DNA of 64,000 bases from Deltaproteobacteria bacterium (GTDB lineage Bacteria; Desulfobacterota; Desulfomonilia; UBA1062). The notes below the pieces were generated by a model. The model worked only from the letters and a program-made list of their open reading frames with translations. It had not been told where the DNA came from and did no database searches. A program made the translations under genes and the position numbers. The DNA is taken from NCBI GenBank assembly GCA_018434685.1, contig JAHDOV010000004.1, forward strand, positions 474,808 through 538,807. Reading direction: 5' to 3'. Of the stretch, positions 1 to 64,000 are shown one piece after another (positions within the stretch are counted from its first letter, which is position 1; each line of letters starts with the position of its first letter).

Positions 1-33
1 TGGAAGGCTTAAGACAGGAAAGGGGAGCATAAC

Positions 34-549
34 ATGATCAGTAAGAAGGTCGAGGAGGCATTGAACAGGCAGATCAATGCCGAGCTGTACTCGGCATATC
101 TCTACCTTTCCATGAATGCCTATTTCCTTTCGATCAACCTGGCGGGGTTCGCCAACTGGATGCGCGTGCAGGCACTGGAAGAGACGACCCATGCGGACAA
201 ATTCTATGGTTTTCTCAATGACCGGGGCGGGAGGGTGATCCTGGCCCCCATCGAAGGGCCGCCCCATGACTGGTCATCGCCGCTGGCTGCATTCGAAGAT
301 GCGTACCGGCACGAGCAGAAGGTGACAGCCATGATCAACGCCCTGATGGATCTCGCCATAGAGGAAAAGGATCATGCAACGGCAAGCATGCTGAGCTGGT
401 TTGTCGATGAGCAGGTGGAAGAGGAGTCGAATGCAGACGGTATCGTCAGACAGCTGAAGCTCGTCGGCGATAACAGTGGCGGCTTGTTCATGCTCGATCG
501 AGAACTTTCCGCCCGTGCCTTCACTCCACCCGCTGCTTCGCCGGAGTGA
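34..549 (+). CDS. ftnA: Bacterial non-haem ferritin
   Basis: This cytoplasmic iron-storage protein oxidises Fe(II) and stores the product inside a 24-subunit shell. The 171-residue length fits the FtnA family. The ferroxidase ligands sit at the expected positions: E17, E50, H53, E94, Q127 and E130. A short low-complexity tail rich in Ala and Pro follows about residue 160. The start is supported by AGGGGAG about 8 bases upstream. It heads a same-strand group with a rubrerythrin-like protein, FprA and a rubredoxin fusion, so its job here is probably to sequester iron during oxygen or peroxide exposure. The promoter lies at or beyond the left edge and cannot be judged. Confidence 0.93.
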   Translation: MISKKVEEALNRQINAELYSAYLYLSMNAYFLSINLAGFANWMRVQALEETTHADKFYGFLNDRGGRVILAPIEGPPHDWSSPLAAFEDAYRHEQKVTAMINALMDLAIEEKDHATASMLSWFVDEQVEEESNADGIVRQLKLVGDNSGGLFMLDRELSARAFTPPAASPE

Positions 550-629
550 ACAGGGATAGCCTGATCACGGCAACAAGTTGCAGAAACTCCACGCCCCATG
601 ATTGAGCGATAGACAAAGGGAGGATACGT

Positions 630-1112
630 ATGCTCAAAGGCATCAATGCAGAAGAGATTTTCGAAATGGCGCTCGGCCTCGAGAAGCAGGGGGTAGAGTT
701 CTATACCAGGGCCTCGGAGATCTTTGACGATCCCCTGATCAAAAACATGCTGGCTGGCCTTGCATCGATGGAGGCCGATCATGCACGGATATTCTCTGCC
801 ATGAGAGACCGTCTCGTGGGAGATGAGTTCTACAGTGACGGTTTCGACCCGGAACACCTTGCCGCCAGGTACCTGCGGGCAATGACCGCTGGCGCGGTCT
901 TCGAACCCATGGTGCCGCTATCCGGGACGGAAACCCTGGCCGACATCCTGAAAAAAGGCATCGAGGCGGAAAAGAACTCCATCGTGTTCTATACGGGTCT
1001 TCGGGGTATAGTCCCTGAGGATCTCGGCAGGGACAAGGTCGATGCCATCATCGAGGAGGAGATGAAACACATCGTACTCTTAAGCGACAGGCTCTCGTCG
1101 CTCAAGAGTTGA
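630..1112 (+). CDS. Rubrerythrin-like ferritin-family protein without rubredoxin domain
   Basis: This is a 160-residue four-helix-bundle protein. It carries two E..Y helices and two E-x-x-H type motifs (MEADH near residue 49 and EEMKH near residue 147), the di-iron pattern of rubrerythrin erythrin domains. No CxxC pairs are present, so the rubredoxin domain of classical rubrerythrin is missing. Electrons would have to come from a separate rubredoxin, and the fusion at 2332-3054 is an obvious candidate. GGGAGG precedes the ATG by about 6 bases. It lies 80 bases after ferritin and 15 before fprA. The likely role is peroxide reduction, by family analogy only. Confidence 0.8.
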   Translation: MLKGINAEEIFEMALGLEKQGVEFYTRASEIFDDPLIKNMLAGLASMEADHARIFSAMRDRLVGDEFYSDGFDPEHLAARYLRAMTAGAVFEPMVPLSGTETLADILKKGIEAEKNSIVFYTGLRGIVPEDLGRDKVDAIIEEEMKHIVLLSDRLSSLKS

Positions 1113-1127
1113 GGCAAAGGAGAAGGT

Positions 1128-2339
1128 ATGCCAGGAATATACAAAGCGATCAAGGTCAGTGAGCATGTATACTGGGTCGGCGCGGTGGACTGGACCATCC
1201 GCGATTTTCACGGCTATACGACAAAGCGGGGAAGCACCTACAATGCCTACCTCGTTGTCGCAGACAAGATCACGCTCATCGATACGGTCAAGGCCCCGTT
1301 CAGGCAGGAACTGCTCAGTCGCATAGCCTCGGTGGTGGACCCTTCCCGTATCGACTACATCATTTCCAATCACTCCGAGATGGATCACTCCGGGTGCCTT
1401 GCCGATATTATCCGCGAGGTATCGCCCGAGAAGGTCTTTGCATCGGTAATGGGCGCCAAGACCCTGAAGGAGCACTTTGCCATCGAGAGGGAGATTATCC
1501 CGCTCAAAGACGGGACCGAGCTCTCCCTGGGGAACATGACGCTTACGTTCATGGAAACGCGCATGCTCCACTGGCCGGACAGCATGTTCAGCTACCTGAA
1601 GGAAGACGGGCTCCTCTTCTCGCAGGATGCCTTCGGCATGCACCTGGCCACGGTGGAGCGGTTTGCCGACGAGGTGGAGGAATCGATCCTGAATTATGAG
1701 GCGGCGACGTACTATGCCAACATTCTCCTGCCCTACTCGCCGCTGATCCTGAACCTTATCGACAAGGTGGACAGATCCGGACTGGATATCAGGATCATTG
1801 CCCCGGATCATGGTCCCCTGTGGCGGAAAGACCTGGGAAAGATCCTCGGGTCCTACGGCACATGGGCTCAGCAGAAACCCACCAGCAAGGCCATTGTCCT
1901 GTTCCATACCATGTGGCACAGCACCGAGCTCATGGCGCGGGCCATAGAAGAGGGTCTGATCGCCGGCGGGGCGAGGGTGAAGGTCATGTCCATGGAAGCG
2001 TTCCACCGCAGTGACGTGGCCTACGAGGTCCTCGATGCCGGGGCACTGGTGGCAGGATCATCGACGCTCAACAACAACATGCTGCCGGCCATGGCGGATG
2101 TGCTCACCTACCTCAAGGGGCTCAAGCCGAAGAACCTGATCGGGGCGGCATTCGGGTCCTATGGCTGGAGCGGGGAAGCGGCATCGCACATACACGAGGT
2201 GCTCTCTGCCATGAAGGTCGATCTCGTGGAGGAACCTGTCAAGGCGAAATATGTACCTGATGACGCTGCGCTGGAAACATGTTATGCTCTGGGCAGTAAG
2301 ATTGCGGAAAAACTCCGGGAGGGAACAGCTGATGAGTGA
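1128..2339 (+). CDS. fprA: A-type flavoprotein FprA (O2/NO reductase)
   Basis: Flavodiiron protein of 403 residues that reduces O2 to water or NO to N2O in the cytoplasm of anaerobes. The N-terminal metallo-beta-lactamase fold carries the di-iron ligand series [25 protein letters not shown] and DHGPLW. The C-terminal flavodoxin domain begins near residue 250 with an FMN phosphate loop (HTMWHST). There is no rubredoxin or flavin-reductase extension, so an external electron donor is needed. That donor is very likely the next gene, whose ATG lies inside this reading frame. AAGGAG precedes the start by about 5 bases. The pairing matches the characterised FprA-Hrb couple of Moorella. Confidence 0.95.
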
Positions 2340-3054
2340 TGTAGTGGACCGCAAGGCCCTGTGGGATATCACCTATGGTTTGTACATCGTGTCCTCGGTG
2401 TCGGACACCAGGACGAACGGACAGATTGTGAATTCCGTGATCCAGGTGAGCGCCGAACCGCCTTCGATTGCTCTGAGCATCAACAAGAACAATCTGACTC
2501 ACCGCTATATCGAGGACAGCGGGGTGCTGGCCGTATCCGTCCTCGAAGAGGATACCCCCATGCCCTTTATCGGCCTGTTCGGCTTCAAGTCGGGCAGGGA
2601 TGTGGATAAGATGTCCCAGGTTGCCTGCAGAAACGGGGAAACGGGATGCCCCATCGTTACCGACAATGCCCTGTCTTTCATGGAGGGGCGGGTTACCGGC
2701 AGCGTCGACTGCGGAACCCATACGATCTTCGTTGCAGAGATCACAAGCTCGGAGGTCCTCAAGAGCGGGACGCCGCTTACCTATGCGTACTACCAGAACG
2801 TGAAGAAGGGAACGGCTTCGAAGAACGCCCCAACCTACAAAGGTGACCTGAAGTCTCAGGAGACAGCTCAAGAAAAAATCGTGGAGGGTACCATGAAGAA
2901 GTATGTCTGTGGAGTGTGCGGTTATATCTATGACCCCAGTGAGGGAGATCCGGAAGGGAACATTGCCCCTGGAACCCCCTTTGAAGAATTGCCTGATGAC
3001 TGGACCTGTCCGGTATGCGGTGCCTCAAAGGATGAATTTGCTCCCGAGGACTAG
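2332..3054 (+). CDS. hrb: Flavin reductase-rubredoxin fusion (high-molecular-weight rubredoxin)
   Basis: This 240-residue protein has an FMN-binding flavin reductase-like domain (about residues 5-165). A linker leads to a complete C-terminal rubredoxin (about 188-240) with CGVCGY and CPVCGA iron ligands. It should pass electrons from NAD(P)H through FMN to the rubredoxin iron and on to FprA. A longer in-frame start exists at 2251, but the ATG at 2332 overlaps the fprA stop and leaves the natural family N-terminus, so 2332 is chosen. The overlap implies translational coupling and matched amounts of the two proteins. The rubredoxin may also serve the rubrerythrin-like proteins nearby. Confidence 0.93.
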
Positions 3055-3063
3055 GACGCCAGG

Positions 3064-3096
3064 ACGCCTTCAGGGCGCTGTCCGCCCTGAAGGCGT
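3064..3096 (+). other. Perfect 14-bp hairpin after hrb
   Basis: Two perfect 14-base arms (3064-3077 and 3083-3096) enclose a 5-base loop 10 bases after the hrb stop. No T-run follows, so it is not a textbook intrinsic terminator. It could stabilise the upstream fprA-hrb message or partly block transcription into the next gene. Confidence 0.75.
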
Positions 3097-3168
3097 ATAT
3101 GCAGGGTACGTGACGCTCCTCTCAGTGCCGGCAGATGAAAACCGGGGCAGTGTGTGGTTGCAGCTGAG

Positions 3169-4005
3169 ATGCGAATGAACCGTCGTTCCCGAGGAAGATC
3201 AGCGAATGTTCGCCGGGCATTCCTTGAAGAGCTCTACCACAAATACAACCACTACAAGTTTATCCCGCCCGATCCCCTGGAGTTTGTCTGGCGCTATAGC
3301 GATCCTCTGGACCGGGAGATCGCCGGCCTGCTGGCATCCTCCCTTGCCTACGGGAGGGTGGCCCAGATAAAGAAGAGCGCTGCAGCCGTGCTCGATGAAA
3401 TGGGGCCCTCGCCCAGGGCGTTTCTCGAGGACGTATCGCGGGAGCAGCTCCTGAATTTCTTCCACGACTTCAAGCACCGGTTCACCACCCCGTGCGAGCT
3501 CACTGATTTCATCCTCGGGATCAAGCGGGTCGTTCAAAGAGACGGTTCCCTGCAGGCCTGTTTCATGAAGGGGCTGAAGGAGGGCCATGGCAGCACGATC
3601 GAGGCGCTTGGTCCCTTTGCCCGGGAGTTGAGCCGGGATTTTCCCTGCCAGTACAACAGCCTGCTGCCACAACCGGACAAGAAGAGCGCCTGCAAGAGGC
3701 TCCACCTGTTTCTGAGGTGGATGGTACGCCAGGATGAGGTGGATCCCGGGGGATGGACAGGGGTTTCGCCGGCAGCACTGATCGTCCCCCTTGATACGCA
3801 CATGTTTTCCCTCTGTTCGCGCCTGGACATGACCTGCAGGGCGCAGGCAGACATAAGGACCGCGTGTGAGATAACCGAGGGATTTCGGAGAATCAGTGCG
3901 TCAGATCCGGTGAGGTATGACTTTGCCCTGACCCGGCTGGGCATACGCCCGGATGCGGACCATGTACCTGCCGGCGGGCACTATGAATGTCTGTTCGCTG
4001 TTTAA
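3169..4005 (+). CDS. TIGR02757 (DUF2400) family protein of unknown function
   Basis: This protein of about 278 residues matches the TIGR02757 family by pattern. The family-like stretch starts near LYHKYNHYKFIPPDPLEFVW and continues through a helical, charged body. The biochemical function is not established, to my knowledge. I see no signal peptide, membrane segment or metal-binding Cys cluster. The start is uncertain: GTG at 3154, ATG at 3169 and ATG at 3175 are in frame and none has a strong ribosome site. Its 3' end lies 20 bases before the rubrerythrin start, which places it inside an oxidative-stress block and hints at a related or repair role. That is context only. Confidence 0.75.
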   Translation: MRMNRRSRGRSANVRRAFLEELYHKYNHYKFIPPDPLEFVWRYSDPLDREIAGLLASSLAYGRVAQIKKSAAAVLDEMGPSPRAFLEDVSREQLLNFFHDFKHRFTTPCELTDFILGIKRVVQRDGSLQACFMKGLKEGHGSTIEALGPFARELSRDFPCQYNSLLPQPDKKSACKRLHLFLRWMVRQDEVDPGGWTGVSPAALIVPLDTHMFSLCSRLDMTCRAQADIRTACEITEGFRRISASDPVRYDFALTRLGIRPDADHVPAGGHYECLFAV

Positions 4006-4025
4006 TATCTGCTCAGGAGGATAGT

Positions 4026-4523
4026 ATGGATGAGAAGACTCGCGATGCCGTGTATCAGGCATACGCCGGAGAATCAAAGGCTGCGCTGCGGCTCAAGGTC
4101 TATGCGGAAAAGGCCCAGGAAGAGGGGTATCCCCAGCTTGCAAAGCTCTTCCGGGTGATTTCGTTTTCCGAGGAGCTCCACGGCAAGAGGGCGCTCAAGC
4201 TCCTGAAGGAGATCAGGAGCACCGAGGAAAATCTAGCCGACAGTTTCGAGTCCGAGACCAGGGTCGCGGGTGTCGCCTACGATAGTTTCATCAGGTATGC
4301 CGAAGAGGCGGGAGACAGGGCTTCGTCGCTGTATTTCAGCCAGTCCCGGGACGTCGAGGAGGTCCATGCCAAACTCTATAAGGAGGCCATGGATCATGTC
4401 CTGGAGGAGCGGGAGACGGTCTACTATGTCTGTGATGTCTGCGGCTATGTCTCTGACGGAACCCTGCCCGAAGAGTGTCCGGTGTGCGGGGCGAAGAAAG
4501 ACCGGTTCGTATCGGTGACGTAG
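4026..4523 (+). CDS. rbr: Rubrerythrin
   Basis: This 165-residue cytoplasmic peroxidase has an N-terminal di-iron erythrin domain and a C-terminal rubredoxin domain with CDVCGY and CPVCGA. The di-iron ligands are suggested by GESKAALR, FSEELHGK, FESETRV and DVEEVHAKLY. It reduces hydrogen peroxide with electrons relayed through its own rubredoxin centre. A longer in-frame start at 3987 lies inside the previous gene. AGGAGG 6 bases before the ATG at 4026 settles the start. It ends the same-strand defence block, and no convincing terminator follows. Confidence 0.93.
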   Translation: MDEKTRDAVYQAYAGESKAALRLKVYAEKAQEEGYPQLAKLFRVISFSEELHGKRALKLLKEIRSTEENLADSFESETRVAGVAYDSFIRYAEEAGDRASSLYFSQSRDVEEVHAKLYKEAMDHVLEERETVYYVCDVCGYVSDGTLPEECPVCGAKKDRFVSVT

Positions 4524-4754
4524 AGAGTACCCCTCCACCTGTTCCAATGCCTGACCATGAAGGCCGGGTTGCCTTCTCGCTCTTCAGCGGCAATGCAGCC
4601 GGGACATGGTGGATAAAGAAAACCTACAGTGGGTATGCACGTGAACAAACGGGGTAGCAGCCTTACGGCAACGGAAGACCCCTGTGGCCGGATCAGTCAT
4701 GCGAGGCAAGGTTATAGGGAGGAAAATCCCTGTTCGACCTGCGGGGGATTCCTC

Positions 4755-4889
4755 TCAGGAAAGAATGCGACGCTTGAGTATTCTTTCCCAGTAGGATTCG
4801 AAGTCCCTGCATGCCTTTTTCAATTCATCGATCCTGTTGATGCCCATGCGTGAAAGTTCTTCGAGTATTTCTCTTCGTGTCAGTGCCAT
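4755..4889 (-). CDS. Small 44-residue helical protein
   Basis: This short open frame reads MALTRREILEELSRMGINRI at its start and continues as an amphipathic, charged helix with one Cys (residue 27) and one Trp. A GAGG element lies about 10 bases before the ATG. Residue composition is protein-like, with abundant Glu, Arg, Leu and Ile and no rare-codon clustering. It sits alone between the rubrerythrin block and the repeat protein, in the orientation of the downstream minus-strand genes. I do not recognise a family. It could be a small regulatory or adaptor protein. The flanks 4524-4754 and 4890-5137 hold nothing else I can support. Confidence 0.5.
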   Translation of the reverse strand: MALTRREILEELSRMGINRIDELKKACRDFESYWERILKRRILS

Positions 4890-5137
4890 GCTCAACAACC
4901 TCACTTATTACCGTGTTTCAGGAAACCTCACTGTAACCGGTCTGCCCTGCGGATTCGCAATCCCGAGGGAAATAAAGGAAACGCGACTGAATAATTCCTC
5001 TAGTATCCGAATATAAGCACACTGTCCGCAGGAGGGCTATCGGGGCAAACCTGAAAGATGTATAGGACCGAATCCGCCGGCCATGTAGGAAAAAGCACGG
5101 GAGTTGCTGCAGAAAATGGCTGATATCGCTGCAAGGG

Positions 5138-6436
5138 CTATGGAGCTGAGGGTGTATACGGGGATCTCCTGTGAAGCTGCAGTTTCAGGAGATCGAACAG
5201 AAACCCCAGTTCGGCAGTGTCGCCCCTGGTTTCATAGGAGAAGAGCAGCGAGAGAGAGAACCGGGAGAAATCACCATCACGCCGGTAGAAGATGGTGTGC
5301 CACAGGATATCCACCAGCTCCGTGTCCTCGGCCTCGGAGCGCTCTCCCCGGGCAAGGGTGAGGAGGGGCTGCCAGGTGCGCTTGTAGGCCTCTGCCTGAA
5401 ACGGGAGAATCCAGGGGACGTACCACGAGCTCTCGCGTGATGTCGCACTGTGGTGCCACACCGGCCAGCAGGTGACGCTGCGGCGCTCTTCTCCCAGGGG
5501 AGAAACCGCATGTGTCGTGTTGCTCAGGATGAGGATGCTCGTCCTGTCCCGGATCAGCTCGCCAGCGCCGTCATAGTTCAGTTCTTTTCTGTACATGGGC
5601 CACAGTATTGTTTCCACGCTGTAGGTGGGGGCGATGAGCTTTTTCCGGTACAGGGGGAAGATCCTCGTCTCTTCGTAGCCGCCCGTTGCATATCTCACAA
5701 GCGGCCAGGGGGCATCGATACTGGTGTGGCCGGCAGCAGAGTCCCGGTTATAGGTGAACAGCGGCCAGATTACGGAGATGTTCTTGAAGGTATCCCCCCG
5801 TGCATAGAGGAACAAGGGCAGGGCAGCGTCCATATTCCTCTGCCCGCGCGTCCTGAGGAATATTGGCCAGAGTACAAAGTCTTTGTGTTCATCAACCGAC
5901 TTCTCGTAGCCGTAGAGCGGGAAGATCTTGAACGTCCGGTTCCTGCTGTAGCTGAAGATGGGCCAGAGGACGTGATACGTCCTGGTGTCGGTGTGGGCAG
6001 TAGACGAGTAGACGGGCCACAGGGCGAACCGGATCTCGTCATAGCCGAACCGATGGTAGAACGTCCCGTACAGGGGGAAGATTCCGCCGTAGCTCCTGTC
6101 CTTGTAGCTGCCGTAAAAGAACGGGAACAGGTTGCGGTAGCGCTGGTCTTTCTCGTCCACCGAGGAGTACAGGGGAAAGAAGACCGTCTTGTTTTCGCTG
6201 CTCTGACTCAGGGGGTAGAGGATGTCCAGGTGCTGTTCGTCCTGATAATACAAGGGGCGCACGGCCTTCCTCTCCGATGAGAACTCCAGTATCGGGCCTG
6301 CCATGGTTGCCGTGTAGGCGTCGTCGCTCGATTCATAAAAAAAGACCGGCGAGAGATTGATCCGTGCAGCCCCTGCGGGCTGCCCCCAGGGCACGCACAG
6401 GAGCAGGATGATCAGTGCGGAGAGCCTGGGCCGCAT
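5138..6436 (-). CDS. Exported FPLY/LWPIF tandem-repeat protein
   Basis: This is a 432-residue protein with an N-terminal signal peptide (hydrophobic core about residues 6-18, Ala-rich cleavage region near 22-24). The mature part repeats a short hydrophobic unit of the type [IL][FW]P[LIV][FYW] about every 20-28 residues. Examples are FFPLY, LFPFF, IFPLY, ALWPVY, VLWPIF, VIWPLF, ILWPMY and YVPWIL, about fifteen copies. Polar, Arg- and Asp-rich linkers join them. The regular aromatic units suggest a beta-rich repeat fold or an outer-membrane protein. It follows mlaD by 5 bases and so is probably co-transcribed with lipid-transport functions. No function is assigned; the family is unknown to me. 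Confidence 0.8.
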   Translation of the reverse strand: MRPRLSALIILLLCVPWGQPAGAARINLSPVFFYESSDDAYTATMAGPILEFSSERKAVRPLYYQDEQHLDILYPLSQSSENKTVFFPLYSSVDEKDQRYRNLFPFFYGSYKDRSYGGIFPLYGTFYHRFGYDEIRFALWPVYSSTAHTDTRTYHVLWPIFSYSRNRTFKIFPLYGYEKSVDEHKDFVLWPIFLRTRGQRNMDAALPLFLYARGDTFKNISVIWPLFTYNRDSAAGHTSIDAPWPLVRYATGGYEETRIFPLYRKKLIAPTYSVETILWPMYRKELNYDGAGELIRDRTSILILSNTTHAVSPLGEERRSVTCWPVWHHSATSRESSWYVPWILPFQAEAYKRTWQPLLTLARGERSEAEDTELVDILWHTIFYRRDGDFSRFSLSLLFSYETRGDTAELGFLFDLLKLQLHRRSPYTPSAP

Positions 6437-6441
6437 GGGGT

Positions 6442-7467
6442 CTACCAGATGAGCCCCAGGACAGTTCCCATGACCGTGATCGGCATCTGCTCTTCCAGTC
6501 CCTGCGCAGCGAGGTTTGCATTGCGTATGGTTTCTTCGAGGTGCTGGTAGAGCTCTTCATCGACGAGGATGTGCCCCAGGGTTCCCCTGCCTGCGGCAAG
6601 CTCGTCGGAGATGAACCGGATATTCTCCGCAATGGCCAGCAGATCGAAGTAGAGGGTGCTGTCACTGAACAGCATGTTGATGGTGCTGTCTTCATTCATC
6701 CCGGCGGTGAGCTGCTGGATATTTTCCATGAAGCCGTTCAAGTTGTTGTAGAGAGAGTCGTCGTTGACGAGTTTGCCGATGGTTCCCTGTCCTGCATTGA
6801 TATGACCGAGGATCTCACCGAGGTCGGCGGATGAGGAGGTCAGATCCTGCGACATTACGGCAAAGTTGTCGGTGATCTCGGCGAGATGAGCAATGGTGGT
6901 GGAGAGGTTTTCCCGGTTCTCCGCTACCAGGGCGGAAGAATCCGCAGTGAGCTGGTGGATGTTGGTGAGGATGCTCCGCAGGGTGTCCTCGTCTCCGAAG
7001 ACCGAATTGAGGGCTCCGGTCAGCTCCGTGAGGTTGCCGGCAAGCTCTCCCAGCTGCATGAGGAGGTGGTCCACGGACGGGGGTACGGTTGTCCTGGCCA
7101 GGTTTCCTCCCGGTTCCAGGGTATTGTCTGACACGCCAGGGGTCAGGATTATGATCTTGTCTCCAAGGACGCCTTTGGTGGCAATGGAGGCCACGGAATT
7201 TATGGGCAGCGTGATGTCTTCGTTGATGGCAGCGGTGACAACCGCGGAATAGTCCTTGTTGAGGGATATATCCGTGACAGAGCCTACCTGTACACCAGCC
7301 AGTTCAAGGGGGGCGTCGTTCTTGAGTCCCTCCACCGAGGAGAATACCATGGTGATGCTGTAGGTCTTTTTCTTGGAAAAGCTCAGTTCTCCGATCTCGA
7401 CGGACAGGATCACAAAGACGATGACCACCACGACAATAAAGATTCCGACCTTTGCTTCGTTACTCAT
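6442..7467 (-). CDS. mlaD: MlaD/MCE-domain lipid transport protein
   Basis: Inner-membrane-anchored periplasmic protein of 341 residues. A single N-terminal membrane segment (about residues 6-24) is followed by an MCE domain (about 35-120) containing LAGVQVGSV and KGVLGDKII signatures. A long helical tail follows with repeated GTIGKLVNDDSLY / GTLGHILVDEELY units typical of this family. MCE proteins form hexameric channels that move phospholipids between membranes. A start 4 codons upstream (7479) is possible; neither has a strong ribosome site and 7467 gives the canonical N-terminus. MlaE and MlaF are not in the window, so partners must be encoded elsewhere. Confidence 0.88.
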   Translation of the reverse strand: MSNEAKVGIFIVVVVIVFVILSVEIGELSFSKKKTYSITMVFSSVEGLKNDAPLELAGVQVGSVTDISLNKDYSAVVTAAINEDITLPINSVASIATKGVLGDKIIILTPGVSDNTLEPGGNLARTTVPPSVDHLLMQLGELAGNLTELTGALNSVFGDEDTLRSILTNIHQLTADSSALVAENRENLSTTIAHLAEITDNFAVMSQDLTSSSADLGEILGHINAGQGTIGKLVNDDSLYNNLNGFMENIQQLTAGMNEDSTINMLFSDSTLYFDLLAIAENIRFISDELAAGRGTLGHILVDEELYQHLEETIRNANLAAQGLEEQMPITVMGTVLGLIW

Positions 7468-7505
7468 TTCAACACCCATTCGTCAGGAGAGTGATCCCTC
7501 ATGAA

Positions 7506-9071
7506 TTATTCAAGCAATTCATCGATCTTATCCTGGATCTCCTCTCTCTTGTTATTCAGTACAGAAGACTTGATATAGTAATCAAGCGCTTCGTCGTCTC
7601 TCCCGAGACTCTTGAGGATATCCCCCATATGTTCGTGGATCGTCGGATCGTTGTTCAGGTGTTTGAGGGCCTTTCTCAGATAACCCAGGGCCTCCTGGGC
7701 ACGGTCTTTCCTGTACAGGACCCATGCCATGGAATCGAGGATAAAGGGGTCTTCCGGCCGCTGGTCCAGGGCCTCCCTGATCATGTCGTAGGCCTCGTCG
7801 AGCTTGATGCCCTCGTCAGCCCAGACATACCCGATAAAGTTCAGGGCTACCGGATCGCGGGGGTTCTTGTCGAGGAGCCGTGTCGCTATGTCGAGACCTT
7901 CTTCCCTCCTGCCCGCGCTGTCCAGTTCGGTGGCCAGCTGGTAGCCGACCTCGGGGCAGACGTCGGTTTCGGCATAGGTGTCCCATGCGGAAAGGAGGAC
8001 CTCAAGGGCCTCCGGGGCCTTGCCGCTCTCCTTGAGGATGGTCGATCTCAGGACGGCGACATCGCATCCGAGTCTGCCGTCAGCGGGAATACCGTAGAGT
8101 ACCTGGAGGGCATCGTCCAACCTGTTGAGCCGGGCGTATGTTATGGCCAGGTAGTAGCTGTCCTCGTCGGTTTTCTCCTCGATCTGTCCAAGGTCTTCCA
8201 GAGCCTCGTCAAGAAGGCCCACTTGAATCTTGAGCATGACGATCTTTCTGAGGACCTGGACATGGGGATTCACCTTCATGAGTCTTTCCAGCAGGGAGAT
8301 GGCCTCGGCATACTGTTTTCTGGAGATCTTCAGCTCGGAAAGCGCAATGAGACCGTCATTCGAGTAGGGGTCGATCTCGAGGAGCTGTTCGAAGACTGCC
8401 TGGGCCTGACTGTTTTGCCCCAGGAGCCCGTAGATCTTGCCGAGGTCGAGGTATGCCGGGGTGAATTTCGGGTTTATCTCGATAACCTCACGGAGCGAGG
8501 TCTTTGCGCAGTCGAAGTCTTTGGCACCAAGGCATGCCTTGGAGAGCGTGTAGAGGGTCATGCTGTCGTCCTGGCTGCCCAGGAGGCCCTCAAGTATGTC
8601 TCGCGCCCCCTGGAAATCAGACACGACGATCTTGAGATTCGCAAGGAACAGGAGCAGTTGCTGGTTGTCGGGATATTTTTCCGCAAGGGTCTCGGTGTCC
8701 GCTATCGCCTGTTCCCAGTCTCCCTTGCGGGCATAGATCTTGGTCCGCAGTTCCAGCGCGTCGTCTGCGTAGGAGCCGTCTTCCATGATCCGATCCACTA
8801 ACTCCAGGGCATTGCCGGACTGGTTCAGGATAAAATAGATCCTGGCCTGGGCGAGCCAGGCAAAGGGATCATCGATCGTCTCGTAGAGTTTCAGTGCCTG
8901 CTGCCAGTCGCCCCTGTTTTCGGCATCGCGTGCGAGAAGCGCGTTCAGATACGGATCATTCCGCTGAGGGCCATCAAGGGGCGTCTTTTCCGGGGAGACA
9001 TGTGCACACCCCGAAGCGACAAGAAACAACGCAATGAAGAGGATAAGCTTAAGAGCTCTTGGCCGAAGCAA
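7506..9071 (-). CDS. TPR-repeat lipoprotein
   Basis: This is a 521-residue protein with a lipoprotein signal (LFLVASGC, lipid-modified Cys at 22) followed by about a dozen tetratricopeptide repeats, for example PAYLDLGKIYGLLGQNSQAQ and DPFILDSMAWVLYRKDRAQE. TPR lipoproteins usually scaffold envelope assembly complexes. The start is a TTG at 9071, supported by AAAGGAG 10 bases upstream, and it overlaps the 3' end of rpe by 23 bases. It lies 38 bases before mlaD. A role with MlaD and the repeat protein in the envelope is plausible from context. Confidence 0.87.
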   Translation of the reverse strand: MLRPRALKLILFIALFLVASGCAHVSPEKTPLDGPQRNDPYLNALLARDAENRGDWQQALKLYETIDDPFAWLAQARIYFILNQSGNALELVDRIMEDGSYADDALELRTKIYARKGDWEQAIADTETLAEKYPDNQQLLLFLANLKIVVSDFQGARDILEGLLGSQDDSMTLYTLSKACLGAKDFDCAKTSLREVIEINPKFTPAYLDLGKIYGLLGQNSQAQAVFEQLLEIDPYSNDGLIALSELKISRKQYAEAISLLERLMKVNPHVQVLRKIVMLKIQVGLLDEALEDLGQIEEKTDEDSYYLAITYARLNRLDDALQVLYGIPADGRLGCDVAVLRSTILKESGKAPEALEVLLSAWDTYAETDVCPEVGYQLATELDSAGRREEGLDIATRLLDKNPRDPVALNFIGYVWADEGIKLDEAYDMIREALDQRPEDPFILDSMAWVLYRKDRAQEALGYLRKALKHLNNDPTIHEHMGDILKSLGRDDEALDYYIKSSVLNNKREEIQDKIDELLE

Positions 9072-9705
9072 TCTCGAACATCTCCTTTATCGTGGACTGC
9101 GGATCCGTGCTGTTGAATATGCTTGACCCTGCCACGATAACATCGACCCCGTGTGACAGCAACATGCCGAGATTATCCGTTCCGACTCCTCCATCCACCT
9201 CAAGGAGGATATCCCTGCCAGCAATCATCTCCTTGGACTCGGAGAACTTCGGGACCACCGCATCGATGAACGATTGTCCGCCAAATCCCGGGTTTACGCT
9301 CATGATCAGGACGAGGTCGGTCACGTCAAGACAGTATTCGATCACACTTGGAGGGGTGGAAGGGTTCAGCGATACCCCGGCCTTCACTCCGAGTTCCCGG
9401 ATTCTCGAGAGGGTCCGATGGAGGTGGGTGCATGCCTCGGCGTGAACCGTTATGCCGTCCGCCCCGGCTTGAGCAAATGCCTCGAGGTAGCGGTCCGGTT
9501 CGCTGATCATGAGGTGACAGTCGAGATAGGCGTCGGTTATCTTGCGGAGGTGTTTGACGACAACCGGCCCGATGGTGATGTTGGGCACGAAAATGCCGTC
9601 CATCACATCGACATGTATCCACTGGGCACCGGCGGATACGACCTTGTCTATCTCCTGGGCGAGACGGGAAAAGTCAGCGGAGAGAATTGAAGGAGCAAGG
9701 ATCAT
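9049..9705 (-). CDS. rpe: Ribulose-phosphate 3-epimerase
   Basis: TIM-barrel enzyme of 218 residues that interconverts ribulose-5-phosphate and xylulose-5-phosphate in the cytoplasmic pentose phosphate pathway. Family motifs are present: APSILSADFSRLAQEI at the N-terminus, HVDVMDGIFVPNITIGP (catalytic Asp and metal-binding His), CHLMI, MSVNPGFGGQSF and EVDGGV near the phosphate site. The frame runs upstream to 9828, but the ATG at 9705 overlaps the fmt stop as ATGA and gives the normal N-terminus. It belongs to the def-fmt-rpe translationally coupled run. Confidence 0.95.
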   Translation of the reverse strand: MILAPSILSADFSRLAQEIDKVVSAGAQWIHVDVMDGIFVPNITIGPVVVKHLRKITDAYLDCHLMISEPDRYLEAFAQAGADGITVHAEACTHLHRTLSRIRELGVKAGVSLNPSTPPSVIEYCLDVTDLVLIMSVNPGFGGQSFIDAVVPKFSESKEMIAGRDILLEVDGGVGTDNLGMLLSHGVDVIVAGSSIFNSTDPQSTIKEMFEIASAKSS

Positions 9706-10646
9706 GGGCGGCCTCCCGTTCCGAGAACCATGTGAGAATCGTGGAGTCCGCAGGAAAAGGCCCGTGACTCCATCGCCTTTTTGCCTTCCACCTGGACGAC
9801 ATGGGGAAGAATGAACCCCCGAGAACATGCGATCTTGAGGTCCTGGCCGTCTTTGATCAGGGTGCCCTTCGTGAGGTCATGATCCTCTCGGGAGTATGAA
9901 GCGGCCAATATTTTCAGGGTCTTTGACCCCATGGAGGTGTAGGCGCACGGCCACGGCACAAAGGCGCGGATCATGTTGTGGATCCGTACCGGGTCGTCCT
10001 CCCAGTCGATCTCCCCCTCCTCTTTTTTCAGCATGGGGGCCAGGGTCGCCTGTTCATGGTCCTGGGGTTGTGGTGAGATCGATCCCTGTGCCAGGGATGA
10101 GAGGGTCTCCATGAGTTTGCGGGCTCCCAATTCGCTCAGTTTCTTTGAGACAGACAGGGCATCGTCGTTTTCGTCGATGGGGAGGACTGCCTGGAGATAT
10201 ACCGGTCCGGAATCCATGCCGCTGTCGATCTGCATGATGCTCACGCCCGTTTCCGTACAACCGGCCAGGATGGCCCTGTTTATGGGTGCTGCTCCCCGGA
10301 AGGAGGGCAGGAGAGAGGCATGAACATTGATGAACCCGAATTCGGGAATGGCGAGCATGTCGGCAGGGATCATCTTGCCGTAGGCAACCACGATGACAGC
10401 GTCGAGGTGTGCTTGCTCGAGGGCCTGATAGATCTCTCGATTTTCTCTGAGCCGTTCGGGCTGCAGGACTAAGATGCCCTTTTCCATGGCATACTGTTTC
10501 ACGGGAGGGGCCTGGAGAAGTCGCCCCCGGCCCTTGGGTTTGTCAGACTGGGTGATAACGCTCACCACCTCATGGTCCTGGGCACCTACCAGGGCCTTGA
10601 GGGTCGGCAGTGCAAAGTCCGGGGTGCCCATGAAGGCGAGTCTCAT
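9702..10646 (-). CDS. fmt: Methionyl-tRNA formyltransferase
   Basis: Transfers a formyl group from 10-formyl-tetrahydrofolate to initiator Met-tRNA. The 314-residue length is normal. The N-terminal catalytic domain starts RLAFMGTPDFALPTL and carries HASLLPSFRGAAPINRAI, which includes the active-site His. The C-terminal OB-like domain carries FVPWPCAYT. It overlaps def by 4 bases upstream and rpe by 4 bases downstream. The initiator tRNA it acts on is encoded at 43148-43224. Confidence 0.97.
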   Translation of the reverse strand: MRLAFMGTPDFALPTLKALVGAQDHEVVSVITQSDKPKGRGRLLQAPPVKQYAMEKGILVLQPERLRENREIYQALEQAHLDAVIVVAYGKMIPADMLAIPEFGFINVHASLLPSFRGAAPINRAILAGCTETGVSIMQIDSGMDSGPVYLQAVLPIDENDDALSVSKKLSELGARKLMETLSSLAQGSISPQPQDHEQATLAPMLKKEEGEIDWEDDPVRIHNMIRAFVPWPCAYTSMGSKTLKILAASYSREDHDLTKGTLIKDGQDLKIACSRGFILPHVVQVEGKKAMESRAFSCGLHDSHMVLGTGGRP

Positions 10647-11143
10647 AACTTCCCTTTTTTCCGTTTTTTCAGGTAAATGGAACGTTTCAGGGGCGAGGCA
10701 TAGTCCAGGATCACTCTCCCGTTGAGGTGGTCGATCTCGTGCTGAAAGATCCTGGCCAGGAAGCCTTCGGCCTCAATGGTGACATCGTTGCCTTCCAGGT
10801 CGATCGCCTTTATCACGATCTGCCGTGCGCGGGGAACATCTACGGATATCTCGGGTACGCTCAGGCACATCTCGTTGTCCGTCTCGCTCCCTTCCTGCTC
10901 GATGATGACCGGGTTGATGAGCGTGGTCAGATTCCCGGTTTCCTTGTTTGCCGTGGGATCGACGATGATCAGTCGCCTGGGGAAACCCACCTGGGGTGCG
11001 GCAAGTCCGACTCCGGGTGCGGAGTACATGAGCTGCTTCATGTCATCGACAAGGGTGATGATTTCTAGGTCGATGTTGTCGATCTCCTGAGCCCTGTTCT
11101 TGAGCACCTGATCAGGATACAAGAGTATGTGCTTTCTCGGCAT
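10643..11143 (-). CDS. def: Peptide deformylase
   Basis: Removes the formyl group from the first Met of new proteins, working on the ribosome. The 166-residue sequence contains the three family motifs: GVGLAAPQVG, EMCLSVPE (metal Cys; the usual Gly before Cys is Met here) and FQHEIDHLNG (metal His pair and catalytic Glu). Its ATGA overlap with fmt gives coupled synthesis of the two enzymes of the formyl-Met cycle. It begins 35 bases after the small Cys-rich gene. Confidence 0.96.
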   Translation of the reverse strand: MPRKHILLYPDQVLKNRAQEIDNIDLEIITLVDDMKQLMYSAPGVGLAAPQVGFPRRLIIVDPTANKETGNLTTLINPVIIEQEGSETDNEMCLSVPEISVDVPRARQIVIKAIDLEGNDVTIEAEGFLARIFQHEIDHLNGRVILDYASPLKRSIYLKKRKKGKL

Positions 11144-11177
11144 AATGTCCTACCTTAAAACCAAAGTCGTTTATCTG

Positions 11178-11342
11178 TCAAGGGGCGCTGTTCCTGAGCG
11201 GTTTGCCCATATTGTCAAACAGTTCAGGATTTCGGTACGACAGGTATGCGCTGCATTTCTGGTTGTATCTGCAGGTTCTGCATACCTCGATGGCGATTTT
11301 CGGTTTGCCCTTGCGTCTGCAGCACTCGATATATGTTCTCAT
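11178..11342 (-). CDS. Small 54-residue Cys-rich protein
   Basis: This 54-codon frame starts MRTYIECCRRKGKPKIAIEV. It contains a Cys pair at 7-8 and a CxxC with a further Cys (C21, C24, C30), five Cys in all, plus many Lys and Arg. The pattern suggests a small zinc or iron-sulfur site. Its ATG overlaps the AroE-like stop as ATGA, which is strong support that it is a real, coupled gene. It lies directly before def. I do not recognise a named family. It could be a metal-dependent accessory factor of the def-fmt translation module, but that is inference. Confidence 0.72.
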   Translation of the reverse strand: MRTYIECCRRKGKPKIAIEVCRTCRYNQKCSAYLSYRNPELFDNMGKPLRNSAP

Positions 11343-12154
11343 GGTCTTTTATACCCAACTGATTGGAACGCGTTTTCCAGCACCATATCCGGCACGTCGA
11401 TCCCGGTGAAGATGCTGAAGTTCCGCTTTGTCTGGTGATAGAGCATGGCAAAACCCGGGATGAGATCCAGGTGATGGTCCAATGCCTTCTCCGATAATGC
11501 AGTAGGCCGCATGACCGTCTCGAGTATCCGTGCGCTCTTCCGGAGTCTTCGCAGGTCGAGATCAAAGGCGATGTGGTCGACTATGGGTGTTGCCTGGACG
11601 ACGATGTCAACACCTTCAAGCTCTCCATCGTCAAAGAGCGAGATCCGTTCCGAGGCGAAGATGTCCAGGAGGGCCGAGGCTGCGGCCGGCGATCTGTTCA
11701 GAACCGATATCCGGTGTGCCCCGGCAGTCAGGAGGGCATCAACGATGGCCCGTGCCGCACCACCGGCTCCCAGTACAAGGCAGTGCGTTCTCCGGACATC
11801 ACCGATGGCCTTGAGTGCCCCGATACCGTCGGTATTGTATCCCGCGAGCGTTCCATCTTCGTTCCTGACTACGGTATTTACCGCATGAATGCGCGATGAA
11901 ACCGGGCAGCAACAGTCGAGGAGGTGCCATGCAGCATGCTTGTGCGGGATGGTGACATTGAACCCGTCGAGGTTCTCCCATGCATGGAATGCCTGCACGG
12001 TATCCCCTAGGGCATGGGGCGCGACGTCGTGAGCAAGATAGGCCATATCGAGCCTCAATTCTTCAAAGATGTGGTTGTAGACCGCGGGAGCAACCACATG
12101 CGTGGCGGGGTGTGAGAGGATGGTAAAGAGCCTGGTTCTTCCCGTTATCTTCAT
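11339..12154 (-). CDS. Shikimate dehydrogenase-like (AroE-family) oxidoreductase
   Basis: AroE-fold NAD(P)-dependent dehydrogenase of 271 residues. Conserved parts include NVTIPHK (catalytic Lys), GYNTDGIG (catalytic Asp), the dinucleotide loop GAGGAARA and the NR adenosine-phosphate motif. In the N-terminal substrate pocket the canonical HSxSP is replaced by HVVAP, so both Ser residues that hold the shikimate carboxylate (equivalents at 20 and 22) are lost. The usual NAT and P-x-x-TPLL stretches are also divergent. The start at 12154 lies 1 base after the sirtuin stop; a longer frame to 12211 is unlikely. It may be a true but divergent AroE or a paralogue with another substrate. Confidence 0.8.
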   Translation of the reverse strand: MKITGRTRLFTILSHPATHVVAPAVYNHIFEELRLDMAYLAHDVAPHALGDTVQAFHAWENLDGFNVTIPHKHAAWHLLDCCCPVSSRIHAVNTVVRNEDGTLAGYNTDGIGALKAIGDVRRTHCLVLGAGGAARAIVDALLTAGAHRISVLNRSPAAASALLDIFASERISLFDDGELEGVDIVVQATPIVDHIAFDLDLRRLRKSARILETVMRPTALSEKALDHHLDLIPGFAMLYHQTKRNFSIFTGIDVPDMVLENAFQSVGYKRP

Positions 12155-12155
12155 G

Positions 12156-12968
12156 TCACCCCGTCTTCGCCCTGATGGTATCTTCGATACGAGAGAGCAC
12201 CTCACCGGCACTGCCCCGGATAAGAAAGTCGGAAACCCTGCCGGTCAGCGGTGTCGGCTCCCGGTTGATCTCGATGATATGACATCTCTGTTTGGGAATC
12301 GGCATGATGCCGAGGCCCCGGTACTGCGGATTCATGCCCTTGGCGATGAGGGGCAGCGATGCGGCGGGTTCCACCTGCGCAGAGGTTCCGATCACGAGCA
12401 TGAGATCGCAGTCGTCAGCCTCAGTGAAGGATTCTTGCAGTGCCTCCTGAGGGATTGCCTCGCCGAAGAAGACGGCATCGGGTTTGAGGATACCGCCGCA
12501 GGGGCATCGCGGGGGAATGTGACCCTCGAACTCGGTCATCACCTGTTGATAGCCGTACCTGTTCGAGCAGCTCATGCATCTGGCCTGGAGCATATTGCCG
12601 TGGAACTCGATGACATGGCAGCTGCCGGCCTTCTGGTGGAGATTGTCGATGTTCTGGGTAATCACGGTCTTGATCCTGCCGATCCCCTCCAGGTAGGCCA
12701 GAGCCAGATGACCTTTGTTGGGGAGGGCGTCCCAGAGTTTGAATTCTCCGGAGGTATTCATGTCGAGCATGCATCTCCATACCTCACCGGGTTCGGCCAG
12801 AAAGCGCTCGATGAAGAACATGGTCGGATCATACCGTTCCCAGATTCCTCCCGGTGACCTGAAGTCCGGCACCCCCGATTCGGTGGATATCCCGGCACCG
12901 GTAAGAACAATGGCGTGGTTCGCCTCGAGGATGAACTCGACGGTCTTATCGATGAGGGCAGAATCCAT
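12156..12968 (-). CDS. cobB: NAD-dependent protein deacylase (sirtuin)
   Basis: Removes acyl groups from protein lysines using NAD, giving nicotinamide and O-acyl-ADP-ribose. The 270-residue sequence carries GAGISTESGVPDFRSPGG (NAD site), TQNIDNLHQKAG, the catalytic His in EFHGN, and a structural zinc knuckle (CMSC near 148 and CPCGG near 171). VIGTSAQVEPAA completes the Rossmann motif. It precedes the AroE-like gene by one base and so is probably co-transcribed with it. Its targets here are unknown; acyl-CoA-rich anaerobic metabolism would supply acyl-lysines. Confidence 0.93.
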   Translation of the reverse strand: MDSALIDKTVEFILEANHAIVLTGAGISTESGVPDFRSPGGIWERYDPTMFFIERFLAEPGEVWRCMLDMNTSGEFKLWDALPNKGHLALAYLEGIGRIKTVITQNIDNLHQKAGSCHVIEFHGNMLQARCMSCSNRYGYQQVMTEFEGHIPPRCPCGGILKPDAVFFGEAIPQEALQESFTEADDCDLMLVIGTSAQVEPAASLPLIAKGMNPQYRGLGIMPIPKQRCHIIEINREPTPLTGRVSDFLIRGSAGEVLSRIEDTIRAKTG

Positions 12969-13070
12969 GGTCTATGCTTTACCAGAGCCACGTACGCAGG
13001 TCAAGGAATTGGAGTGTGCACAAATGCTTAAAATCATTGGTTCAGAGGAGTTTCTGGCCTCGCCGTGCAG

Positions 13071-13685
13071 TTATTCGCCCGCGTCCTTTTTCTGCCCGGG
13101 GGGGCTGTCTTCGATGGTGAAGAGATCGTTTTTCATGCCGGTATTGAACCGGTAATCGCCGAGACGGATGTCGCTGCTGTTTCCCGTGGCATCTTTCAGG
13201 AGGATCCGGCTCAGGTGGTGATCCTCGTCCACCCAGATGGAGATGAAGCCGGTGCCGTTTTTCGGGTGGAGCACGAGGTTTTCGCCGGCGTCTTCTATGT
13301 CATAATCCTCATCGATGTCAGCGAGCCCTGAAAAAAAGCCCAGGATGTTCTGCGTGGCGATCTCCCTGGGGATTTCCTGGTTCGTCGTGGTCCCCTTCTC
13401 CGGGAGGTGAATGATAACGGTCTGCCCCTTGAGGATGATTACCTGCTTTTCCGGGGTGTACACATCCATACGCACGCCGGTATCCCGTTTGTACGAGACC
13501 GTGCCGGTAAAGTGTATCTTCTTGTCCACGATGGTCTGGTGTGTGTCCTGAGAGAACGAGACGATAAAGTCCGGGTACTTGAGGTACTCGTTCTGGACAT
13601 CTTCAAGGGTGCCGGCAGAGGCTGCCGCGGCACCTGAGAGTAAGAATGAAACGACGATGAGACTACTCTTCCAGTTCCTGTGCAT
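13071..13685 (-). CDS. lolA: Outer-membrane lipoprotein carrier protein LolA
   Basis: Periplasmic chaperone that carries lipoproteins from LolCDE to the outer membrane. It has a signal peptide (hydrophobic core about residues 8-18, Ala-rich cleavage region near 20-24). The mature part has the LolA-like beta series, including FIVSFSQDT, FTGTVSYKRDTGVRMDVYTP and ISIWVDEDHHLSRILLKD. The frame continues upstream inside ftsK, but the ATG at 13685 gives the natural signal peptide; it overlaps the ftsK 3' end by 23 bases. Pairing of lolA with ftsK is common in Proteobacteria. About 100 bases separate it from the sirtuin. Confidence 0.9.
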   Translation of the reverse strand: MHRNWKSSLIVVSFLLSGAAAASAGTLEDVQNEYLKYPDFIVSFSQDTHQTIVDKKIHFTGTVSYKRDTGVRMDVYTPEKQVIILKGQTVIIHLPEKGTTTNQEIPREIATQNILGFFSGLADIDEDYDIEDAGENLVLHPKNGTGFISIWVDEDHHLSRILLKDATGNSSDIRLGDYRFNTGMKNDLFTIEDSPPGQKKDAGE

Positions 13686-15897
13686 AGGCTTTGACCAAGA
13701 CCTTTCTGGGTTTTCCTGCCGTATCGGCCGGACCGATGATGCCATCGGTCTCCATCTGTTCGACAATCCGTGCCGCCCTGTTGTAGCCGATCCTGAATCT
13801 CCTCTGGATGAGGGATATGGATGCGCTGCCCTTACTCGTGACAAACTCCAGTGCCTCGTCGTAGACCGGGTCATACTCATCGTTGCCATTGGATGAACCC
13901 GATTCCTCCCGGGCGAGACTGGCGAACTGATCGTCCAGTCCCTCGACATAGTCCGGCCCCTTCTGCTCCCTGATAAATTCCACCACCCGGTCCAGTTCCT
14001 CCTCTGACACGTACGCACCGTGAACCCGGGTGAGATGTGACGTCCCCGGGGAGAGGAAGAGCATGTCGCCCAGCCCCAGGAGCTGATCGGCCCCGGATGA
14101 GTCGAGGATCGTCCTCGAATCGATCTTTGAAGAGACCCTGAAGGACATCCGGGACGGGAAGTTCGATTTGATCAGCCCGGTAATGACATCCACCGAGGGC
14201 CTCTGGGTCGCAACGATCATATAGATGCCTGCAGCCCGTGCCATCTGTGCGAGGCGGGCAATATGGATTTCAACCTCCCGGTTCACCATCATGAGGTCGG
14301 CCATCTCGTCGATGATGATGACGAGCTTCGGCAGGAGACCCGGCGGTTGTTCCTCCCTGTGGAGGGTGGCCAGCGTGGTCGAGGGATTCTTGTTGTCCTT
14401 CTTGATCCGTTTATTGTACGTCTCGATTCCCTTCACCCCGAGATTCTTGAACCATTCATAGCGGCCCTCCATTTCGGCGACCGCCCACTTGAGAACCGGC
14501 AGGGCCTCTTTCGGGTCGATGACGACCGGATGGAGGAGGTGGGGGATGCCTTCGTAGTGGGAGAGCTCGATGCGCTTCGGATCGATCATGATGAATTTCA
14601 GCTCGGACGGATCGTACCGGTAGAGGAGCGAGAGGATCATGGTGTTGAGACCGACGCTCTTGCCCGTGCCTGTTGCACCGGCTATGAGCAGGTGGGGCAT
14701 CTTTGCCAGGCCGGTGACCACGGGCAGGCCCTCTATGTTTGTCCCCAGCCCGAGGGTAAGCGATCCGGCCGAGGAGATGAACTCTTTGCTCGACAGGATT
14801 GTCCGCAGGTACACCATCTCCCTGGTCCTGTTGGGTATCTCGATGCCCACGGCATTCTTTCCGGGTATGGGTGCGACCACCCGGACCGGAGAGGCCTTGA
14901 GTGCCATGGCAAGGTCATCTGCGAGGGAGACGATCTTGTTGATCTTGATCCCCGGGGCCGGGGTGAATTCGTACATGGTGATAACCGGGCCGGGCTTGAT
15001 TTCCAGGATCTCTCCCTCTACGCCGAAATCCTTGAGCTTGGATATGATCAGTGATGCATTGGCCTTGAGCTCCTTGTCCGTAATCACCCGGCTTTTCGAC
15101 GGGGGTTTGGTGAGCAGGGACAGGGGAGGGAGCTGATAGTCGTTCACGAAGTCGAGGATGGCCTGTCTGGGAACCTCGGAAGGGGGTTTCTCCTCGTGTT
15201 CCGCAATCGTGATCTGCGGTTCGGTCCTGTCCTTTTTTGCCTCGGGTTCGGATTGGGGTTTTGTGGCCTTGCCCTTGGACGGTTTGATCTTCGAACGGTT
15301 CTCCATCTCGGACCGCTTCTTCCGGAATTCATGGTTTTCTTTTACCGTGGAGGCAAATTCCCTGATGGTCTTGTACGGGGTGGATATGTCGTACCCGATC
15401 ATGAAACCTGCACAGAGCAGCATGACGAGCAGAACCAGGGACCCCCATTCGTTGAGGTAGGCGAGCAGTGCCCCGCCGATGATACGCCCGATGACCCCTC
15501 CCGCCCCCTCAGGCATGGTCTTGGAAAACAGGGCACTTTCCTGGAAAAAGATCCCCAGCAGGCTGATGGCGACGAAGAGGATGATGAAGGTGCTCGAGAA
15601 TTTGATCCAGCTCGGGAACTGTTTGTTCCTGAAGAACCGGAAGGCATATTCGGCAAGGAACAGCGGGATGATGAAGGCCGTTATCCCGAAGATGATGTAG
15701 AGCCCGTCGGCGATGTACGACCCCACTTTCCCCATCCAGTTCCCTATTTCCTTGACGCTCACCGAGTGATGCCAGCCCGGATCGGCTGGATGGTACGATA
15801 CGAGGGCGAGGAAGAGGAACACGGCAACAAAGCCCATGAATAATCCCAGTACCTGTACCGGGATCGTGTTATCCTGCTCCTGTTTCTTTTTTGCCAT
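13663..15897 (-). CDS. ftsK: DNA translocase FtsK/SpoIIIE
   Basis: ATP-driven DNA pump that clears the chromosome terminus through the division septum. The 744 residues comprise four N-terminal membrane segments (about 15-180), a short charged linker (about 185-260), the alpha-beta motor (Walker A GATGTGKS, Walker B IIIDEMADLMM) and a C-terminal winged-helix gamma domain (about 670-740) that reads KOPS-like sites. The linker is much shorter than in E. coli FtsK. It starts 12 bases after uppP ends and overlaps lolA. Confidence 0.96.
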   Translation of the reverse strand: MAKKKQEQDNTIPVQVLGLFMGFVAVFLFLALVSYHPADPGWHHSVSVKEIGNWMGKVGSYIADGLYIIFGITAFIIPLFLAEYAFRFFRNKQFPSWIKFSSTFIILFVAISLLGIFFQESALFSKTMPEGAGGVIGRIIGGALLAYLNEWGSLVLLVMLLCAGFMIGYDISTPYKTIREFASTVKENHEFRKKRSEMENRSKIKPSKGKATKPQSEPEAKKDRTEPQITIAEHEEKPPSEVPRQAILDFVNDYQLPPLSLLTKPPSKSRVITDKELKANASLIISKLKDFGVEGEILEIKPGPVITMYEFTPAPGIKINKIVSLADDLAMALKASPVRVVAPIPGKNAVGIEIPNRTREMVYLRTILSSKEFISSAGSLTLGLGTNIEGLPVVTGLAKMPHLLIAGATGTGKSVGLNTMILSLLYRYDPSELKFIMIDPKRIELSHYEGIPHLLHPVVIDPKEALPVLKWAVAEMEGRYEWFKNLGVKGIETYNKRIKKDNKNPSTTLATLHREEQPPGLLPKLVIIIDEMADLMMVNREVEIHIARLAQMARAAGIYMIVATQRPSVDVITGLIKSNFPSRMSFRVSSKIDSRTILDSSGADQLLGLGDMLFLSPGTSHLTRVHGAYVSEEELDRVVEFIREQKGPDYVEGLDDQFASLAREESGSSNGNDEYDPVYDEALEFVTSKGSASISLIQRRFRIGYNRAARIVEQMETDGIIGPADTAGKPRKVLVKAYAQELEE

Positions 15898-15909
15898 GAG
15901 AATCCTTTC

Positions 15910-16692
15910 CTAAAAGCTTAACGCAATATAGGTCAATCCGGCAACCCAGCAGTACACCGAGAAGATGAAGAAGTTATGCCTCTGTAATGTCCATACCAAA
16001 AATTTCAGAGAAATCAAACCCACGATAAATGCCGTGACCCCTCCGATGAGGTGGAGCGGGGTCAATGCCTGGGGTTGCCCGCCCCACTCCAGGATCGTTG
16101 CCCCGATAATGGCAGGTATGGCGGCGATAAAGGAATAACTTGCCGCCCACGTGCGCTCCATACCGCAGAGAACGCCTGCAAAGATGGTGGAACCGGAGCG
16201 TGAAATGCCCGGAATGATGGCAATGGATTGGAAAAGGCCGATGGTTACCGCATCGCGGATACGCATCTCGCCGTAGGTCCGCCCATGGGTTTTTACCCTG
16301 TCGGTAAAAAAGGTCAGCACGCCGGTAACGATGAGCATCGCTGCAACGAGCCGGGGCATGGAGAACAGGGACTCGAAGGTGTCTTTGAAGAGGATGCCCA
16401 CGATACCGGTAATCACGGTGGTGATCATAATGCAGACGACAACGAGCGCCTGCTTCCTTTGATAGCTGCCCGGCAGGATACCCCGCAGAAGAGACAGGAG
16501 ATCCTTGTGAAAAAACACGATGACCGCCAGGGTGGTGCCGAGATGGACCGAGACATCGAAGAGCATGTCTCCCGTCCAGGTATCTCCGATGAGGCTCTGG
16601 ATGATGACAAGGTGTCCCGAGCTCGATACCGGCAGAAATTCGGTAAGGCCCTGAACGACTCCGAGAAGAAGGGCGATGAGTGTATCAGACAA
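15910..16692 (-). CDS. uppP: Undecaprenyl-diphosphatase
   Basis: Integral membrane phosphatase that recycles undecaprenyl pyrophosphate for peptidoglycan and O-antigen synthesis and gives bacitracin tolerance. The 260-residue sequence has about eight membrane segments and the family motifs QGLTEFLPVSSSGHL and PGISRSGSTI. Translation begins at a TTG placed immediately after the rnj stop codon, with no intergenic base, which implies coupling to RNase J. The substrate ultimately derives from the isoprenoid enzymes encoded at 51-56 kb. Confidence 0.95.
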   Translation of the reverse strand: MSDTLIALLLGVVQGLTEFLPVSSSGHLVIIQSLIGDTWTGDMLFDVSVHLGTTLAVIVFFHKDLLSLLRGILPGSYQRKQALVVVCIMITTVITGIVGILFKDTFESLFSMPRLVAAMLIVTGVLTFFTDRVKTHGRTYGEMRIRDAVTIGLFQSIAIIPGISRSGSTIFAGVLCGMERTWAASYSFIAAIPAIIGATILEWGGQPQALTPLHLIGGVTAFIVGLISLKFLVWTLQRHNFFIFSVYCWVAGLTYIALSF

Positions 16693-18309
16693 CTAAATCT
16701 CCATAATGATTGGTATTATCATGGGCTTTTTCCCCAATCGGGCTTTCAGCCGTATCCCCAGCCCCTCGCGGAGCCGATTCTGCAGCATCTGGGTGTTGAG
16801 CTCTCTGCCCAGGAATGATTCGAGGATGTCGAGCGCGTGGTGTCTGATTTCATCCATGATCTCCTGTTCCATGCTCGCCGGGACAACCCCCTTGCACATG
16901 ATATCAGGGCCGAGGACGATATCGGACGATCCCGAGTCGATGACCACAAACGCAACGACCAGGCCGCCTTCAGAGATATGACGCCGGTCTCTGAGGACCA
17001 CGTCCCGGATGTCCCCGGTGAGTTCGCCATCCACGAAGCATTTGCCGTGAGGTGCATCCCCGGTTATCTGCATGCCGTCGTCCCTGATGGTCCATATCTG
17101 GCCGGGTTTGGCGAGAACGATCTCGGCATCCAGATCCGGGGCGGCCTCAACCATTTCCGCCAGGGCCTTCATGTGCCGGAGTTCCCCGTGTATCGGCATG
17201 ACAGTGCGGGGCTTCAGGGTGGAGACGGATTTCAGCAGTTCGCTGTGGGGTGCGTGACCGGTGGCATGAACATCGGCCACATCGGGATAGTATACCTTTG
17301 CCCCGAAGTCGATGAGCTTGTCGATGCACCGGGATATGGCGAGTTCGTTGCCGGGTATGATGCGGGCCGATATGATGACGCTGTCCCCGGACTTTACCTT
17401 GAACTTGTGCCAGCCCCTTGAAATGAGGGACAGCACGGAGTAGATCTCCCCCTGGGTGCCGGTGCAGATGATCATGACCTTGCTCCGGTCCATGGAGGTG
17501 ATCTCGTCGGGTTTGATCAGGTCCCGGGGATCCAGTTCCAGGAAGCCGAGATCCGTTGCGATATCGACGACCTGGTTCATGCTTCTGCCGATTATGGTGA
17601 TCTTTCTCCCGTTCGTGACCGCCAGTTCATAGAGCCTCTGTATGCGTTTTACATGGCTGCTGAAGGTGGATACCACGACAGCCCCGGGGGTATTCTTTAT
17701 GATGCCGTCTAGGGCAGTGTTTATCCTGGTCTCGTCCGAACATCTGGGATCCACCTCGGCATTGGTGCTCTCGCACATGAACAGCCTCACCTCGCGATCG
17801 ATGCGGAGGTATTTCTCGGGCATCTCCTTGAAGTCGCCGGAGTGAATGATCAGCCCCTGGGGTGTGAGCATGCTCAGCGAGAAGCATCCCAGTGTCGAAT
17901 GGAGCACCTCGATGAATTCGATCTCTATGCCGGCGAGTGAAATCTTCTGGCCCGGCTCCACCGGGATGAGATCGATGTTGCCGTTCATGTCGTATTCCCT
18001 GAGCTTCCTCTTGACCAGCTCCAAGGTAAAGGGGTGGCTGTATACCGGGATAGGGGCATCCTTGAGCAGGTACGGCAAGGCGCCGATGTGGTCTTCGTGT
18101 CCGTGGGTGAGGATGATGCCCTGGAAGGCCTCCTGGTTTTCCTTGATGTAGGAGAAGTCCGGGATAATCTGGTCGATGCCCGTGAGGTTGAACTTGGGGA
18201 ACATCAGGCCCGCGTCCACGACGATGGAACCGCTGCTCGTTTCGATGACCATGGAATTGAGCCCGAACTCCCGTACGCCGCCAAGGGGAATGATTCTTAC
18301 ATAGCTCAC
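16693..18309 (-). CDS. rnj: Ribonuclease J
   Basis: Metallo-beta-lactamase/beta-CASP nuclease (538 residues) with endonuclease and 5'-3' exonuclease activity in mRNA decay and rRNA maturation. The zinc motif HGHEDHIGALP lies near residue 73 and the beta-CASP motifs include STFSSH, CTGTQGE and HATGHAP. A C-terminal domain of about 100 residues completes the family architecture. The start is a GTG overlapping the acyltransferase stop (GTGA). The placement between PlsC and UppP couples RNA turnover to envelope genes in one transcript. Confidence 0.95.
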   Translation of the reverse strand: MSYVRIIPLGGVREFGLNSMVIETSSGSIVVDAGLMFPKFNLTGIDQIIPDFSYIKENQEAFQGIILTHGHEDHIGALPYLLKDAPIPVYSHPFTLELVKRKLREYDMNGNIDLIPVEPGQKISLAGIEIEFIEVLHSTLGCFSLSMLTPQGLIIHSGDFKEMPEKYLRIDREVRLFMCESTNAEVDPRCSDETRINTALDGIIKNTPGAVVVSTFSSHVKRIQRLYELAVTNGRKITIIGRSMNQVVDIATDLGFLELDPRDLIKPDEITSMDRSKVMIICTGTQGEIYSVLSLISRGWHKFKVKSGDSVIISARIIPGNELAISRCIDKLIDFGAKVYYPDVADVHATGHAPHSELLKSVSTLKPRTVMPIHGELRHMKALAEMVEAAPDLDAEIVLAKPGQIWTIRDDGMQITGDAPHGKCFVDGELTGDIRDVVLRDRRHISEGGLVVAFVVIDSGSSDIVLGPDIMCKGVVPASMEQEIMDEIRHHALDILESFLGRELNTQMLQNRLREGLGIRLKARLGKKPMIIPIIMEI

Positions 18310-19568
18310 TGCCGGTCTCCTGCAAGGCGCACGATCTGTTCACGTAGTATCTCGGATGCGTGTTCGATGTCGCCCCTGGTCTGGCGGGGTATGGGTATGT
18401 GGTCAAAAAACAGGGGCTCACCGATCCGTATCTTCACGGGTGACCGCTCGATGGTGGAGGTCCACCGGGGCATGAGTTCGTATGCGCCGGAAATCCCCAC
18501 GGGGATAACGGGTTTGCCCAGGGCGAGCACGAGCCGCATGGTGCCGTACTTGAAGGGGAGGAGGCTGTTATCCCAGGTGCGTTCCCCTTCCGGGAATATC
18601 CCGAGGACGTGTCCCTGCTGAACAATGCGGATGGCATTTCTGAGGGCCTGAACATCCGTAGTGTAGCGGCGTACGGGGAATGCCCGTGCGCGTTTGAGCG
18701 CCCAGGAAAGGAGACGGTTGCGGTACTCGGAATTCTTGGCCATGAACCAGATGTTGCGTCTGGTGAATACCCCGAGGATGATGGAGTCGAGGAACGAGGT
18801 GTGGTTCGACAGGAGTACGGCACCGCCGTGTTCGGGCAGGTGCTCAATCCCCGAGATGTCCACCGAGAAGGCGGCCTTGATGATGGGCCTCGCGAGTGAG
18901 CGGACCAGGGCAAAAACAGGGCTGTGATCACTCTTGTACCATCTCCTGACCGGTACGTGGAGGGTTTTATGGCCCGGTGCTCTGCCGGGCTTCTCCCTCA
19001 CAGTGCCCGCCAAGCGCAGCCGCGGATAGAATTCTATGATCCTCTCCGGGCTGTGGTAGCTGACCAGGGCCTTGCGGAGCAGGTCTTCCCATTTCTTCCC
19101 CGACTCCTGATCGAAGTCGAAGAACAATGCCCCCTGCTCGCGGGATACCACGATGATGGTGTTCGACTCGATGGTCAGCGAGGTTATCTCCTCAAAGGCT
19201 ATGGCTATGACCGCCTTCTCCCCGGAGAAGGTGAGCTCGTTCTCCTTGAGGGCGAGTACGCCGGAATCTGCATAAGCTCTTGTATACTGAGATGATATAA
19301 CTCCCGAAAAACCCTTATAGATCCCGGTGATCGCCTCCCGGGAAAGCCGCACCCGGGAACTCTTCACGAGGATTCCTTCCTGGGGCAGGGGGAGATCGAA
19401 TGCCTGGACCCGGCCGTACCAGTAGGCGATCGAGTTTCTCTGGCCGTCGATGGATATCTCTGAGCGGGAAAGGATCTCCACCGGCGCATCACAGGATAGA
19501 CACCGCGAATCTTTCAACCAGTCGAAACCTCCACACAACGGACACCGATAGAGAATTTCAGTTATCAT
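18306..19568 (-). CDS. Zinc-ribbon/PlsC acyltransferase fusion
   Basis: This 420-residue protein has three parts. An N-terminal zinc ribbon has CPLCGG and CLSC. A middle region of about residues 45-200 is beta-rich and PH/GRAM-like in pattern. The C-terminal PlsC acyltransferase (about 215-415) has NHTSFLDS (catalytic His and Asp), FPEGERTWD and PVIPVGISGAYE. The C-terminal domain should acylate lysophospholipid or a related acceptor at the inner face of the membrane. The N-terminal additions are not part of standard 1-acylglycerol-3-phosphate acyltransferase and may sense lipids or partners. Its ATG overlaps an upstream stop as TAATG. Confidence 0.88.
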   Translation of the reverse strand: MITEILYRCPLCGGFDWLKDSRCLSCDAPVEILSRSEISIDGQRNSIAYWYGRVQAFDLPLPQEGILVKSSRVRLSREAITGIYKGFSGVISSQYTRAYADSGVLALKENELTFSGEKAVIAIAFEEITSLTIESNTIIVVSREQGALFFDFDQESGKKWEDLLRKALVSYHSPERIIEFYPRLRLAGTVREKPGRAPGHKTLHVPVRRWYKSDHSPVFALVRSLARPIIKAAFSVDISGIEHLPEHGGAVLLSNHTSFLDSIILGVFTRRNIWFMAKNSEYRNRLLSWALKRARAFPVRRYTTDVQALRNAIRIVQQGHVLGIFPEGERTWDNSLLPFKYGTMRLVLALGKPVIPVGISGAYELMPRWTSTIERSPVKIRIGEPLFFDHIPIPRQTRGDIEHASEILREQIVRLAGDRQ

Positions 19569-19738
19569 TACTGTAGAGTATAGCCCAGTTTTATGGACTT
19601 GTACACCTCTTCCATGGGCGAATGCAGATCCTTGCCCTGTACCGGGATGGATTTCCCGGTCTCAAGGGCAAGGGTGCCGGACGTGAGGCGTTACCGGAGA
19701 AGGGCTGCGAGGTCATACCCGGTACAAGGAGTCGACAC
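19568..19738 (-). pseudogene. Possible small or broken gene coupled to the acyltransferase
   Basis: A protein-like frame ends ...MEEVYKSIKLGYTLQ with a TAA that overlaps the acyltransferase ATG (TAATG). The last 40 codons after an in-frame TAA (19691-19693) lack a normal start apart from an internal ATG 15 codons from the end. The same frame continues upstream of that TAA to a GTG at 19738. Either a nonsense mutation split a 56-codon gene, or only the short distal piece is translated, or this is chance. The stretch also folds into strong hairpins (see 19630-19726). Confidence 0.3.
19630..19726 (-). promoter_or_regulatory. Alternative hairpins in the acyltransferase-rnj leader
   Basis: Arms 19630-19638 and 19665-19673 pair perfectly (9 bp) and enclose a second perfect 6-bp stem (19642-19647 with 19654-19659). 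The segment 19638-19646 can instead pair perfectly over 9 bp with 19718-19726. The two folds exclude each other, as in attenuators. No ligand or terminator T-run is evident. Confidence 0.35.
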
Positions 19739-19781
19739 CGCTCGTGCCCCAAAGGTTCCGGGAAGAGAGATGGGTGCGGGG

Positions 19782-20114
19782 TTATTCGCCTGCTTCCATC
19801 AGGGTATTCATGAGCCCGTCGAGCATGTCTTCCCTGGTGCTGATGGCGGACAGGATCGCCTCGAAGCCTCTTTGTGCCCGCATCATGTCGCAGATTTCCC
19901 GGGGGAGATCCACGTTCGAGCTCTCGTGCCCGTCACCGTCCGGCGCACCCGGCGTGGTGGTTCTCGAGGTGATTGCCGAGACCTGACCGGTTGCATCCGC
20001 GGCAAGGGTAGTCCTGATGGAGCGATACTCCCGGGTATTGAGGTTTGCCGTATTCGACGAGGCGTTTGCCAGGAGGATTCCGTTGGCTTGGAGCGCAGAA
20101 ATGAGGTCTGACAT
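19782..20114 (-). CDS. Orphan flagellar basal-body rod-like protein
   Basis: A 110-residue protein whose start (SDLISALQANGILLANASSN) and end (DLPREICDMMRAQRGFEAIL) match the N- and C-terminal rod motifs of FlgC/FlgE-type flagellar axial proteins, with almost no middle domain. It is shorter than FlgC (about 135). No other flagellar gene is in the window, so it may be an orphan paralogue rather than part of a working rod. The ATG at 20114 is chosen because AAGGGAGAG lies just upstream; the ATG at 20132 would bury that site. It diverges from the kinase gene with about 47 bases between them. Confidence 0.7.
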   Translation of the reverse strand: MSDLISALQANGILLANASSNTANLNTREYRSIRTTLAADATGQVSAITSRTTTPGAPDGDGHESSNVDLPREICDMMRAQRGFEAILSAISTREDMLDGLMNTLMEAGE

Positions 20115-20161
20115 AAACTCTCCCTTGCTCATTTATCGGATGCGTGGCTATAATCTTGAGC

Positions 20162-21634
20162 ATGAAGAAGCGCGGGCTGCTCGAGAAGCTCATAATCGCC
20201 TACGCGGTGTTTCTCGTCGTGCTGGTGGGGCTCACCGTTGTGCTGGTGTATGTGTCCTCACGGATCAGCAGCATGACCTCGGAGATCTATCTGGTGGATT
20301 ACCGGAAGAAAGAGATCTCGGATAAACTCATTGAAGACCTCATATCCATGGAAGAGAGCGGCAAACAGTATCTCCTGCTCCGGAAGGACTCGTACAAGGA
20401 ACTGCTCGAGGAGAAGGAAAAGGATATTGTCAGTGCGTGGGCATACCTGTGCTCGGAGGATATCTGCTACGACGATCAGGAGCGGAAGATCGTCAGCGGG
20501 GGTATGCGGGTGTGGCAGAGCTTCATCGATCGGTTCAATGATCAGGCGGCGCAGGTCCCGGACGACAAGGTGGATATCGAGCAGCTCTTCCGGGACAACA
20601 GCAAGGACCTGGACACCCTGGTGGGCTTCGCCAGGTATGTAAACGGCAGGGCCATAAAGTCTCTCGACGGGAAGATCGTTTTTCTCAAGGGCCTCGGAGA
20701 CCAGGTGATGACCTTCACGTGGTGGGCATTGGGGTTGGCGATCAGCATCGGGCTGATCGTTCCGCTGATCATCTACAAGAGCATCACCAAGGATCTTGCC
20801 ACGATCCGTGCCGGCATCAGACACATCGGTCAGGGCGATTTCTCGTACAAGATTCCGCTGGATTCAAGGGACGAACTGGGGATGCTCGCCGAGTCGTTCA
20901 ATAAGATGGCCATTCGCCTCAAAGAACTCGACGACATGAAGTCAGAATTCATCTCCATCGTCTCCCACGAGCTCAAGACCCCGCTCACCTCCATGAAAGA
21001 GGCCGCCAATCTCCTCATGGAAGGTGTGGGAGGGCCCCTGGATGAAAAGCAGATGAGACTCTTATCCATTATGGAACAGGGCATCAAGAGGCTGCTCAAG
21101 ATCATTGCAGAGCTTCTGGAAATCTCGAAGCTGGAGAGCGGGATGGTGGAACTGTACCTGGAGCCGCACGATATGAACGACATCGTGGCCGGATTCGTCT
21201 CAGAGATCAAGCCCTATGCCGATACCAGGGGCATCGACATCCGGGTGACCTATCTGGACAGGGGGTGCACGGGGGTGATGGACAAAAACAAGATCCTCCA
21301 GGTGTTGACAAATCTGACCCATAATGCGATCAAATATTCTCACGAAGGTTCCACCGTGGATGTGAGAATCCGGCAGCCGGACGAAGATATTGTGGTGGAG
21401 ATCGAAGATTACGGGAAGGGAGTCCCCGAGGAAGATATCCCGCTTATATTCGAGAAATTCTATCAGTCGAAAACAACGAGAGGACACAGCGGGATCGGTC
21501 TCGGACTCGCAATCTCCAAGAGCATAGTCGATGCTCACGGGGGGCGGATATATGCAAAGAGCACTGAAGGTAAAGGGAGCGTATTTTCTTTCTCTGTGCC
21601 TGTTATGCCTAAGCTTTCTCCTGACGGGATGTGA
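20162..21634 (+). CDS. HAMP sensor histidine kinase (GlrK-like)
   Basis: This is a 490-residue membrane kinase. It has membrane segments at about 8-30 and 185-205 that flank a periplasmic helical domain, a HAMP linker, a dimerisation domain with the phospho-acceptor H269 in SHELKTPL, and an HATPase domain (NLTHNAIKYS, DYGKGVP, GIGLGLAIS). The gene order kinase, coiled-coil lipoprotein, sigma-54 regulator is that of enterobacterial glrK-qseG-glrR. By analogy it senses envelope conditions and phosphorylates the regulator at 22082. The ATG at 20162 is preferred over a GTG at 20144. Its 3' end overlaps the lipoprotein gene by 83 bases. Confidence 0.9.
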   Translation: MKKRGLLEKLIIAYAVFLVVLVGLTVVLVYVSSRISSMTSEIYLVDYRKKEISDKLIEDLISMEESGKQYLLLRKDSYKELLEEKEKDIVSAWAYLCSEDICYDDQERKIVSGGMRVWQSFIDRFNDQAAQVPDDKVDIEQLFRDNSKDLDTLVGFARYVNGRAIKSLDGKIVFLKGLGDQVMTFTWWALGLAISIGLIVPLIIYKSITKDLATIRAGIRHIGQGDFSYKIPLDSRDELGMLAESFNKMAIRLKELDDMKSEFISIVSHELKTPLTSMKEAANLLMEGVGGPLDEKQMRLLSIMEQGIKRLLKIIAELLEISKLESGMVELYLEPHDMNDIVAGFVSEIKPYADTRGIDIRVTYLDRGCTGVMDKNKILQVLTNLTHNAIKYSHEGSTVDVRIRQPDEDIVVEIEDYGKGVPEEDIPLIFEKFYQSKTTRGHSGIGLGLAISKSIVDAHGGRIYAKSTEGKGSVFSFSVPVMPKLSPDGM

Positions 21635-22085
21635 AGCCAACCTCTTCCTGGGAAAGATGGGTGATGCCGAGGAACAGCTCTCATATGGGAAACCCATAGG
21701 GGACGAACTGGAGACAGTACCGCCCATGGTCCCGCCGTCGGTGACGGCACGCCAACGGATAGCGCTCGCTATTGATTCTATCATAGATGGGACTTATAAG
21801 TATAAAGATATAAAGAGAACCCTCGCCGATATCAGGCAGGATCCCTTCATACCCCGATACCTGAAGGTGGAGGCAGGATACCTCCTGGTACTCGTGGAAA
21901 AGATGGAGCGCATGGACCAGTCCCAGGATAAGGCTGCCAAGAAATATGATGAATGTGCCCGGGAACGGACAGAGATGAAGAAAGAGACGGAAACGTTGAA
22001 AGGTGAAATCGAACAGTTGAAGTATAAGCTGCAAAAAATTGAAGAGATTCATATAGATATAGAAAAGAGGCGGGGCCAGCAATGA
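21552..22085 (+). CDS. Coiled-coil lipoprotein of the kinase-regulator operon (QseG-like)
   Basis: A 177-residue lipoprotein with signal sequence and lipobox LLTGC (Cys 27). The mature part is helical and ends in a Lys/Glu-rich coiled coil (about residues 125-177). Position and architecture match QseG, the outer-membrane lipoprotein that activates the kinase GlrK, though sequence similarity is not something I can measure here. The frame starts inside the kinase gene and its 3' end overlaps the regulator ATG by 4 bases. The overlaps at both ends imply fixed stoichiometry. Confidence 0.8.
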   Translation: MQRALKVKGAYFLSLCLLCLSFLLTGCEANLFLGKMGDAEEQLSYGKPIGDELETVPPMVPPSVTARQRIALAIDSIIDGTYKYKDIKRTLADIRQDPFIPRYLKVEAGYLLVLVEKMERMDQSQDKAAKKYDECARERTEMKKETETLKGEIEQLKYKLQKIEEIHIDIEKRRGQQ

Positions 22086-23446
22086 GCAGGGAACATAAGA
22101 TTATTGTGTTGGATGATGAGCCCAATATCGTGGAGGTCATTATCACCCGGCTCGAGACCGTGGGCTTTGCCGCACAGGGATTCACCAAGCCGGACAATGC
22201 CCTCGATGCCTTGAAGAAGAATGACTTCAGCGTGTTCATCACCGACCTGAAGATGCCGGAGATGGACGGCATGGAGGTGTTGCGGCGTGCCAAACAGATC
22301 GATCCCGATATCGAGGTGATCATCTTTACCGCGTATGGCTCCATCGAAGGAGCTGTGCAGGCGATGAAACAGGGGGCGCACGATTATCTGGTAAAACCCT
22401 TTGAACCCATCGAGCTGGTCACAAAGATCGAGAGCGCCATAGAAAAACGTGACCTGAAACAGCGGGTGCGCTACCTCGAACAGGAGGTTGAGGACAGGAT
22501 CGAATACCACATCTATGCGGAGAGCGCGGCGATGAAAAGGGTTCTGTCCCTCGTTCGCCAGGTAGGCAAGTCGGAGGCGAACATCCTGGTCCTGGGAGAA
22601 TCCGGCACCGGAAAAGAGCTCATCGCAAAGATGCTGCACTATGAGAGCAAGCGCAGAGACAAGAAGTTTGTCATCATGGACTGTGGGGCCACTCCTGCCA
22701 ACCTGATCGAGGCCGAGCTGTTCGGCTATGCCCGCGGGGCCTTCACCGGCGCTCACAAAGACAAGCGGGGTATCATCGAGGAGGCGGATACCGGGACGCT
22801 CTTCCTCGACGAGATCGGCAATATCTCCTCCGAGATGCAGACCCGTCTGCTGAGGGTCCTGGAATCCGGAGACTTCCGGCGGATCGGCGATGTTGACCAG
22901 CGGCAGGTGGACATCCGGGTGGTTGCGGCGACAAACGCAGATCTCAAGGCCAAGGTGGAGGAAGGCACCTTCCGGGAGGATCTCTATTACCGGCTCAAGG
23001 TTATCACCATCGATCTGCCCCCGCTGAGGGAACGGAAAGAGGACATCGTCGGATTATCCCAGATCTTTGTCTCCGATTTCAGCAGCAAGACCGGCAAAAA
23101 GGTCACCGGAATCAGCAAGGATGCCATGAACATGCTCCTGGCATACCATTGGCCCGGCAATGTGCGCGAACTGAAGAACATCATCGAGTCGTCCGTTGTC
23201 ATGTGCAACACAGACATGATCACGCCCGACGACATACTCCCCTCGGGTATCTTTGACCATGCGGTGAGTAAGAACGTGGAAGGGCTCAACCCCCTGGAGG
23301 CGCAGGAGAAGGCCATGGTCATACAGGCCCTGAAAAAGGCGGGGGGGATCCAGAAAGATGCCGCCAATATCCTGGGAATCTCGCGCAGGGTCATGCACTA
23401 CAAGATCCGGAAATATAATCTCCACACCGAGAAGACTGATATGTAG
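22082..23446 (+). CDS. Sigma-54-dependent response regulator (GlrR-like)
   Basis: A 454-residue NtrC-family activator. The receiver domain (1-120) has phospho-acceptor D55 in FITDLKMP. The AAA+ domain (about 145-380) has Walker A GESGTGKE, the sigma-54 contact loop GAFTGA and Walker B FLDEIG. The C-terminal Fis-type helix-turn-helix includes AANILGISRRVMHYKI. It should be phosphorylated by the kinase two genes upstream and open sigma-54 promoters. No clear -24/-12 promoter is visible beside it, so its targets are elsewhere. A perfect 12-bp palindrome (23466-23477) follows in the gap before the convergent ABC genes. Confidence 0.93.
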   Translation: MSREHKIIVLDDEPNIVEVIITRLETVGFAAQGFTKPDNALDALKKNDFSVFITDLKMPEMDGMEVLRRAKQIDPDIEVIIFTAYGSIEGAVQAMKQGAHDYLVKPFEPIELVTKIESAIEKRDLKQRVRYLEQEVEDRIEYHIYAESAAMKRVLSLVRQVGKSEANILVLGESGTGKELIAKMLHYESKRRDKKFVIMDCGATPANLIEAELFGYARGAFTGAHKDKRGIIEEADTGTLFLDEIGNISSEMQTRLLRVLESGDFRRIGDVDQRQVDIRVVAATNADLKAKVEEGTFREDLYYRLKVITIDLPPLRERKEDIVGLSQIFVSDFSSKTGKKVTGISKDAMNMLLAYHWPGNVRELKNIIESSVVMCNTDMITPDDILPSGIFDHAVSKNVEGLNPLEAQEKAMVIQALKKAGGIQKDAANILGISRRVMHYKIRKYNLHTEKTDM

Positions 23447-23567
23447 TCAGGGAATCTCGCCTGCCGGCAACGTTGCCTCGATCGCAATGCACCGTATACA
23501 GGGCTCCCCTTTTCAGACGGGGAACGTGCCGATTCCGGTGGACCCGCAAGGGATATTCGCGACAGGT

Positions 23568-24422
23568 TTATACCTGCTTCTTGCTGAAATACAGGTTTGT
23601 CAGTGCCACCGACGAGGTGCACAGGATCAGCAGGAATGAAATGGCATTGATGACCGGGGTGCTGCCGTCCCGAACCTGGAGATACAGGTTGATCGGGAGT
23701 GTTGCCTCGGGCCCCACCAGAAACAGGGTGGTGTTGAAGTTTTCGAACGACATGAGGAATGCCACTGCCGCGCCGCTGATGATCGCGGGCCTGAGAAACT
23801 TCAGCGTGATATGCCAGATTACCTCGAAACGGTTGGCCCCCAGGTTCATGGCCGCCTCCTCCAGTGTGCGGTCGAATTTCTTCAGGCGGGCCGAGACCAC
23901 CAGGGTTACCAGGGTGCTGATAAAGGAGAACTGCCCGAGCACCACGAGCCAGAAGCCCGGTCCGAACAGCCGCACATCCAGACCCCACGATTCCTCAAAG
24001 AAGATCCCCAGGCTGTTGGAGAACACGAGGATGGAGATGCCGAGGATTACACCTGGTATGACCAGAGGCGCGATCATGAGAAAATACAGGGACTGCTTGA
24101 AGCGGAAACTTTCCTGCTCGAACAGGAATGCCCCGCAGGTCCCTACCGTGGTTGAGAGGATGGTGACAAAGAAGGCCACACGGGCACTCACCCAGATGCT
24201 GTCCAGGTTGATCCGGTCGTGGAAGATCCCCACCCGTCCCGGAACGTTCGCAAGGAACCAGTCCAGGGTAAAGCCCTTCCAGGGAAGTGCCGGAAACTGT
24301 GAATCATTGAACGCCAGGATGCAGGTCACCAGCAGCGGTGCGAACAGAAAGGAAAAGTACAGGATGATATAGAGCTTGAACCCCAGCGTATAGGTCCTTG
24401 AATTGGGAAGTGACCGGATCAT
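23568..24422 (-). CDS. potC: Polyamine-type ABC transporter permease PotC
   Basis: This inner-membrane permease has 284 residues and about six membrane segments. It carries the EAA cytoplasmic loop (LEEAAMNLGANRFEVIWHIT) that docks with the ATPase. The ATG at 24422 overlaps the potB stop as ATGA; a much longer frame upstream is a shadow of potB. It is the last gene of a potD-potA-potB-potC operon. Substrate specificity cannot be read from the permease; spermidine or putrescine is the default for this family. Confidence 0.9.
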   Translation of the reverse strand: MIRSLPNSRTYTLGFKLYIILYFSFLFAPLLVTCILAFNDSQFPALPWKGFTLDWFLANVPGRVGIFHDRINLDSIWVSARVAFFVTILSTTVGTCGAFLFEQESFRFKQSLYFLMIAPLVIPGVILGISILVFSNSLGIFFEESWGLDVRLFGPGFWLVVLGQFSFISTLVTLVVSARLKKFDRTLEEAAMNLGANRFEVIWHITLKFLRPAIISGAAVAFLMSFENFNTTLFLVGPEATLPINLYLQVRDGSTPVINAISFLLILCTSSVALTNLYFSKKQV

Positions 24423-25291
24423 TTCACCACCTTGCTCAGTTTCTGGTTGGTCAGTTTCAGTCCGACCCAGATGACCAGAGACGACAGAACCAGGAGCAGG
24501 AAGCCGAAGGCCGATCCCTGGTTCCAGTTGAAGCTGGCAATGAACTGGTTGTAAATCTGTTCGGTGAACCACAGGGAATTCTTTCCGCCCATGAGGTTGG
24601 GGGTGAGGTAATTCCCCAGGGTAAGCATGAACACGACGATGGAACCCGAGACGATGCCGGGAACGGCATGGGGGATGATGATCTTGATGAGGATGCTCCA
24701 CATGTTGGCGCCCAGGTCGTAGGCGGCTTCTATGAGGCTGTCGTCCAGGCTTTCCAGCACCCCGATGAGCGGGACCACCATGAAGAGCATGGACGTGTAG
24801 ACCAGTCCCATGATCATGGTGACATCGTTGTAGAGCATCTCCACCGGTCTGTCCAGGATGCCCGTCTTGAGGAGAAAATGATTGATGACGCCGCTTTCCC
24901 GCAGCAGGATCATCCACCCGTAGACCCTGACCAGTTCACTGACCCAGAACGGCAGCAGCAGGAGCAGGGTCAGGAATCCCTGGAACCTGGGGGCTGCCAC
25001 CTTGGTGATGTAGAAGGCAACAGGCAGGGCTATGACAAAGGTCAGGAAGGTCACCAGGATGGAATAGACGGCAGTACGGACAAAGGTCAGCCAGTAGATG
25101 GGTTCCCTGAAGAAGAGCATATAGTTCGAAAGGCTCCACATGAGCCTTCCGGAATCGTCTTCGGTCCTGAACGACATGAGCAGCAGGTCGATGTGGGGCA
25201 GGACAATGAGCAGGCTCAGCCAGAGCACCACCGGTGTCAGGAAGCATACCAGTGTCCACTGGATATGAAGTTTACCGCTAAAGGCTTTCAT
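24419..25291 (-). CDS. potB: Polyamine-type ABC transporter permease PotB
   Basis: Inner-membrane permease of 290 residues with about six membrane segments and an EAA loop (LIEAAYDLGANMWSILIKII). It should pair with PotC to form the channel. The start at 25291 overlaps the potA stop as ATGA and removes a 12-codon upstream extension that lies inside potA. The gene is fully within the coupled potABC run. Confidence 0.9.
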   Translation of the reverse strand: MKAFSGKLHIQWTLVCFLTPVVLWLSLLIVLPHIDLLLMSFRTEDDSGRLMWSLSNYMLFFREPIYWLTFVRTAVYSILVTFLTFVIALPVAFYITKVAAPRFQGFLTLLLLLPFWVSELVRVYGWMILLRESGVINHFLLKTGILDRPVEMLYNDVTMIMGLVYTSMLFMVVPLIGVLESLDDSLIEAAYDLGANMWSILIKIIIPHAVPGIVSGSIVVFMLTLGNYLTPNLMGGKNSLWFTEQIYNQFIASFNWNQGSAFGFLLLVLSSLVIWVGLKLTNQKLSKVVK

Positions 25292-26373
25292 CTCTCTCGA
25301 AAACAGATACCCGAATCCTTGTCCCACCCGAGTTCAATCTTGTCTCCTTCATCGATGTAGTCGTACTGGCGGTTCTGGGGCAGTGCCACGATCAGCTCCC
25401 TGCGGGAATTCAGCGGGCTGACGAGCAGCTGGCTGTTGGCGCCGTCAAAGAGGATCGAGTTGACCACGACATCGAACCGGTTCAGCTCGGTAAGGCCGGG
25501 GTCCGGCTGGATGAGCATGGCCTCGGGCCTGAGAAACAGGTCCACCCGCTGGCCTGGCTCCAGCTGTTCTTCGGCCCTTGTCCTGAAGATGAGGCCTTCA
25601 TCGGTCCTGATCTCATGATACCGCTCCTGGCCCTGGTGAACCGTTCCGGACCAGGCGTTGTTCTGCCCCACGAACCGGGCCACAAAGGGGGTTTGGGGTT
25701 TGTTGTAGAGATTCTGCGGCGTGTCGAGCTGTTCGAATGTGCCCTGATTCATCACCGCGACATGATCGGACATCACCAGGGCCTCGGACTGGTCATGGGT
25801 GATGTAAATGAAGGTCGTGCCCACCTGGGCCTGCAGTTTTTTCAGCTCCACCTTCATCTGTTCCCGCAGCTTCAGGTCCAGCGCGCCCAGGGGTTCGTCC
25901 AGGAGCAGCACGGTGGGATTGAGCACCAGGCACCGGGCAATGGCTACCCGCTGTTTCTGTCCGCCTGAGATCTGGTCGATCTGTTTCTCGCCGAAGCCGG
26001 GCAGCTCCACCCGATCGAGGATAGCCCGGACCTTTTTCCTGATATCCGCCTTGTTCTCCCTGCGCCGCTGCAGTCCAAAGGCGATATTCTCCTCGACGGT
26101 CATCATGGGGAAGAGGGCAAGCTGCTGGAATATGAGGTTGACCGGGCGCTTGTTGGGGGCGATGCCGGCCATGTCGTTGCCCCGGATATAGATCGTGCCG
26201 GCCGTGGGTTCGGTGAACCCGGCGATCATGCGCAGCAGGGTGGTCTTTCCGCAGCCGGAAGGCCCCAGGATGGAAAAGAAGTCCCCCTGGTTGACCTCAA
26301 AAGATACGCGCTCCACTGCAGTGAACTCGTCGAATTTTTTTGTTATGTCTATAACCGATAGATCGATCTGCAT
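25288..26373 (-). CDS. potA: Polyamine-type ABC transporter ATP-binding protein PotA
   Basis: A 361-residue ATPase with Walker A GPSGCGKT, signature ISGGQKQR, Walker B LLLDEP and the switch His in ITHDQ. A C-terminal TOBE-type regulatory domain spans about residues 270-361. It powers import by the PotBC permease. It follows potD by 115 bases containing a stem-loop, and couples to potB by a 4-base overlap. Confidence 0.94.
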   Translation of the reverse strand: MQIDLSVIDITKKFDEFTAVERVSFEVNQGDFFSILGPSGCGKTTLLRMIAGFTEPTAGTIYIRGNDMAGIAPNKRPVNLIFQQLALFPMMTVEENIAFGLQRRRENKADIRKKVRAILDRVELPGFGEKQIDQISGGQKQRVAIARCLVLNPTVLLLDEPLGALDLKLREQMKVELKKLQAQVGTTFIYITHDQSEALVMSDHVAVMNQGTFEQLDTPQNLYNKPQTPFVARFVGQNNAWSGTVHQGQERYHEIRTDEGLIFRTRAEEQLEPGQRVDLFLRPEAMLIQPDPGLTELNRFDVVVNSILFDGANSQLLVSPLNSRRELIVALPQNRQYDYIDEGDKIELGWDKDSGICFRER

Positions 26374-26415
26374 AATGGTTCCATAACCGGGAAGATGCCC
26401 AAAAGTTTTCTTGAA

Positions 26416-26452
26416 AGAGGTGTGTTGCTCTTTTCAAGAGTAACACACCTCT
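26416..26452 (-). terminator. Stem-loop between potD and potA
   Basis: An 11-bp outer stem and 5-bp inner stem surround a 3-base loop, followed on the minus strand by a short T-rich stretch. It probably gives partial termination or protects the potD message, so that the binding protein is made in excess over PotABC. Confidence 0.55.
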
Positions 26453-26488
26453 ATTTTCCGATCAATCGGATTGTGTCCTCCGGCAGGA

Positions 26489-27556
26489 TTACCGGGAGGC
26501 CTTCACCTTGTCCAGGATCTCCCCCTCGATGGATTCGAGCTTGGCGGGCACCGGGGGATACCACTTGATGTTGTCTATTGCTTCCTGCGGGAAGGACCGC
26601 TCGAAATTGCCGCGCACTTCGGGTTCGGCCAGTTTTGTCGCGCCGGCCGATGCCGTCGGGGTCTTCTCCATGTTAATAAAGACCACCGCGTTTTCCGGGC
26701 GCAGAATGAAGTTGATCCACTTGTAGGCGGCATCCGGATTCTTGGCCTTGGCCGGGATCGCAAAGGTGTCTATCCATCCGAGGGCGCCGCTCTTCGGGGC
26801 AAGAAAATCGATATCGGGATTCTCCGCATGGAGCTTCCAGCCGCCGTTGTCCCAGGCCATGGCTACATAGACCTCCCCGGAGCGCATTGACTGGAGCAGG
26901 GCGTCGCCGTTGGTCCAGTAGCTCTGGACCAGGGGTTTGGCATCAATGAGGGTCTGTCCGACCTTCTCCATGAGGGCCTTGTATGCCTTTTCATCCCCAT
27001 ACTTGGCAAAGGGGTCTTCCCCCATGGCAAAGGCCTGGGCGATGAGCGTGGGCCGCTTGAGACGGTAGCTGATTCTTCCCTTGTACTTCTCGCTCAGGAG
27101 ATCGGAATAGTCCGTGACGTCGGGTGCGTACTTCTTGTTGACGATCAATCCCGATGTCCCCCAGCAGAACGGCACGGCGTAGGACTTGCCGCCCACCAGG
27201 GTGTTCTTCTTTACCGCTTCGAGCATGGACGGGATGATCTGGGCGGTATCGATCTTCGTGAAGTCAATGGGCTGGTAGATATTGTATTTTTCCTGGACAG
27301 AAGAGATGCGGTCCTGGCTCGGCTGTGCCAGGTCAAAGCCTGCACCGCGCGTGGCACGGAGCTTGGCGATCATCTCCTCGTTGTTCGTGTAGGTCACATT
27401 GACGTCGATCCCGGTTTCCTGTTTGAATTTATCCACCAGAACCTTAGGCGCATACCCTTTCCAGGTTAGCAAGGAGAGCTCTTCTGCAGAAGCGACGCCC
27501 AGGCCGGCAACCACAAAGACGAAGATCAAAATTGTGGAAATGGTGATTCTCTTCAT
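26489..27556 (-). CDS. potD: Polyamine-type ABC transporter substrate-binding protein PotD
   Basis: A periplasmic binding protein of 355 residues with a cleavable signal peptide (cleavage near 24). The mature N-terminus ELSLLTWKGYAPK and the motifs GFDLAQPSQD, YAVPFCWGTSGLIVNK and AMAWDNGG match the spermidine/putrescine-binding family, although the usual WYW patterns of the ligand pocket are not all obvious. AAGGAGG precedes the ATG. A TATAAT lies on the minus strand at 27601-27606, with only a poorly spaced -35. It is the first gene of the potDABC operon. Confidence 0.9.
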   Translation of the reverse strand: MKRITISTILIFVFVVAGLGVASAEELSLLTWKGYAPKVLVDKFKQETGIDVNVTYTNNEEMIAKLRATRGAGFDLAQPSQDRISSVQEKYNIYQPIDFTKIDTAQIIPSMLEAVKKNTLVGGKSYAVPFCWGTSGLIVNKKYAPDVTDYSDLLSEKYKGRISYRLKRPTLIAQAFAMGEDPFAKYGDEKAYKALMEKVGQTLIDAKPLVQSYWTNGDALLQSMRSGEVYVAMAWDNGGWKLHAENPDIDFLAPKSGALGWIDTFAIPAKAKNPDAAYKWINFILRPENAVVFINMEKTPTASAGATKLAEPEVRGNFERSFPQEAIDNIKWYPPVPAKLESIEGEILDKVKASR

Positions 27557-27865
27557 ACGTGATTCCTCCTTCAGTAATAATTAATTAAAATAATAAGAAG
27601 ATTATAAGGCTTATACAAATAATATTTTATCAATGATTACCGGCAATGCCTCTGCGGCGTTACCGGTACAAACGAGTAAAGGGAGCAGACATTACAAGGG
27701 ATTGAATCCGTCTTGGCGTTCGCTTCCCGCTTCGTTATTCAACTATGCAGGACACGTCGCCGCACGAGAAGCTGAGGGTTCAGTGCCTGCAGCTTGATGC
27801 GGAACAGGGTCCAGGGCTTGTCCAGGGGTTGATGCCGTTGAATCTCAAAGGCAGGGGCTGCTGCC
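27557..27865 (-). other. Gene-free stretch upstream of potD with a hairpin
   Basis: The part nearest potD is very AT-rich and holds the probable promoter. At 27638-27668 a hairpin (6-bp outer stem, 6-bp inner stem with one G-U pair) is followed on the minus strand by an AT-rich run and could end the upstream amidotransferase transcript. I see no gene in the rest. Confidence 0.5.
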
Positions 27866-28720
27866 TTAGGGGAGCACGAGGTAGTCGATCCAGTTCCTGA
27901 GCTCCTGCTCGCGGATGTCGGCATCCAGGATGTCATCGCCGATATCCAGTTCTTCGCGCAGCTGAGAGGAATCAGGGCTCCTGTACAGGGCATGCATCTT
28001 GTCCGCATAGGCCTGGACAGCGTCTGTGCTGGCAAAGATGCCCTCATTCACCAGGGGCTGGGCCCGGGCGGCGATGAGTCGGGCCATCTCGTAGAGGTTG
28101 TATTCCGGGTGGTACTGGGTGGCCCAGAATACCCCATTGCCGTGTCTCACCTCCAGGGCCTGCACATGGGTGTGCTCGTTGCAGGCAAGCAGCGTTGCCC
28201 CGGCGGGCAGTCCGGTCACCTCGTCGAGGTGCATGACAAAGCCCTTGTACCGTGCCGGCTTGCCCTTGAGGAGGAGAGACTCCCGGCCTGAATCGGTCTG
28301 CGCGATGACTCCGGACACGCCCCATTCCCGGCCCCGGGGATTCTTTCTCACCTCTCCGCCCGCGGCAACGGCTGCCATCTGGATGCCCCAGCAGCTGCCG
28401 TAGCACGGGATACCTGCCGCGAAGATGGCCTTCATGAACTCGATCTGGCGTGTCACCCGGGGGTCGTCGGTATGATAGATCGTCAGGTCAGAGCCGGTCC
28501 AGATGATGCCGTCATAGGATGCAAGGTCTTGCCCTGCGGGCAGCTCTGTCTCGAGATCGGCAATGAAGAGGACATCCACGTGCGCATGCGGTACGTACCG
28601 GGACAGGAAATCCCTGTACATGTCGTGGGGATGCCCGACGTTCGAGCGGTCGAAATTCTCCCGGCTCGTCCTGGGGTAGCCGTTGAGTATACCTATTGCG
28701 GGATGAGCGTCTCTCGTCAT
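27866..28720 (-). CDS. Class I glutamine amidotransferase-like protein
   Basis: A 284-residue protein with the class I amidotransferase fold: nucleophile Cys in YGSCWGIQ, the His-Glu pair in QYHPE, and the glycine loop IWTGSDLTIY. This fits GMP-synthase-like glutaminases and gamma-glutamyl hydrolases such as PuuD. It sits directly upstream of the polyamine importer, so hydrolysis of a gamma-glutamyl polyamine product is possible but unproven. AGGTGG precedes the ATG at 28720; a GTG at 28729 is less likely. It is 42 bases from the phosphodiesterase gene. Confidence 0.83.
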   Translation of the reverse strand: MTRDAHPAIGILNGYPRTSRENFDRSNVGHPHDMYRDFLSRYVPHAHVDVLFIADLETELPAGQDLASYDGIIWTGSDLTIYHTDDPRVTRQIEFMKAIFAAGIPCYGSCWGIQMAAVAAGGEVRKNPRGREWGVSGVIAQTDSGRESLLLKGKPARYKGFVMHLDEVTGLPAGATLLACNEHTHVQALEVRHGNGVFWATQYHPEYNLYEMARLIAARAQPLVNEGIFASTDAVQAYADKMHALYRSPDSSQLREELDIGDDILDADIREQELRNWIDYLVLP

Positions 28721-28762
28721 GAAATCCACCTGTTCCTCTGTTTCAGCGCCGGGCGAAGCGTA

Positions 28763-29575
28763 TTACCCGGCTTTGCTCCCTAAGTGTGCCGCCCTCTGCG
28801 GAAAATCGGTAATCAGGCCGGCGGCCCCTGCTGCGGCGAACCTCAGCATGTCGTGTTGAGTGTTCACGGTAAAAAGGTTGATGGTGATGCCCTTGTTCAC
28901 CATGGTGCGGATCTGTTCCTCGGATATCAGGGTGCTCCGTGCGTTATAGGTCTTGAACTCCAGGTCTCCCCAGTCCAGGGGCCCGGACTCGGAATACCCG
29001 ATGAGCGCCTGGACCTCGATGCCCGAGTCCCGGGCCTGAACCTCTCTGAGCCAGGCGTGCTGGAAGGAGGAGATAATGACCCGGTGCTTGTCTATCTTGA
29101 GCCGGTCTATGAGCGCGAGCACCTCCTCCACCACCGGGAAGTTCTCCAGGGGTGCGGGCAGGCGCTTCAGTTCCAGGTTGATGCAGAAGTCCGTGTCCCG
29201 GGTAAAGATGAGAGCCTCCTCCACGGTGGGGATCTTCTCGCCCCGGAAGGCGTCGATCTGACGCTGGCTTATGGCTCCTGCCGCTATCTGGCCGAAGGGA
29301 TCGGCCTTCACAAACCACGACCCGGCATCGAGGGTGCGGATCTCGTCCAAGGTAAACCCGGAGAATGTCCAGGGAGAGCGGAGCGGGAAACGCTCGCACA
29401 CGTCTGTGGTGCGCTTGAGTGAATCATCGTGCATGAGTATGAGCAAGCCGTCTCGAGTGACCGCCACATCCGTCTCCCACAGGTCGGCTCCGACTTCAAG
29501 GGCCGTGCGGGCCGCTGCCATCGTATTCTCCGGGGCAAGGCTGCGCGCCCCCCGGTGTGCAATGTTCAACGACAT
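28763..29575 (-). CDS. ugpQ: Glycerophosphodiester phosphodiesterase
   Basis: TIM-barrel phosphodiesterase of 270 residues that splits glycerophosphodiesters into glycerol-3-phosphate and an alcohol. The N-terminus has the HRGARSLAPENT motif with catalytic His and Glu. ETDVAVTRDG and MHDDSL supply metal ligands and the second catalytic His. There is no signal peptide, so it is cytoplasmic like UgpQ. The ATG follows GAGAGG. A strong promoter with an overlapping palindrome lies just upstream (29602-29646). Its product alcohols could include ethanolamine or choline. Confidence 0.92.
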   Translation of the reverse strand: MSLNIAHRGARSLAPENTMAAARTALEVGADLWETDVAVTRDGLLILMHDDSLKRTTDVCERFPLRSPWTFSGFTLDEIRTLDAGSWFVKADPFGQIAAGAISQRQIDAFRGEKIPTVEEALIFTRDTDFCINLELKRLPAPLENFPVVEEVLALIDRLKIDKHRVIISSFQHAWLREVQARDSGIEVQALIGYSESGPLDWGDLEFKTYNARSTLISEEQIRTMVNKGITINLFTVNTQHDMLRFAAAGAAGLITDFPQRAAHLGSKAG

Positions 29576-29601
29576 GGTATCTCACCTCTCCAGTGGCAAT
29601 G

Positions 29602-29646
29602 CGTATGCTAGCGCGATGGATTATAGCATACGTATGGTCCTGTCAA
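29602..29646 (-). promoter_or_regulatory. Promoter and operator-like palindrome for ugpQ
   Basis: On the minus strand TTGACA (29641-29646) and TATAAT (29620-29625) are separated by 15 bases, with an extended TGC before the -10. A perfect 9-bp inverted repeat (29602-29610 and 29624-29632) brackets the -10 region. A repressor bound there would block the promoter. Confidence 0.7.
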
Positions 29647-29653
29647 TCAAAAG

Positions 29654-31534
29654 CTAGGGGAGCTCGAGGGTCCATTCAAGGCCCAGTTCCATGAGCTTTC
29701 CCGTACCGGGATTGCCGGTTTCAGGGTCCCAGCCCATCAGGGCATAGTACCTGTCCAGCATCTCCCCAAAGGCCTGTGCGGTTACGCATCTGCCCTTGGT
29801 GGGCCCGTCGGGCAACGGCTCGCTAAGCCTGTGCGGAAGGCGGTCGTCTGTGCGCGTAAATCCCCGCAGGGCATTGAGCTGCCTCATCATGTTCACCCTG
29901 CGCTCCCCGACCTTCATGAGCTCCCACAGCGTGCAGCCCCAGCCCGTGGTATACTGGAGAAGGTCTTCGAGTTCGCGGTAGGTGAACAGGTTGCCGCATC
30001 CCCAGCAGAACATGCACAGGCAGAGCGTATCGAGGGTGCTGTAGAAATACTGCGAATACACGCTCATGCGGACCTTGTTCAGGTCCGTGGATGCCGGTTC
30101 CCCCTTTCCCAGGATGCCAAGGCCCCTGCTCAGGTCACCGGCACCGGCCAGGAGCCAGTCATGCTCGGAAGACATGTGGTCGGCTCCTATGGGACACACC
30201 GCATAGATGAGGGCCTGGCTCGGCTTGACCTGGGTCATGTGGGCGGCCAGCCCGTGATTTTTTACATGTATGGCAAAGGGCCTGGTCTTTTCGCCAAAGA
30301 ACGCGACTGAGGCTTCAAACCCCTCTGCCAGCACATCGCCGATTCCGTGGCGGCGGGCAACCTGGTCGATGAGCCACAGCAGCCCGTCTGCATCGCCGAA
30401 GCAGAGCCTGCGGCCATCAACGGCCTCCGGCAGGATCAGGCCGTTGGCCATGGACTCGAAGAGGTACGCTGCCAGGCCGCCCATGGTGATCGTGTCCAGG
30501 CCATAGTTGTTGCACAGCTCATTTGCCTTTGCCACCGCCACCGCATCGGTAATATCCAGGTTGGTTCCCAGCAGCCCCAGGGTTTCGAACTCGGGCCCCC
30601 CCAGCTGGTCGCTCACCGTATAGGGCTTGTCTGCCTTGACCTTTTTGCGGCACCCCACCACGCATCCGAAGCAGGTGGTGTGGCCCGCGCCTATTTCCGG
30701 CTGGAAGGTCTGACCGGACAGGGCCTTGTAGCCTTCATGAAAGCCGCGGGTATAGTTATGGGTGGAGAGGTTTCCCGCCTCGGCCTGGAAGGCGAGTACG
30801 CCCGGGGTCCCGTACCTGTTCAGGGTTGTGGGGAACCCGGCGTCCGGCAGTCTCTGCACTGCCAGGCGGGCCAGCTCTTTGAGCCCCGTTGGGTCGGCAA
30901 AGGCGATCTTCTTCGTGCCGGTCACCACGAGCGCCCGGAGATTCTTGCTTCCGAAGACAGCCCCCAGGCCGGTCCGGCCGGCGACATCGTGGAGGTCCGA
31001 CATGAGGCAGGCGAAACGGACCAGCTTTTCGCCCGCAGGCCCGCACTGCAGGATGCTGGATCGCTGGCCTGCAGCCTCTGAAGAGAGAATCCCGTACACG
31101 TCAAGTACGCTGCGGCCCCAGAGGTGGCCTGCATCCATGATCTGAACGTCATCATCATGCACGCTCAGGTACGAGGGTGCGGCCGCCCTGCCGGAAATGA
31201 CGATGGCATCGTAGCCGGCCTTTTTGATCATGGGTCCGAGATCTCCTCCTGCCTGGGCGTCGGCCACGGCCCCTGTTTCCGGAGACAGCGAGGTAAAGCA
31301 GCAGCGGCTCAGGCCGCTGACAGGCGTACCGGTCGTAACCCCCGGTGCTATGGTGATGATGTTGCCCTCGGAAAACGCGTCCGTATCAGGGGAGGTCTCC
31401 TTCAGCAGGAAATAGGTGCCGAAGGCCCCTCCGCCCATGTAGGTGCGGTAGAATTCCTCTGTGGGCTGTTGGGTGTGTATCCTTCCCGAGGTCAGATCCA
31501 CCCGCAGGATGGTCCCTGTATAGCCGTTTGACAT
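29654..31534 (-). CDS. aor: Aldehyde:ferredoxin oxidoreductase
   Basis: A tungsten-pterin enzyme of 626 residues that interconverts aldehydes and carboxylic acids with ferredoxin. The N-terminal family domain begins GYTGTILRVDLTSG and has the GGGAFGTYFL pterin region. The 4Fe-4S ligands are likely CFGCVVGC (about 285-295) with a distal Cys in the CLCMFCWGCG stretch (about 500-512). No signal peptide is present, so it is cytoplasmic. AAAGGAG precedes the ATG. It lies 80 bases after an iron alcohol dehydrogenase on the same strand; together they could reduce acids to alcohols or run in reverse. Confidence 0.94.
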   Translation of the reverse strand: MSNGYTGTILRVDLTSGRIHTQQPTEEFYRTYMGGGAFGTYFLLKETSPDTDAFSEGNIITIAPGVTTGTPVSGLSRCCFTSLSPETGAVADAQAGGDLGPMIKKAGYDAIVISGRAAAPSYLSVHDDDVQIMDAGHLWGRSVLDVYGILSSEAAGQRSSILQCGPAGEKLVRFACLMSDLHDVAGRTGLGAVFGSKNLRALVVTGTKKIAFADPTGLKELARLAVQRLPDAGFPTTLNRYGTPGVLAFQAEAGNLSTHNYTRGFHEGYKALSGQTFQPEIGAGHTTCFGCVVGCRKKVKADKPYTVSDQLGGPEFETLGLLGTNLDITDAVAVAKANELCNNYGLDTITMGGLAAYLFESMANGLILPEAVDGRRLCFGDADGLLWLIDQVARRHGIGDVLAEGFEASVAFFGEKTRPFAIHVKNHGLAAHMTQVKPSQALIYAVCPIGADHMSSEHDWLLAGAGDLSRGLGILGKGEPASTDLNKVRMSVYSQYFYSTLDTLCLCMFCWGCGNLFTYRELEDLLQYTTGWGCTLWELMKVGERRVNMMRQLNALRGFTRTDDRLPHRLSEPLPDGPTKGRCVTAQAFGEMLDRYYALMGWDPETGNPGTGKLMELGLEWTLELP

Positions 31535-31614
31535 GATCCTTCTCCTTTGCAGGAAACATGGGTTATGGTTCAGGGCGCAGGGGTGGACCCCTCATGCCAC
31601 GTGCACCCTGTCCC

Positions 31615-32790
31615 TTACCCGGGCTTATATGCCTGCCGATAGAGCATGAGCAGGTCATCTTGTGTGCATGGACGCGGATTGGTCAGGTGGCAGCCATCCT
31701 CAAAGGCCTTTTCGCTCAGGAGGACAAGCCGGTCCTCTTCAATGCCGGCGTCGGCAAGGCACGCCGGTATGCCGATCCGCTCCATGAGGTCTTCCACTGC
31801 CTGAATCGCCAGGTTCGCTGCTTCCAGATCCGTCATGCCCGAGGTATTGATGCCGAAGCACCTGGCAACAGAGGCATACTTCTGCGCCGAGGCCTCTGCA
31901 TTGAATCTCATGACCGGCACAAGACACAGGGCATTTGCCAGGCCGTGCTGCATGCCGCACACCGCCGAGAGGGCATGCGCAAGGGAATGGGCTGCCCCGA
32001 GATCTTTCTGAAAGGCGACAGCCCCCATCATGGCGGCCATCATCATGTAGCCGCGGGCTTCAAGATCGGCGGGCTTCCTTACGGCACGTTCCAGATAGCG
32101 GGCCACAAACGCTATGCCTTTTTCGGCAATGGCATCACACATGGGATGGAATTGCTCGACAGTCAGGGCCTCGATGTTGTGGGTCAGGGCATCCATGCCG
32201 GTATAGGCGGTCAGCGCCGGAGGCAGCCCGAGGGTAAGCTCGGGGTCGAGGATGGCCATCCTGGGCATCATCAGGGGGTTGCAGACCATGAATTTGCTCT
32301 GCCGGGTCGTGGATGTGATGACCGAGCACCTGCCCACCTCGCTCCCGGTGCCCGAGGTGGTGGGGATGGTGATCACCGGCGGCAGGGGGCCTCTGATCTG
32401 CTTGTTCCCGCCGGTCTGCACCTCGTAGCGGATAAGCGGTCCCTGGTTCATCGCCAGCACCGGGACAACCTTTGCCACATCGAGGGGGCTTCCGCCGCCG
32501 AGCCCGATAACCCCGTCACAGCTGCCCTCGAGGTAAGCGGCGAACGCATTGTCCACATCGGTTTCATAGGGATTTGCCGCGACAGCGGAGAATACGGTGA
32601 AGGGTATCCCCGCGTTTCCCAAGATGGCCTCGATTGCAGGGAAGACAGCGGAATTTCTCAGGCCGGGATCGGTAACAATCAGGGGCCTGTGTATGCCGAG
32701 GGTGCCCAGATATTCAGGCAGCAGCTTGAGGGCACCCGAGCCGAAAGAGATCTGGGTGGGAAATGAAAACTGGCTGATCGTGTCAAACAT
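31615..32790 (-). CDS. Iron-containing alcohol dehydrogenase
   Basis: A group III alcohol dehydrogenase of 391 residues. It has the NAD-binding loop GLGGGSPLDVAK, TTSGTGSEVGR, and metal-ligand His residues in AAHSLAHALSA and GMQHGLANAL. It interconverts an alcohol and an aldehyde in the cytoplasm. The ATG at 32790 is preferred to the one 3 codons upstream, because AAAGGA lies at proper spacing only for it. It is probably co-transcribed with the aldehyde oxidoreductase that follows. Confidence 0.92.
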   Translation of the reverse strand: MFDTISQFSFPTQISFGSGALKLLPEYLGTLGIHRPLIVTDPGLRNSAVFPAIEAILGNAGIPFTVFSAVAANPYETDVDNAFAAYLEGSCDGVIGLGGGSPLDVAKVVPVLAMNQGPLIRYEVQTGGNKQIRGPLPPVITIPTTSGTGSEVGRCSVITSTTRQSKFMVCNPLMMPRMAILDPELTLGLPPALTAYTGMDALTHNIEALTVEQFHPMCDAIAEKGIAFVARYLERAVRKPADLEARGYMMMAAMMGAVAFQKDLGAAHSLAHALSAVCGMQHGLANALCLVPVMRFNAEASAQKYASVARCFGINTSGMTDLEAANLAIQAVEDLMERIGIPACLADAGIEEDRLVLLSEKAFEDGCHLTNPRPCTQDDLLMLYRQAYKPG

Positions 32791-32882
32791 GGCTTTCATC
32801 CTTTCGTATAATGCGATCCTAAACCATACTCGTCATCCAAACACAATCACATTTGGAGCAGGACAGTGCAAAACATAACTCC

Positions 32883-32905
32883 ATGATAATATAGTTTATT
32901 ATCAT
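32883..32905. promoter_or_regulatory. AT-rich operator-like inverted repeat upstream of the alcohol dehydrogenase
   Basis: Perfect 8-bp arms (32883-32890 and 32898-32905) flank a 7-base spacer about 90 bases upstream of the dehydrogenase start. This is a plausible dimeric regulator site. No clear sigma-70 or sigma-54 promoter is visible around it. Confidence 0.45.
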
Positions 32906-32974
32906 TGTATGAACGAGGCGGGGCCACCGTTTTGTGACTTCATAGACCGTAAAAAAACCTGCCGCCCACTACGT

Positions 32975-35371
32975 CTAGACAGCCTCATCCAGGACCCTCC
33001 TTATGGTTTGTGCAAAAGAAGCCTTGTCGAACGGCTTTTCCAGGTACGCACGGATACCCAGCTGGTGTGCCCTGTCCCTGTCTACATGGTCGCTGAACCC
33101 GGTGCACAGGATGATGGGGATATCGGGCCGTAGCTGGAGGATCTTCCGGGATAGGTCTACTCCCGTCAGATTGGGCATGGTCATGTCGGTTATCACCAGA
33201 TCGAACTGTGCGGGTTGTCTGCGAAAGGTCTCGAAGGCATCCGTGCTCTCGGTCTTGCTCGTCACGATGTAGCCGAGATCCTCGAGCATCTGTTTCTCGA
33301 TCTGGGCAATGGATGCCTCGTCATCGACCATGAGGATACGCTCTCCTTGACCTCCTGGAAACCCCTCGGTAGAGGCGGGCTCATGAGGCGGTTCGATCCC
33401 GGAACAGGGCAGATAGACCGTGAAGGACGATCCCTTGCCGGGCGAGCTGTCAACATGGATGTGCCCCCCCAGGTTTGTCACTATCCCGTGAACCGTTGCC
33501 AGCCCGAGACCTGTCCCGCGGGCTTTTTCCCTGGTGGTGAAGAATGGGTCGAAGATCCGCTCTGCGGTCGACTCATCCATTCCCCTGCCGGTATCGCTGA
33601 CGGACAGCTTCATGTAGGGCCCTTCATGAAGCTGGTGAAATTCCGACGTGAGAGTCGAATCGATCATGGTTCTTTCCAGGGTGACCCTCATGATGCCGCC
33701 GGTTTCCTCCATGGCCTGGTACGCGTTTGTGCAGAGGTTCATGATCAGCTGATGAATCTGGGAGGGGTCGGCAATGACCATGCCCGAGTTCCTGTCAACC
33801 TGGTCCTCGATTTTTATGGTCGAGGGTATGGAGGAACGCAACAGCTTCAGGGCCTCTGTGAGGATCAGGTGAACCTGTACGGGTTTGTATTCGCCTTCAA
33901 CCTGTCTGCTGAAGGTGAGGATCTGCTTTACCAGGTCTCTGGCCCGGAAGCTCGCCCTGAGGACCTCCTCGAGGTTTTTATAGGATCCATTTTCGGGGGA
34001 AAGGGTATCCTGGGCGAGTTCGGTGTACCCGATGATGGCAGAAAGGATATTGTTGAAATCGTGTGCTATGCCGCCTGCGAGCGTGCCTATGGCCTCCATC
34101 TTCTGTGCCTGGCGGAGCTGGGACTCGATCTTCCGGTTCTCGGTGATATCCATGCAGGAAACGAGAACCCTCGAAAGGGTTTTCTCATGACCGGGCGGCA
34201 CTGACCAGTGAACGATGAGATCCCTTTTCTGCCCGGCGATTGTCTGTTCGACCGTGTCGATTTCCATTTCGGTCTCACCGGAGAGTAGTGCAGAAAGGGC
34301 TCTCCGGAAGGCATCATAGGTCTGGGGAATAAAGACTCTGCCGAGGTTCTCCATGAGATCATGTTTTTCCTGTGCACCATGCAGGGACATGGCCGCCTGG
34401 TTCACATCGACAATCTTTACCAGCTCCACACACCGGGCAACTACCTCGGGATGCTCTTCCAGGTATGTGGCCAGATTGCCGCCGTATTCCTCAGCCAGGC
34501 TGTCCGTGTACGCCTTGACGCGGGAAAAATCCTCTTCCCAGATCGGAACCGGGGTATTTTCAAACAGGCTTCTGAACCGTTCGCCGCTTCTCAGCAGGTC
34601 CTCTTCTGCGTGCTTGCGCTGGGTGACATCCCTGAGGAGTGCTATTGCGTTCCACCTGTTTTTTCTTTTTACGTACGAGAGGGAAAGCTCCACGGGAAAC
34701 TCGGTCCCGTCTTTTTTCCTCCCCTTCGATTCGATCGTTTGTCCCTCAGGCGGGGCTGTCGCCGCAGTGCTGAACAAAAGGCAGGTCTTGATCTGTGATG
34801 CCAGGGACTCCTGCGGGGCCAGGGCGAGATGGAGGTCTCTCCCCAGGATCTCTTCGCTGGCATATCCGAACATCTCCTGTGCAGAACTGTTCCAGAAGCT
34901 GACATTCCCCTCGTGATCCATCATGATGATGGCATCTTTTGCAGACGAACTGATGGCGCTGAAGCGCTCTTCGCTCTCCCGGAGCGCTTGCTCGGCCTCT
35001 TCGCGCTCAACGAGCTCCCGGGAAAGCTGCAGGGTGCTCCTGCGCACCTGTCTCCTGAGGGACCATGACCACAGACCCACGGCGGCGAGCACCACGAGCA
35101 GTGCCCCGAACGCGAGGGAGACCCACCGGAACACGACCGGAGGAGATATCCCCCGGTTCTGCAACACCCCGAGCCATGTGTCGTTGATTTCATTGTCCTG
35201 GCCGGTCGCCTTGACGATGACCTCGTTCAAGGTAGTGGGCAGCTGACTCTCTCCCGTAAATTCGTAGGGGAATTGGTGCTCGCCGGCATGGACCGTCGCT
35301 GCGAGGACAGTTGCGGATGCCACCGCCAGGATGAGTACGAGAAAAATGCGCACGCTTCCTCTCTTCACCAT
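32975..35371 (-). CDS. PAS-containing hybrid histidine kinase with receiver domain
   Basis: A 798-residue protein. It has a signal-like first membrane segment (about 7-25), a short periplasmic part (about 26-80) and a second membrane segment (about 82-105). Two PAS domains (about 125-245 and 255-385) follow, then a dimerisation domain with H437 in [11 protein letters not shown], an HATPase domain and a C-terminal receiver (about 675-798) with [11 protein letters not shown]. The periplasmic part is too short for a full binding domain. The frame extends to 35467 with a TTG, but the ATG at 35371 starts the hydrophobic segment; no strong ribosome site marks either. The target regulator is not evident. 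Confidence 0.86.
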
Positions 35372-35602
35372 AGGATGGAACAGGGCGGGCCAGAGACCGC
35401 GTCTGGCCGATATCCACAATGACAGGTATCGACCACAATAGTTCCTACCTGAATATATAACGCTCAATTCATCAGGTACAATGGTGATGTTGAATCGGCA
35501 GGAGGTGCCGTGATTGCCCCTGAGGGCATTCTTTCTTTGAAAGAGCGATGGCGCTGTGGTCAGGCGCGGCAGGAGATGAGAACGGAGGGTCTTCCTGCGC
35601 GT

Positions 35603-36952
35603 TTATTCCTCTTTCTTGTCCATCTTTCGGTACAGCGTCCTGGTGGAGATCCCCAGGAGCTTTGATGCGAGGCCCTTGTCCCCTTTCGTGCGTTTCAGGG
35701 TCTCTTCCATGAGGATCCGTTCGACCTCCTCGAGGGGGGTCCCGAGCGGGATGTTGAGGGAGTCTCTGGACATGGCGGTTGCCTTGGTGATGTCCCTGGG
35801 GAGATCGTCCGCTCCGATGACCCCGTCCCTGTCGAGCACGACACAACGCTCGATGACGTTCTCCAGTTCGCGCACGTTGCCGGGCCAATCATAATTGAGG
35901 AGTATCTCCAGGGCCTTGGACTCGATGCCGGTGAGCGCCTTGTCGTTCTTTTTCGAAAAGCGGTTGATGAAGTGCTGGACAAGGGTGGGGATGTCTTCCC
36001 TCCTGTCCGTGAGCCGCGGCAGCTCGATGGTGATGACATTGAGCCGCCAGTAGAGATCCTCGCGGAAAAGCCCCTGCTTGACCATGGCAGCGAGGTTCTT
36101 GTTCGTCGCAGCGATAATCCTCGTATCGGTAAACAAGGTCTTGTTGCTCCCGAGCCGTTCAAAGGTACCCTGCTGGAGGATCCGCAGGAGTTTTACCTGG
36201 ACCGCGGGTGGCACCTCGCCGATCTCATCGAGGAATATGCTCGATTTGTCGGCAACTTCGAAGCGGCCCTCTTTCCTGGCAGCGGCGCCGGTGAACGCAC
36301 CCTTTTCATAGCCGAACAGTTCACTCTCGATGAGGGTCTCGGGGATTGCTGCACAGTTCACCTTGACCATGGGCCTGGAGCCCCGGGGCGATAACTGGTG
36401 GATCATATCGGCAATGACCTCTTTACCCGTTCCTGACTCGCCCAGGATAAGCACTGTAGCCTGGCTCGGTGCCACCTGATGGACGAGATCCACGATGCTT
36501 TTCATCCGTGGGCTGGCCGTCTCGATGAGCGGGCCCGATTCAAAGGCCTCGATGCGCTCTTTCATCCTGATGTTGTCCATGGTGAGGATCTGTTTCTCGA
36601 TGGCCCGGTTGACCGCTTTGAGGATGTCGGCCTTCTTGAAGGGTTTGGTGATGTAGTCGTATGCCCCCTGTTTCATGGAATCCACCGCGGTGTCCACCGA
36701 GGCGAACCCGGTGATCATGATGACCTCGGTAAAGGGTGAGATGGATTTCGATACCTTGAGCAGTTCCAGCCCGTCCATGCCGGCCATCCTGATATCGGTA
36801 ACGAGGAGATCGATACCCCCATGGCGGATGATCTTGAAGGCCTCATCTCCGTTGGATGCCGTGTCAACGGTGAAGCCCTCCTTCTCCAGGATCTTCTTGA
36901 GTGATTGACGGATTCCTATCTCATCATCGACAACGAGGATCTTTTTGTTCAT
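35603..36952 (-). CDS. Sigma-54-dependent response regulator
   Basis: An NtrC-family activator of 449 residues. It has a receiver with D53 in VTDIRMAG, an AAA+ domain with GESGTGKE, GAFTGA and IFLDEIGEV, and a C-terminal Fis-type helix-turn-helix (KLLGISTRTLYRKM). Its ATG overlaps the stop of the exported protein gene (ATGA). With the kinase at 38024-40183 it makes the second kinase/exported-protein/sigma-54-regulator set in this window. No -24/-12 promoter is obvious locally. Confidence 0.93.
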   Translation of the reverse strand: MNKKILVVDDEIGIRQSLKKILEKEGFTVDTASNGDEAFKIIRHGGIDLLVTDIRMAGMDGLELLKVSKSISPFTEVIMITGFASVDTAVDSMKQGAYDYITKPFKKADILKAVNRAIEKQILTMDNIRMKERIEAFESGPLIETASPRMKSIVDLVHQVAPSQATVLILGESGTGKEVIADMIHQLSPRGSRPMVKVNCAAIPETLIESELFGYEKGAFTGAAARKEGRFEVADKSSIFLDEIGEVPPAVQVKLLRILQQGTFERLGSNKTLFTDTRIIAATNKNLAAMVKQGLFREDLYWRLNVITIELPRLTDRREDIPTLVQHFINRFSKKNDKALTGIESKALEILLNYDWPGNVRELENVIERCVVLDRDGVIGADDLPRDITKATAMSRDSLNIPLGTPLEEVERILMEETLKRTKGDKGLASKLLGISTRTLYRKMDKKEE

Positions 36953-38004
36953 GGCGTGAACGGGTCCTTTACCATGGTGGTGAGCATGAGTTTCTGCCGT
37001 TTATCATGCACGGTTATTTCCTTAAACAGGGCCTGTCCCTGTACACTGGGTGCATAGACAATATAGGTTCCCGCAGCTATGTCTGCAAGCATGCAGCGGT
37101 TTTTTTCATCGAGGCGTGCGTGGTACCGCACGGATGATTTTTTCAGGTCTTCAAGGGAGTTTCTGAAGGTGCTGAGCTGCGCATCCCTGTCTTGGGAGTA
37201 GTCACGGTAGGCCTTCTCATAGGCAGCCGAATCCGCCTTCTGCCGAGCCAGTGCCTCTGTGATGGACCGCTGCAGGGGCTGCAGTTGGGCGGTGAAGGCC
37301 TCTTCGAAGCCGAGCACCCTGGTCTGATCCTTATAACCCTTTCTCTGTGCGAAGTGCATGTCCATGATCTCGAGAGCGAAACCACCCTGTATCTCGGACT
37401 TGATCTGAGAGATCTCCTCTCTGGAGAGTTCCCCGATAAAGAATGAGAAGTCTTCGGGCTCATGCCCCTGGTTCGACAGGGTTTCACCGGGGGCGAGGCC
37501 GGATTTGAGGGTCAGAGGATGAATGAACTCGAGGACGAGGGAGGAGGTGGTGGGCAGGGTGACGCCCCCGATCTTGGGTTTGTAGGTGATATCGGTAATG
37601 ATGCGGTCCGAGTTGTTTTTGACCGCATAGAAAAAGGCGACATCTCCCAGGGCTGAGGACGAGGGTGAGATCTCGGTCTCGGTGGACAGGACGCTCAGGG
37701 TGATGGACCCGAGATACTGCTTTCTCAGGGAGGCCAGCATAGCTGTATAGGCCTGTTGTTTCTGCTGTACCGTTTCGCGAGCCCGGTCTCGCTGCGCACT
37801 GAGGAGATCGATCCGATATCTGGTGGCGAGTTGCCCGAGCGCAAGATCCATCTGGCCCTGCAGGTGCTTCAGGACAGGGGCGGTGCCGGGCGAAAGGAGG
37901 TAGATCTCCGAGGACCCCGGGGGAACTTCGAGATGGAGCCTTGCTGCAGAGATAACGCAGGGAAACAGGAGCATAAGGCATACGATGGAGATGATTGATC
38001 TCAT
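36949..38004 (-). CDS. Exported accessory protein between kinase and regulator
   Basis: A 351-residue protein with a signal peptide (hydrophobic core 5-16, cleavage near 20). Helical segments around 50-85 and 250-300 flank a beta-rich centre of about 100-200. There is no lipobox, so it is probably periplasmic. I do not recognise the family. The ATG at 38004 has AGAGG 9 bases upstream; the longer frame to 38109 lies within the kinase gene. Gene order suggests a ligand-binding or kinase-modulating role similar to that of QseG, although the sequence does not look like QseG. Confidence 0.75.
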   Translation of the reverse strand: MRSIISIVCLMLLFPCVISAARLHLEVPPGSSEIYLLSPGTAPVLKHLQGQMDLALGQLATRYRIDLLSAQRDRARETVQQKQQAYTAMLASLRKQYLGSITLSVLSTETEISPSSSALGDVAFFYAVKNNSDRIITDITYKPKIGGVTLPTTSSLVLEFIHPLTLKSGLAPGETLSNQGHEPEDFSFFIGELSREEISQIKSEIQGGFALEIMDMHFAQRKGYKDQTRVLGFEEAFTAQLQPLQRSITEALARQKADSAAYEKAYRDYSQDRDAQLSTFRNSLEDLKKSSVRYHARLDEKNRCMLADIAAGTYIVYAPSVQGQALFKEITVHDKRQKLMLTTMVKDPFTP

Positions 38005-38023
38005 AGTCTGTCGACCTCTTTCT

Positions 38024-40183
38024 TCAATTGTTCGAGACATGAAAGGGTATGGAGAAGATGAAGGTGGAGCCCGTTCCCTTCTGGCTCTCCACATCCACCC
38101 ATCCGTCATGTGCGTTTGCTATGTACTGAACCAGCGCGAGCCCGAGACCGGTGCCGTTATCCTTGGTGGTGAAATACGGGTCAAATATCCGCCGGGTGTT
38201 CTCGGGCGGGATGCCATACCCCGTATCCTTTACCAAGAGTAGGAAATTGTCCTTGATCTCCATGAGGGAAATTACCAGTGTTCCTCCCGACGGCATTGCA
38301 TCTTCCGCATTTTTGATCAGATTTATCAAAAGCTGTCTGAATTGTCCACGGTCTATCATGATCCTGGGCAATGTATGCGGACACTTGATGGTGGATTCGA
38401 TGCCCCTCCTGCTCAGTTCCGGAAGCAGCATGGAGAGGACGGAGGAGACCTCTGCCTCTGGATCGAGCGATTGTTTCTTGGGATGCGGCAGCCGCGCATA
38501 GGAGAGGTATTCGTCGGTTATCTGGGAGAGACGGTCGATCTCCTTCTGGATTATGTGGAGAAGATCGGTTGCCTCGGTGTTGTCGGTATATTCCTTGAGC
38601 TCGTCCTCGAGGAGTTCCGAGTGGAGCAGCACCGAGGTAAGGGGATTGCGGATCTCGTGGGCCACATGGGCTGACATCTGTCCCACGGCGGCAAGTTTCT
38701 CTGCCTGGATGAGCTTCTCGGTGAGGGCCTTTGTATCGGTGATATCGACTGCATATTGAACGACGTAGTCCACTTCCCCCTTTGAGCCGAACAGGGGAAT
38801 GGCGCTGATGTCGAAGAAATATGGCTTGCCCTGGATCTCCATCCTTTTGTCCCGTTCGCTGATGATCTTGCCGGTCTTGAAACACTTTTCCACGATATCC
38901 GTGTGACAGAGGCGCTCTCCCTCGGGGAAGTCCACGCAGCAGTGTTTGTCGATGATCTCCCCGCGGGATTTCCCGTAGAGATCGCACAGGCGCTGGTTTG
39001 CGTCTGCAATGGTGAAGGCCGAGTCGATCATGGCAAGATAGTGAGGCACGCCGTTGAAGATGGTCTCAAGCCGCTTATGAGCGATCAGCACCCTCTCTGC
39101 CCATTTGTTTCTCTCGGATGCGGTGGCCCTGGCCTTGTTGATGCGCAGGAGCACCAGGGTAGCCAGAAAAATGAAGCCGATACTGACCGACCCCAGGATC
39201 AGGGTGTTCCGGAAGGTATCGCTCATGAGGTAGATCACTTCACTGTAGGGAGATGTGGCAGCGGTTATCCATCTCCTGTTGAGAAAATGGACCGAGGAGA
39301 ATGCCAAGAGCTTCTTCGTGGGTACCAGACGAGGATAGTGGGGGAAGATGAATTCATACATCCCGTCGTTCTTGAGCTCCATCCCGTGTCTGATCTCCTC
39401 GATCCCGGAGATGCTGAAGCCTCTCTTTTCCAGGTCCAGGATGATGTCGTAGAGGTTGAGACCGATCCATTTCGGGTTCGGATGGTAGAGGATGAGCCCG
39501 GTCTCGTCCAGGAGCCATGCATACCCCGATTCAGAGGGTCTGATGGGAGCCACATAGTGCGCCGTGATGTTTGCGAGGTCGATGGCGCAGCCGATGACAC
39601 CATGGAAGGTCCCGTCGTTCCCGGTAAGCGGGAAGGTGATGATAAAGGTCTCGAAACGATCCGGGATATCCTGGTACTGCTCGCCTCCTACCATGATGAT
39701 ATCCGAGACAAAGGGTACACCCAGTTCCTTTGCCACACGGAAATAGGTCCTGAAGCTGAAGTCCTTCCCCTCCAGTCCGGGCAGGACGGATTCAGGGAAG
39801 TGGTGGCGCATGACGCCGGTTGAGTCTTCCCAGAACACGAAGGTGACCTTGTTCTTCAGGGACCGGTATGCATTCTGCAGCGCGACACTGATGGACTTGG
39901 GGTCGCCGCCGGCCACGTTGTCTATGTGTGTAGTCAGGTTCAGGATATTGGTGATATCGTTCATGTACTGTTCGATACCCATGGCCGTCTGCTGTGCCAG
40001 CAGACCCTGTTCCCGGTTGAACTGCTTTGCCATCTCGCGTTCCACGCTTCGATACGAGTAGAGGGCAAAGAGCACCACAAAGCCGAGCACGATGACGCTG
40101 CCCATCCAGATGATGAGCTCCCAGTTCGTCTCTTTGGTCGTGACGGTATGGCGTTTCATCTTCCCGTTCTCATGGTTCTTCAT
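38024..40183 (-). CDS. Cache-PAS sensor histidine kinase
   Basis: A membrane kinase of 719 residues. Membrane segments (about 22-44 and 328-348) flank a double-Cache periplasmic domain with SGYAWLLDETGLILYHPNP. A cytoplasmic PAS domain (about 375-490) carries several Cys in CC, LC and KC positions, suggesting a redox or metal site. The dimerisation domain has H509 in AHEIRNPL, and the HATPase domain has NLIKNAEDAMPSGG. It overlaps the 3' end of the nucleotidyltransferase gene by 14 bases. It likely drives the regulator at 35603. An alternative start is 40159. Confidence 0.9.
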   Translation of the reverse strand: MKNHENGKMKRHTVTTKETNWELIIWMGSVIVLGFVVLFALYSYRSVEREMAKQFNREQGLLAQQTAMGIEQYMNDITNILNLTTHIDNVAGGDPKSISVALQNAYRSLKNKVTFVFWEDSTGVMRHHFPESVLPGLEGKDFSFRTYFRVAKELGVPFVSDIIMVGGEQYQDIPDRFETFIITFPLTGNDGTFHGVIGCAIDLANITAHYVAPIRPSESGYAWLLDETGLILYHPNPKWIGLNLYDIILDLEKRGFSISGIEEIRHGMELKNDGMYEFIFPHYPRLVPTKKLLAFSSVHFLNRRWITAATSPYSEVIYLMSDTFRNTLILGSVSIGFIFLATLVLLRINKARATASERNKWAERVLIAHKRLETIFNGVPHYLAMIDSAFTIADANQRLCDLYGKSRGEIIDKHCCVDFPEGERLCHTDIVEKCFKTGKIISERDKRMEIQGKPYFFDISAIPLFGSKGEVDYVVQYAVDITDTKALTEKLIQAEKLAAVGQMSAHVAHEIRNPLTSVLLHSELLEDELKEYTDNTEATDLLHIIQKEIDRLSQITDEYLSYARLPHPKKQSLDPEAEVSSVLSMLLPELSRRGIESTIKCPHTLPRIMIDRGQFRQLLINLIKNAEDAMPSGGTLVISLMEIKDNFLLLVKDTGYGIPPENTRRIFDPYFTTKDNGTGLGLALVQYIANAHDGWVDVESQKGTGSTFIFSIPFHVSNN

Positions 40184-41549
40184 CCAGGCCCGGGAGGTAG
40201 AGATCGGTTTCTATCTCCCGGGGCAGCCCTGCCATGCGTGCATGCACCTCTTGTCTGTCCAGGGCGAGCAGCGGGCTGATCTCGACGAGGGTCGTGGGCT
40301 TGAGCCGGACCCCGAGCTCTTCGAGCCAGGACCGGTACAGGTCGCTCTGCATGGATCTCGAGCTCTCCAGCGAATCTTCCCCGGTCATATTCTTCACCGG
40401 TGCAAATTCTTCCTCTCGCAATACCTCCAGCGTTATGGATGTATCTGCCAGGGGCAGGGCATCAAAGATGAATGTCTCGAATTTTATGCCTTTTTCCTCT
40501 GCGGGGTTTCCCTTCTCGTCCAGGGTCGGGATCGTCTTGAGTGCCTTATGAAAAGACAGGCGCAGGTCTCCCCGGGTCAGCGTTTCCACAAAGTCGCGCC
40601 TGATGACATGGATAGCTATGGAACCTGCCCAGTGGAGCATAGCCCCCCCTTCGTCCGCAGCATAGCGTATCTCGTCACCCATGTCACTGTACTCGATCAC
40701 CCGTGTCTTTCCGTCCACGCGTGCTATCACCCCGACCTTTTCTTCAAAGCCCCGTTTCCGTACCACCTTTGATGACATCCGGGCGCCGCTTTCATGGTGC
40801 AGCCCGATGAAGAGGGGGTCACAGACCTTCACCAGGGGGTTGTCTACCTGGAAATAGAAGATCTCTTCAATACCTTTTTCGTGCATGATGTCGAGGCAGC
40901 CGTTTTTCTGCAGTGCCAGGAAGGTTCCGCCATGACCGTCGGGATTCATGAACAGGCCACCTTCCCGGGAGATCAGGAACTTCCCCTCCGGGGTAACCGA
41001 CGGCAGCATGCCCTGTACGAAGAAATGCACCTCGTCCGGATCGAGCCCGAAATAGGCATGTTCGGCAAAGAACTCCCTACTCTGGGCATCGTTGATCCGT
41101 GACGTCATGATGAACAGCGGGATCGTGGAGCCGTAGTTCCTGCTCAGGGCGAGCACCTTCTGTGCATGCAGGCAGAACAGGCTCTTGTCTCTCACCGGGC
41201 TCACCTTCACGACGCCCTTGGGTGCCTCGATGCCGAGGCGGGAGCCCTGTCCCCCCGCTACGACCAGGGCTGCAACCCTGCCCCGGCGCAGGAGGTCCTC
41301 CCCCCGGGTACGATACGTGTTCGCCCCTGGAGAAGAAGCAAAAGATGCGGGGATTACCTCGGCGGGGGCCACCTCCTTTTTCGGAGGCTCCTCATAGAGA
41401 CAGTTGCCGTTCACCAGCTGTTGAATGAGGGGGAAGTCCACGAGCGTGAGGTCTTCTTCAATGCGTTCCCGGGACAGGAAGGGCACCCTGTCTTCAAGAA
41501 GTCTTGCGATATGGTTTTGCCCTGCCTCGAGCAGCCTTTTTTCGAGCAT
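40170..41549 (-). CDS. UDP-sugar pyrophosphorylase (UDPGP/UAP family)
   Basis: A 459-residue nucleotidyltransferase. The GT-A-type nucleotide loop VVAGGQGSRLGIEAPKG lies near residue 97, and the substrate motif YFQVDNPLVKVCDP near 232 resembles eukaryotic-type UAP/UGP enzymes rather than bacterial GalU or GlmU. It should make a UDP-sugar (UDP-GlcNAc, UDP-GalNAc or UDP-glucose) from UTP and the sugar-1-phosphate. It overlaps rarA by 56 bases upstream and the kinase by 14 downstream. The exact sugar cannot be told. Confidence 0.88.
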   Translation of the reverse strand: MLEKRLLEAGQNHIARLLEDRVPFLSRERIEEDLTLVDFPLIQQLVNGNCLYEEPPKKEVAPAEVIPASFASSPGANTYRTRGEDLLRRGRVAALVVAGGQGSRLGIEAPKGVVKVSPVRDKSLFCLHAQKVLALSRNYGSTIPLFIMTSRINDAQSREFFAEHAYFGLDPDEVHFFVQGMLPSVTPEGKFLISREGGLFMNPDGHGGTFLALQKNGCLDIMHEKGIEEIFYFQVDNPLVKVCDPLFIGLHHESGARMSSKVVRKRGFEEKVGVIARVDGKTRVIEYSDMGDEIRYAADEGGAMLHWAGSIAIHVIRRDFVETLTRGDLRLSFHKALKTIPTLDEKGNPAEEKGIKFETFIFDALPLADTSITLEVLREEEFAPVKNMTGEDSLESSRSMQSDLYRSWLEELGVRLKPTTLVEISPLLALDRQEVHARMAGLPREIETDLYLPGLDEEP

Positions 41550-42774
41550 CTATGATCTCCTTAATCCTTTTCTCAAACCCTGCCTCTTTTGGGAAATACA
41601 ATTTCACATCGTCCATAGATTCCGGAAAATAGTTCAGTGCCAGCGCGGCCTCGGGGTCATCGTGGGCATAGATGTAGCCTTTACCGTACCCAAGGTCCTG
41701 CATGAGTCGGGTCGGGGCATTCCGCAGGTACAGCGGTACGCCAGGCGTGCCGGTTTTCCTTATCAGGTCCTTCACCCGTTTTTCCATCAGGTATAAGGCG
41801 TTGCTCTTGGGTGCGCAGGCCAGATACACCGCTGCCTGGTACAGGGCAAGTTCCCCCTCGGGGGAGCCCAGGGTGGTGAAGGCCTCTTTTGCGCCGATCA
41901 CGAAGCGCAGGGCATTGGGGTCTGCCATGCCGATGTCTTCGGAGGCGATCCGGATCATCCTGCGCAGCACAAAGAGCCGGTCCTCTCCGGCCTCGAGCAT
42001 CCTGCCGAGCCAGTATACGCTCGCGTCCGCATCGCCTGCCCGGACACTCTTATGAAAGGCGGATATCAGGTCATAGTGATTTTCACCGGAGCGGTCGTGG
42101 TAGAGCGGCCGTTCCAGTATGTCCTGCAGGTCGGCCAGGTCTATCGTTTCCTTTTCAATGGTCGTTACGGCCAGTTCCAGCAGGTTCAGGGCGGCACGCG
42201 CATCCCCGTCGGCTGAGTTCGCCATGGCCTGTATGCACTCGTCGGTGAGCGTCTTTCCGAGAGATTTCACGTAGGGGTCATGGGTGATGGCCCTGGAGAG
42301 AATCTCCCGGATCTCGGATGCTTCAAGGGCGTGGAATACGATGACCTGCAGCCGGGAGAGCAGTGGCGAGGTGACCGAGAACGAGGGGTTTTCCGTGGTT
42401 GCCCCGATCAGGATTATGGAGCCGTTTTCCACGAAGGGAAGCAGTGCGTCCTGCTGCACCCGGTTGAACCGGTGCACCTCATCGATAAACACGACCGGCG
42501 GCGTCTGCGCCGATTCCGCCGTGCCGGTCACCTTTCTGATTTCCTGTATCCCGCTGGTGACCGCGCTTATGGCAAAATACGAATCTGGATAGTGCTGTTC
42601 GATGATGTGGGCAGCGCTGCTCTTTCCGGTTCCCGGCGGCCCCCACAGCATGACGGACCGTCTCTTGCCCTGCAGGAAATTTTCGACAAAGACCTTTGCC
42701 TCTTTCTGGCCGATGAGTTCGTCGATGGCCGAGGGCCGTACGCGGTAGGCAAGTGGTCGCACCTTTTTCTCCAT
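41494..42774 (-). CDS. rarA: Replication-associated recombination protein RarA
   Basis: An AAA+ ATPase of 426 residues related to clamp loaders that acts at stalled replication forks. It has Walker A GPPGTGKSS, Walker B VFIDEVHRFN, sensor GATTENPSF, and the C-terminal tetramerisation region with ALYQAAVYLA and YLRNAPT. The ATG at 42774 is preferred to a start 9 codons upstream because it begins at the conserved MEKKVRPLAYRVRP. An AT-rich stretch upstream may carry its promoter. Confidence 0.95.
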   Translation of the reverse strand: MEKKVRPLAYRVRPSAIDELIGQKEAKVFVENFLQGKRRSVMLWGPPGTGKSSAAHIIEQHYPDSYFAISAVTSGIQEIRKVTGTAESAQTPPVVFIDEVHRFNRVQQDALLPFVENGSIILIGATTENPSFSVTSPLLSRLQVIVFHALEASEIREILSRAITHDPYVKSLGKTLTDECIQAMANSADGDARAALNLLELAVTTIEKETIDLADLQDILERPLYHDRSGENHYDLISAFHKSVRAGDADASVYWLGRMLEAGEDRLFVLRRMIRIASEDIGMADPNALRFVIGAKEAFTTLGSPEGELALYQAAVYLACAPKSNALYLMEKRVKDLIRKTGTPGVPLYLRNAPTRLMQDLGYGKGYIYAHDDPEAALALNYFPESMDDVKLYFPKEAGFEKRIKEIIDARKKAARGRAKPYRKTS

Positions 42775-42825
42775 GGAGGTATATATAGCATAAATCCACA
42801 CCCAGAAAAAATTTATAAAAAAATT

Positions 42826-42945
42826 CAGGCTGCGGGCTTAAGTAATCCCTTCAACTGACGATAGGGAATAATAGGTTCTTCAAGATTCATTCCCCGTAGA
42901 ACCTCCTCATATGTTTGCAGGCCGAATAGGGCCTGCATTTTTTTT
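42826..42945 (+). ncRNA. Candidate small RNA with pseudoknot and anti-Shine-Dalgarno motif
   Basis: The plus strand ends here in a textbook intrinsic terminator, yet no plus-strand gene lies upstream for about 19 kb, so a short untranslated transcript is the simplest reading. Four segments are ordered A-B-A'-B' (42864-42869, 42873-42879, 42889-42894, 42898-42904) with perfect A/A' (6 bp) and B/B' (7 bp) pairing, which is an H-type pseudoknot layout. A CCTCCT just after B' could bind ribosome sites of target messages. The 5' end is a guess from a weak TATAAA at 42814-42819 without a good -35. Confidence 0.42.
42916..42945 (+). terminator. Intrinsic terminator
   Basis: A perfect 8-bp stem (42916-42923 with 42930-42937, including the closing T-A) and a 6-base loop are followed by eight T residues on the plus strand, then further T-rich sequence. 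Confidence 0.82.
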
Positions 42946-43108
42946 GTCTTTTTTCTGCATCGCCCCTGGAGTTAACCGGCAGATTTTTCCGGTAAAACCG
43001 GCCCGAATCCCATCAGGGCAGGTGTCCCGCATCTGACGGCATTTTCCACGAAGTTTTATCTTTATGATATTGTTCCGTTTTCCATTTGAATGAAGAAGAA
43101 ATCTTGCC

Positions 43109-43137
43109 TTGACAAACACCACCAGAGGTTATAGATA
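43109..43137 (+). promoter_or_regulatory. Promoter of the initiator tRNA
   Basis: TTGACA (43109-43114) and TAGATA (43132-43137) are separated by 17 bases. Transcription would begin a few bases before the tRNA at 43148. Confidence 0.65.
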
Positions 43138-43147
43138 GCTCACATGT

Positions 43148-43224
<77 letters not shown>

Positions 43225-43671
43225 ATTTTAACCGCATAATTTCAAACAAATCTATCTCATCTCCTGAATACAAATAAAGCCTGATAAAAAGCCCGATCTC
43301 CAGCCCTTGATAATAACAATAATGCTATGTGGGGGGTATGAGTTGAGAAAAGGGAGGCCTGGCCGGCATCACCAGCAGTTGAGAGAAGGAACAAAGTCAG
43401 AACCCATGCCTAATAGGGAGTGCTGATATGGAAAAGGCCGCCCACGGCATGAAAAAACCGCAAGCGAGCCTCAATAGTGTTTGTGAAAGAAGTGTCCCCT
43501 GTGCATTATATTAAATAATGACTTCGTCTTTGCCCTGTCACAAGCCGATCAAAGCATTTACAATGCACTATATCACCTCTTTAAGCCCCCTTAACGAACC
43601 TGAGACTGCACAGGAGACATCCACTTTATACAGCAAGATGATACATGTATCAATACTATTTTTTCTTCTGC
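43225..43671. other. Gene-free stretch between tRNA-fMet and carB
   Basis: Nothing convincing codes here. A 28-codon plus-strand frame (43428-43514) follows GGGAG but has no recognisable content. Two palindromes stand out: CATTAT-5-ATAATG at 43504-43520 and a perfect 14-bp palindrome at 43639-43652, just beyond the carB stop on its strand. No clear terminator follows the tRNA. Confidence 0.5.
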
Positions 43672-46600
43672 CTATTTTATATCCTTATGGTACTGCTGGA
43701 GCGACTTGAGGGTGTCTTTGCCCTTTCTGATCGCGTCGATACCCCTCGCTGCCGCTATGCCCGCCGACAGGGTTGTGATGTAGGACACCTTGTAGCGAAT
43801 CGCAGCTTTGCGGATGTAGGAGTCGTCGTGTTCGCTGAGTTTTCCGCTGGGGGTATTGATGATGAGGTCGTACTCGTTGTTTTTTATGCCGTCCACGATG
43901 TTGGGCCGTCCCTCGTGGACCTTGAGCACCATCTCAGAGGAGATGCCGTTGTCGGCCAGGAACGCATGGGTGTTTCTGGTGGCCTTGATCTTGAATCCCA
44001 GGTCGTCGAACAGACGGGCGACCTCGAGGACAGCAGGCCGTTCCCGCCGGGATACCGTAATGAGCACGGTCCCGTTCTTGGGAAGGATCTGGCCTCCGGC
44101 CTCGGACGCCTTGAAGAAGGCCAGGCCGAAGGATTTGGCCATGCCGAGAACCTCTCCGGTGGAGCGCATCTCCGGGCCGAGCAGCGGGTCGACCTCGGGG
44201 AACATATTGAAGGGGAACACGGCCTCTTTCACCCCGAAGTGCGGGATGGTGTGCGGGTTGAGGTCGAAGTCATTCAGGGTCTTTCCCAGTATGATCTCGG
44301 TGGCGATACGGGCCATGGGGATGTTGCAGACCTTCGAGACCAGGGGCACGGTCCTCGATGCCCTCGGGTTTGCCTCGAGCACGTAGACCGTATCGTTTGC
44401 TATGGCATACTGCATGTTCATGAGCCCGACCACGCCGAGCTCGATGGCTATCTTCCTCGTATATTCGTAGATGGTAACGAGGTGTTTGGAGGGAATGCTG
44501 ATGGGCGGGATCACACAGGCGGAATCGCCGGAATGGATGCCTGCCCGTTCAATGTGCTCCATCACGGCCGGTACGAATGCGCCGGTACCGTCGGATATGG
44601 CGTCTGCCTCAGCCTCGATGGCATCTTCAAGAAACTTGTCGATGAGGATAGGCCGCTCGGGTGTTACCCCCACGGCCGCGTCCACGTATTGCCGCAGCAT
44701 TTCCTCGTCGTGCACCACCTCCATGCCCCGACCGCCCAGGACGTATGACGGCCTGACAATGAGGGGGTACCCGATCCTGTTCGCTACGGCCAGGGCCTGG
44801 TCCAGGTTGCTCGCCATCCCGGATTCGGGCATGGGGATGCCGAGTTTTTTCATGATCTTGTCAAAGTTTTCCCGGTCTTCCGCCAGATCGATGGCCGCAG
44901 GAGAGGTGCCGAGCACCTTGACCCCGGACCTTTCGAGTTCGCCCGCGATATTGAGCGGTGTCTGGCCGCCGAACTGTACGATCACGCCCAGAGGTTTTTC
45001 TTTCTCATAGATGCTGAGCACCTCTTCAACCGTGAGCGGTTCGAAGTAGAGCTTGTTCGAGGTGTCATAGTCTGTGGAAACGGTCTCCGGATTGCAGTTC
45101 ACCATAATGGACTCGTAGCCCATAGCCTTGATGGAGAATGCCGCGTGTACACAGCAGTAGTCGAACTCGATGCCCTGACCGATCCGGTTGGGCCCCCCTC
45201 CGAGCACCATGATCTTGGGGTTGTCGCTGATAGTGACCGTGTCGGGCGCATTGTAGGTGGAGTAGTAGTATTCCGCATCCTCCACGCCGCTGACCGGGAC
45301 GCGGTCCCAGGTATGGCACGCCTTGAGGGCCATGCGCCGCTTGCGGATGTCGGTCTCCTTGATTCCGAGGAGCTGCGAGAGATACCGGTCGGCAAAACCG
45401 TCCTTTTTCGCCTGGATGAGCATCTCGTCCGGCAGGGTCGTGCCCTTGTACGAGATGATCTTCTCTTCCAGGTCCACGAGTTCTTTCATCTGCTCGATGA
45501 ACCATGGCTTGATGTTGGTCTTGGTGTTCAGGTCTTCTATTGAGGCCCCTTTTCTCAGGGCCTCGTACATGATGAACTGGCGTTCGCTCGTGGGCTCTCC
45601 CAGGAGATCGAGGAGCGTTTTCAGGTCTTTCTTGTGGAAATCCTTGGCAAAGCCGAGTCCGTAACGGCCGGTCTCCAGAGACCGGATGGCCTTCTGGAGG
45701 GCCTCCTTGTAGGTCTTCCCGATGCTCATGACTTCGCCCACTGCCCGCATCTGGGTTCCGAGCTTGTCCTGGACACCCTTGAACTTTTCAAAGGCCCACC
45801 TGGCAAATTTCACGACCACGTAGTCTCCGGACGGTTCGTACTTTTCGAGGGTCCCGGCCTTCCAGTAGGGAATCTCATCGAGGGTGAGACCTGCAGCCAG
45901 TTTCGATGAGATCAGGGCGATGGGGAAGCCTGTTGCCTTTGACGCCAGTGCCGAGGAGCGGGATGTCCTCGGGTTTATCTCGATGACCACGACCCTGCCG
46001 GTCTTGGGATCGTGGGCGAACTGGACATTGGTTCCGCCGATGACCTCGATGGCCTCGACAATGGCATAGGAATAGTCCTGGAGCTTTTTCTGAAGCTCTT
46101 GGCTGATGGTGAGCATGGGGGCGGTGCAGAAGGAGTCCCCGGTATGGACGCCCATGGGGTCCACGTTCTCTATGAAGCAGACCGTGATCATGTTGTTTTT
46201 CGCGTCCCGGACAACCTCGAGTTCGAGCTCTTCCCAGCCGAGTACGGATTCCTCCACGAGGACCTGATTGATGAGACTGGCAGCAAGCCCCCTGCTCACA
46301 ATAGTTTTCAGCTCTTCGACATTGTAGACGAGACCGCCGCCTGTTCCCCCCATGGTGTAGGCCGGGCGGATCACCACGGGATAGCCGAGGTCTGCGGCGA
46401 TCTTTTCCGCCTCGTCGATCGTGTATGCAGGCTCGCTCTTCGGGATATCGATTCCGAGGCGTTTCATGGTGTCCTTGAATGCGATCCGGTCTTCGCCCCG
46501 TTCGATGGCGTCGATGTTCACGCCGATGATCTTGACGCCGAATTTGTCGAGGATGCCTTTGCGGGCAAGATCCGAAGAGAGGTTCAGTCCCGATTGTCCG

Positions 46601-46872
46601 CCGAGATTCGGGAGAAGGGCGTCGGGGCGTTCCTTTTCAATGATCGCTGCGATGCTGTCGGTATTGAGGGGCTCGATGTAGGTGATGTCGGCTATTTCCG
46701 GATCGGTCATGATGGTCGCCGGATTCGAGTTCACCAGGACAATCTCGTACCCCAGTTCTCTGAGCGCCTTGCATGCCTGAGTTCCGGAATAGTCAAACTC
46801 GCAAGCCTGCCCGATAACAATAGGCCCTGAGCCGATAATCATTACCTTGTGGATGTCGTCTCTTTTTGGCAT
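43672..46872 (-). CDS. carB: Carbamoyl-phosphate synthase large subunit
   Basis: A full-length 1066-residue single chain. It makes carbamoyl phosphate from bicarbonate, ammonia (from CarA glutaminase) and two ATP, for pyrimidine and arginine synthesis. Two ATP-grasp halves are evident: the N-terminal half starts KVMIIGSGPIVIGQACEFDYSG, and the second starts KIMVLGGGPNRIGQGIEFDYC near residue 560. A C-terminal allosteric domain follows (about 930-1066). GGGGGAAGG precedes the ATG, and a clear promoter lies at 46902-46930. carA is not in the window. Confidence 0.98.
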   Translation of the reverse strand: MPKRDDIHKVMIIGSGPIVIGQACEFDYSGTQACKALRELGYEIVLVNSNPATIMTDPEIADITYIEPLNTDSIAAIIEKERPDALLPNLGGQSGLNLSSDLARKGILDKFGVKIIGVNIDAIERGEDRIAFKDTMKRLGIDIPKSEPAYTIDEAEKIAADLGYPVVIRPAYTMGGTGGGLVYNVEELKTIVSRGLAASLINQVLVEESVLGWEELELEVVRDAKNNMITVCFIENVDPMGVHTGDSFCTAPMLTISQELQKKLQDYSYAIVEAIEVIGGTNVQFAHDPKTGRVVVIEINPRTSRSSALASKATGFPIALISSKLAAGLTLDEIPYWKAGTLEKYEPSGDYVVVKFARWAFEKFKGVQDKLGTQMRAVGEVMSIGKTYKEALQKAIRSLETGRYGLGFAKDFHKKDLKTLLDLLGEPTSERQFIMYEALRKGASIEDLNTKTNIKPWFIEQMKELVDLEEKIISYKGTTLPDEMLIQAKKDGFADRYLSQLLGIKETDIRKRRMALKACHTWDRVPVSGVEDAEYYYSTYNAPDTVTISDNPKIMVLGGGPNRIGQGIEFDYCCVHAAFSIKAMGYESIMVNCNPETVSTDYDTSNKLYFEPLTVEEVLSIYEKEKPLGVIVQFGGQTPLNIAGELERSGVKVLGTSPAAIDLAEDRENFDKIMKKLGIPMPESGMASNLDQALAVANRIGYPLIVRPSYVLGGRGMEVVHDEEMLRQYVDAAVGVTPERPILIDKFLEDAIEAEADAISDGTGAFVPAVMEHIERAGIHSGDSACVIPPISIPSKHLVTIYEYTRKIAIELGVVGLMNMQYAIANDTVYVLEANPRASRTVPLVSKVCNIPMARIATEIILGKTLNDFDLNPHTIPHFGVKEAVFPFNMFPEVDPLLGPEMRSTGEVLGMAKSFGLAFFKASEAGGQILPKNGTVLITVSRRERPAVLEVARLFDDLGFKIKATRNTHAFLADNGISSEMVLKVHEGRPNIVDGIKNNEYDLIINTPSGKLSEHDDSYIRKAAIRYKVSYITTLSAGIAAARGIDAIRKGKDTLKSLQQYHKDIK

Positions 46873-46901
46873 ATACCTTCCCCCTTAAAAAATGCGCTTG
46901 C

Positions 46902-46930
46902 ACTATAGGGAAGCTGCTTGCGCGAGTCAA
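46902..46930 (-). promoter_or_regulatory. Promoter of carB
   Basis: On the minus strand TTGACT (46925-46930) and TATAGT (46902-46907) are spaced by exactly 17 bases. Transcription would start about 22 bases before the carB ATG. Confidence 0.8.
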
Positions 46931-47163
46931 GCCAAAAGGGTGCAGGCTCGGGGGAAAAGCCCCTTTCTCAATAGTCAGTTAAAGGAAATGATTTCAGTGG
47001 TATTCCTCATGGGGCTGCACCCCGGTTCCCGGGGAGCAGTCCTCCGGTGTGAATGGACGCCCGTCAGACACGGCAGTTCTCCGGGAGATATCCTTAAAAC
47101 AAAAGAAGTGGGAAAAAAGAGAAGCGCTCCTTGAAGAGGATTCTCCTGTCTGAGCGTATGCGC

Positions 47164-47191
47164 CCAGGTGCACCCGCAGGGGCGCACCTGG
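47164..47191 (-). terminator. Hairpin downstream of gap
   Basis: Perfect 8-bp arms (47164-47171 and 47184-47191) enclose a short CCC/GGG inner pairing. A T-run occurs only about 50 bases further along the minus strand, so intrinsic termination is uncertain. Confidence 0.4.
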
Positions 47192-47245
47192 ACGGGGAAA
47201 TCAGGTGCAGTGGCCGTGGGGCCCGATCTTCCCGGGAAGTAGGGC

Positions 47246-48256
47246 TTAGAACCCTTTCTGGGCGATATAGTCTGCCAGATCTGCGATACGGCAGGAATAT
47301 CCCCACTCGTTATCGTACCAGGTTACCACCTTTGCCATGTTTCCCTGGAGGACGGAGGTGAATTCGAGATCGATGATGGAAGAGTGTTCGTTGCCCTTGA
47401 AATCGGTGGAGACGAGGGGTCTGTCCTCGCACGCCATGATCCCCTTGAGCGAGGTTCTCGATGCGCGTATGAGGCGGTTCCTCAGCTCTTCCGTGCTGGT
47501 CTCGGTTTTCAGCAGCACAGCGAGATCCACCACGGAAACGGTCGGTGTGGGGACACGGAGCGCGTAGCCGTCCACTTTCCCTTTCAGGTCGGGAATGACC
47601 AGGGATAATGCCTTTGCCGCACCGGTAGAGGTGGGGATGATATTCATGGCTGCTGCCCGGGCTCTCCTCAGGTCTTTGTGGGGCATATCGAGGATCCGCT
47701 GGTCATTGGTATAGGCATGGACCGTGGTCATCAGCCCCTTTTCGATACCGAATGCCTGGTGGATCACCAGGGCGGGCGGCGCGAGACAGTTCGTGGTACA
47801 CGATGCATTTGAGATGATGTGGTGTTTTCTGGGATTGTATTTCTTGTGATTGACCCCCATCACCACGGTGATGTCTTCCTGTTTTGCAGGGGCAGTGATG
47901 ATGACCTTCTTGGCTCCCCCGTAGAGATGGGACGAGGCCTCCGGTCCGGTACGGAACAGCCCGGTACTCTCTATGACGATATCCACGCCCTCATCGTCCC
48001 ACGGGATTGCGGAAGGGTCCCTGTACGAGAAGCTCTTGATCTTGTGGTCATTGATGATGAACGAGTCGCCCTTGACCTTCACGTCGCCGGTGTAATGACC
48101 GTAGTTCGTATCATATAAGAAGAGGTGGGAGTTTGTTTCCACATCGAAGAGATCGTTGACGGCAGCGACCTCGAGGGAGTCGTTGCAGCGTTCCATAATC
48201 GCCTTGAGTACCTGGCGCCCTATTCGACCGAAGCCATTGATTCCTAGGCGGACCAT
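47246..48256 (-). CDS. gap: Glyceraldehyde-3-phosphate dehydrogenase, type I
   Basis: Cytoplasmic glycolytic/gluconeogenic enzyme of 336 residues. The N-terminal NAD loop is [11 protein letters not shown]. The catalytic Cys is in [12 protein letters not shown] near 155 and the catalytic His is in TVHAYTNDQ. The C-terminal [11 protein letters not shown] is standard. The residue after the second NAD strand is Asp (NDLFD), suggesting NAD rather than NADP use. It follows a GAF-domain gene by 12 bases and shares its promoter. Confidence 0.97.
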
Positions 48257-48268
48257 TGCATGCCTCCT

Positions 48269-48832
48269 TTAATTGTCATCGAGACGGTATTTATGGGCTA
48301 TGAGCAGATCGTAATTGGTCTGAAGTGCCTGGTGGAGCCTGGCCTTTTCCAGCGCCAGCGCACTCAGGTTGGCAACCGCGTCCAGAAACTGGATCTCATA
48401 ATCCCTGAATTCCCGGATCTTGTCGGTGTAGACCCGGAGAACCCCGATCACCTTGTTCTCGGTCTTGAGCGGCACGACGATGACCGATTTTATCCCCTCT
48501 GTCCGGGCGCCGGCACCATACTGGAAGTCGGGATCGGTCTGGGCATTCTTGATCCAGATCAGTTCTCCCCTGAGCGCCTTCTGGTCGAGGCCGCTCTCCT
48601 TTATGAGTACCGGACCTTTTCGGATATACCCCTTGGAAAGACCATAGGCCGCCCCCATGATGAGAGACTTTTTCTTGGAATCGAGGAGCCGTATGGATGA
48701 CGCCTTTACCCCGAGTGCCTCGACCACGGATTTGACGATCTGTTCCAGGACCGTGGTCATATCGAGAGAGGCATTGATTACCCGTGCGACGTCATACAAG
48801 GCTATGAAGTAATTCTTTTCTTTATCTTTCAT
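48269..48832 (-). CDS. GAF-domain protein
   Basis: A 187-residue cytoplasmic protein made almost entirely of one GAF domain (about 25-165), with SSIRLLDSKKKSL, VPLKTENKVIGVLRVY and the closing helix ANLSALALEKARLHQAL. There is no kinase, cyclase or DNA-binding output domain. It is the first gene of a two-gene unit with gap, so it may sense a small molecule and modulate central carbon flux or another partner protein. This is inference from position. Confidence 0.82.
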   Translation of the reverse strand: MKDKEKNYFIALYDVARVINASLDMTTVLEQIVKSVVEALGVKASSIRLLDSKKKSLIMGAAYGLSKGYIRKGPVLIKESGLDQKALRGELIWIKNAQTDPDFQYGAGARTEGIKSVIVVPLKTENKVIGVLRVYTDKIREFRDYEIQFLDAVANLSALALEKARLHQALQTNYDLLIAHKYRLDDN

Positions 48833-48921
48833 CCACTACCCCCTTACGCGAGTTCGCCCAATTGGGACAAAAACCGTTTCGTACGGATTGTCCGTTCATG
48901 AAAACATGCATTCTGTTGCAG

Positions 48922-48949
48922 TTAATAATCTGACTCCGCCACGAGTCAA
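48922..48949 (-). promoter_or_regulatory. Promoter of the GAF-gap operon
   Basis: On the minus strand TTGACT (48944-48949) and TATTAA (48922-48927) are 16 bases apart. A GACTC-6-GAGTC inverted repeat overlaps the -35 and spacer. Confidence 0.6.
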
Positions 48950-49005
48950 GTATCCTTTTCGGATTGTTCAATTATTTTCTTCAATTGTTCTGAAAGATTG
49001 AACAT
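48946..49005 (-). CDS. Possible 19-residue peptide
   Basis: A 19-codon frame encoding MFNLSEQLKKIIEQSEKDT is preceded by AAGGAG at 9-base spacing. The frame stays open and protein-like upstream of this ATG without another start codon. It may be a remnant of a longer gene or a short peptide. It ends inside the GAF-gap promoter. Confidence 0.28.
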   Translation of the reverse strand: MFNLSEQLKKIIEQSEKDT

Positions 49006-49060
49006 GTCCGGGTTCTCCTTGTACCGGGAGTTCCTGCGGCCCTGTGGGCATGACGAGCGG

Positions 49061-50353
49061 TCACCGGGTGTCCTCGACCGCGATGGGTGCCCCGGCGATA
49101 TCCTCCAGACGCCGGATGCGTTCCACCAGGGGAGGGTGCGAGTAGTAGAACCAGGCGTATGCGGGGTGGGGGTGGAGGTTGGAAAGATTCTTCCTGGCCA
49201 GGTGCTTCAGCGCGGTGGCAAGGGCGAGCGGATCTGCGGTCAGCAGGCAGGCGTAATCGTCTGCCTGTCGTTCGAAATGGCGTGAGAGCATGCTTGGCAG
49301 GGGGGAGAGGAAAAAGGCGAAGGGTCTGGCAATGATCGTGAGGAGAAAGAGCCCGGCGTAGATGGTGGTTCCCTGGAAGCCGAAGGTGTCGTAGAGGAGG
49401 GGATGGGTTACAAAGGCATATGCCAGATAGAGGATCACGAGAGACAGGCCCATGGACAGGACCAGCTGCTTCCTGATATGCCCCATTTTCCAGTGCCCCA
49501 GTTCGTGGGCCAGCACGGCAGCGATCTCGTCGGTGCTGTGGTCTTCTATGAGGGTGTCGAAGAGCACGATGCGTTTTGCCTTGCCTATCCCGGTGAAATA
49601 GGCATTGGAATGCGTGCTCCTCTTGCCGGCATCCATTTGGTACAGGCCCTTGACATGGATCCCGCTCCGGCTTGCCAGGGCGGTTATGCGATCCTTGAGC
49701 TCACGGTCCTCAATGGGTTCGAACCTGTTGAACAGCGGCGCGATCACGACCGGGTACAGCCAGGTGATCAGGAGCTGAAAACAGATGAAGAAGAGCCACG
49801 CCCACAGCCACCACGTGTTCTGGGCATAAAGGATGAGGCTGAAAAAGACCGCGAGAAAGATTCCCATGACGATGGCGGTGATGATGAGGGATTTGAAAAG
49901 ATCGTTGAACCAGAGCCGCAGCGTCAGCGTGTTGAAGGAGAATCTCTTTTCGATCACGAAATTCCTGTAGAGATCGAAGGGGATCGTGGCAGCGGCCATG
50001 AGCACAGAGCAGGCAAAGAAAAAGAGTATGCCGGAGAAAACAAAGGGCAGACTCAATGCGGTTATCCGATCGTTCAGCCAGGGCAGAAATCCGCTCAGGA
50101 GGATAACGATAATGAGGAGATCCTCTGCAAGGTTCTCGATGGAACCCAGGCGGCTCGTGGCAATGGTGTACTCGCTCATCCGTGCGAGCGAGGACCGGTC
50201 GAGGATGTCCCTGAAACTCTCCGGCACACGATCGCCCACCGATCTCAGGTGCGCGATGTTCAGCCGGTTGAGGAGGAGCCGCACGCCGATATTGAGGGCA
50301 TACGCCACGAGGAACAGTTCAAGAAGCAGGGTAGCATGTATTGTCGTAACCAT
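49061..50353 (-). CDS. M48 family membrane metalloprotease (Ste24-like)
   Basis: A 430-residue integral membrane zinc protease with about seven membrane segments. The catalytic motif HELGHWKMGH lies near residue 290, and the third zinc ligand Glu is probably in RHFERQADDYA near 365. It resembles the eukaryotic-type Ste24/CAAX prenyl protease subgroup rather than HtpX because it is longer and has the extra N-terminal segments. The role is likely quality control of membrane proteins. It lies next to a hairpin and a rubrerythrin-like gene on the same strand. Confidence 0.92.
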   Translation of the reverse strand: MVTTIHATLLLELFLVAYALNIGVRLLLNRLNIAHLRSVGDRVPESFRDILDRSSLARMSEYTIATSRLGSIENLAEDLLIIVILLSGFLPWLNDRITALSLPFVFSGILFFFACSVLMAAATIPFDLYRNFVIEKRFSFNTLTLRLWFNDLFKSLIITAIVMGIFLAVFFSLILYAQNTWWLWAWLFFICFQLLITWLYPVVIAPLFNRFEPIEDRELKDRITALASRSGIHVKGLYQMDAGKRSTHSNAYFTGIGKAKRIVLFDTLIEDHSTDEIAAVLAHELGHWKMGHIRKQLVLSMGLSLVILYLAYAFVTHPLLYDTFGFQGTTIYAGLFLLTIIARPFAFFLSPLPSMLSRHFERQADDYACLLTADPLALATALKHLARKNLSNLHPHPAYAWFYYSHPPLVERIRRLEDIAGAPIAVEDTR

Positions 50354-50432
50354 ATGAGATTTTTACCTTATCAGATAGAGATTAAATATGCCAGCCCCTG
50401 TTGAGGGATGATCCCCTGCACTGGTGCTCCTG

Positions 50433-50453
50433 CCGCCTCCGCGCCGGAGGCGG
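50433..50453 (-). other. Strong GC hairpin between the M48 protease and rubrerythrin-like genes
   Basis: A perfect 9-bp GC-rich stem with a 3-base loop lies about 20 bases after the rubrerythrin-like stop. No T-run follows, so it may be a transcript-protecting structure or a Rho-dependent end. Confidence 0.5.
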
Positions 50454-50474
50454 GCCCCAGGTATCATCGAGCGC

Positions 50475-50942
50475 TTACCCCCCGTCGGTCTGGGGGAATG
50501 CGGAATTGGAATAGAGATACTCCACCTTTTCCTTATGCTTGAGCTCTTCACTGGCAATCTTGCGGAACATCTCCCGGAGCTCTCCCTCGGGATGGAGGTC
50601 TGCCAGTGCGGCGTAGAACTTGTAGGAGTTCAGTTCCCGGTGCGCGGCGAGGAGATACACATCCGAGCTTGCCATGCTCTCCTTGACGGGGGGTTGTTCC
50701 AGGTGTTCGGCGACCCTGTAGTCCACGGGGTGGTTCATTCTCAGGGCGTTCGCGCCGAAACCCCCTTCCCGGTAGCTGATGAGGAATTGTTTGTGCTTTT
50801 TCTCTTCCTCGGCTAACAGCATCAGGGCGTCTTTTGCTGTCTTGTCCCTGAGTCGGGTATGGAGATCCATGTAAAACTCATACGCCTCTTCTTCCCGCTG
50901 GATCGCAATATCGATATAGTCTCCGAGTCGTTTTTCTTCCAT
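50475..50942 (-). CDS. Ferritin-like/rubrerythrin-family di-iron protein
   Basis: A 155-residue four-helix protein with the di-iron pattern AIQREEEAYEFY, LAEEEKKHKQFL, LAAHRELNSYKFY and ASEELKHKEKVEYLY. There is no rubredoxin domain. AGGAGG lies 6 bases before the ATG at 50942; a frame to 50999 is an artefact. Together with the genes at 630 and 4026 this is the third rubrerythrin-class protein in the window, consistent with heavy reliance on peroxide reduction. Its direct neighbours do not suggest a specific donor. Confidence 0.85.
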   Translation of the reverse strand: MEEKRLGDYIDIAIQREEEAYEFYMDLHTRLRDKTAKDALMLLAEEEKKHKQFLISYREGGFGANALRMNHPVDYRVAEHLEQPPVKESMASSDVYLLAAHRELNSYKFYAALADLHPEGELREMFRKIASEELKHKEKVEYLYSNSAFPQTDGG

Positions 50943-51064
50943 GATCGTCCTCCTTTCTGACCTTACAGGAATAAATAGCGCCGAGGCGGGAAAAATCAAT
51001 TTATCCCTGATGGATGCGTTCGAGGATCAAACCGGTACGGCGCAGGGTGCGTGAAGGCCGCGGG

Positions 51065-52693
51065 CTACATCATGGTGAACAGCCACAACAGGCCCATGAA
51101 CGGCAGGATCGTCCAGAGCCCATGCACATAGATGATGAAAATGCGGTTGTCGAAGATGACCTGTTCGTTATAGAAATCGATCCCCTTTGCCAGGAAGAAC
51201 AGGGGCGGAAGGAGTCCATAGGCAAGCGCCGGTGCTATCTTGAGGGGATAGCTCAGAAACAGGACGAGGGCGAGCCCCATGATGGTGTATTCGAGGATGA
51301 GGATGGCCTTGTCTTCATTCATGTATCTGGCCAGGCTCATCCTCCCGATGATTGCATCCCGCTCCATATTCTTGAGCCCGATGAGGATTTCCCCTCCCAG
51401 GTACTGAGTGGATACATAGGCAATGAGCATGACGATATTCGGGTCGATTGCTGTTCCCACGAGGCTCAGCGGGGTAATGACGGATATGAGGATGAAGATT
51501 ACCGCACCGTACATGCTCCGGAGATAGTCTCTCACCCCGCCCACATCGATGAGCGGCCGCAGGAGCGAGACCCCGATCACGAGGAGACCGCTGATCAGGC
51601 CGCAGGAGATGAGACCGAGAGAAACGGCAATGCCGGTGGAGACGGCCCATACGGGCCACTGGCTCGTTTTGCGGGCCGGGCCGGTCGAGGCGAAGGCGAG
51701 GAAGAACACGATGAGCAGAACCGTCCAGTTGTAGGTCTGTCCGCAGAACACGAGCGAGGCCATCGCCACCCCCAGGCTTCCCAGGGAAGAGAGCAGCGGC
51801 GTTTCAGCCAGGACATTGAGCAGGACGTGTTCTATCCCGGAGTTGGCGTGCAGGGCCTTGAGGGCATTGATGCACTCTTCTATGACCCAGTGCGGGGTGG
51901 ATGCACCGGCTATCACAGCCACCTTTGCCGAGTCGTTTATCGTGACACCCTTGAGCTGCTCCGGTGATTCGACCCTGATTACCTCACGGTGTTCCTTAGA
52001 GGCAATCTCCGCAAGGCGTTTGGTGTTTGCGGAATTTTCCCCTCCGATAACGATGAAGGTGTCGTGATCCTTTGAGAGGTCCTTGACCTCGTTCTGCCGG
52101 TCCACCGTGGAGCGGCAGATCGTATCGGAGATATCGAGGATGTCCGCTTTCTCCCTGAGCACCTGGATAATGTCCTTGTAGATGGAGACATCAAAGGTTG
52201 TCTGGGCCACCACGGCGAGCCGTTCTACCTTCCCGAGCCGCCGGGCATCCTCGACATTTTCGACCAGTACCCCCTTGTCTCCTGCGACACCGAGGTGAAC
52301 GTCCATTTCCGGATGGTTCTTGTCTCCCACGATGACGATGAGGTCGGCACTCTTGGCCGCTTTCCTGATGATGGACTGGACCTTGAGCACCATGGGACAG
52401 GCGGCATCTATGACCGTAACCCCCCGTTGTTCGAGGGCCTGTTTCTTGTCCGGGGAGATGCCGTGGGCACGCACGATGGCAATGTCTCCCGGTTTGAGGC
52501 GCTTGTCGTTCACATCGTTAATGATGCCGATGCCGCGGCGCTTGAGGGTTTCAATGACCTGGGGATTATGGATGATCTGGCCCAGGGTGTAGATATGTTT
52601 GTTCGGATTTTCCTGCCGAACCCGGAAAGTGATGTCGATGGCCCTCCTCACCCCGAAGCAAAAACCGGCAAACCGCGCAATGGTTATCTTCAT
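51065..52693 (-). CDS. ispH: IspH (HMBPP reductase) fused to a polytopic membrane domain
   Basis: A 542-residue protein. Residues 1-285 are a complete HMBPP reductase, the last enzyme of the MEP isoprenoid pathway, with 4Fe-4S ligands C12, C99 and C193, plus RAHG and GASTPHWVIEE. Residues 290-542 form about eight or nine membrane segments not found in normal IspH (about 310 residues). This part resembles a UbiA prenyltransferase fold: EILIGLKNMERDAIIGR (435-451) looks like the second Asp motif, but the first NDxxD motif is absent. The start overlaps the tlyA stop by 4 bases. The fusion may channel product at the membrane or anchor the reductase. Confidence 0.88.
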   Translation of the reverse strand: MKITIARFAGFCFGVRRAIDITFRVRQENPNKHIYTLGQIIHNPQVIETLKRRGIGIINDVNDKRLKPGDIAIVRAHGISPDKKQALEQRGVTVIDAACPMVLKVQSIIRKAAKSADLIVIVGDKNHPEMDVHLGVAGDKGVLVENVEDARRLGKVERLAVVAQTTFDVSIYKDIIQVLREKADILDISDTICRSTVDRQNEVKDLSKDHDTFIVIGGENSANTKRLAEIASKEHREVIRVESPEQLKGVTINDSAKVAVIAGASTPHWVIEECINALKALHANSGIEHVLLNVLAETPLLSSLGSLGVAMASLVFCGQTYNWTVLLIVFFLAFASTGPARKTSQWPVWAVSTGIAVSLGLISCGLISGLLVIGVSLLRPLIDVGGVRDYLRSMYGAVIFILISVITPLSLVGTAIDPNIVMLIAYVSTQYLGGEILIGLKNMERDAIIGRMSLARYMNEDKAILILEYTIMGLALVLFLSYPLKIAPALAYGLLPPLFFLAKGIDFYNEQVIFDNRIFIIYVHGLWTILPFMGLLWLFTMM

Positions 52694-53427
52694 CGCTCTC
52701 CTTTGAAAAGGGCATGGATCAGGTATTCCTGATTGCCCTTGACCCCCTTGACCGGTGACGGAATCGTGCCGCTCACCGTCAGATCGAGGGAGATAAAAAA
52801 TGCCTCTAAGTCTTCGATGACCTTTTTTGCAACGTTCTCGTCTCTGAGTATACCACCTTTGCCCACCGAATGTCTCCCTGCTTCAAACTGGGGTTTGATG
52901 AGTGCGATGATCTGGGCAGCCGGTCCAAGTACCTTGAGGACCGGAGGGACAACGAGTTTGAGCGATATGAACGAGACATCGAAGGTGGCGACATCGCAGG
53001 GTTCCGGGATCAGCGCCGGGTCAAGATTCCTCGCGTTGACCCCCTCCAGGCTGATCACCCGCCCGTCATTGGCGAGGCGCCAGTGGAGCTGGGAATGTCC
53101 GACATCGACGGCATATACCCTCCTGGCACCGCGCTGGAGCATGAGATCCGTGAATCCGCCCGTGGAGGCGCCGATATCGATGGCCACCTTGCCGGTGAGG
53201 TCAACACCAAAGGCATCGAGGGCCGCCTCGAGTTTGCCGCCTGCCCTGCTCACGTAGGCGGGGGCTTCCTTTATGGATATCAGTGCGCCCTCATCAGTGG
53301 GCGAGCCTGCCTTGGTTACGGGTTTTCCGTCCACCAGGACACTGCCGGACATGATCAGGCCGAGCGCCTTGGACCTCGTCTCGGCATACCCCTTTTCCAC
53401 GAGCAATGTGTCCAGACGCATCTTCAT
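52690..53427 (-). CDS. tlyA: TlyA family rRNA 2'-O-methyltransferase
   Basis: A 245-residue protein with an N-terminal S4 RNA-binding domain (RLDTLLVEKGYAETRSKA) and a C-terminal FtsJ-like methyltransferase with the SAM loop IDIGASTGGFTD. It should methylate ribosomal RNA cytidines. It overlaps dxs upstream (ATGA) and ispH downstream (ATGA). The placement next to dxs is common in bacteria and has no clear metabolic reason. Confidence 0.94.
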   Translation of the reverse strand: MKMRLDTLLVEKGYAETRSKALGLIMSGSVLVDGKPVTKAGSPTDEGALISIKEAPAYVSRAGGKLEAALDAFGVDLTGKVAIDIGASTGGFTDLMLQRGARRVYAVDVGHSQLHWRLANDGRVISLEGVNARNLDPALIPEPCDVATFDVSFISLKLVVPPVLKVLGPAAQIIALIKPQFEAGRHSVGKGGILRDENVAKKVIEDLEAFFISLDLTVSGTIPSPVKGVKGNQEYLIHALFKGER

Positions 53428-55271
53428 AGGAGCTTGAGCACTGCGTTGTGTATCCCCTGCCTGTCAAGGGAGAGGCGCTTCCTGAGGTCATCGAGCGACC
53501 CCTGTTCCACAAAGGTATCGGGTATGCCCAGGAGCTGAAATCTCAGCGGGATATCCAGCTCGCCCAGGGTTTCCACCACGGCAGAACCGACGCCGCCCTG
53601 TATGCAGCCGTCTTCCACCACGATGAACCGGCCGTTGCAGGACCGCACCACCTCGATGATGGTCTTCGTATCGAGGGGTTTCGCAAAGATCAGATCGACC
53701 ACGGCGATGTCGTCCAGGTCGCCGACGGCATCGAGCACCGTGTAGCAAAGCGGTCCGACGCAGAAGACAGCAGCCTTTGAGCCCTCCCTGAGGATCTCTG
53801 CCTTGCCGGTCTTCAGGCGGGAGCTCTTCACGGGGGACTCGACGATCTTTTCCCTCGGGTAGCGTATGGCCACGGGCCCCTGGATCTTGAGTGCGTATTC
53901 GAGCATCTTGGTAAGCATGAGCTGGTCCCTGGGGACCATGACCGTAACATTCGGGATGCTCCTGAAATACGAGAGGTCGAAAACCCCGTGATGGGTCGGT
54001 CCGTCGGGACCCACCAGGCCTGCCCGGTCTATGGCAAAGATGACCGGGGCGTTCTGCAGGGCAACATCGTGGATGATCTCGTCATAGCTTCTCTGGAGAA
54101 AGGTCGAGTAGATGGCGACCACGGGTTTGAGTCCGAACAGTGCCATCCCGGCAGCCATGGTAACGGCATGACCCTCGGCAATTCCTACATCGTGGAATCG
54201 TTCCGGAAAACGGTGGGCAAACGCCTTGAGGCCTGTGCCAGAGGTCATGGCAGCGGTTATGGCAATGATCCGGGGGTCTTTCTTCGCCATGCTGACGAGC
54301 TGCTTGCCGAAGACATCGGAATAGGTCAGGGCGGGTGCCTTCGATGGTATGTCGCCGTTTTCGAGGTCAAACTTGCCCACACCGTGGAAATGCTCGGGGT
54401 CTTTCATGGCAGGTGTGTACCCCCGGCCCTTCTGGGTGATGAGGTGAAGGAGGATGGGCTCGTGCATCTCGGAGATATTCCTGAAGCTCTCGATGAGGTG
54501 GTCGAGGTTGTGCCCGTCGATCGGGCCCACATAGCGGAATCCCATCTCCTCGAAGAGCAGTCCCTCGGTGACGACCCCTTTGACATTGGACTCCACCTGT
54601 TTCGCGACCTTGTAGATCGTATCCCCGAACCCCGGGATGCCCTTGAGGATGCCCTTGATGCCCTCCCGGACATCGCGAACCCGTTTCGAGGTCATGATCC
54701 TGCTGAGGTAATCTGCAATGGCGCCCACCCGGCTGGATATGAACATCTTGTTGTCATTGAGCACGACGATGAGATTCTGTTTCTTCGTGCCCACGAAATT
54801 GAGCCCCTCGAAGGTGAGGCCGTTGGAGAGCGAGCCGTCGCCGATCACGGCGATCACCCGGTTGGAGCACCCTGCCAGGGCCATGGTCTCGCAGATGCCG
54901 CTCGCCGCAGGGATGGCGTTTCCGGAATGCCCGGAAATGAAGACATCATAGGGGCTCTCCCCAGGATTGATGAAGGCGCTGAGACCGCCGCGCTGCCGGA
55001 GGGTTTCAAACCGGTCTTTTCTGCCGGTGATGATCTTGTGGGCGTACCCCTGATGTCCGACATCCCAGAGGATCTTGTCGTGGGGGGTGTTGAATACATA
55101 GTGCATCGCCAGGGTGAACTCCACGGTGCCGAGGCTGGAGGCGAGGTGCCCCCCGGTCTGGCTCACGTGTGCGACGATGAATTCCCTGATCTCCTGGGCA
55201 AGGATCTCCAGTTCCGCAACAGAGAGCTTCTTCAAATCCCTTGGTGTCGAGATATTCGGCAGTATGCTCAT
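53424..55271 (-). CDS. dxs: 1-deoxy-D-xylulose-5-phosphate synthase
   Basis: A 615-residue thiamine diphosphate enzyme that condenses pyruvate and glyceraldehyde-3-phosphate as the first step of the MEP pathway. It has GGHLASSLGTVEFT near the N-terminus, the TPP motif GDGSLSNGLTFEGLN, DGHNLDHL, and the transketolase-like DRAGLVGPDGPTHHG region. The frame extends far upstream into ispA, but the ATG at 55271 gives the normal length; a GTG at 55280 is a possible alternative. It closely follows ispA and couples to tlyA. Confidence 0.96.
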   Translation of the reverse strand: MSILPNISTPRDLKKLSVAELEILAQEIREFIVAHVSQTGGHLASSLGTVEFTLAMHYVFNTPHDKILWDVGHQGYAHKIITGRKDRFETLRQRGGLSAFINPGESPYDVFISGHSGNAIPAASGICETMALAGCSNRVIAVIGDGSLSNGLTFEGLNFVGTKKQNLIVVLNDNKMFISSRVGAIADYLSRIMTSKRVRDVREGIKGILKGIPGFGDTIYKVAKQVESNVKGVVTEGLLFEEMGFRYVGPIDGHNLDHLIESFRNISEMHEPILLHLITQKGRGYTPAMKDPEHFHGVGKFDLENGDIPSKAPALTYSDVFGKQLVSMAKKDPRIIAITAAMTSGTGLKAFAHRFPERFHDVGIAEGHAVTMAAGMALFGLKPVVAIYSTFLQRSYDEIIHDVALQNAPVIFAIDRAGLVGPDGPTHHGVFDLSYFRSIPNVTVMVPRDQLMLTKMLEYALKIQGPVAIRYPREKIVESPVKSSRLKTGKAEILREGSKAAVFCVGPLCYTVLDAVGDLDDIAVVDLIFAKPLDTKTIIEVVRSCNGRFIVVEDGCIQGGVGSAVVETLGELDIPLRFQLLGIPDTFVEQGSLDDLRKRLSLDRQGIHNAVLKLL

Positions 55272-55276
55272 GGTTT

Positions 55277-56155
55277 TCACATCACCCGCTGAACCATAGA
55301 CCGGGCAAGTTCCTCCAATACCGTCGAGTGCTTGTCGCCTATTTGCCCGAGGCATTCGATGGCGCTGCCGGTCATGTGACGCGCCCATGCCCGAGCCTCG
55401 TCGATGCCGAGGGCCTTTACGATGGTTGCCTTGTCCTGGAGCAGATCCTTCCCCGAGGTCTTGCCGAGGACCGTGTCCGTGGAGGTTACATCCAGTATGT
55501 CGTCGATGGCCTGGAACGCGAGCCCCAGGTAGGTGCCGTACTGCACGAGGGGCCGAATCTTCCCGGGGTCGCCGGTCGCTATCCGTGAACCCGTATACAG
55601 GCAGAGCTCGAAGAGGCGGGCTGTCTTCTTCGTGTAGATGTCCTGAATCTGCTCGAGAGAAAGACTCTTCCCCTCGGAAACGACATCCTGGTACTCTCCC
55701 TGAACCAGGCCGCTGGTGCCGCAGACGTCGGCAACGGCCTTGAAGAGGTCTACCTTGACATCGATGCTGTAGTCGGCAGAGCCGATCACGGACAGTGCCT
55801 GGAATATGAGGGCGTCGCCGGCAAGGATTGCGGTGGCTTCCCCGAATCTCGTGTGGCACGTGGGCTGGCCTCTTCTGAGCGCGTCGTTGTCCAGTGCGGG
55901 GAGATCGTCGTGGATGAGGCTGAACGTGTGGATCATCTCGATGGCGAGACCTGCAGGAAGGGTTTCACGGGGGTCTCCACCCAGGGTTTCATGGGCGAGC
56001 ATGGTCAGGATGGGGCGTATGCGCTTGCCCCCGGCTGTCAGCGAATAGGCAAAGGCGTCGATTATTCCCGAGTCGATACCCAGGCTGTCGAGGTAGGAAT
56101 GGAGGAAATCGTCAAATACCTTCTTTCTCTCTGCAATTACTGCGCTTATGTCCAA
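55277..56155 (-). CDS. ispA: Geranyl/farnesyl diphosphate synthase
   Basis: A short-chain trans-prenyltransferase of 292 residues that builds C10-C15 diphosphates from IPP and DMAPP. It has the first Asp-rich motif DDLPALDND, GGKRIRP for substrate binding, and the second motif FQAIDDILD. With dxs and ispH in the same operon it links the first, last and post-MEP steps, supplying undecaprenyl and quinone chains. xseB, often found upstream of ispA, is not present here. Confidence 0.95.
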   Translation of the reverse strand: MDISAVIAERKKVFDDFLHSYLDSLGIDSGIIDAFAYSLTAGGKRIRPILTMLAHETLGGDPRETLPAGLAIEMIHTFSLIHDDLPALDNDALRRGQPTCHTRFGEATAILAGDALIFQALSVIGSADYSIDVKVDLFKAVADVCGTSGLVQGEYQDVVSEGKSLSLEQIQDIYTKKTARLFELCLYTGSRIATGDPGKIRPLVQYGTYLGLAFQAIDDILDVTSTDTVLGKTSGKDLLQDKATIVKALGIDEARAWARHMTGSAIECLGQIGDKHSTVLEELARSMVQRVM

Positions 56156-56240
56156 TCCAGTTCTCCTGAGAGAGGCAATACCATGTCAGGCCGGATTCTT
56201 CAAGGATTGATAGCTGGGATCGTATCTCCGATTCCATGCC

Positions 56241-57110
56241 TCACGCCTTGAGCCTGTCGTAGAGCATCATGATCGTATTCACGTAGACCTCGCTGTGATT
56301 ATAGTGCCATACGGCCTTTCTCTTCTTCTCGAGCGCCGCATCCTCCTGCCATCCTGCGCGCTTGAGATAATGAGCTATGCTGGCCATGGCGTCTGCCATG
56401 TTGAAGGGGTCTTTTTTCCCGTCACGATCACCGTCCATACCGTATTCCATGAACGAGGAGGGGATGAACTGTCCCGGGCCGAGTGCGCCGGCGAAGGAAC
56501 CGGAGATATCGAGCGGGTCCCGGCCCAGGCCGTCGGCAAGGACGATGAGCTGGTAGAGCTCGTTGAGCGCCCACTGTGCCTTTTTCCGGGCGCGCTGGAC
56601 CGTAGCCTCGTCATTGAGTCTCGGGTACTGGCCGCTGTACGTCTTCCGGATGTTATCGAGATAGGCAGGGTCCAGGATGACGGCGAGGTTCGTGTAGGCC
56701 ACGAACACGGTATAGTTCTCGGGATAGGTGCCCAGCCTCGATTCCACGATGAGTATGGCGGTTATGACCTCGGCGGAGGTGCCGAATCGTTCCACTATGG
56801 AGGGGAAAATATGGGCGTTATCCTGGATATACCTCTTGCCCTTGTCGATGTACACCGGGTCGATCTCCATGTACTCCGGCTGTTGGGCGGTGCCCTTCGG
56901 GCTTGAATAGAAGAGGTTTTTCATGATGATGCCCGGTTCGACGGAGACCCTCGGGTCATTGAGCAGGTGCTGAACGTGACTCCGCTCGAGCCCTTTTTCC
57001 ACCAGTGAGTCCTCGATAAATTTCTTCGATGTGTCTGCCTGGGCCTGGATGGGTGTCTGAAGTGCCAAAAGGAGAGTGACGACAAGAAAACAGGTACTAG
57101 TACGATTCAT
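56241..57110 (-). CDS. MltB-type lytic murein transglycosylase
   Basis: A 289-residue exported protein with a signal peptide (cleavage near 24). The catalytic Glu is in VESRLGTYPE near residue 120, followed by GALGPGQFIPSSFMEYGMDG with the substrate-cleft residues. It cleaves peptidoglycan to 1,6-anhydro products. There is no lipobox and no C-terminal peptidoglycan-binding domain, so it is shorter than MltB. AAGGAG precedes the ATG at 57110. It heads the isoprenoid gene run on the minus strand with an 85-base gap to ispA. Confidence 0.9.
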   Translation of the reverse strand: MNRTSTCFLVVTLLLALQTPIQAQADTSKKFIEDSLVEKGLERSHVQHLLNDPRVSVEPGIIMKNLFYSSPKGTAQQPEYMEIDPVYIDKGKRYIQDNAHIFPSIVERFGTSAEVITAILIVESRLGTYPENYTVFVAYTNLAVILDPAYLDNIRKTYSGQYPRLNDEATVQRARKKAQWALNELYQLIVLADGLGRDPLDISGSFAGALGPGQFIPSSFMEYGMDGDRDGKKDPFNMADAMASIAHYLKRAGWQEDAALEKKRKAVWHYNHSEVYVNTIMMLYDRLKA

Positions 57111-57277
57111 GTTAAGATCTCCTTGCCCCAAGGCTGTTGGTACTATCATCTGGATGCATCCGATGAGAGAATACTAACCTCTCTGCGCCGAAGATACAAG
57201 GATGATTATCCGGCGGGCGCCCCTTCAGGCAGCAGGGAGAAACCGGAAACAAGGTCCTGCCTCACTGTGGAGGTATC

Positions 57278-57331
57278 ATGAAAGAACCTGGGCAAGAGCC
57301 GTCGGCCTGCACGAATGAATCCTCGGCTTGA
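57278..57331 (+). CDS. Possible 17-residue leader peptide upstream of accC
   Basis: A short frame encodes MKEPGQEPSACTNESSA with GGAGG 4 bases before the ATG. It ends 33 bases before accC and overlaps a TTGACT that could be part of an accC promoter (57328-57333, with TAAAGA at 57351-57356). It could be a leader peptide or a chance frame. Confidence 0.28.
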   Translation: MKEPGQEPSACTNESSA

Positions 57332-57364
57332 CTTGCTCTCGCTCGCATCATAAAGAGTTCATAT

Positions 57365-58702
57365 ATGAAGAGGATTTTGATCGCAAACCGCGGAGAGGTT
57401 GTCGTGCGCGTCCTGCGGACAGCCAAAGAGATGGGTATTGAGACCATCGTCGTGTATTCAGAAGCCGACAAGGATATGGAATACCTCAAGTATGCGGATG
57501 AGACGGTCCAGATCGGTCCGGCCCAGGCCTCCAAGAGCTATCTGAATATCGATGCGATCATCAGCGCGGCAATTGCCTGGAAGGCAAACGCGGTTCATCC
57601 CGGCTATGGCTTCCTGTCCGAGAATGCCTCTCTTGCCGTGGCGTGTGAGGAAAACGGCATCGCCTTTATCGGGCCATCGAGTTCCACGCTACGGACGATC
57701 GGGAACAAGTCCCGGACAAAGGAGGTGGCCAAATCCCTCGGAATACCCACCATACCCGGTTCGTATGGGGTCGTCTCGGACATTGACCAGACGATTGTCA
57801 TGGCAAAGGAACTGGGCATGCCCGTGATATTGAAATCCCTCTACGGCGGCGGCGGCAGGGGGATGAAGGTTGCCTATACCGAAGATCAGCTTCGTTCCCA
57901 GTTCGCCAATGTGAGCAGCGAGGCAAATGCTGCCTTCGGCCGCAACGAGGTATACATCGAGCACTACATATCCTGCCCCAGGCACCTCGAGGTGCAGGTG
58001 CTGTCAGACGAATACGGCGGCATCCTGGTGCTGGGCGACCGGGAGTGCTCCATACAGAGGCGGCATCAGAAGATCATCGAAGAGGCCCCCATACCGAATA
58101 TCGAAAAGCCCATCAGGGACAACCTGTGGAAATGGGCCGAGCAGATCATGAAGGCCATCGGATTCAAGGGGCTCGGCACGGTGGAATTCCTGATGGATCA
58201 GGGGGGCAACACCTATTTCCTCGAGATAAACGGAAGACTGCAGGTCGAACACCCGGTAACCGAGATGGTCACGGGTATCGATATGGTCAGGGAGCAGATC
58301 ATGATCGCCGCAGGTTCCCACATAGACGGGGGCAGTGTCCGCATCAGCGGCCATGCGATCGAGTGCAGGCTGAACGCGGAAAATCCTGCAAAGAATTTCA
58401 TGCCCACCACCGGCACGATCAATTCCCTGCGCCTGCCGGGCGGTCCCGGCACCCGGGTTGATACGCACCTCTTTCCCGGCTGCTGCATAAGCTCCTACTA
58501 CGATCCCCTGCTCGTGAAGCTCATCGCCCACCACACGACCCGCAATGGGGTGCTCAGGCGGATGACGAGGATGCTCGATGAAACCACCCTGCATGGCATC
58601 ACCACCAACAAGGACCTGCTGCTCACGCTCTTGAAGAACGAACGGTTCCTCTCCGGCAACGGCGATACCTCGCTCGTCACCCAGCTCATGAGCAAGAAGT
58701 AA
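57365..58702 (+). CDS. accC: Biotin carboxylase
   Basis: An ATP-grasp enzyme of 445 residues that carboxylates biotin on a carrier protein. It has RGEVVVRVLRTAKEMGI, the glycine-rich loop GGGGRGM, HLEVQVL, EINGRLQVEHPVTEM and GHAIECRLNAE. It stands alone: no biotin carrier (accB) or transcarboxylase gene lies next to it, so it could serve acetyl-CoA carboxylase or a propionyl-CoA/pyruvate carboxylase assembled from parts encoded elsewhere. If the promoter at 57328-57356 is real, the transcript would have almost no leader. Confidence 0.93.
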   Translation: MKRILIANRGEVVVRVLRTAKEMGIETIVVYSEADKDMEYLKYADETVQIGPAQASKSYLNIDAIISAAIAWKANAVHPGYGFLSENASLAVACEENGIAFIGPSSSTLRTIGNKSRTKEVAKSLGIPTIPGSYGVVSDIDQTIVMAKELGMPVILKSLYGGGGRGMKVAYTEDQLRSQFANVSSEANAAFGRNEVYIEHYISCPRHLEVQVLSDEYGGILVLGDRECSIQRRHQKIIEEAPIPNIEKPIRDNLWKWAEQIMKAIGFKGLGTVEFLMDQGGNTYFLEINGRLQVEHPVTEMVTGIDMVREQIMIAAGSHIDGGSVRISGHAIECRLNAENPAKNFMPTTGTINSLRLPGGPGTRVDTHLFPGCCISSYYDPLLVKLIAHHTTRNGVLRRMTRMLDETTLHGITTNKDLLLTLLKNERFLSGNGDTSLVTQLMSKK

Positions 58703-58781
58703 CGGGCTTTCGTAAAAGATACTACCTCTGTGGACCATGGCGCTGGTGTCTTCGGGTGCCGCAGCCGCGGCCCTCAGTCCC

Positions 58782-59792
58782 TCAGCGGGAAAATATCTTG
58801 GTAACCTCGTCGGATACGAATTCCGGCAGCAGCTCATCGTTGCCGTCGGTGACGAGGATCATATCCCGTTCCTGCGTGATCGTGCCGATTATCGCCCCCG
58901 GTAGCGAGTGTTTTTCCCAGGCACTGATAATCTTGTGCGCAGCATGCTCCTTGCAGCACACCAGGAGAGAGCCCGAGGCAAGGGCGCCCAGCGGGTCGAT
59001 GGAAAAGCGGGGGAGGATGGTTTCGGCAAGATCCAGTATGGGGATGCATTCCCGATGAACCCGGATGCCATATCCGCACGCCTGGGCGATCTCGCGCAAC
59101 CCTGTTGCCAGGCCGCCCTCGGTGGGATCGTGCATGGCCGTGACTCCACCCTGTTCCAGGGCGATACGGGCTTCCTTCAGGACGCTGATGCCCGGGGTGT
59201 AGAGGAGGTTGCGTGCCCGAAGAAGGGTTTCGGGATCGAGCTGCGACTCCCGGGACTTTTCGCGGGCGACGATACATGTCCCCTCGATGGGGATGCTCTT
59301 CGAGATCAGGACGAGATCCCCGGGTCTGGCGCCCGAGGTTCGGACAACACAATCACCCAGGAGGGTGCCCACCATGAATCCGATGGCAATGGGCCTGTCG
59401 ATCCCGTGGGTAATCTCCGTATGGCCGCCGGCGAGTGTGATGTCGTACTCGGCGCATGCCCCTCTGAGCTCGGCAAAGAGCGTCTTGACCAGGGATGGTG
59501 TGGTGAGGCCCTCGGGCAGGAGGAACGTGACCAGGAGGTATTTCGGGATGCCCCCCATGCAGGCGATGTCGTTGGAATTGATGGTGATGAGGTAGCGGGC
59601 TATCTCGTCACTGACAAAGGTGATGGGGTCGGTCTTGAAGAGAAGCGTTTGATCCCCGAATCTGATGGCTGCGGCATCTTCACCGATACCCGGCCCCACC
59701 AGGACATTGGGGTCGGTGACGGGTATATCCCCGAGCAGTCTGGCGAGCAGGGAGACAGGGAGCTTGCCCACGGGAAGGATCGGTTCATCCAT
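58782..59792 (-). CDS. AIR synthase-related protein (HypE/PurM superfamily)
   Basis: A 336-residue two-domain protein of the PurM/HypE/ThiL superfamily. ATP-site elements are GPGIGEDAAAI, SNDIACMGGIPKYL and GGHTEITHGIDRP, and the C-terminal domain has HDPTEGGLATGLREIA. It lacks the C-terminal PRICIC-type Cys end needed by HypE for hydrogenase cyanation. Family members phosphorylate or dehydrate diverse substrates. It overlaps folE2 by 8 bases, so a pterin-related or similar role is possible. The substrate cannot be named. Confidence 0.82.
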   Translation of the reverse strand: MDEPILPVGKLPVSLLARLLGDIPVTDPNVLVGPGIGEDAAAIRFGDQTLLFKTDPITFVSDEIARYLITINSNDIACMGGIPKYLLVTFLLPEGLTTPSLVKTLFAELRGACAEYDITLAGGHTEITHGIDRPIAIGFMVGTLLGDCVVRTSGARPGDLVLISKSIPIEGTCIVAREKSRESQLDPETLLRARNLLYTPGISVLKEARIALEQGGVTAMHDPTEGGLATGLREIAQACGYGIRVHRECIPILDLAETILPRFSIDPLGALASGSLLVCCKEHAAHKIISAWEKHSLPGAIIGTITQERDMILVTDGNDELLPEFVSDEVTKIFSR

Positions 59793-60558
59793 GGTCCTTG
59801 CTCTCTATATATGCATAGGCACTGTGATTGTGGATGCTCTCGAAGTTCTCCGCCTCGACCGAGTACCAGGAAAATTCATCGTGCGCGGACAGGAGTGATG
59901 CGACCTGCCTGACGACATCCTCGACAAACATGGGATGGTCGTATGCGTACTCCGTAATGTATTTTTCGTCGGGCCGTTTGAGAATGGGGTATACCTGGCT
60001 GGAAGAACAGCCTTCGATGAGTTCGATGAGGTCCTCGAGCCAGAAGAACTTCTCGTAGCGGACCACGGCCGATACGAGACCCCGCTGATTATGCGCCCCG
60101 TATTCGCTGATCTCCTTCGAGCAGGGGCACAGGGTCTGGATGGGGACCTTTACCCCCACCTTGAATTCGCGGGACTTGCCCACCATGCCCATGAGACGGC
60201 AGGTGTATTCCATCAAACCCACGGAGCCGCTCACCGGGGCGGTCTTCTCGATGAAGTAGGGGAAAGAGATCTCCATGTGGGCGCTTTCGGCCTCGAGGGT
60301 GGTCTGTATCTCGTTGAGGATATGCTCGAAATTCTTGATGTGGATATCTTCCTTGTAGGTGTTGAGAATCTCGATGAAGCGGCTCATGTGGGTGCCCTTG
60401 AATTCCCTGGGCAGGTCCACATAGAGATTGATGCAGGCCACGGTGTTCTGTTTGCCGCGTTTTTTGTCCGAGACTATGATGGGGTAGGAGATGCCCTTTA
60501 CCCCGACCTTCTGGATATAGAGGGGATTGTCAGGTCTCTGTTTCTGGACGTCTTTCAT
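59785..60558 (-). CDS. folE2: GTP cyclohydrolase FolE2 (type IB)
   Basis: A 257-residue enzyme that converts GTP to 7,8-dihydroneopterin triphosphate, using Fe/Mn or other metals instead of strict zinc. It has the catalytic Cys in TLCPCSKEIS, and SEYGAHNQRG, EFKGTHMSRF and GSVGLMEYTC motifs. The ATG at 60558 follows AAGGA and lies 4 bases after the queD stop; the longer frame to 60624 overlaps queD. It feeds QueD in the same operon, pointing to queuosine or tetrahydropterin synthesis. Confidence 0.94.
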   Translation of the reverse strand: MKDVQKQRPDNPLYIQKVGVKGISYPIIVSDKKRGKQNTVACINLYVDLPREFKGTHMSRFIEILNTYKEDIHIKNFEHILNEIQTTLEAESAHMEISFPYFIEKTAPVSGSVGLMEYTCRLMGMVGKSREFKVGVKVPIQTLCPCSKEISEYGAHNQRGLVSAVVRYEKFFWLEDLIELIEGCSSSQVYPILKRPDEKYITEYAYDHPMFVEDVVRQVASLLSAHDEFSWYSVEAENFESIHNHSAYAYIESKDHG

Positions 60559-60562
60559 GGGT

Positions 60563-60934
60563 TCATCCTTGCGGGCAATAGGATACGCAGCAGGCGTCGT
60601 TTTCCCATACGATGACTTCGGCAAGTTCCACGGGCGCCTTCACCTTTGCGGACAGTGCAGTGAAGATGTGTCGAGCGATATTTTCCGCAGAGGGATTCAT
60701 CACGGTAAAGGCCGGCAGATCGTTCAGATACTGGTGGTCCATCCCTGCCAGGACCTCCTTGAGGAGTTGTTTGAGCTGCCTGAAATCCATGACAATACCC
60801 AGGTGGTCGAGCTCGCAGGATCGTACGATTACCTCGACCTTGTAATTGTGACCGTGAAGTCTCTCGCAATCTCCATCATAGCCGCGGAGCCGGTGTGCCG
60901 CGCTGAATGAATCCTTTACCCGTGCCGTAAACAT
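60563..60934 (-). CDS. queD: 6-carboxytetrahydropterin synthase (QueD/PTPS family)
   Basis: A 123-residue enzyme of the PTPS fold. Zinc ligands are in SAAHRL and LHGHNYKVEV, with catalytic Cys in GDCERLHGH and the Glu in AEVIVWE. It converts dihydroneopterin triphosphate made by FolE2 into 6-carboxytetrahydropterin, the second step of the queuosine path. The ATG at 60934 gives the family start; a 12-codon extension is unlikely. No queC or queE is in the window. Confidence 0.93.
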   Translation of the reverse strand: MFTARVKDSFSAAHRLRGYDGDCERLHGHNYKVEVIVRSCELDHLGIVMDFRQLKQLLKEVLAGMDHQYLNDLPAFTVMNPSAENIARHIFTALSAKVKAPVELAEVIVWENDACCVSYCPQG

Positions 60935-61064
60935 GGCCCCTACATAGTACACAAACAACAGGATTGGCAATATGAGAATGGATATGAATACGGGCGCTGT
61001 CTGCTGCGGCCCTCAGCACATGTCGGTGAGGCCACGGAGAGGCTGAGTGTGCCGGAAGAAGGCC

Positions 61065-61091
61065 TTGTCATCAAAGCGATTTTGATATAAC
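61065..61091 (+). promoter_or_regulatory. Promoter of phoH-ybeY
   Basis: TTGTCA (61065-61070) and TATAAC (61086-61091) are 15 bases apart, with an extended TGA directly before the -10. The layout resembles the ugpQ promoter. Confidence 0.55.
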
Positions 61092-61135
61092 AGATCAACC
61101 ATGATATCACAGAGAAAAGAGGCAGTAAGCACTCC

Positions 61136-62080
61136 ATGCCGAGTCTAGAGTTCCCGGATACGCACATCCTCAGGCAGCTTGCAGGTGACAGCTGTTCCCA
61201 TCTGAAGATCATTGAAGACTCTATCGGGGTGAGATGTTCCCTCAAGGGCAATACCATCGAGCTCCAGGGCGAGAGCTTCGACGTCGAGCTTGCCGGGCAT
61301 GCACTGAAAGACCTCTACAAGCTCGTCAAAGAAGGGTTCCCGCTCTATCCCAATGATGTCTGGTATGCGGTGAGGATGCTTGCAAAGGACCGGAACATCA
61401 ATCTCGAGGATGTATTCAAAGACAGCATCTACATATCGTCCACAAAAAAGGTGATCGTGCCCAAGAGCGTTCAGCAGAAACGGTATATCGATGAAATGAG
61501 GGTGAAGGACATCCTCTTCGGGATCGGGCCTGCGGGAACCGGCAAGACCTATCTTGCCCTTGCCATGGCGGTGTCGTATCTCCTGAAGAAGAAGGTGGAG
61601 AGGATCATTCTCACCAGGCCTGCCGTGGAAGCAGGGGAGCGGCTTGGATTTCTCCCCGGGGATCTCCAGGAAAAGGTCAATCCCTACCTGCGTCCCCTCT
61701 ACGACGCCCTCTATGACATGCTCGAGTACGACCATGTGCTGCGCCTGATCAGCCGTGACCAGATAGAGATCGCACCTCTTGCCTTCATGCGTGGGCGGAC
61801 GCTCAACGATGCCTTCATCATCCTCGATGAGGCGCAGAACACCACCTCCGAGCAGATGAAGATGTTTCTCACCCGGATCGGGTTCAATTCCAAGGCGCTC
61901 ATAACCGGCGATGTCACCCAGATCGACCTGCCCACGGGAACCAAGTCGGGCCTTATCGAGGCCTCCCAGATACTCGGCGGCATCGACGAGCTGGGGTTTG
62001 TATATTTCTCCGAGGACGATGTGGTGCGGCACAAGGTGGTGGCCAAGATCATCAGGGCGTACGAAAGGGTATCGCGATGA
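61136..62080 (+). CDS. phoH: PhoH-like ATPase
   Basis: A 314-residue cytoplasmic protein. It has an N-terminal KH-like RNA-binding part (about 1-75) and a P-loop ATPase with Walker A GPAGTGKTYLA, LTRPAVEAGERLGFLPGDL, Walker B FIILDEAQN and TGDVTQIDLP. It is thought to act in RNA metabolism and often pairs with ybeY. Its stop overlaps the ybeY ATG by 4 bases, so the two are translationally coupled. Confidence 0.95.
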   Translation: MPSLEFPDTHILRQLAGDSCSHLKIIEDSIGVRCSLKGNTIELQGESFDVELAGHALKDLYKLVKEGFPLYPNDVWYAVRMLAKDRNINLEDVFKDSIYISSTKKVIVPKSVQQKRYIDEMRVKDILFGIGPAGTGKTYLALAMAVSYLLKKKVERIILTRPAVEAGERLGFLPGDLQEKVNPYLRPLYDALYDMLEYDHVLRLISRDQIEIAPLAFMRGRTLNDAFIILDEAQNTTSEQMKMFLTRIGFNSKALITGDVTQIDLPTGTKSGLIEASQILGGIDELGFVYFSEDDVVRHKVVAKIIRAYERVSR

Positions 62081-62520
62081 TTGTAGTCGATATTCAGGAT
62101 CTTCAGGATGTCTTCGCGGTGGACGATGACCTCGTGGGGGACTGGGCTCAGCAGGCGCTCACGCTGCTCGGCCTGGAGAATGCCGAGCTCTCGGTGGTGC
62201 TGACCGACAATGCCCACATCCGGGAATTGAACCGGACCTATCTTGACCGCGATCACCCCACCAATGTGATCTCTTTTTCCCAGCAGGAGGGTGGTGGCCC
62301 TGAGGGCGAGCATCTCGGCGATATCGTCATTTCCGTCGAGCGGGCGCAGGAAGAGGCAGCGGATTCCGGCATGGAAACGATGGAGCGCCTCATGCAGCTC
62401 CTGGTTCACGGTATCTGCCACCTGACCGGCTACAACCATGAAGGGGTCTCCCCGGAAGAGGCCCTGGAGATGGAAGAGGCCGAAAAGCATATTCTAGCGC
62501 ATCTCCAGGGTGCCGGGTAG
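62077..62520 (+). CDS. ybeY: Endoribonuclease YbeY
   Basis: A 147-residue single-strand endonuclease for 16S rRNA 3' processing and ribosome quality control. The zinc motif reads HGICHLTGYNH near residue 110; the usual Asp before the last His is Asn here, but the three metal His are kept. The DHPTNVISF motif near residue 63 is intact. In many relatives an HD-domain or diacylglycerol kinase gene follows; here the operon ends and the gap before the tRNA genes follows. Confidence 0.94.
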   Translation: MIVVDIQDLQDVFAVDDDLVGDWAQQALTLLGLENAELSVVLTDNAHIRELNRTYLDRDHPTNVISFSQQEGGGPEGEHLGDIVISVERAQEEAADSGMETMERLMQLLVHGICHLTGYNHEGVSPEEALEMEEAEKHILAHLQGAG

Positions 62521-62540
62521 GGACCAGGCAGGACAATCTG

Positions 62541-62630
62541 CTGCGGGAATCCGGTGAAAATCCCGCGCCATGTTCGGTTATACCCATGGTGATCTCCCTG
62601 CCGCAAAGGCGATGATGAAGACTCACCCGC
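62541..62630 (+). promoter_or_regulatory. Cobalamin-riboswitch-like core, probably degenerate
   Basis: GGGAATCCGGTGAAAATCC (62545-62563) matches the conserved cobalamin-riboswitch core, and GAAGACTCACC about 70 bases later loosely resembles the B12 box. The central CCCGCxACTGT element and proper spacing are missing, and no cobalamin gene follows. It may be a relic or coincidence. Confidence 0.25.
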
Positions 62631-62786
62631 GGAATAGTTCCTGATAACCCCTCATTGAGCGGGATCCCCCTGTCGGGCCGTCAGCTGACAAAAAAATATA
62701 TTCACGGCGCTAATATTGACGGAAAAGTGCAGTTTAATGAATTATTATAAATGGTTATACTATCAAAGGCAGAGTATAAAAAGTTC

Positions 62787-62815
62787 TTGCCATGCCCAAG
62801 ACCCTTTGCTATAAG
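62787..62815 (+). promoter_or_regulatory. Promoter of the five-tRNA array
   Basis: TTGCCA (62787-62792) and TATAAG (62810-62815) are spaced by 17 bases, with the first tRNA base 9 bases after the -10. Confidence 0.6.
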
Positions 62816-62824
62816 GCTGACCTA

Positions 62825-62905
<81 letters not shown>

Positions 62906-62917
62906 CAGGTTGGTTGG

Positions 62918-62994
<77 letters not shown>

Positions 62995-63002
62995 GGATAT
63001 AT

Positions 63003-63079
63003 GGTGAGTGTAGCTCAGATGGTAGAGCACAGGATTGTGGCTCCTGTGGTCGTGGGTTCGATCCCCATCACTCACCCCA
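63003..63079 (+). tRNA. tRNA-His (GTG)
   Basis: A 77-base gene with anticodon GTG. The extra 5' G at 63003 faces C at 63076, the G(-1):C73 identity pair of bacterial tRNA-His. CCA is encoded. Confidence 0.95.
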
Positions 63080-63092
63080 AACGCAAGGACGT

Positions 63093-63169
63093 GCGCCCGT
63101 AGCTCAGTTGGATAGAGCGTCGGACTTCGAATCCGCAGGTCGGGCGTTCGAGTCGCCCCGGGCGTACCA
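63093..63169 (+). tRNA. tRNA-Arg (TCG)
   Basis: A 77-base cloverleaf with loop CTTCGAA (anticodon TCG), acceptor GCGCCCG/CGGGCGT and encoded CCA. The first anticodon-stem pair appears to be a T-C mismatch. Confidence 0.92.
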
Positions 63170-63179
63170 AGAAAGATAT

Positions 63180-63255
63180 GGGCCATTAGCTCAACTGGTA
63201 GAGCAACTGACTCTTAATCAGTAGGTCCCTGGTTCGAGCCCAGGATGGCCCACCA
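63180..63255 (+). tRNA. tRNA-Lys (CTT)
   Basis: A 76-base cloverleaf with loop CTCTTAA (anticodon CTT), perfect acceptor GGGCCAT/ATGGCCC and encoded CCA. It is the last gene of the array. Confidence 0.95.
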
Positions 63256-63258
63256 CTC

Positions 63259-63297
63259 AAGCCAAGGTCGAAAGACCTTGGCTTTTTCTTTTTCTTT
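63259..63297 (+). terminator. Intrinsic terminator of the tRNA array
   Basis: A perfect 11-bp stem with a GAAA tetraloop (63259-63284) is followed by a T-rich tail. It begins 4 bases after the last tRNA. Confidence 0.93.
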
Positions 63298-63384
63298 CAA
63301 GTCCTCCGTGAATAGCTATTGACAACTCCAGGCCGGGATGCCAGATGAATTCAGGAAGTATTTGTTCATTTGTTCAGGTGGTGC

Positions 63385-63966
63385 ATGGCCAGAGAAGACA
63401 AGTTGCCCAGGATCTATGAAACCGCGTTGCGGGTCTTTGCCAGATACGGCTACAAGAGGACCCGGGTTGAGGACATCGCCGATGAACTCGGCATGACCAA
63501 GGGAAATATCTACCTGTACGCGGATAACAAGAGAGACCTCTATGAAAAGGCGGTGGCTCATGGACTGACGCGGTGGCAGGCCATGGTGGGCAAGGCCGTT
63601 GCAAGGCTCGATGACCCCATCGAGCAGTTTATGGTCATGTGCAAGAAGAGCTATGTCTACCTGTCGCGCGATGTGTCGCTCAGGACCGTGCTGATCAACG
63701 ATCCGTCGATCTTTCCGCTGTCCCGCCGGGAGGACCCTTTTTCCGAGATCAACCGTGCCTCCATGGATCTGCTCCGGAATGTTCTCTCACGGGGGGTCGA
63801 GGAAGGAAAGTTTCGTGCAGTGGATGTGGATCACCTTACCGAGCTGCTCTTCTCCATCTATGTCATGTTCATCATCAAGACCTATGTCAAATCAGAGGGG
63901 AAATCGTCGCAGAAGATGTTTGAACAGGGTATTGACGTTGTGCTCCACGGTCTCCTGAAGACATAA
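63385..63966 (+). CDS. TetR-family transcriptional regulator
   Basis: A 193-residue repressor-type protein. The N-terminal helix-turn-helix (about 10-55) reads VEDIADELGMTKGNIYLYA with the family's KRDLYEKAV helix. The C-terminal ligand/dimer domain is not diagnostic. The ATG at 63385 has AGGTGG 5 bases upstream. A TTGACA at 63319-63324 and a doubled TTTGTTCA just before the gene may form its promoter and an operator. Its target gene is probably beyond the right edge of the window or is itself. Confidence 0.9.
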   Translation: MAREDKLPRIYETALRVFARYGYKRTRVEDIADELGMTKGNIYLYADNKRDLYEKAVAHGLTRWQAMVGKAVARLDDPIEQFMVMCKKSYVYLSRDVSLRTVLINDPSIFPLSRREDPFSEINRASMDLLRNVLSRGVEEGKFRAVDVDHLTELLFSIYVMFIIKTYVKSEGKSSQKMFEQGIDVVLHGLLKT

Positions 63967-64000
63967 CCCCGGTTCAGCGCCCTCACGCCTGTCCCCGCCT

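Follow-up and report, generated by a model that had tools for sequence, protein, structure and literature searches.

A family-wide IspH fusion whose predicted UbiA-type membrane domain has lost most of its prenyltransferase ligands

In the window, a 64,000-nucleotide stretch of a deltaproteobacterial genome, ispH continues in frame into a membrane domain that has lost most of the catalytic residues of UbiA prenyltransferases. We propose, with a probability of roughly 60%, that an active IspH is anchored and oriented at the cytoplasmic face of the inner membrane by this domain, a pseudo-prenyltransferase without the Mg2+/diphosphate site. No earlier description seems to exist of a catalytically stripped IspH-UbiA fusion that is shared by an entire bacterial family; a literature search for UbiA pseudoenzymes found no paper with the terms used.

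The fusion gene was a single open reading frame on the minus strand, running from ATG to stop over 542 codons with no internal stop (Table 1). IspH is an essential isoprenoid-making enzyme, and the fusion was the sole ispH match in a PF02401 profile search of the window genome. Residues 3–279 matched PF02401 (LYTB, IspH) with an E-value of 2.6e-83. The cluster cysteines C12, C99 and C193 were all there and did not vary among the 63 fused proteins aligned (alignment A6); the same held for the active-site residues H42, H77, H127, E129, T165/T166, S221, N223 and S265. Judged by its profile match, its three cluster cysteines and its active-site residues, the IspH half is a catalytically complete HMBPP reductase, in agreement with the first-pass annotation, which had described a complete N-terminal 4Fe-4S enzyme.

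Table 1 Features of the fusion locus, in window positions
Feature	Position	Strand	Remarks
Whole fusion gene, 542 aa	51065..52693	(-)	only ispH match in genome
IspH (4Fe-4S HMBPP reductase) domain, residues 1-280	51854..52693	(-)	PF02401 match; catalytic residues complete
Predicted degenerate UbiA-fold membrane domain, residues 281-542 (262 residues)	51068..51853	(-)	AF2, Foldseek/VIA, hhalign
Position at which the UbiA motif-1 block is missing, residues 335-346, ASTGPARKTSQW	51656..51691	(-)	other fusions: MHxLNRxxDxxAxxxNDPxRAxFY
UbiA motif-2 remnant, residues 435-456	51326..51391	(-)	E435...N442 M E444 R D446 A I I G450...R456
tlyA-like S4/FtsJ methyltransferase	52690..53427	(-)	4-base overlap with ispH start
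dxs ORF	53424..55859	(-)	true start inside ORF, near MSILPNIS
ispA-type polyprenyl synthetase	55277..56155	(-)	PF00348 E 1.3e-54
M48 CAAX-type membrane protease	49061-50353		PF16491 + PF01435; downstream of fusion
Rubrerythrin-like gene	50475-50999		directly downstream of fusion

The annotated operon partners ispA, dxs and tlyA were confirmed upstream of the fusion, and the order ispA-dxs-tlyA-fusion was common to the window's family (f1) and several distant families (L077, L080, L081, L088 and L098). On the downstream side, the membrane protease gene was seen at all nine f1 loci examined and the rubrerythrin-like gene at four of the nine. In the window genome, one gene (G000:C56, E 1.2e-34) was clearly a UbiA-family member free of any fusion. 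Since this gene is present, quinone prenyl transfer is presumably performed by its product.

A sequencing or assembly error, such as a lost stop or a frameshift, could in principle have joined ispH to an unrelated membrane gene, and a check for this had been suggested with the original annotation. The fusion was uninterrupted and in the same frame in 12 public contigs with 65–82% identity, two of them named Syntrophaceae and the rest labelled Deltaproteobacteria. Within f1, a C-domain match was found in 21 of 24 genomes, representing 10 of 10 genera; in the other three genomes the ispH match was absent or truncated. In one f1 genome (G013), a frame break lay within the IspH half. Because almost every f1 genome carries the fusion intact, a lost stop is excluded. 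Related fusions, moreover, occur throughout the phylum, and no point in favour of an artefact was found. Hence we rejected this explanation as extremely improbable and regard the fusion as genuine. In informative f1 pairs, dN/dS was 0.07–0.18 for the C half and 0.05–0.12 for the IspH half; both values are low, which indicates that both halves are under purifying selection and that the C-domain is, on these rates, not decaying junk.

The C-terminal part had been called polytopic, and indeed residues 281–542 formed about nine membrane helices in an AlphaFold2 model (pLDDT 90.7, pTM 0.88). The solved structures that matched this model best were UbiA-family enzymes: 7bpu (DGGGP synthase) ranked first by E-value, and 4od4 (UbiA) gave a TM-score of 0.66 and a Z-score of 15.2 over 235 residues in the Foldseek and VIA comparisons. 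The proposed UbiA similarity thus withstood the fold search, and the membrane domain is predicted to adopt a UbiA-type prenyltransferase fold. In a profile-profile comparison (hhalign), f1 matched the UbiA halves of other fusions with an E-value of 5.5e-12 over 250 columns, with a gap at motif 1, compared with 0.17 for the reversed control, and the other fusions matched free-standing UbiAs with an E-value of 1.8e-12. Compared directly with free-standing UbiAs, f1 gave no significant match (E 0.01 vs 0.017 for the reversed control); the connection in sequence therefore runs through the other fusions as intermediates, together with the structure. Pfam and NCBIfam scans of the C-terminal domain alone gave no assignment: the window protein had no UbiA match in Pfam and did not reach the PF01040 gathering cut-off, the best f1 member also fell below this cut-off (E 2.3e-5), and an f1-only profile found no match in the PDB. 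We also considered an unrelated membrane family and rejected it; Pfam offered only a sub-threshold match to DUF2214, and both the fold search and the profile comparisons point to UbiA. In the full-length model (pLDDT 92.1, pTM 0.84), the linker was almost absent and helices 268–280 and 283–297 adjoined at the domain junction. The confidence of this model and the adjoining helices suggest that IspH and the membrane domain are held in a fixed arrangement.

IspH-UbiA fusions are a known class. Rao et al. 2015 (PMC4746011) described them in sulfate reducers and counted 47 members, contradicting the initial impression that this type of fusion was unreported. For the UbiA half, those authors reported two DXXXD motifs, and they proposed that IspH feeds UbiA in cis in canonical fusions; an active full-length protein was not obtained, and the role of the fusions was left open. 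A text search of the main text of that paper found no Syntroph- organisms. When 395 genomes of the phylum were searched with PF02401, many ispH ORFs of 560–690 codons were listed, and all long ispH ORFs that were fetched and examined carried at least 260 further residues after IspH. Pfam UbiA matched 60 of the 66 C-domains in the alignment at E ≤0.1, and the fusions outside f1 scored above the Pfam UbiA cut-off. In a tree of the IspH domain, a branch with SH-aLRT 90 set the fused proteins apart from the rest, as expected if the fusion happened once, and f1 was a single clade with a support of 100. Thus, the IspH-UbiA fusion probably arose once. The fused UbiA subfamily was matched strongly 92 times in 247 genomes, nearly always within fusion-length ORFs; the few shorter ORFs were partial matches, several of them at contig starts. 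Hence, this subfamily effectively occurs only with IspH in this phylum.

Some individual loci of the class differed. In one genome (G155), a fused ispH was accompanied by a separate ispH without the fusion (L095 and L096). At L174 (G045:C37:3300-6100), an intact ispH was followed by an in-frame UbiA half with two stops, TGA and TAA, meaning either that the domain was lost recently or that the draft sequence is in error. Apparent extra N-terminal domains in L149, L177 and L178 were set aside as probably due to over-long ORFs, the added part reading on inspection as an upstream ORF.

In AfUbiA, Mg2+ is bound by N68 and D72 of motif 1 and by D198 and D202 of motif 2, and Y139 adjoins the bond to be cleaved; N68A and D72A abolish GPP binding, and EcMenA needs the equivalents of all five residues (PMC4106721). 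When the fusion columns were related to AfUbiA numbering by motif alignment rather than structure superposition, the equivalents of N68, D72 and Y139 fell in gaps in 19/19 f1 sequences, the D198 equivalent was N in 17, S in one and D in one, and the D202 equivalent (D446 in the window protein) was kept in all 19. The first motif, already noted as absent from the window protein, is accordingly deleted as a block with its two Mg ligands in every f1 sequence aligned. The stretch likened to the second Asp motif, LKNMERDAIIGRMSLAR, does line up column for column with motif 2 of genuine UbiAs, but just D446 and G450 are retained. Measured against the UbiA superfamily, the domain has the membrane fold in its predicted structure, whereas motif 1 (NDxxDxxxD) is deleted and one of the two motif 2 (DxxxD) ligands is left. 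With the Mg/diphosphate ligands lost, prenyl transfer by the f1 domain seems unlikely, and anchoring or positioning is favoured over a coupled transferase.

Outside f1, the same site was only partly preserved. The N68, Y139 and D202 equivalents were nearly invariant in the other fusions. The D72 equivalent was D in 19 of 32 other fusions and E in 15/15 sequences of the sister family f2; the D198 equivalent was D in 18 of the 32 and in 15/15 of f2. All five ligand and Tyr positions were retained in only 8 of 66 fusions. In contrast, three Asp columns and one Tyr column, read as motif positions and not individually mapped to AfUbiA, were invariant in 20/20 free-standing UbiAs of the same class. 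Relaxation of the metal ligands is therefore a feature of the fused domain. In a second family, f30 (L139–L149), nine of the 11 members were without motif 1 and without the first Asp of motif 2; the remaining two (L148 and L149) looked intermediate, and the fusion was retained. In f65, the sister of f30, motif 1 was kept, as was motif 2 with Glu for the first Asp. By these sequence comparisons and its position in the tree, f30 decayed independently of f1. Metal ligands thus vary between fusions and disappeared on at least two occasions, yet the membrane fold stayed joined to IspH. This suggests tentatively that, throughout the phylum, the IspH-tethered UbiA is not a Mg2+-dependent prenyltransferase but a non-catalytic derivative of the UbiA fold that serves the MEP pathway as a scaffold or regulator and occurs only in cis with IspH; we consider this broader reading possible, with the odds against it.

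In the model that we favour, the C-domain, which is related to the UbiA halves of the other fusions of the phylum and has lost the Mg2+/diphosphate site, would anchor the cell's only IspH to the inner membrane and orient it on the cytoplasmic face. IPP/DMAPP would then be made, and possibly channelled, close to polyprenyl synthases, to the genuine UbiA/MenA enzymes or to electron donors of the membrane. One observation argues against plain anchoring: D446 is conserved, as are charged residues peculiar to f1 (R379, E435, K441, E444, E468 and K503), and this is more than such a function would need. These residues make lipid sensing or new chemistry possible.

Under the former, the C-domain would not be a passive anchor but would bind a polyprenyl phosphate or another anionic lipid and regulate IspH allosterically, as a sensor of product or membrane lipid. 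The conserved charged residues within a UbiA fold, among which E460 and K485 also count here, suit this idea, as do the short junction and the confident full-length model; on the other hand, the two motif-1 ligands needed for diphosphate binding in AfUbiA (PMC4106721) are lost in f1, and we judge it rather unlikely. Under the latter, the domain would still be an enzyme, carrying out prenyl or other transfer at a rebuilt site (NMERD...R, D446) that is fed by IspH in cis. E444 and D446 are invariant in f1, the donor would be supplied by IspH, and much of the site is retained in other fusions, but motif 1 and the catalytic Tyr are gone in f1, the first motif-2 Asp is gone in 18/19 sequences, and the lost residues are required in characterised UbiAs (PMC4106721). 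Such activity is distinctly unlikely in our view. Membrane anchoring of IspH thus remains our preferred explanation.

A family variant without ligands separates two explanations that had been tied, namely prenyl transfer in cis and membrane placement of IspH, and the role of IspH-UbiA becomes testable without knowledge of the acceptor. If anchoring is correct, a large group of anaerobes would carry out the final step of the MEP pathway at the membrane.

Compared with known systems, the window protein resembles the IspH-RPS1 fusions (Rao et al. 2015, PMC4746011) in its double-length IspH, whereas those carry soluble S1 repeats and this one a membrane domain. With the solved UbiAs (ApUbiA 4od4, AfUbiA 4tq3 and DGGGP synthase 6m31), the overall predicted fold is shared, but f1 is without the N68, D72 and Y139 equivalents and D198 is mostly N. 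The closest relatives are the IspH-UbiA fusions (PMC4746011; annotated PT_UbiA_5): the IspH domain is N-terminal and a homologous UbiA-type membrane domain C-terminal in both, the membrane halves are related by profile-profile homology, and both lie on the fused side of the IspH tree. The window protein differs in that it does not carry the two DXXXD motifs, as motif 1 is deleted and one motif-2 Asp is left, and in a membrane domain about 40 residues shorter, which misses Pfam UbiA. While the class itself was known (PMC4746011), what is apparently new is the f1-wide loss of most of the catalytic residues in a domain that stays under purifying selection.
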